From assembly GCA_003697105.1 (NCBI GenBank), contig RFFQ01000104.1, forward strand, positions 1-9,879: DNA of 9,879 nucleotides. The letters run 5' to 3'. Origin of the DNA: Gemmatimonadota bacterium (GTDB taxonomy: Bacteria; 4572-55; J002). Below, piece by piece: positions 1-9,879 of this stretch (position 1 is its first letter; each line of letters begins with the position of its first letter). The notes beneath the pieces were generated by a model that saw nothing but the letters and a program-made list of their open reading frames with translations, had not been told where the DNA came from and searched no databases. A program made the translations under genes and the position numbers.

Positions 1-60
1 TATTTTATGGCAAGATTTATGGAAAAAGACGTCCGGTTTGTAACCGTATTGACAAGTTAA
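1..60 (+). CDS. C-terminal end of an unidentified gene (partial)
   Basis: Frame 1 is open from the window edge and closes with TAA at 58-60. It encodes 19 residues ending in VTVLTS. The short peptide has ordinary protein composition (aromatic, charged and hydrophobic residues mixed). It ends 50 nt before the ribosome binding site of the next plus-strand gene, the spacing expected of a preceding gene in the same transcription unit. Too little is visible to assign a family. It could also be a chance open stretch, since 19 codons without a stop is not statistically strong. Confidence 0.4.
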   Translation, partial: YFMARFMEKDVRFVTVLTS

Positions 61-110
61 TTCCGATATTTTATCCGATTTGCCAACGACCATTTATAAG
101 CTAGACCTAA

Positions 111-116
111 AAGGAG
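111..116 (+). promoter_or_regulatory. Shine-Dalgarno sequence that decides the start at 123
   Basis: AAGGAG lies directly against the ATG at 117, leaving no spacer, but is 6 nt from the ATG at 123, which is the normal distance. The start at 123 is therefore preferred over 117. Confidence 0.75.
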
Positions 117-122
117 ATGAAC

Positions 123-608
123 ATGATCCGCCATAGCCTCATCCTCAGTTTTGTTTTCACCTTTGGTATGGTGTGCTTCGCGTACAGCCAATCGTTAGGG
201 CTTAACCCCAGCGCGACCCCCTTATCACCGAATTTGGTGGGTGATATGGCAACCAAAGGTATCAGCCTGATTGATCCGGCGAAATTAGATATAGACCAAA
301 GCGTTACCGTCTCTTACGCCACCAATGGTCAAAACAGCCTGATGTCCAATCTCTACTTGAACACGATGAGTTACCAATTCAACCCGAAATTGAATCTGAA
401 GTTACATTTCGGGTTGGCATACCAACCGGCGGCGGTCTCTTCCATATTGGAAACCGACCAGCGGTTTATCCTGCCCGGGGCGGAACTCACTTACAAACCC
501 ACCGAAAATCTAATGATTCACCTGAATATCTCCACGGGGCAAGGTGGATATTTGGCACATGATGCAGGGGGTTTCCCCTCCTCAATCCTTTCAAAAGACA
601 GATGGTAA
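123..608 (+). CDS. Small exported beta-rich protein, probably outer-membrane associated
   Basis: A 161-residue protein starting at the ATG 6 nt after AAGGAG; the in-frame ATG at 117 has no room for the ribosome binding site. The N-terminus is a classical Sec signal peptide (Arg/His, then a hydrophobic run, then a likely cut in AYS-QS). The mature part starts with a Ser/Pro/Asn-rich stretch. It continues with alternating hydrophobic/polar segments typical of amphipathic beta strands, including LYLNTMSYQF, LNLKLHFGLAY and LMIHLNISTGQ, so a small barrel or barrel-like fold is plausible. I recall similar short hypothetical proteins in FCB-group genomes but cannot name a family. No catalytic motif is visible. 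It runs convergently with the Omp85 gene on the other strand. The C-terminus has no terminal beta strand with a final Phe, although the last residue is Trp. Confidence 0.8.
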   Translation: MIRHSLILSFVFTFGMVCFAYSQSLGLNPSATPLSPNLVGDMATKGISLIDPAKLDIDQSVTVSYATNGQNSLMSNLYLNTMSYQFNPKLNLKLHFGLAYQPAAVSSILETDQRFILPGAELTYKPTENLMIHLNISTGQGGYLAHDAGGFPSSILSKDRW

Positions 609-646
609 CCGCCCATCGTTGATGGGGACGCACCCCATCCATTACC
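604..646. terminator. Hairpin between convergent genes, possible bidirectional terminator
   Basis: GATGGGG (621-627) and CCCCATC (633-639) form a perfect 7-bp stem with a 5-nt loop. An outer pair, GGTAA (604-608, overlapping the plus-strand stop codon) with TTACC (642-646), can extend the structure across an asymmetric internal loop. It lies exactly between two convergent genes, where a shared terminator is expected. There is no T-tract on either side, so classical intrinsic termination is not proven. Confidence 0.4.
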
Positions 647-683
647 GGAGGGAGGGCGATATTGCGGGTTCAGGTGATTCAGC

Positions 684-2402
684 TTAAAAGGTCTCTGCTA
701 AACCAAAATGAATTTTGCCTGCCGTAAATCCATCGCCTTCCCCCAAGCCATAATCGATACCAATCACCCCAAGGCGTGAAGCCACCCGCAAACCAACCCC
801 ATACCCAATTTTCCACGCCCGGACGGTTTCGGTTTCATCCTCGGAGACCCACCGGTCAAACTGATAAAAGCCCCTATCCAGAAATAGAAAAAAACGAGAT
901 TCACGCGCCACTAAAAAACGATATTCCACATTTGACCAGCCAATCACATCGCCTCGAAATTGATCCTCTTTATAGCCTCGCAAGGAATGGGTGCCCCCTA
1001 ATGAGAACTGTTCATGGACGGGAATCACATCTTCTGTGCTGGAAATCAATGCCCCATTCAGCGCAATTGCCAAAGCTTGGCGCGGGAACAACGGAAAATA
1101 ATGTTCCCAGCGGGCGGTCACGACCCCTTCTGCCGCATCCTCTTTTTCCTCATAACGGCGTTTACCGTAATGAGCAGAAATACGGAAAAATGAGCCATGA
1201 TCGGGATTATACCGTGAATTTCGGGTATCCCAGGTGAGTGCCCCACCGGTAAATGTTTTATCGCTTTGGTCAATGGGGTTCTGTGCTTGTGCGCCGGGGA
1301 TGACCTCTTCCGAAGCAAAATGAAGTTCACCACTTATATCCGCCGTCACCGGCACATGAAGCCGCAGTTGTGCCTGACGCTTGGTATAAAGCGAATCCTG
1401 AATCGTTTGTTGCAGGTCAATTCCGGCGGAAAGCGGCGACCCTCCAATCCAAGGCTCCCGGTAGTAAAAATGGATAAAGGAAGAATAGGGGTCTTTCCGC
1501 TGCCAATCAACATCCACATGCCGTCCCGTACCGGCCAGATTTGGGAATGATAGGTCAAGCTGGCTTGTCCAATAACCGGCGTGGGTGTTGTTTTCCGGGA
1601 TGTAGCCGATCACGCCGCTTACCCGGCTTGTACGGTCTTCCACCACGCGTACCAGCAAGGTCACCCGCGTGGGGTCATCCGGCTGCAACAGTTGAAAAGG
1701 GGCAACTTCCGCAAAAAACCCCGATTGCCGGAGCCGGCGTTCTGCGGCATCAATCCGCTCTTGATTATAAAGGTCGCCTTCACGCAGGCGCAAAATCCGC
1801 CGGATCACTTCACTATTCGTGATGGTATTGCCCACAATTTGAATCGACCCCAGAGTAACCCGGCGTCCTTCATCGATGTGCATCCGAAAATTGAGAATCG
1901 ATCCCTCTGAGGAATAGCGAAAATCCACCGGTTGCACCTTCGCATAGGGGAAGCCGTGCTCCGCATACCGGTGTAAAACCCGATCCACATCTTGCAAAAA
2001 GAGAGATTCCCGAAAAATGGTACCGGGACGGGTATCCATAAGCGGTAAGAGCCGATCCGTGCGGATCGAAAAATTGCCGTACCAATCCACCTCACCCACG
2101 GTAACTTGTGGACCTTCATCAATGTGGAGACTCACCGTACCGGTCGAATCGATCCAATTCCAGATAATACGGGCGTGGTGATAGCCTTCGTCCCGGTAGC
2201 GAATCAGCAATGTTTGAAGATTGGGATTCACCTGAGACGAATCAAATGGAGTACCGGTTTGAAATGAAAAATCATTGAGGATGTTTTGGGTCGTAAATAC
2301 AGTGTTGCCGGAGAGGTTGATCTGGTGAATAACCGCGGAGGGCGCCGCACTGAAGCTACTTAAACAAACCAACAAAAGGACAGATACAACGTTAAGCTTC
2401 AT
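684..2402 (-). CDS. Omp85-family outer-membrane protein with three POTRA domains (BamA/TamA-like)
   Basis: 572 residues. A signal peptide (about 1-20) is followed by three POTRA domains (about 25-97, 99-178 and 181-257). Each shows the family pattern: a G-N turn after the first strand, then a helix, then a closing strand ending in DEG or VED. Residues 261-572 form the Omp85 beta-barrel. Landmarks are DTRNSRYNPDHG (392-403), FSLGG (466-470), the LRGY form of the loop-6 VRGF/Y motif (474-477), the strand GLRVASRLGVIGIDYG (537-552) and a C-terminal Phe. Omp85 proteins insert or translocate beta-barrel proteins at the outer membrane. Canonical BamA usually has five POTRAs and about 750-800 residues, while TamA has three and about 580. 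This protein therefore matches the TamA-like size class, and I do not assign it the essential BamA role. It is the last gene of the minus-strand cluster, 66 nt after the preceding stop. No strong ribosome binding site is seen, but a stop codon two codons upstream excludes an earlier start. Confidence 0.92.
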   Translation of the reverse strand: MKLNVVSVLLLVCLSSFSAAPSAVIHQINLSGNTVFTTQNILNDFSFQTGTPFDSSQVNPNLQTLLIRYRDEGYHHARIIWNWIDSTGTVSLHIDEGPQVTVGEVDWYGNFSIRTDRLLPLMDTRPGTIFRESLFLQDVDRVLHRYAEHGFPYAKVQPVDFRYSSEGSILNFRMHIDEGRRVTLGSIQIVGNTITNSEVIRRILRLREGDLYNQERIDAAERRLRQSGFFAEVAPFQLLQPDDPTRVTLLVRVVEDRTSRVSGVIGYIPENNTHAGYWTSQLDLSFPNLAGTGRHVDVDWQRKDPYSSFIHFYYREPWIGGSPLSAGIDLQQTIQDSLYTKRQAQLRLHVPVTADISGELHFASEEVIPGAQAQNPIDQSDKTFTGGALTWDTRNSRYNPDHGSFFRISAHYGKRRYEEKEDAAEGVVTARWEHYFPLFPRQALAIALNGALISSTEDVIPVHEQFSLGGTHSLRGYKEDQFRGDVIGWSNVEYRFLVARESRFFLFLDRGFYQFDRWVSEDETETVRAWKIGYGVGLRVASRLGVIGIDYGLGEGDGFTAGKIHFGLAETF

Positions 2403-2468
2403 CCGCTACAGCCCCAATATGTTGGTAAATAGGTGGAGGAAACCCCGGCAACATCTGTTTTAGCGGAG

Positions 2469-3254
2469 TCATGGATTAATTCGATCAGACCTTGCCTGTT
2501 CAATTGCCCTTAAAAAGGTCTGAAGCACCTGTTCTAGCGAGGTTTTAAAGTTGGCGAAGGCATACTTCCGCAAGGAATCGTATCCTTTTGCTTCCAGATG
2601 CTCAAAATTAGGATATGCCAAAATCGGAGCTAAGCCCACATCCTGACCGGCATCGGAGAGCGCCCCCACCATGCCGGCAACCAGTTGATTGTAGTGGTGT
2701 ACTTTCTCCACCAACTGCTCCGAATCGCGGTGTTCCCAATAACCGCCTTCATCATCAACATGCTGCAAAATACCAAGTTTCTGCGCTACATCCAGCACTG
2801 CCACCACCAGCAGATGGGCTTGCAAAAAGTTTGGCGAACCGCCGTAACGGGGATCGGAGGCATACTGGGTTTTACATGCAGATTGCCATTGCCAGCCATC
2901 TAAACCGGTGGCAATCGTTTCATCCGCCACGGTGACGGTCTGCGGATAGCGGCATAACCCGAAATGAGCCTTCTCACTGCCTTCACCGGGGTCGGCAGCA
3001 AATCCGATGAGTTGATCGGGGGCAACCTTCAAATAGTGCCCACCGTGTGGCAAATAAAACTGTGCCTGCACTTTTAACCAAGTGAACGCATCCCGCCGGT
3101 CGGGATCGCACTGTTCCCCTTGCAGATGGATCACTTCAGTCACGTGACGAAAGGGCAATCCGGCAGCAATATCGCGCAGTTGCTCTACCACCACACATGC
3201 ATTATCGACTAAATCGGTATCAAGTTTAAACTGATAATGGATGGAAAGTCCCAT
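2469..3254 (-). CDS. Conserved hypothetical protein with CKTQYASDP and PNFEHLEAKG motifs
   Basis: 261 residues, with no signal peptide and no membrane segment, so probably cytoplasmic. I recognise the overall pattern from uncharacterised proteins in several bacterial phyla, but I know of no assigned function. Motif-like stretches rich in Cys, Trp, Tyr and acidic residues are DPGEGSEKAHFGLCRYP (88-104), GWQWQSACKTQYASDP (120-135), DDEGGYWEHRD (167-177) and YPNFEHLEAKG (214-224). Grouped Cys, His and Asp/Glu residues could form a metal or active site, but that is inference. The gene begins 7 nt after the response-regulator stop. Its GAGG ribosome binding site overlaps that TGA stop codon and lies 6 nt before ATG, which implies translational coupling. 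Its place in the operon ties it to the envelope and regulatory genes around it without revealing a role. Confidence 0.85.
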   Translation of the reverse strand: MGLSIHYQFKLDTDLVDNACVVVEQLRDIAAGLPFRHVTEVIHLQGEQCDPDRRDAFTWLKVQAQFYLPHGGHYLKVAPDQLIGFAADPGEGSEKAHFGLCRYPQTVTVADETIATGLDGWQWQSACKTQYASDPRYGGSPNFLQAHLLVVAVLDVAQKLGILQHVDDEGGYWEHRDSEQLVEKVHHYNQLVAGMVGALSDAGQDVGLAPILAYPNFEHLEAKGYDSLRKYAFANFKTSLEQVLQTFLRAIEQARSDRINP

Positions 3255-3261
3255 GGTTGCC

Positions 3262-4626
3262 TCAATTTTGTCGAATGTCGTAGTACTTCATTTTTTTATA
3301 GAGATTGGTACGTTCAATGCCGAGTACCGTTGCGGTTTGGGAGATATTCCAGTCATTTTCGTTTAGTTTGGCAAGGATGTACTCCCGTTCGATCTCATTT
3401 TTCAATTCTTTCAGGGTTTTGGCACCACTAATGTTCTTCCGAAAGACGGCTTGATGGTGGGAGATATATTCCGGCAAGTCATTCGCGGTGATTTCATCGC
3501 CAACAGTCATAATCACCAACCGTTCAATTAGGTTTTGGAGTTCCCGCACGTTACCGGGGTAATCGTATTTCATCAATAGTTCCATTGCCTCTGGCGTGAC
3601 CGTTTTGGTGCGGAATCCATTTTCCTCACAAAAGGTTTTGACAAAATGGTGGACATAAATGGGGATATCCTCTTTACGGTTTCGGAGCGGTGTGGCATGG
3701 ATGGGGATCACATTGATCCGGTAGTAGAGGTCTTCCCGAAATTCATTTGCTTTGATCATCGCCTCCAAGTCTTTGTTGGTGGCGCAAATAACCCGCACAT
3801 CCACTTTGATCGTTTGGTTGCCGCCCACCCGCTCGATCTCCTGCTCCTGCAATGCTCGCAGAACTTTCGCCTGTGTTTTCAGGGACATATCACCGATTTC
3901 ATCCAGAAATAGGGTACCGCCGTCCGCTTGTTCAAATTTACCAATCCGTTGGGCGGTTGCTCCGGTAAACGAGCCTTTTTCATGCCCGAACAGTTCACTT
4001 TCGATCAACTCTTCTGGAATAGCGGCACAATTGACCTTCACAAAGGGTTGGTCTGCTCGATTACTCAGCCGGTGAATTGCCCTAGCGATGAGTTCCTTGC
4101 CGGTACCGTTTTCACCCTGAATCAGAATCCGTCCTTTACTGGGCGCGGCTTGTTGAATTTTTTTCCATAAATTTTTAATCGCTTTGCTCTCGCCGAGTAA
4201 TTCATACCGTTTTTCCAGTTTGCCGCGCAACTCACGGTTTTCTTGCTTGAGATAGCTCTGTTCCAACACATGTTGTACAGCGAGGAGTGTCTTTTCCCGG
4301 CTGAGGGGTTTTTCTAAAAAGTCAAACGCTCCTAAACGCAGGGCTTCTACCGCATGTTGAATGGTGCCATGCCCCGAAATCATGATCACGGCAATATCCG
4401 GGCGGAGTTGTTTTAGTTTTTCCAACACCTGCATGCCCTCCATATCTGGCATCCAGATATCCAGCAAAACGAGGTCAAAATCTTCCTTTTGAGCAAACGC
4501 AAGGGCAATTTCACCATTTTCGGCTTGTGTCGTACGATGCCCTTCGCTGGTTAAAATCATGCTCAGGGCACGACGGATATTTTTTTCATCATCTACAATT
4601 AATATATTAGCCGTTCTATTTCGCAT
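3262..4626 (-). CDS. Sigma-54-dependent response regulator, NtrC family
   Basis: 454 residues in the full NtrC layout. The receiver domain (about 6-122) has acidic pocket D12/D13, phosphoacceptor D56 in LLDIWMPD, S84 and K106 in EKP. A linker leads to the AAA+ domain, with Walker A GENGTGKE (170-177), GSFTGA (217-222, the sigma-54-contact loop, Ser variant of GAFTGA) and Walker B LFLDEIGD (238-245). A Fis-type helix-turn-helix lies near 427-446. On phosphorylation such proteins oligomerise at upstream sites and use ATP hydrolysis to open sigma-54 promoters. All core residues are present, so it should be active. No histidine kinase is in the window. The AGGA ribosome binding site precedes the ATG, and the gene starts 14 nt after the UshA-like gene, consistent with cotranscription. 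The regulated promoter is unknown; no convincing -24/-12 element was found here. Confidence 0.96.
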   Translation of the reverse strand: MRNRTANILIVDDEKNIRRALSMILTSEGHRTTQAENGEIALAFAQKEDFDLVLLDIWMPDMEGMQVLEKLKQLRPDIAVIMISGHGTIQHAVEALRLGAFDFLEKPLSREKTLLAVQHVLEQSYLKQENRELRGKLEKRYELLGESKAIKNLWKKIQQAAPSKGRILIQGENGTGKELIARAIHRLSNRADQPFVKVNCAAIPEELIESELFGHEKGSFTGATAQRIGKFEQADGGTLFLDEIGDMSLKTQAKVLRALQEQEIERVGGNQTIKVDVRVICATNKDLEAMIKANEFREDLYYRINVIPIHATPLRNRKEDIPIYVHHFVKTFCEENGFRTKTVTPEAMELLMKYDYPGNVRELQNLIERLVIMTVGDEITANDLPEYISHHQAVFRKNISGAKTLKELKNEIEREYILAKLNENDWNISQTATVLGIERTNLYKKMKYYDIRQN

Positions 4627-4640
4627 CGAACATCCTCATA

Positions 4641-5609
4641 TTAGGGTCCTACATATACCGTTCGGTTTCCATCTTTAGTTTTTTCCAGACAGGTTTGCAT
4701 CCGTTCTGCGAGCAAAGAATCCTCAGGAACGCGGCTCGAAAGACGGACAAGCATCCCGTCATAACTGATAATATTCCGTTTTTTATCGGTCAGGATCAAC
4801 ATTTGTCCCAATTCCTGCCCGCGGTCACCGGTTTTGGCAATAATGGCATCGTTGAGTTTAAGGGGGCGGTCTAGTTTTGCCCCACTTCCCCCGGCGATTA
4901 GTACATCAATACCGGGCACAATCATCGCAATATTTTTAGTTTTATCCAGCCCCACATAGGAGAGTACTACCACCAACTCGGCTTTTTTACGGAGGGTCGG
5001 CACCAACTCGCGCAGTGCCGTGACGGGATCATCCGCCGCAATGCGTCTTTCATTACCGGTAGGGGCGGTGCCACTGGGGGTAATGCCGGTAATACCGATC
5101 TTAACCCCTTTAATTTTTTTGATGATATACGGCTGCCAAAATACATCCCCGGAAGTTGCCCGTAGATTGGCAGAAACCAGCGGAATTTTGTATTTGGCGA
5201 AATTTTCCCGTAGATAATCCTCCCCCATATTCATCAGATCAATCGTGGTGAGATTGACCACATCCACCCCGATTTCCGCCATGGCTTCCAACGCAAATTT
5301 ACCACGTTCCTGATAAACCGCATTGCGTGCCCCAAACACCCGCCCCACATCGACTTGTAAAATGGCGGTATAGGGGTCACGCGCCTTAAATTGCTGAAGA
5401 TAGCCTGCCCGCCGGGCAAACCCGCCAACCGGATTGCTTTGTCAGCCACAGGGTTCAATATAACCGCGCAAATCTGCGCTATAAAAAATGGTAACATCTT
5501 GTGGTTTACGGAAATCAAACGGGTCAATACCTTTCCAACGCAACGCACCATAACAGGCGATGATGGTGATCCCTAGCACAATCAAGAGTATCCGTTCGGA
5601 ACGTGTCAT
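4641..5609 (-). CDS. UshA-like metallophosphatase-fold selenoprotein (in-frame TGA at codon 56), predicted lipoprotein
   Basis: Reading through the in-frame TGA at 5444-5442 gives 322 residues. An alternative, the open stretch starting with an internal ATG at 5348, would lose the signal and first strand and is less likely. The N-terminus MTRSER plus a hydrophobic run ends in IIAC (16-19), which fits a lipobox; otherwise it is a signal anchor. The family fold (UshA/5'-nucleotidase N-terminal domain) is shown by IFYSADLRGYIEPCG-U (41-56), followed by NPVGGFARRAGYL, VDVGRVFG, GVDVVNLTTID, GITGITPSG, VVLSYVGLD and PGIDVLIAGGSG. Family members I recall carry Cys-Gly-Cys followed by GGLARR; here the second Cys is TGA, read as selenocysteine. 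Expected metal ligands are mostly replaced: ND-x-HG by ADLRG, GD by GR, GNHE by TTID, LSH by LSY and GHSH by GGSG. Hydrolase activity is therefore doubtful and a thiol/selenol redox role is possible. The start overlaps the preceding stop as ATGA. I recall database names such as UshA-like (seleno)protein, but could not check them. Confidence 0.85.
5402..5438 (-). promoter_or_regulatory. Bacterial SECIS element (SelB-binding hairpin) downstream of the TGA
   Basis: Counting nucleotides after the TGA, GGC (16-18) pairs with GCC (25-27), enclosing the loop GGGUUU (19-24). CCG (10-12) pairs with CGG (28-30), leaving GUU (13-15) as a bulge. A lower stem of AGC (4-6) with GCU (38-40) is possible. In E. 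coli fdhF, as remembered, codon +5 is also GUU, with the functionally important bulged U at the same distance and a loop AGGUCU whose GG falls at positions 19-20, as here. Bulge position, distance and loop purines all match what SelB recognises. The core hairpin is at 5412-5432. Confidence 0.75.
5442..5444 (-). other. In-frame TGA predicted to encode selenocysteine (Sec56)
   Basis: The triplet is TGA on the minus strand, in frame with 55 codons upstream from the ATG at 5609 and 266 downstream. It follows Cys54-Gly55 in the motif PCG-U. Coding quality is continuous across it: the family strand and the CGx(n)GGxARR motif straddle the stop. The flanks need no frame change, and only this codon interrupts the gene. 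A SECIS-like hairpin follows it. Confidence 0.82.
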
Positions 5610-5851
5610 GAGTCATTACTCCGTGACGAATCGGGTTGAAGATCGTCAAACACATGAACAAAAAGATTGCGAATCTCGTTTTCGACCATTGGGTTGGCAT
5701 TTTCTTCATGGAATGTTTTTCCGGCAATTCGTTGGCGCCGGGTGACCAACCGCTGGTGAATAATGCGGATGAGTTTTTCTTGTTCGTGGTCTGGTAACAT
5801 TTCCACGGTTTCAAGCACATCTTGCAAGGTTGGGGTCGTTGAGTCTCCCAT
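5606..5851 (-). CDS. Small hypothetical protein with an antitoxin-like N-terminal helix pair
   Basis: 81 residues, with no signal peptide. Residues 8-40 (LQDVLETVEMLPDHEQEKLI, then RIIHQRLVTRRQRIA) follow the pattern of short cyanobacterial and other bacterial proteins annotated as putative antitoxins: a D-V-L-x-x-V-E-x-L-P start, an E-Q-E-x-L turn and a basic R-R-Q helix end. The C-terminal half is acidic and Ser-rich and not recognisable. Antitoxins of this sort normally precede a RelE/ParE- or PIN-type toxin. Here the next gene is the UshA-like selenoprotein, so no toxin partner is visible and the antitoxin label is only similarity. An AAGGAG ribosome binding site sits 4 nt before ATG. The stop TGA overlaps the next ATG by 4 nt (ATGA), so translation is probably coupled. 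It begins 18 nt after the TPR gene. Confidence 0.75.
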   Translation of the reverse strand: MGDSTTPTLQDVLETVEMLPDHEQEKLIRIIHQRLVTRRQRIAGKTFHEENANPMVENEIRNLFVHVFDDLQPDSSRSNDS

Positions 5852-5869
5852 AAGTCTCCTTTATCACTT

Positions 5870-8854
5870 TTAGTTTTGGTTTATACGATTCCACTGCCGT
5901 TTGGCTTCCTGACCAAATTCATCATTGGGATGGTCTTCTATCACTTTTTGATAGGTCAACTTTGCTTCATGAATATTATTTAAATGTTCGTAGCAACGAG
6001 CGGCTTTCAACATCGCCCGCGCCACCCACGCCGTATGCTCCGAATACAAATACCGGATACGCAGAAATTCCACTGCCGCTTTTTCGTAATCTGCTAACTG
6101 AAAATACACCTCACCGATATAAAATTGTGCCTCGACCGCCGTCTCATCAGAACGATGGTTGGTCACTTGCGTTAAGTGGTCGAGGGCATCGCTGTAAATT
6201 CGATCCTGAATGAGGAGTTTACCCAGTTCCAAATGTGCTTTATCCGCCGCTACGGTTGTGGGATAATTCTGGATGGTATGTTGGAACGTTGTCCGCGCCT
6301 CAATGCGCTGTTTTAATTGCAATTGGCACACACCGAGATAGTATAACGCATCCGCCACACGCACGTGTTGGGGATAGGTGTTGATTAAGGCTTCAAAATC
6401 GTTGGCTGCCGGTGCATACCGCTGTTGTTGGTATTGAATGAGTGCCATATTGAAGAGTGCTTCCGGGGCGGTTTCCCGGTCACTGTATTGTTCCACCACC
6501 GCTTGGTAATGAATATAGGCGTTGGTCAAATCATTGAGTTCCAAATATGCCGCACCCATCCACATATAGGCATCATCCGCATACTCACTTTGGGGGTAAT
6601 CCGTGATAACTTTTCGATATTCCTGAATGGCAGTTTCAAACTGGTTTAAATTGAAATACAATTCTCCTTTACGAAATTGCAATCCGGCGGCAAATTCCGT
6701 TTTTGGATGTTGACGGATGTATTCATCCGCCACGTTGACCGCCTCCTCGTCGCGCCCCATTTGGATGTATGCCCATTGCAGCCCGCTAATGGCATCATCC
6801 ACCCACTCGCTCTGGGGATAATGTTCAATTACTTTGCGATACGCCATCACCGCTTCCTCGTAGTTTCCCAAATTAAAAAGGCAATCCCCAATGGCATATT
6901 GTGCCCGGTCGGCATAGTTGCTGGCGGGATTATCGTTAATCACTTGGGAATATGCTTTGACGGCGTCCTGAAATCGATTTTGTTTAAAGTAAACAGTACC
7001 GACATTGAATTGAGCTTCCGCCCGGAGCGGGCTTTGTGGAAAATCACGGATCAAGAGCTGGTAACGGCTCACGGCGGCATCATATTGTTCCAGTTGGTCC
7101 AGACAATCCCCGATCCGGAGGTACGCATCGTCCACAAATTCAGAATCACCGTAACGTTGAATCAGGTATTCCAAGGCAGTAATCGCCTCGGAAAACTGCT
7201 GTTGGTTAAAAAGCGATTCTCCAATTTGGCGCTGGCTCTCCGGAGCAAAAGAACTTTGGGGATAATTTTGGGTCACGGCGGAGAAATCCACCACCGCCCG
7301 GTCATATTTGCCGAGTTGGAAGTAACACCACCCGCGCCCGTAGTATGCTGCTGCCGTCATGGAGCTTTCAGGATAATCGCTTAGAATCCGGTTGTACGCA
7401 TTAAGCGCCTCGGTATATTTTTTTTGGGCAAATTGGCTTTCACCCAACCAATAAAGAACTTCTGGGGCGTCTTCATGGGCGGCATGTGTTGCCAGAAAAT
7501 CCTGAAAAATCGCCACCGCTTCGGCATAGCGCTGTGTCTGGTAACGCGCTAACCCTTGTTTGTACCGGGCGCGGATGGCAAAATCGTGGTAAGGGTGATT
7601 TTGAATAACTAAACCATAGCTAACAAAGCTGGCTTCATATTGCCCCATTTCGTACTGGCACTCTGCTATCATATACTGTGCGGCAGCAATCAGCGTGGAA
7701 TCCGACCCCGCCAGCAGGTCTTCGTAGCGCTGTTTTGCTTCAGCAAATGCCCGTTTCCGGAACAAGAGCCGGGCAATGGCAAATTCCGCATCATCCCGCA
7801 GGTCACTTTGGGGGAATTTTTCGATCATTTGCCGGAAAATAACCTCCGCTTGGGTCAACCGGTTAAGCCGTTCGTAGCAAATACCGCTGTTGAATAGGGC
7901 ATCATCCGCATAATCGGATTGGGGAAATTGGCTGTACACCTCGCGGAACGCTTCTGCCGCGGCTTCAAACTGCTCTTGAGCAAAGTACGTTTTAGCAATA
8001 CCAAATTGAAGTTGGTCTGCATAAGCGCTGCCGGTATGGGTGCGCAAGCCTTGCTGGTAGGTCTGCCGGGCTTGATCATATTCCTGCAAAAAATAGAGGG
8101 CTTCGCCGAGCAAATAGCGCCCTTCCACGGCATAACCCGCATCAGGTGTCGCTTCCAAAAGGGATGCCAACCCGTCGCGAGCCTCCGCATAGCGCCCTTG
8201 ATAAAAAAGCGCCCGGTACAACTGAAATTGACTGCCCGGCACGAGGGAACTTTGCGGGAACTCCTCCACCACCTTGCGAAATGCCCCGGCGGCTTTGACC
8301 TGATCATTCAACTGGCGGTAGCACCAACCCAACGAATAAAACGCATAAGGTTCCACCCGGGACCCACCATATTCCAAAATGACCGTTTGGTACGCTTTAA
8401 TCGCTTTCGGGAAATCCTGTAATTTGAAGTAACATTCACCAATCCAATACTGCGCCTCGCTACAGATAGCCCCCTCACATTGACTCAGTGCCTGCTGGTA
8501 AAATTCCAGTGCGGTGTCGTAGTCCTGCTGGTCAAAGTGAATCTTACCCAACCGGAAATTCGCCTCATCCAGAAACGTGCTTGTGGGATATTTTGCCAGC
8601 AACAACTGATATTCATAGGTTGCCCGTTGGAGTTTGCCGGAAAAAAATAGACTTTCGGCTTTTAAGTACTGTGCCTCGTGCAACCGCCCGTCCGTGGGAT
8701 AGGTTGTAATAAACCGGTCTAATTCTTCCACGGCTAACCCGTACAATTTATCAGTAAACAGACCCTTTGCCGTGCGCCAATCTCGATCCGCATTGGAGGC
8801 GTAAGCTGGATGTAGCGCGGCAAGAAAAAACAACACCAATAGCCCTTTTTTCAT
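5870..8854 (-). CDS. Exported tetratricopeptide-repeat protein with about 25 repeats
   Basis: 994 residues from the ATG at 8854. That start has GAGGG 5 nt upstream and gives a textbook signal peptide, MKKGLLVLFFLAALHPAYA. The in-frame ATG at 8866 has no ribosome binding site. The whole mature protein is TPR repeats of about 36 residues. Each repeat closes with a YPQS-like phrase; I count 25, including YPTDGR, FPQSSL, FPQSDY, YPESSM, YPQSSF, YGDSEF, NPASNY, YPQSEW, YPQSEY, YPQHVR and HPNDEF. Helix A carries A-x-Y-x-L/I-G-x-x-Y/C-F and helix B carries Y-x-x-A-I/V-x-x-Y/F. TPR solenoids are protein-binding scaffolds. With an export signal and no membrane segment, this one is periplasmic or envelope-associated, resembling the TPR part of YbgF/CpoB and BamD but much longer. 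No other domain is seen. It is the first gene of the minus-strand operon. Confidence 0.92.
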   Translation of the reverse strand: MKKGLLVLFFLAALHPAYASNADRDWRTAKGLFTDKLYGLAVEELDRFITTYPTDGRLHEAQYLKAESLFFSGKLQRATYEYQLLLAKYPTSTFLDEANFRLGKIHFDQQDYDTALEFYQQALSQCEGAICSEAQYWIGECYFKLQDFPKAIKAYQTVILEYGGSRVEPYAFYSLGWCYRQLNDQVKAAGAFRKVVEEFPQSSLVPGSQFQLYRALFYQGRYAEARDGLASLLEATPDAGYAVEGRYLLGEALYFLQEYDQARQTYQQGLRTHTGSAYADQLQFGIAKTYFAQEQFEAAAEAFREVYSQFPQSDYADDALFNSGICYERLNRLTQAEVIFRQMIEKFPQSDLRDDAEFAIARLLFRKRAFAEAKQRYEDLLAGSDSTLIAAAQYMIAECQYEMGQYEASFVSYGLVIQNHPYHDFAIRARYKQGLARYQTQRYAEAVAIFQDFLATHAAHEDAPEVLYWLGESQFAQKKYTEALNAYNRILSDYPESSMTAAAYYGRGWCYFQLGKYDRAVVDFSAVTQNYPQSSFAPESQRQIGESLFNQQQFSEAITALEYLIQRYGDSEFVDDAYLRIGDCLDQLEQYDAAVSRYQLLIRDFPQSPLRAEAQFNVGTVYFKQNRFQDAVKAYSQVINDNPASNYADRAQYAIGDCLFNLGNYEEAVMAYRKVIEHYPQSEWVDDAISGLQWAYIQMGRDEEAVNVADEYIRQHPKTEFAAGLQFRKGELYFNLNQFETAIQEYRKVITDYPQSEYADDAYMWMGAAYLELNDLTNAYIHYQAVVEQYSDRETAPEALFNMALIQYQQQRYAPAANDFEALINTYPQHVRVADALYYLGVCQLQLKQRIEARTTFQHTIQNYPTTVAADKAHLELGKLLIQDRIYSDALDHLTQVTNHRSDETAVEAQFYIGEVYFQLADYEKAAVEFLRIRYLYSEHTAWVARAMLKAARCYEHLNNIHEAKLTYQKVIEDHPNDEFGQEAKRQWNRINQN

Positions 8855-8859
8855 GGTAT

Positions 8860-8864
8860 CCCTC
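8860..8864 (-). promoter_or_regulatory. Shine-Dalgarno sequence that selects the ATG at 8854
   Basis: GAGGG lies 5 nt upstream of ATG 8854 and partly overlaps the alternative ATG at 8866, which has no purine-rich site ahead of it. The shorter start is therefore preferred. Confidence 0.7.
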
Positions 8865-8881
8865 ATGGTTATATCAATACA

Positions 8882-8890
8882 ATTATAGCA
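8882..8890 (-). promoter_or_regulatory. Extended -10 promoter of the TPR-led operon
   Basis: On the minus strand TGCTATAAT is a perfect consensus -10 hexamer with a TGn extension. It ends 27 nt before the ATG at 8854, so transcription would start near 8875. No TTGACA-like -35 lies at 16-18 nt, which extended -10 promoters tolerate. A TTTG occurs upstream, but its 16-nt spacing does not fit the Bacteroidetes-type pattern as I remember it. The region is strongly AT-rich, as promoters are. Confidence 0.6.
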
Positions 8891-8906
8891 CTTGATTTAT
8901 ACCCAA

Positions 8907-8925
8907 ATATACAAAGACCGTATAT
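8907..8925. promoter_or_regulatory. Inverted repeat upstream of the TPR promoter, possible operator
   Basis: ATATAC (8907-8912) and GTATAT (8920-8925) are perfect 6-bp arms around AAAGACC. The centre is about 41 nt upstream of the predicted transcription start, where a class II activator or a repressor could bind. The arms are AT-rich, so chance is a real alternative. Confidence 0.3.
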
Positions 8926-8941
8926 TTTTTGCAACAATTAT

Positions 8942-9070
8942 TTAACGCTGCAAAATCCATTCAAAGCGCTTGCTATTATGGGTCACGCCGGAGACGGCTG
9001 TGTTGTTGAATTGTTGAGCTGGGGAATCTAAACCAAATGTGGCGTATTCGCCTTTCCTGATGGAACTGCC
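8942..9070 (-). pseudogene. Possible remnant of a coding region (42 codons, no start)
   Basis: On the minus strand a frame bounded by TAA at 9073-9071 and TAA at 8944-8942 stays open for 42 codons with a natural-looking composition. It includes GEYATFGLD, QFNNTAVSGV and a terminal FEWILQR. It contains no ATG, GTG or TTG start with a ribosome binding site, and it lies downstream of the terminator of the neighbouring gene. The wording G-E-Y-x-x-x-G, then N-N-x-x-V, is loosely reminiscent of lamin-tail-type repeats in secreted proteins, but that is weak. It may be a decayed C-terminal fragment or chance. Confidence 0.25.
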
Positions 9071-9102
9071 TTACTCCTGCAAGTGGATTGCCAACCGGTC
9101 AC

Positions 9103-9141
9103 AAAAAAACGTCCGAAACCATCGGGTGATTTCGGACGTTT
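9103..9141 (-). terminator. Rho-independent terminator of the cohesin-like gene
   Basis: On the minus strand AAACGTCCGAAA (9141-9130) and TTTCGGACGTTT (9118-9107) form a perfect 12-bp stem with an 11-nt loop, and the T run continues to 9103. The hairpin begins 36 nt after the TAG stop at 9178. The stem, loop and T-tract are textbook, and they mark the transcriptional boundary between the cohesin-like gene and the TPR-led operon. Confidence 0.9.
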
Positions 9142-9177
9142 GCAACCGCTAGCGGTATGACGGAGAAAATAGAAATC

Positions 9178-9765
9178 CTATTCCTCCTCGTCCTGAAAAT
9201 CCGCTTTAATCTTGCCCCAACTGGAACTGCCCACATCGCTGACACCGATTCCAACCTCCGTTGCCGCCCAATTCTCCACCGGAATGGAATCATTGGGACC
9301 GGGAATCGCGACGCAACGTAGCAGGTCAGACCGGTAATTACCGGTAATCCGAAAATTGATGGGACAAACCCCCTCACCCACCGCCGTGAAGGTCACGGAA
9401 CAGAGTTCTCCAGAGCCATACGCGCACGGCAGGTCACCATTTCGCACAAAGGCAAAGGTGTAATTGCTCCACCCTTGTTCATCCGGGGGATAGGCGCCCA
9501 GCGGCGCCTGACATTCGCCCACATCCAACATAAATTGCCCAAACGTCCATGATTCTGGATTGACATTGAGTAGAGATTGATCATATTCCAACGTGATGGA
9601 AACACCGCCTAATGAATCCACATCGGTCACGTACACATAAACAGTGACTTGCTGATTGAGTTCGATCCGCCCGTTTGGCGCATCGGTCTCCAAATAGACC
9701 TCTGTGGCGAGCGCCACCGTAGCGGTTAGCAACACGACCCATAAGGTACTGAAAAAATAGCGCAT
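9178..9765 (-). CDS. Secreted protein with a cohesin-like domain
   Basis: 195 residues. The signal peptide is about 1-20, with a likely cut in ALA-TE. Residues 22-145 form one beta-sandwich of cohesin type: L-N-Q-Q-V-T-V-x-V-x-V-x-D-V-D-S-L-G-G (36-54) and V-S-I-T-L-E-Y-D-x-S-L-L-x-V (55-68) match the first strands of cohesins and related carbohydrate-binding folds, and GSGELCSVTFTAVGEG (117-132) matches the later G-x-L-x-x-x-x-F strand. In cellulosomes cohesins bind dockerins. In this setting, single cohesin-like domains occur in many secreted proteins of unknown role, and no dockerin is visible here. Cysteines at 85, 114, 122, 134 and 151 may form disulfides after export. The C-terminus has SSSWGKIKADF (180-190) and a final acidic tail. 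AAGGAG is 5 nt before ATG. It follows the right-edge gene by 38 nt and ends at a strong terminator, so it is last in that unit. Confidence 0.82.
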   Translation of the reverse strand: MRYFFSTLWVVLLTATVALATEVYLETDAPNGRIELNQQVTVYVYVTDVDSLGGVSITLEYDQSLLNVNPESWTFGQFMLDVGECQAPLGAYPPDEQGWSNYTFAFVRNGDLPCAYGSGELCSVTFTAVGEGVCPINFRITGNYRSDLLRCVAIPGPNDSIPVENWAATEVGIGVSDVGSSSWGKIKADFQDEEE

Positions 9766-9803
9766 GGTAACTCCTTTATATAAAATAAGTTAAATCCAAA
9801 TGA

Positions 9804-9879
9804 TTATTTCAACAAAATCATCCGCAGGGTTTTGGATTCCAATCCCGCCCTCAAGCGGTAGAGGTACACTCCACTTGCA
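9804..9879 (-). CDS. C-terminal sorting/FlgD-like tail of a large secreted protein (partial)
   Basis: The minus strand is open from the window edge to TAA at 9806-9804, giving 24 complete codons. They read A-S-G-V-Y-L-Y-R-L-x-A-G-L-x-S-K-T-x-R-M-I-L-L-K. This is the last hairpin of the FlgD Ig-like or type IX secretion type A sorting domain: LASGVYFYRL, then turn residues, then K-x-M-x-L-x-K at the extreme C-terminus. Proteins with this tail are exported and, where a type IX system exists, passed across the outer membrane and anchored or released. Only the tail is in view, so the functional domains are unknown. The cohesin-like gene starts 38 nt downstream without a terminator between them, which suggests cotranscription. 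Confidence 0.75.
   Translation of the reverse strand, partial: ASGVYLYRLRAGLESKTLRMILLK

Follow-up and report, generated by a model that had tools for sequence, protein, structure and literature searches.

Gene content of the locus

The stretch of DNA analysed here (the window, 9,879 nt) carries a gene for an UshA-like protein on its minus strand, the features of which are collected in Table 1. Its start codon, ATG, lies at 5609-5607 and its stop codon at 4643-4641, and translation gave a single internal stop, the TGA at codon 56, in the context IEPCG-TGA-QSNPVGGFARR. The first-pass annotation had described a 322-codon gene whose only interruption is this TGA, directly after Cys-Gly, and our translation agrees, placing the gene on the minus strand. 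It had also proposed that the start is coupled to the previous gene by ATGA, and the overlap with the stop of an 81-aa ORF was indeed seen. Searches of Pfam and NCBIfam with this ORF gave no match. Because the ORF itself terminates in TGA and the selenoprotein gene has just one, UGA is not generally reassigned.

Table 1. Coordinates of the predicted selenoprotein gene and associated features in the window
Feature	Position	Strand	Remarks
UshA-like (predicted) selenoprotein gene	4641..5609	minus	322 codons, read through TGA codon 56; NF041198 match; fold of 5'-nucleotidase N-terminal domain
In-frame TGA codon 56, predicted selenocysteine	5442..5444	minus	TGA/Cys aligned in relatives
Pro-Cys-Gly-Sec motif (Sec predicted), codons 53-56	5442..5453	minus	C54 and position 56 (Cys/Sec) invariant across alignments of 58 and 77 relatives
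SECIS-like hairpin GGUUUGCCC-GGC-GGGCAGGCU	5402..5422	minus	loop 28 nt after UGA
N-terminal hydrophobic helix, residues 3-25, putative signal/anchor	5535..5603	minus	AlphaFold2 model
81-aa ORF upstream of the selenoprotein gene	5606..5851	minus	ATGA overlap, translationally coupled

An AlphaFold2 model of the selenoprotein, built on a 58-sequence alignment, reached a pLDDT of 93.4 and begins with a hydrophobic helix, in keeping with the signal-type N-terminus described earlier. A lipobox-like IIAC, judged by eye from the sequence, lies within this helix at residues 16-19. The hydrophobic segment would export the product or anchor it. Downstream of the TGA, a 235-aa ORF starts at 5348, where annotation pipelines had been expected to truncate the gene to an internal ATG. 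A standard gene caller would indeed shorten the gene, but the start codon at that position is GTG.

Directly downstream of the selenoprotein gene, a sigma-54-dependent response regulator with receiver, AAA+ and Fis-type HTH domains is encoded on the minus strand at 3262-4626. It is separated from an Omp85-type (POTRA) protein at 684-2402 by a 261-aa ORF without a Pfam match (2469-3254, minus). Upstream of the 81-aa ORF lie, both on the minus strand, a 998-aa protein consisting almost entirely of TPR repeats (5870-8866) and a 195-aa exported-looking protein (9178-9765). In the latter a cohesin domain was matched weakly (E 0.00095), short of the Pfam cut-off.

Codon 56 falls on a conserved Cys/Sec column

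In a genome search, the matched stretch of homologues from four other genomes contained a single internal TGA, always as PCG-TGA, and further genomes had Cys in the same column, as PCGC, NCGC, PCSC or PCNC. Position 56 of homologues is thus occupied by Cys or by an in-frame TGA, as would be expected from the Cys/Sec exchange on which the first-pass annotation had relied. We then ran the pattern Pro-Cys-Gly-TGA-x5-Gly-Gly-x-Ala-Arg-Arg on GTDB genomes, where it matched at least 119 stretches elsewhere. Among these matches, 80 loci were read, and all except one (L067) are family homologues whose TGA occupies this column. Represented among them are Myxococcota, Krumholzibacteriota, Gemmatimonadota, KSB1, Calditrichota, Latescibacterota, Acidobacteriota, Armatimonadota and other groups, and Sec forms occur in Myxococcus and Corallococcus species.

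The family is marked by a conserved Cys54-Gly55-Sec56 and, after it, Gly62-Gly63-x-Ala65-Arg66-Arg67. Four columns, C54, position 56 (Cys/Sec), G62 and G89, do not vary in an alignment of 77 members. Since the TGA at codon 56 sits in a column that is Cys or Sec in 77/77 aligned relatives, it is not there by chance.

The copy itself is divergent, with at most 31% identity to its nearest relatives, and forms a lone deep branch of uncertain placement in the tree. Close relatives were sought by peptide patterns in genome contigs and none were found. The phylum comprises two genomes in all, and the other one has no homologue with which the TGA could be compared. The motif pattern had no match in viral contigs, nor did a Cys-form pattern in 80 genomes of the phylum to which genome G026 belongs. 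The gene neighbours of the KSB1 relatives (an OmpA-AMIN porin-like protein and a helicase) form no operon in common with the window.

The genome encodes a complete selenocysteine decoding apparatus

The source genome (4.18 Mb, 96.9% complete, 199 contigs) was searched for selA, selB, selC and selD, which the first-pass annotation had named as the test of its proposal, and all were present. Scores were 585 bits for selA (cut-off 268), 383.8 bits for selB (cut-off 242) and 355.9 bits for selD (cut-off 125). The tRNA-Sec scored 63 bits and was also called by ARAGORN as tRNA-SeC with anticodon tca (UCA). With these four components the decoding apparatus is complete. An in-frame TGA also interrupts selD (contig C12, locus L049 941-1864), in ACAGU, which makes SelD a predicted selenoprotein too and the second candidate in this genome.

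A SECIS-like hairpin follows the UGA

A SECIS-like hairpin was found at 5402-5422, within the stretch 5402-5444 that the first-pass annotation had named for a SECIS search. It has a 9-bp stem, a GGC loop, a spacing of 28 nt and a free energy of -11.9 kcal/mol, and agrees in every respect with the published bSECIS model, which requires G at loop positions 1 and 2, a loop of 3-9 nt, a stem of 4-16 bp, a spacing of 16-37 nt and an MFE of at most -7.5 kcal/mol (PMC13188914). Rfam searches of the window and of the SECIS stretch gave no relevant match; Rfam may hold no model for such bacterial SECIS elements. Plain dinucleotide shuffles gave unremarkable folding free-energy z-scores (-0.04 to -0.39). 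As these were uninformative, tests based on synonymous recoding and on covariation were used instead. Compared with recodings in which synonymous codons were drawn at random according to the gene's own codon usage, the hairpin was more stable (z -2.62, p=0.008).

Across 83 Sec genes, the hairpin loop lies either at 18-19 nt or at 28 nt after the UGA. A z-score below -1.5 was obtained in 31 genes for the first position and in 32 for the second, and in only 3 of the 83 for both. In loci L057-L136 the loop is GGUC at 18-19 nt and GGC or GGA at 28 nt, each with a separate stem.

For the covariation test, sequences were split by their second Gly codon (GGU or not) so as to avoid selection by folding, and stem pairs in which both bases are third codon positions were scored. 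In the non-GGU set (34 distinct sequences), three such wobble-wobble pairs were paired in 34/34, 33/34 and 26/34, with permutation p <= 0.0001, values that are optimistic because the permutation ignores relatedness. Compensatory changes at these pairs included C-G, U-A, A-U and G-C, and the GGU set had no excess pairing at the same positions. The pairing pattern is not accounted for by codon choice on its own.

These data bear on two other accounts of the TGA. Were it a real stop, the gene would be a pseudogene or only the 235-aa product initiated at the GTG would be expressed. That ORF does exist and the copy is divergent, but the TGA stands exactly on an invariant Cys/Sec column shared by relatives in many phyla, the remainder of the gene is intact with a confident fold over its full length, the Sec machinery is present, and the covariation of the SECIS hairpin is independent of codon choice. 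The downstream product would also miss strand 1 of the fold (residues 37-44). We therefore consider a real stop very improbable. A sequencing or assembly error, codon 56 being in truth TGC or TGT of an ordinary Cys form, is still harder to credit. The number of contigs in the assembly and the Cys forms known in other bacteria speak for it, but the error would have had to produce TGA, and no other codon, in the one column where relatives commonly have TGA, in a genome with Sec machinery and beside a SECIS hairpin more stable than its synonymous recodings.

Taken together, the homologue column, the Sec machinery and the hairpin all favour the selenoprotein predicted at first pass. The TGA at codon 56 very probably encodes selenocysteine in an UshA-like Cys-Gly-Sec/Cys selenoprotein. 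SelB and tRNA-Sec would decode the UGA, aided by the hairpin.

The gene is a divergent member of a known selenoprotein kind

A Pfam search of the selenoprotein gave no match. In NCBIfam it matched NF041198 (UshA_like_PCGU) at 9.7e-50 over profile positions 20-270 of 519. The whole-protein score was 169.6 bits, or 160.6 in a second run, under the curated cut-off of 275, and hence the selenoprotein is not formally a member of NF041198. The shortfall is mainly due to the missing C-terminal cytochrome c554 region: relatives that carry a C-terminal region with four CxxCH motifs scored 294.1, 280.6 and 273.7 bits, at or near the cut-off. The protein thus shares with NF041198, an 'UshA-like (seleno)protein' model, the UshA-like domain with its PCG-Sec/Cys motif, but the part of the model from about position 348 to 519, which the cytochrome c554-like region of relatives matches, is absent here, and almost all metal ligands are gone. 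NF049981 (UshA-like selenoprotein family 2) is distantly homologous over the same domain, its score of 54.4 bits lying below the cut-off of 140, and has a CxxU motif, whereas this gene has CxU.

The Global Ocean Sampling (GOS) survey listed 76 Sec and 92 Cys forms of an UshA-like CxU selenoprotein (COG0737), which its authors separate from families with Cys-based redox motifs (PMC2398784). The same kind appears again in reviews of 2022 and 2026 (PMC9312934, PMC13188914). Both marks of that kind, a COG0737-type protein and a Cys-x-Sec motif (here CGU), are present in the gene, although it is one more divergent sequence, from another lineage, and the likeness is one of description, not of compared sequences. 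With the UshA-like CxU kind already catalogued, the gene counts as a new and divergent representative of it and not as a new kind.

The hydrolase site is largely lost

Searched against the PDB, the family profile found 5'-nucleotidases, UshA and SoxB, and the model superimposes on the 5'-nucleotidase N-terminal domain with Z 34 (Z 34.6 to 2z1a). The N-terminal domains of 5'-nucleotidase/UshA/CD73 and of SoxB share this fold (Z 31-35, rmsd mostly 2.2-2.8 over about 275 residues). Compared with these enzymes, the protein is without seven of the eight metal or catalytic residues and without the C-terminal substrate domain, and has the CG-Sec motif.

The genome also encodes a canonical UshA-like paralogue in which all eight two-metal and catalytic residues are present (D, H, D, N, H, H, H, H), and this paralogue served to define the eight columns. 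Of the set DxH, D, NH, H and HxH, only D46 is kept in the selenoprotein. Among 77 family members the maximum is 5/8, the Asn of GNH occurs in 0/77 and the His that follows it in 3/77; these counts come from a divergent alignment (about 25% identity) in which the control paralogue behaves as expected. As no member has the full ligand set and C54 and position 56 are invariant, conservation of the Cys/Sec pair far exceeds that of the phosphoesterase site.

It may be asked whether the selenoprotein has retained the activity of a metallophosphoesterase or of a SoxB-like hydrolase, its Sec being an accessory residue. The fold and the sequence relation to 5'-nucleotidase and SoxB point that way, as do the relatives that keep up to five of the eight active-site residues. 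Against it stand the survival of D46 alone in this copy and the absence of the GNH Asn from all 77 aligned members, only three of which have the following His, and we think continued hydrolase activity unlikely. Our reading is that the product would adopt the metallophosphoesterase fold of the 5'-nucleotidase N-terminal domain with the usual two-metal ligands gone, and that the Cys/Sec pair may form, next to the former phosphoesterase site, a centre for redox chemistry or metal binding.

A possible link to c-type cytochromes

In many Sec relatives the UshA domain is followed by four CxxCH motifs, a region matched by Cytochrome_C554 in L019 and L044. Other relatives, including the KSB1 loci L107, L112 and L128, end without it. 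The window itself has no recognisable c-type cytochrome gene. Elsewhere in the same genome, on contig C114 (L178 1432-2058), a separate 208-aa tetraheme c554-like protein matches the C-terminal region of NF041198 and has 24% identity to the fused region of L019. This protein could be a partner of the UshA-like selenoprotein, encoded apart from it.

The redox or metal centre might then work with c-type cytochromes. We hold the chances of such a redox/cytochrome role for the Cys/Sec pair to be about even. The fuller picture, of a metallophosphoesterase fold repurposed around a Sec/Cys redox or metal centre acting with c-type cytochromes, in a family with two nearly exclusive SECIS positions, is offered tentatively, at slightly less than even chances. 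A limited literature search, in which key papers may have been missed, found no earlier report of the ligand loss or of the two SECIS positions.

Significance for the family

With this gene, a known selenoprotein kind gains a divergent member from a sparsely sampled phylum, and an example of a copy that a standard gene caller would shorten. In the family, strict Cys-Gly-Sec/Cys conservation goes together with loss of the hydrolase ligands, which makes the role of the UshA-like selenoprotein testable as a redox or metal function and not as that of a nucleotidase.
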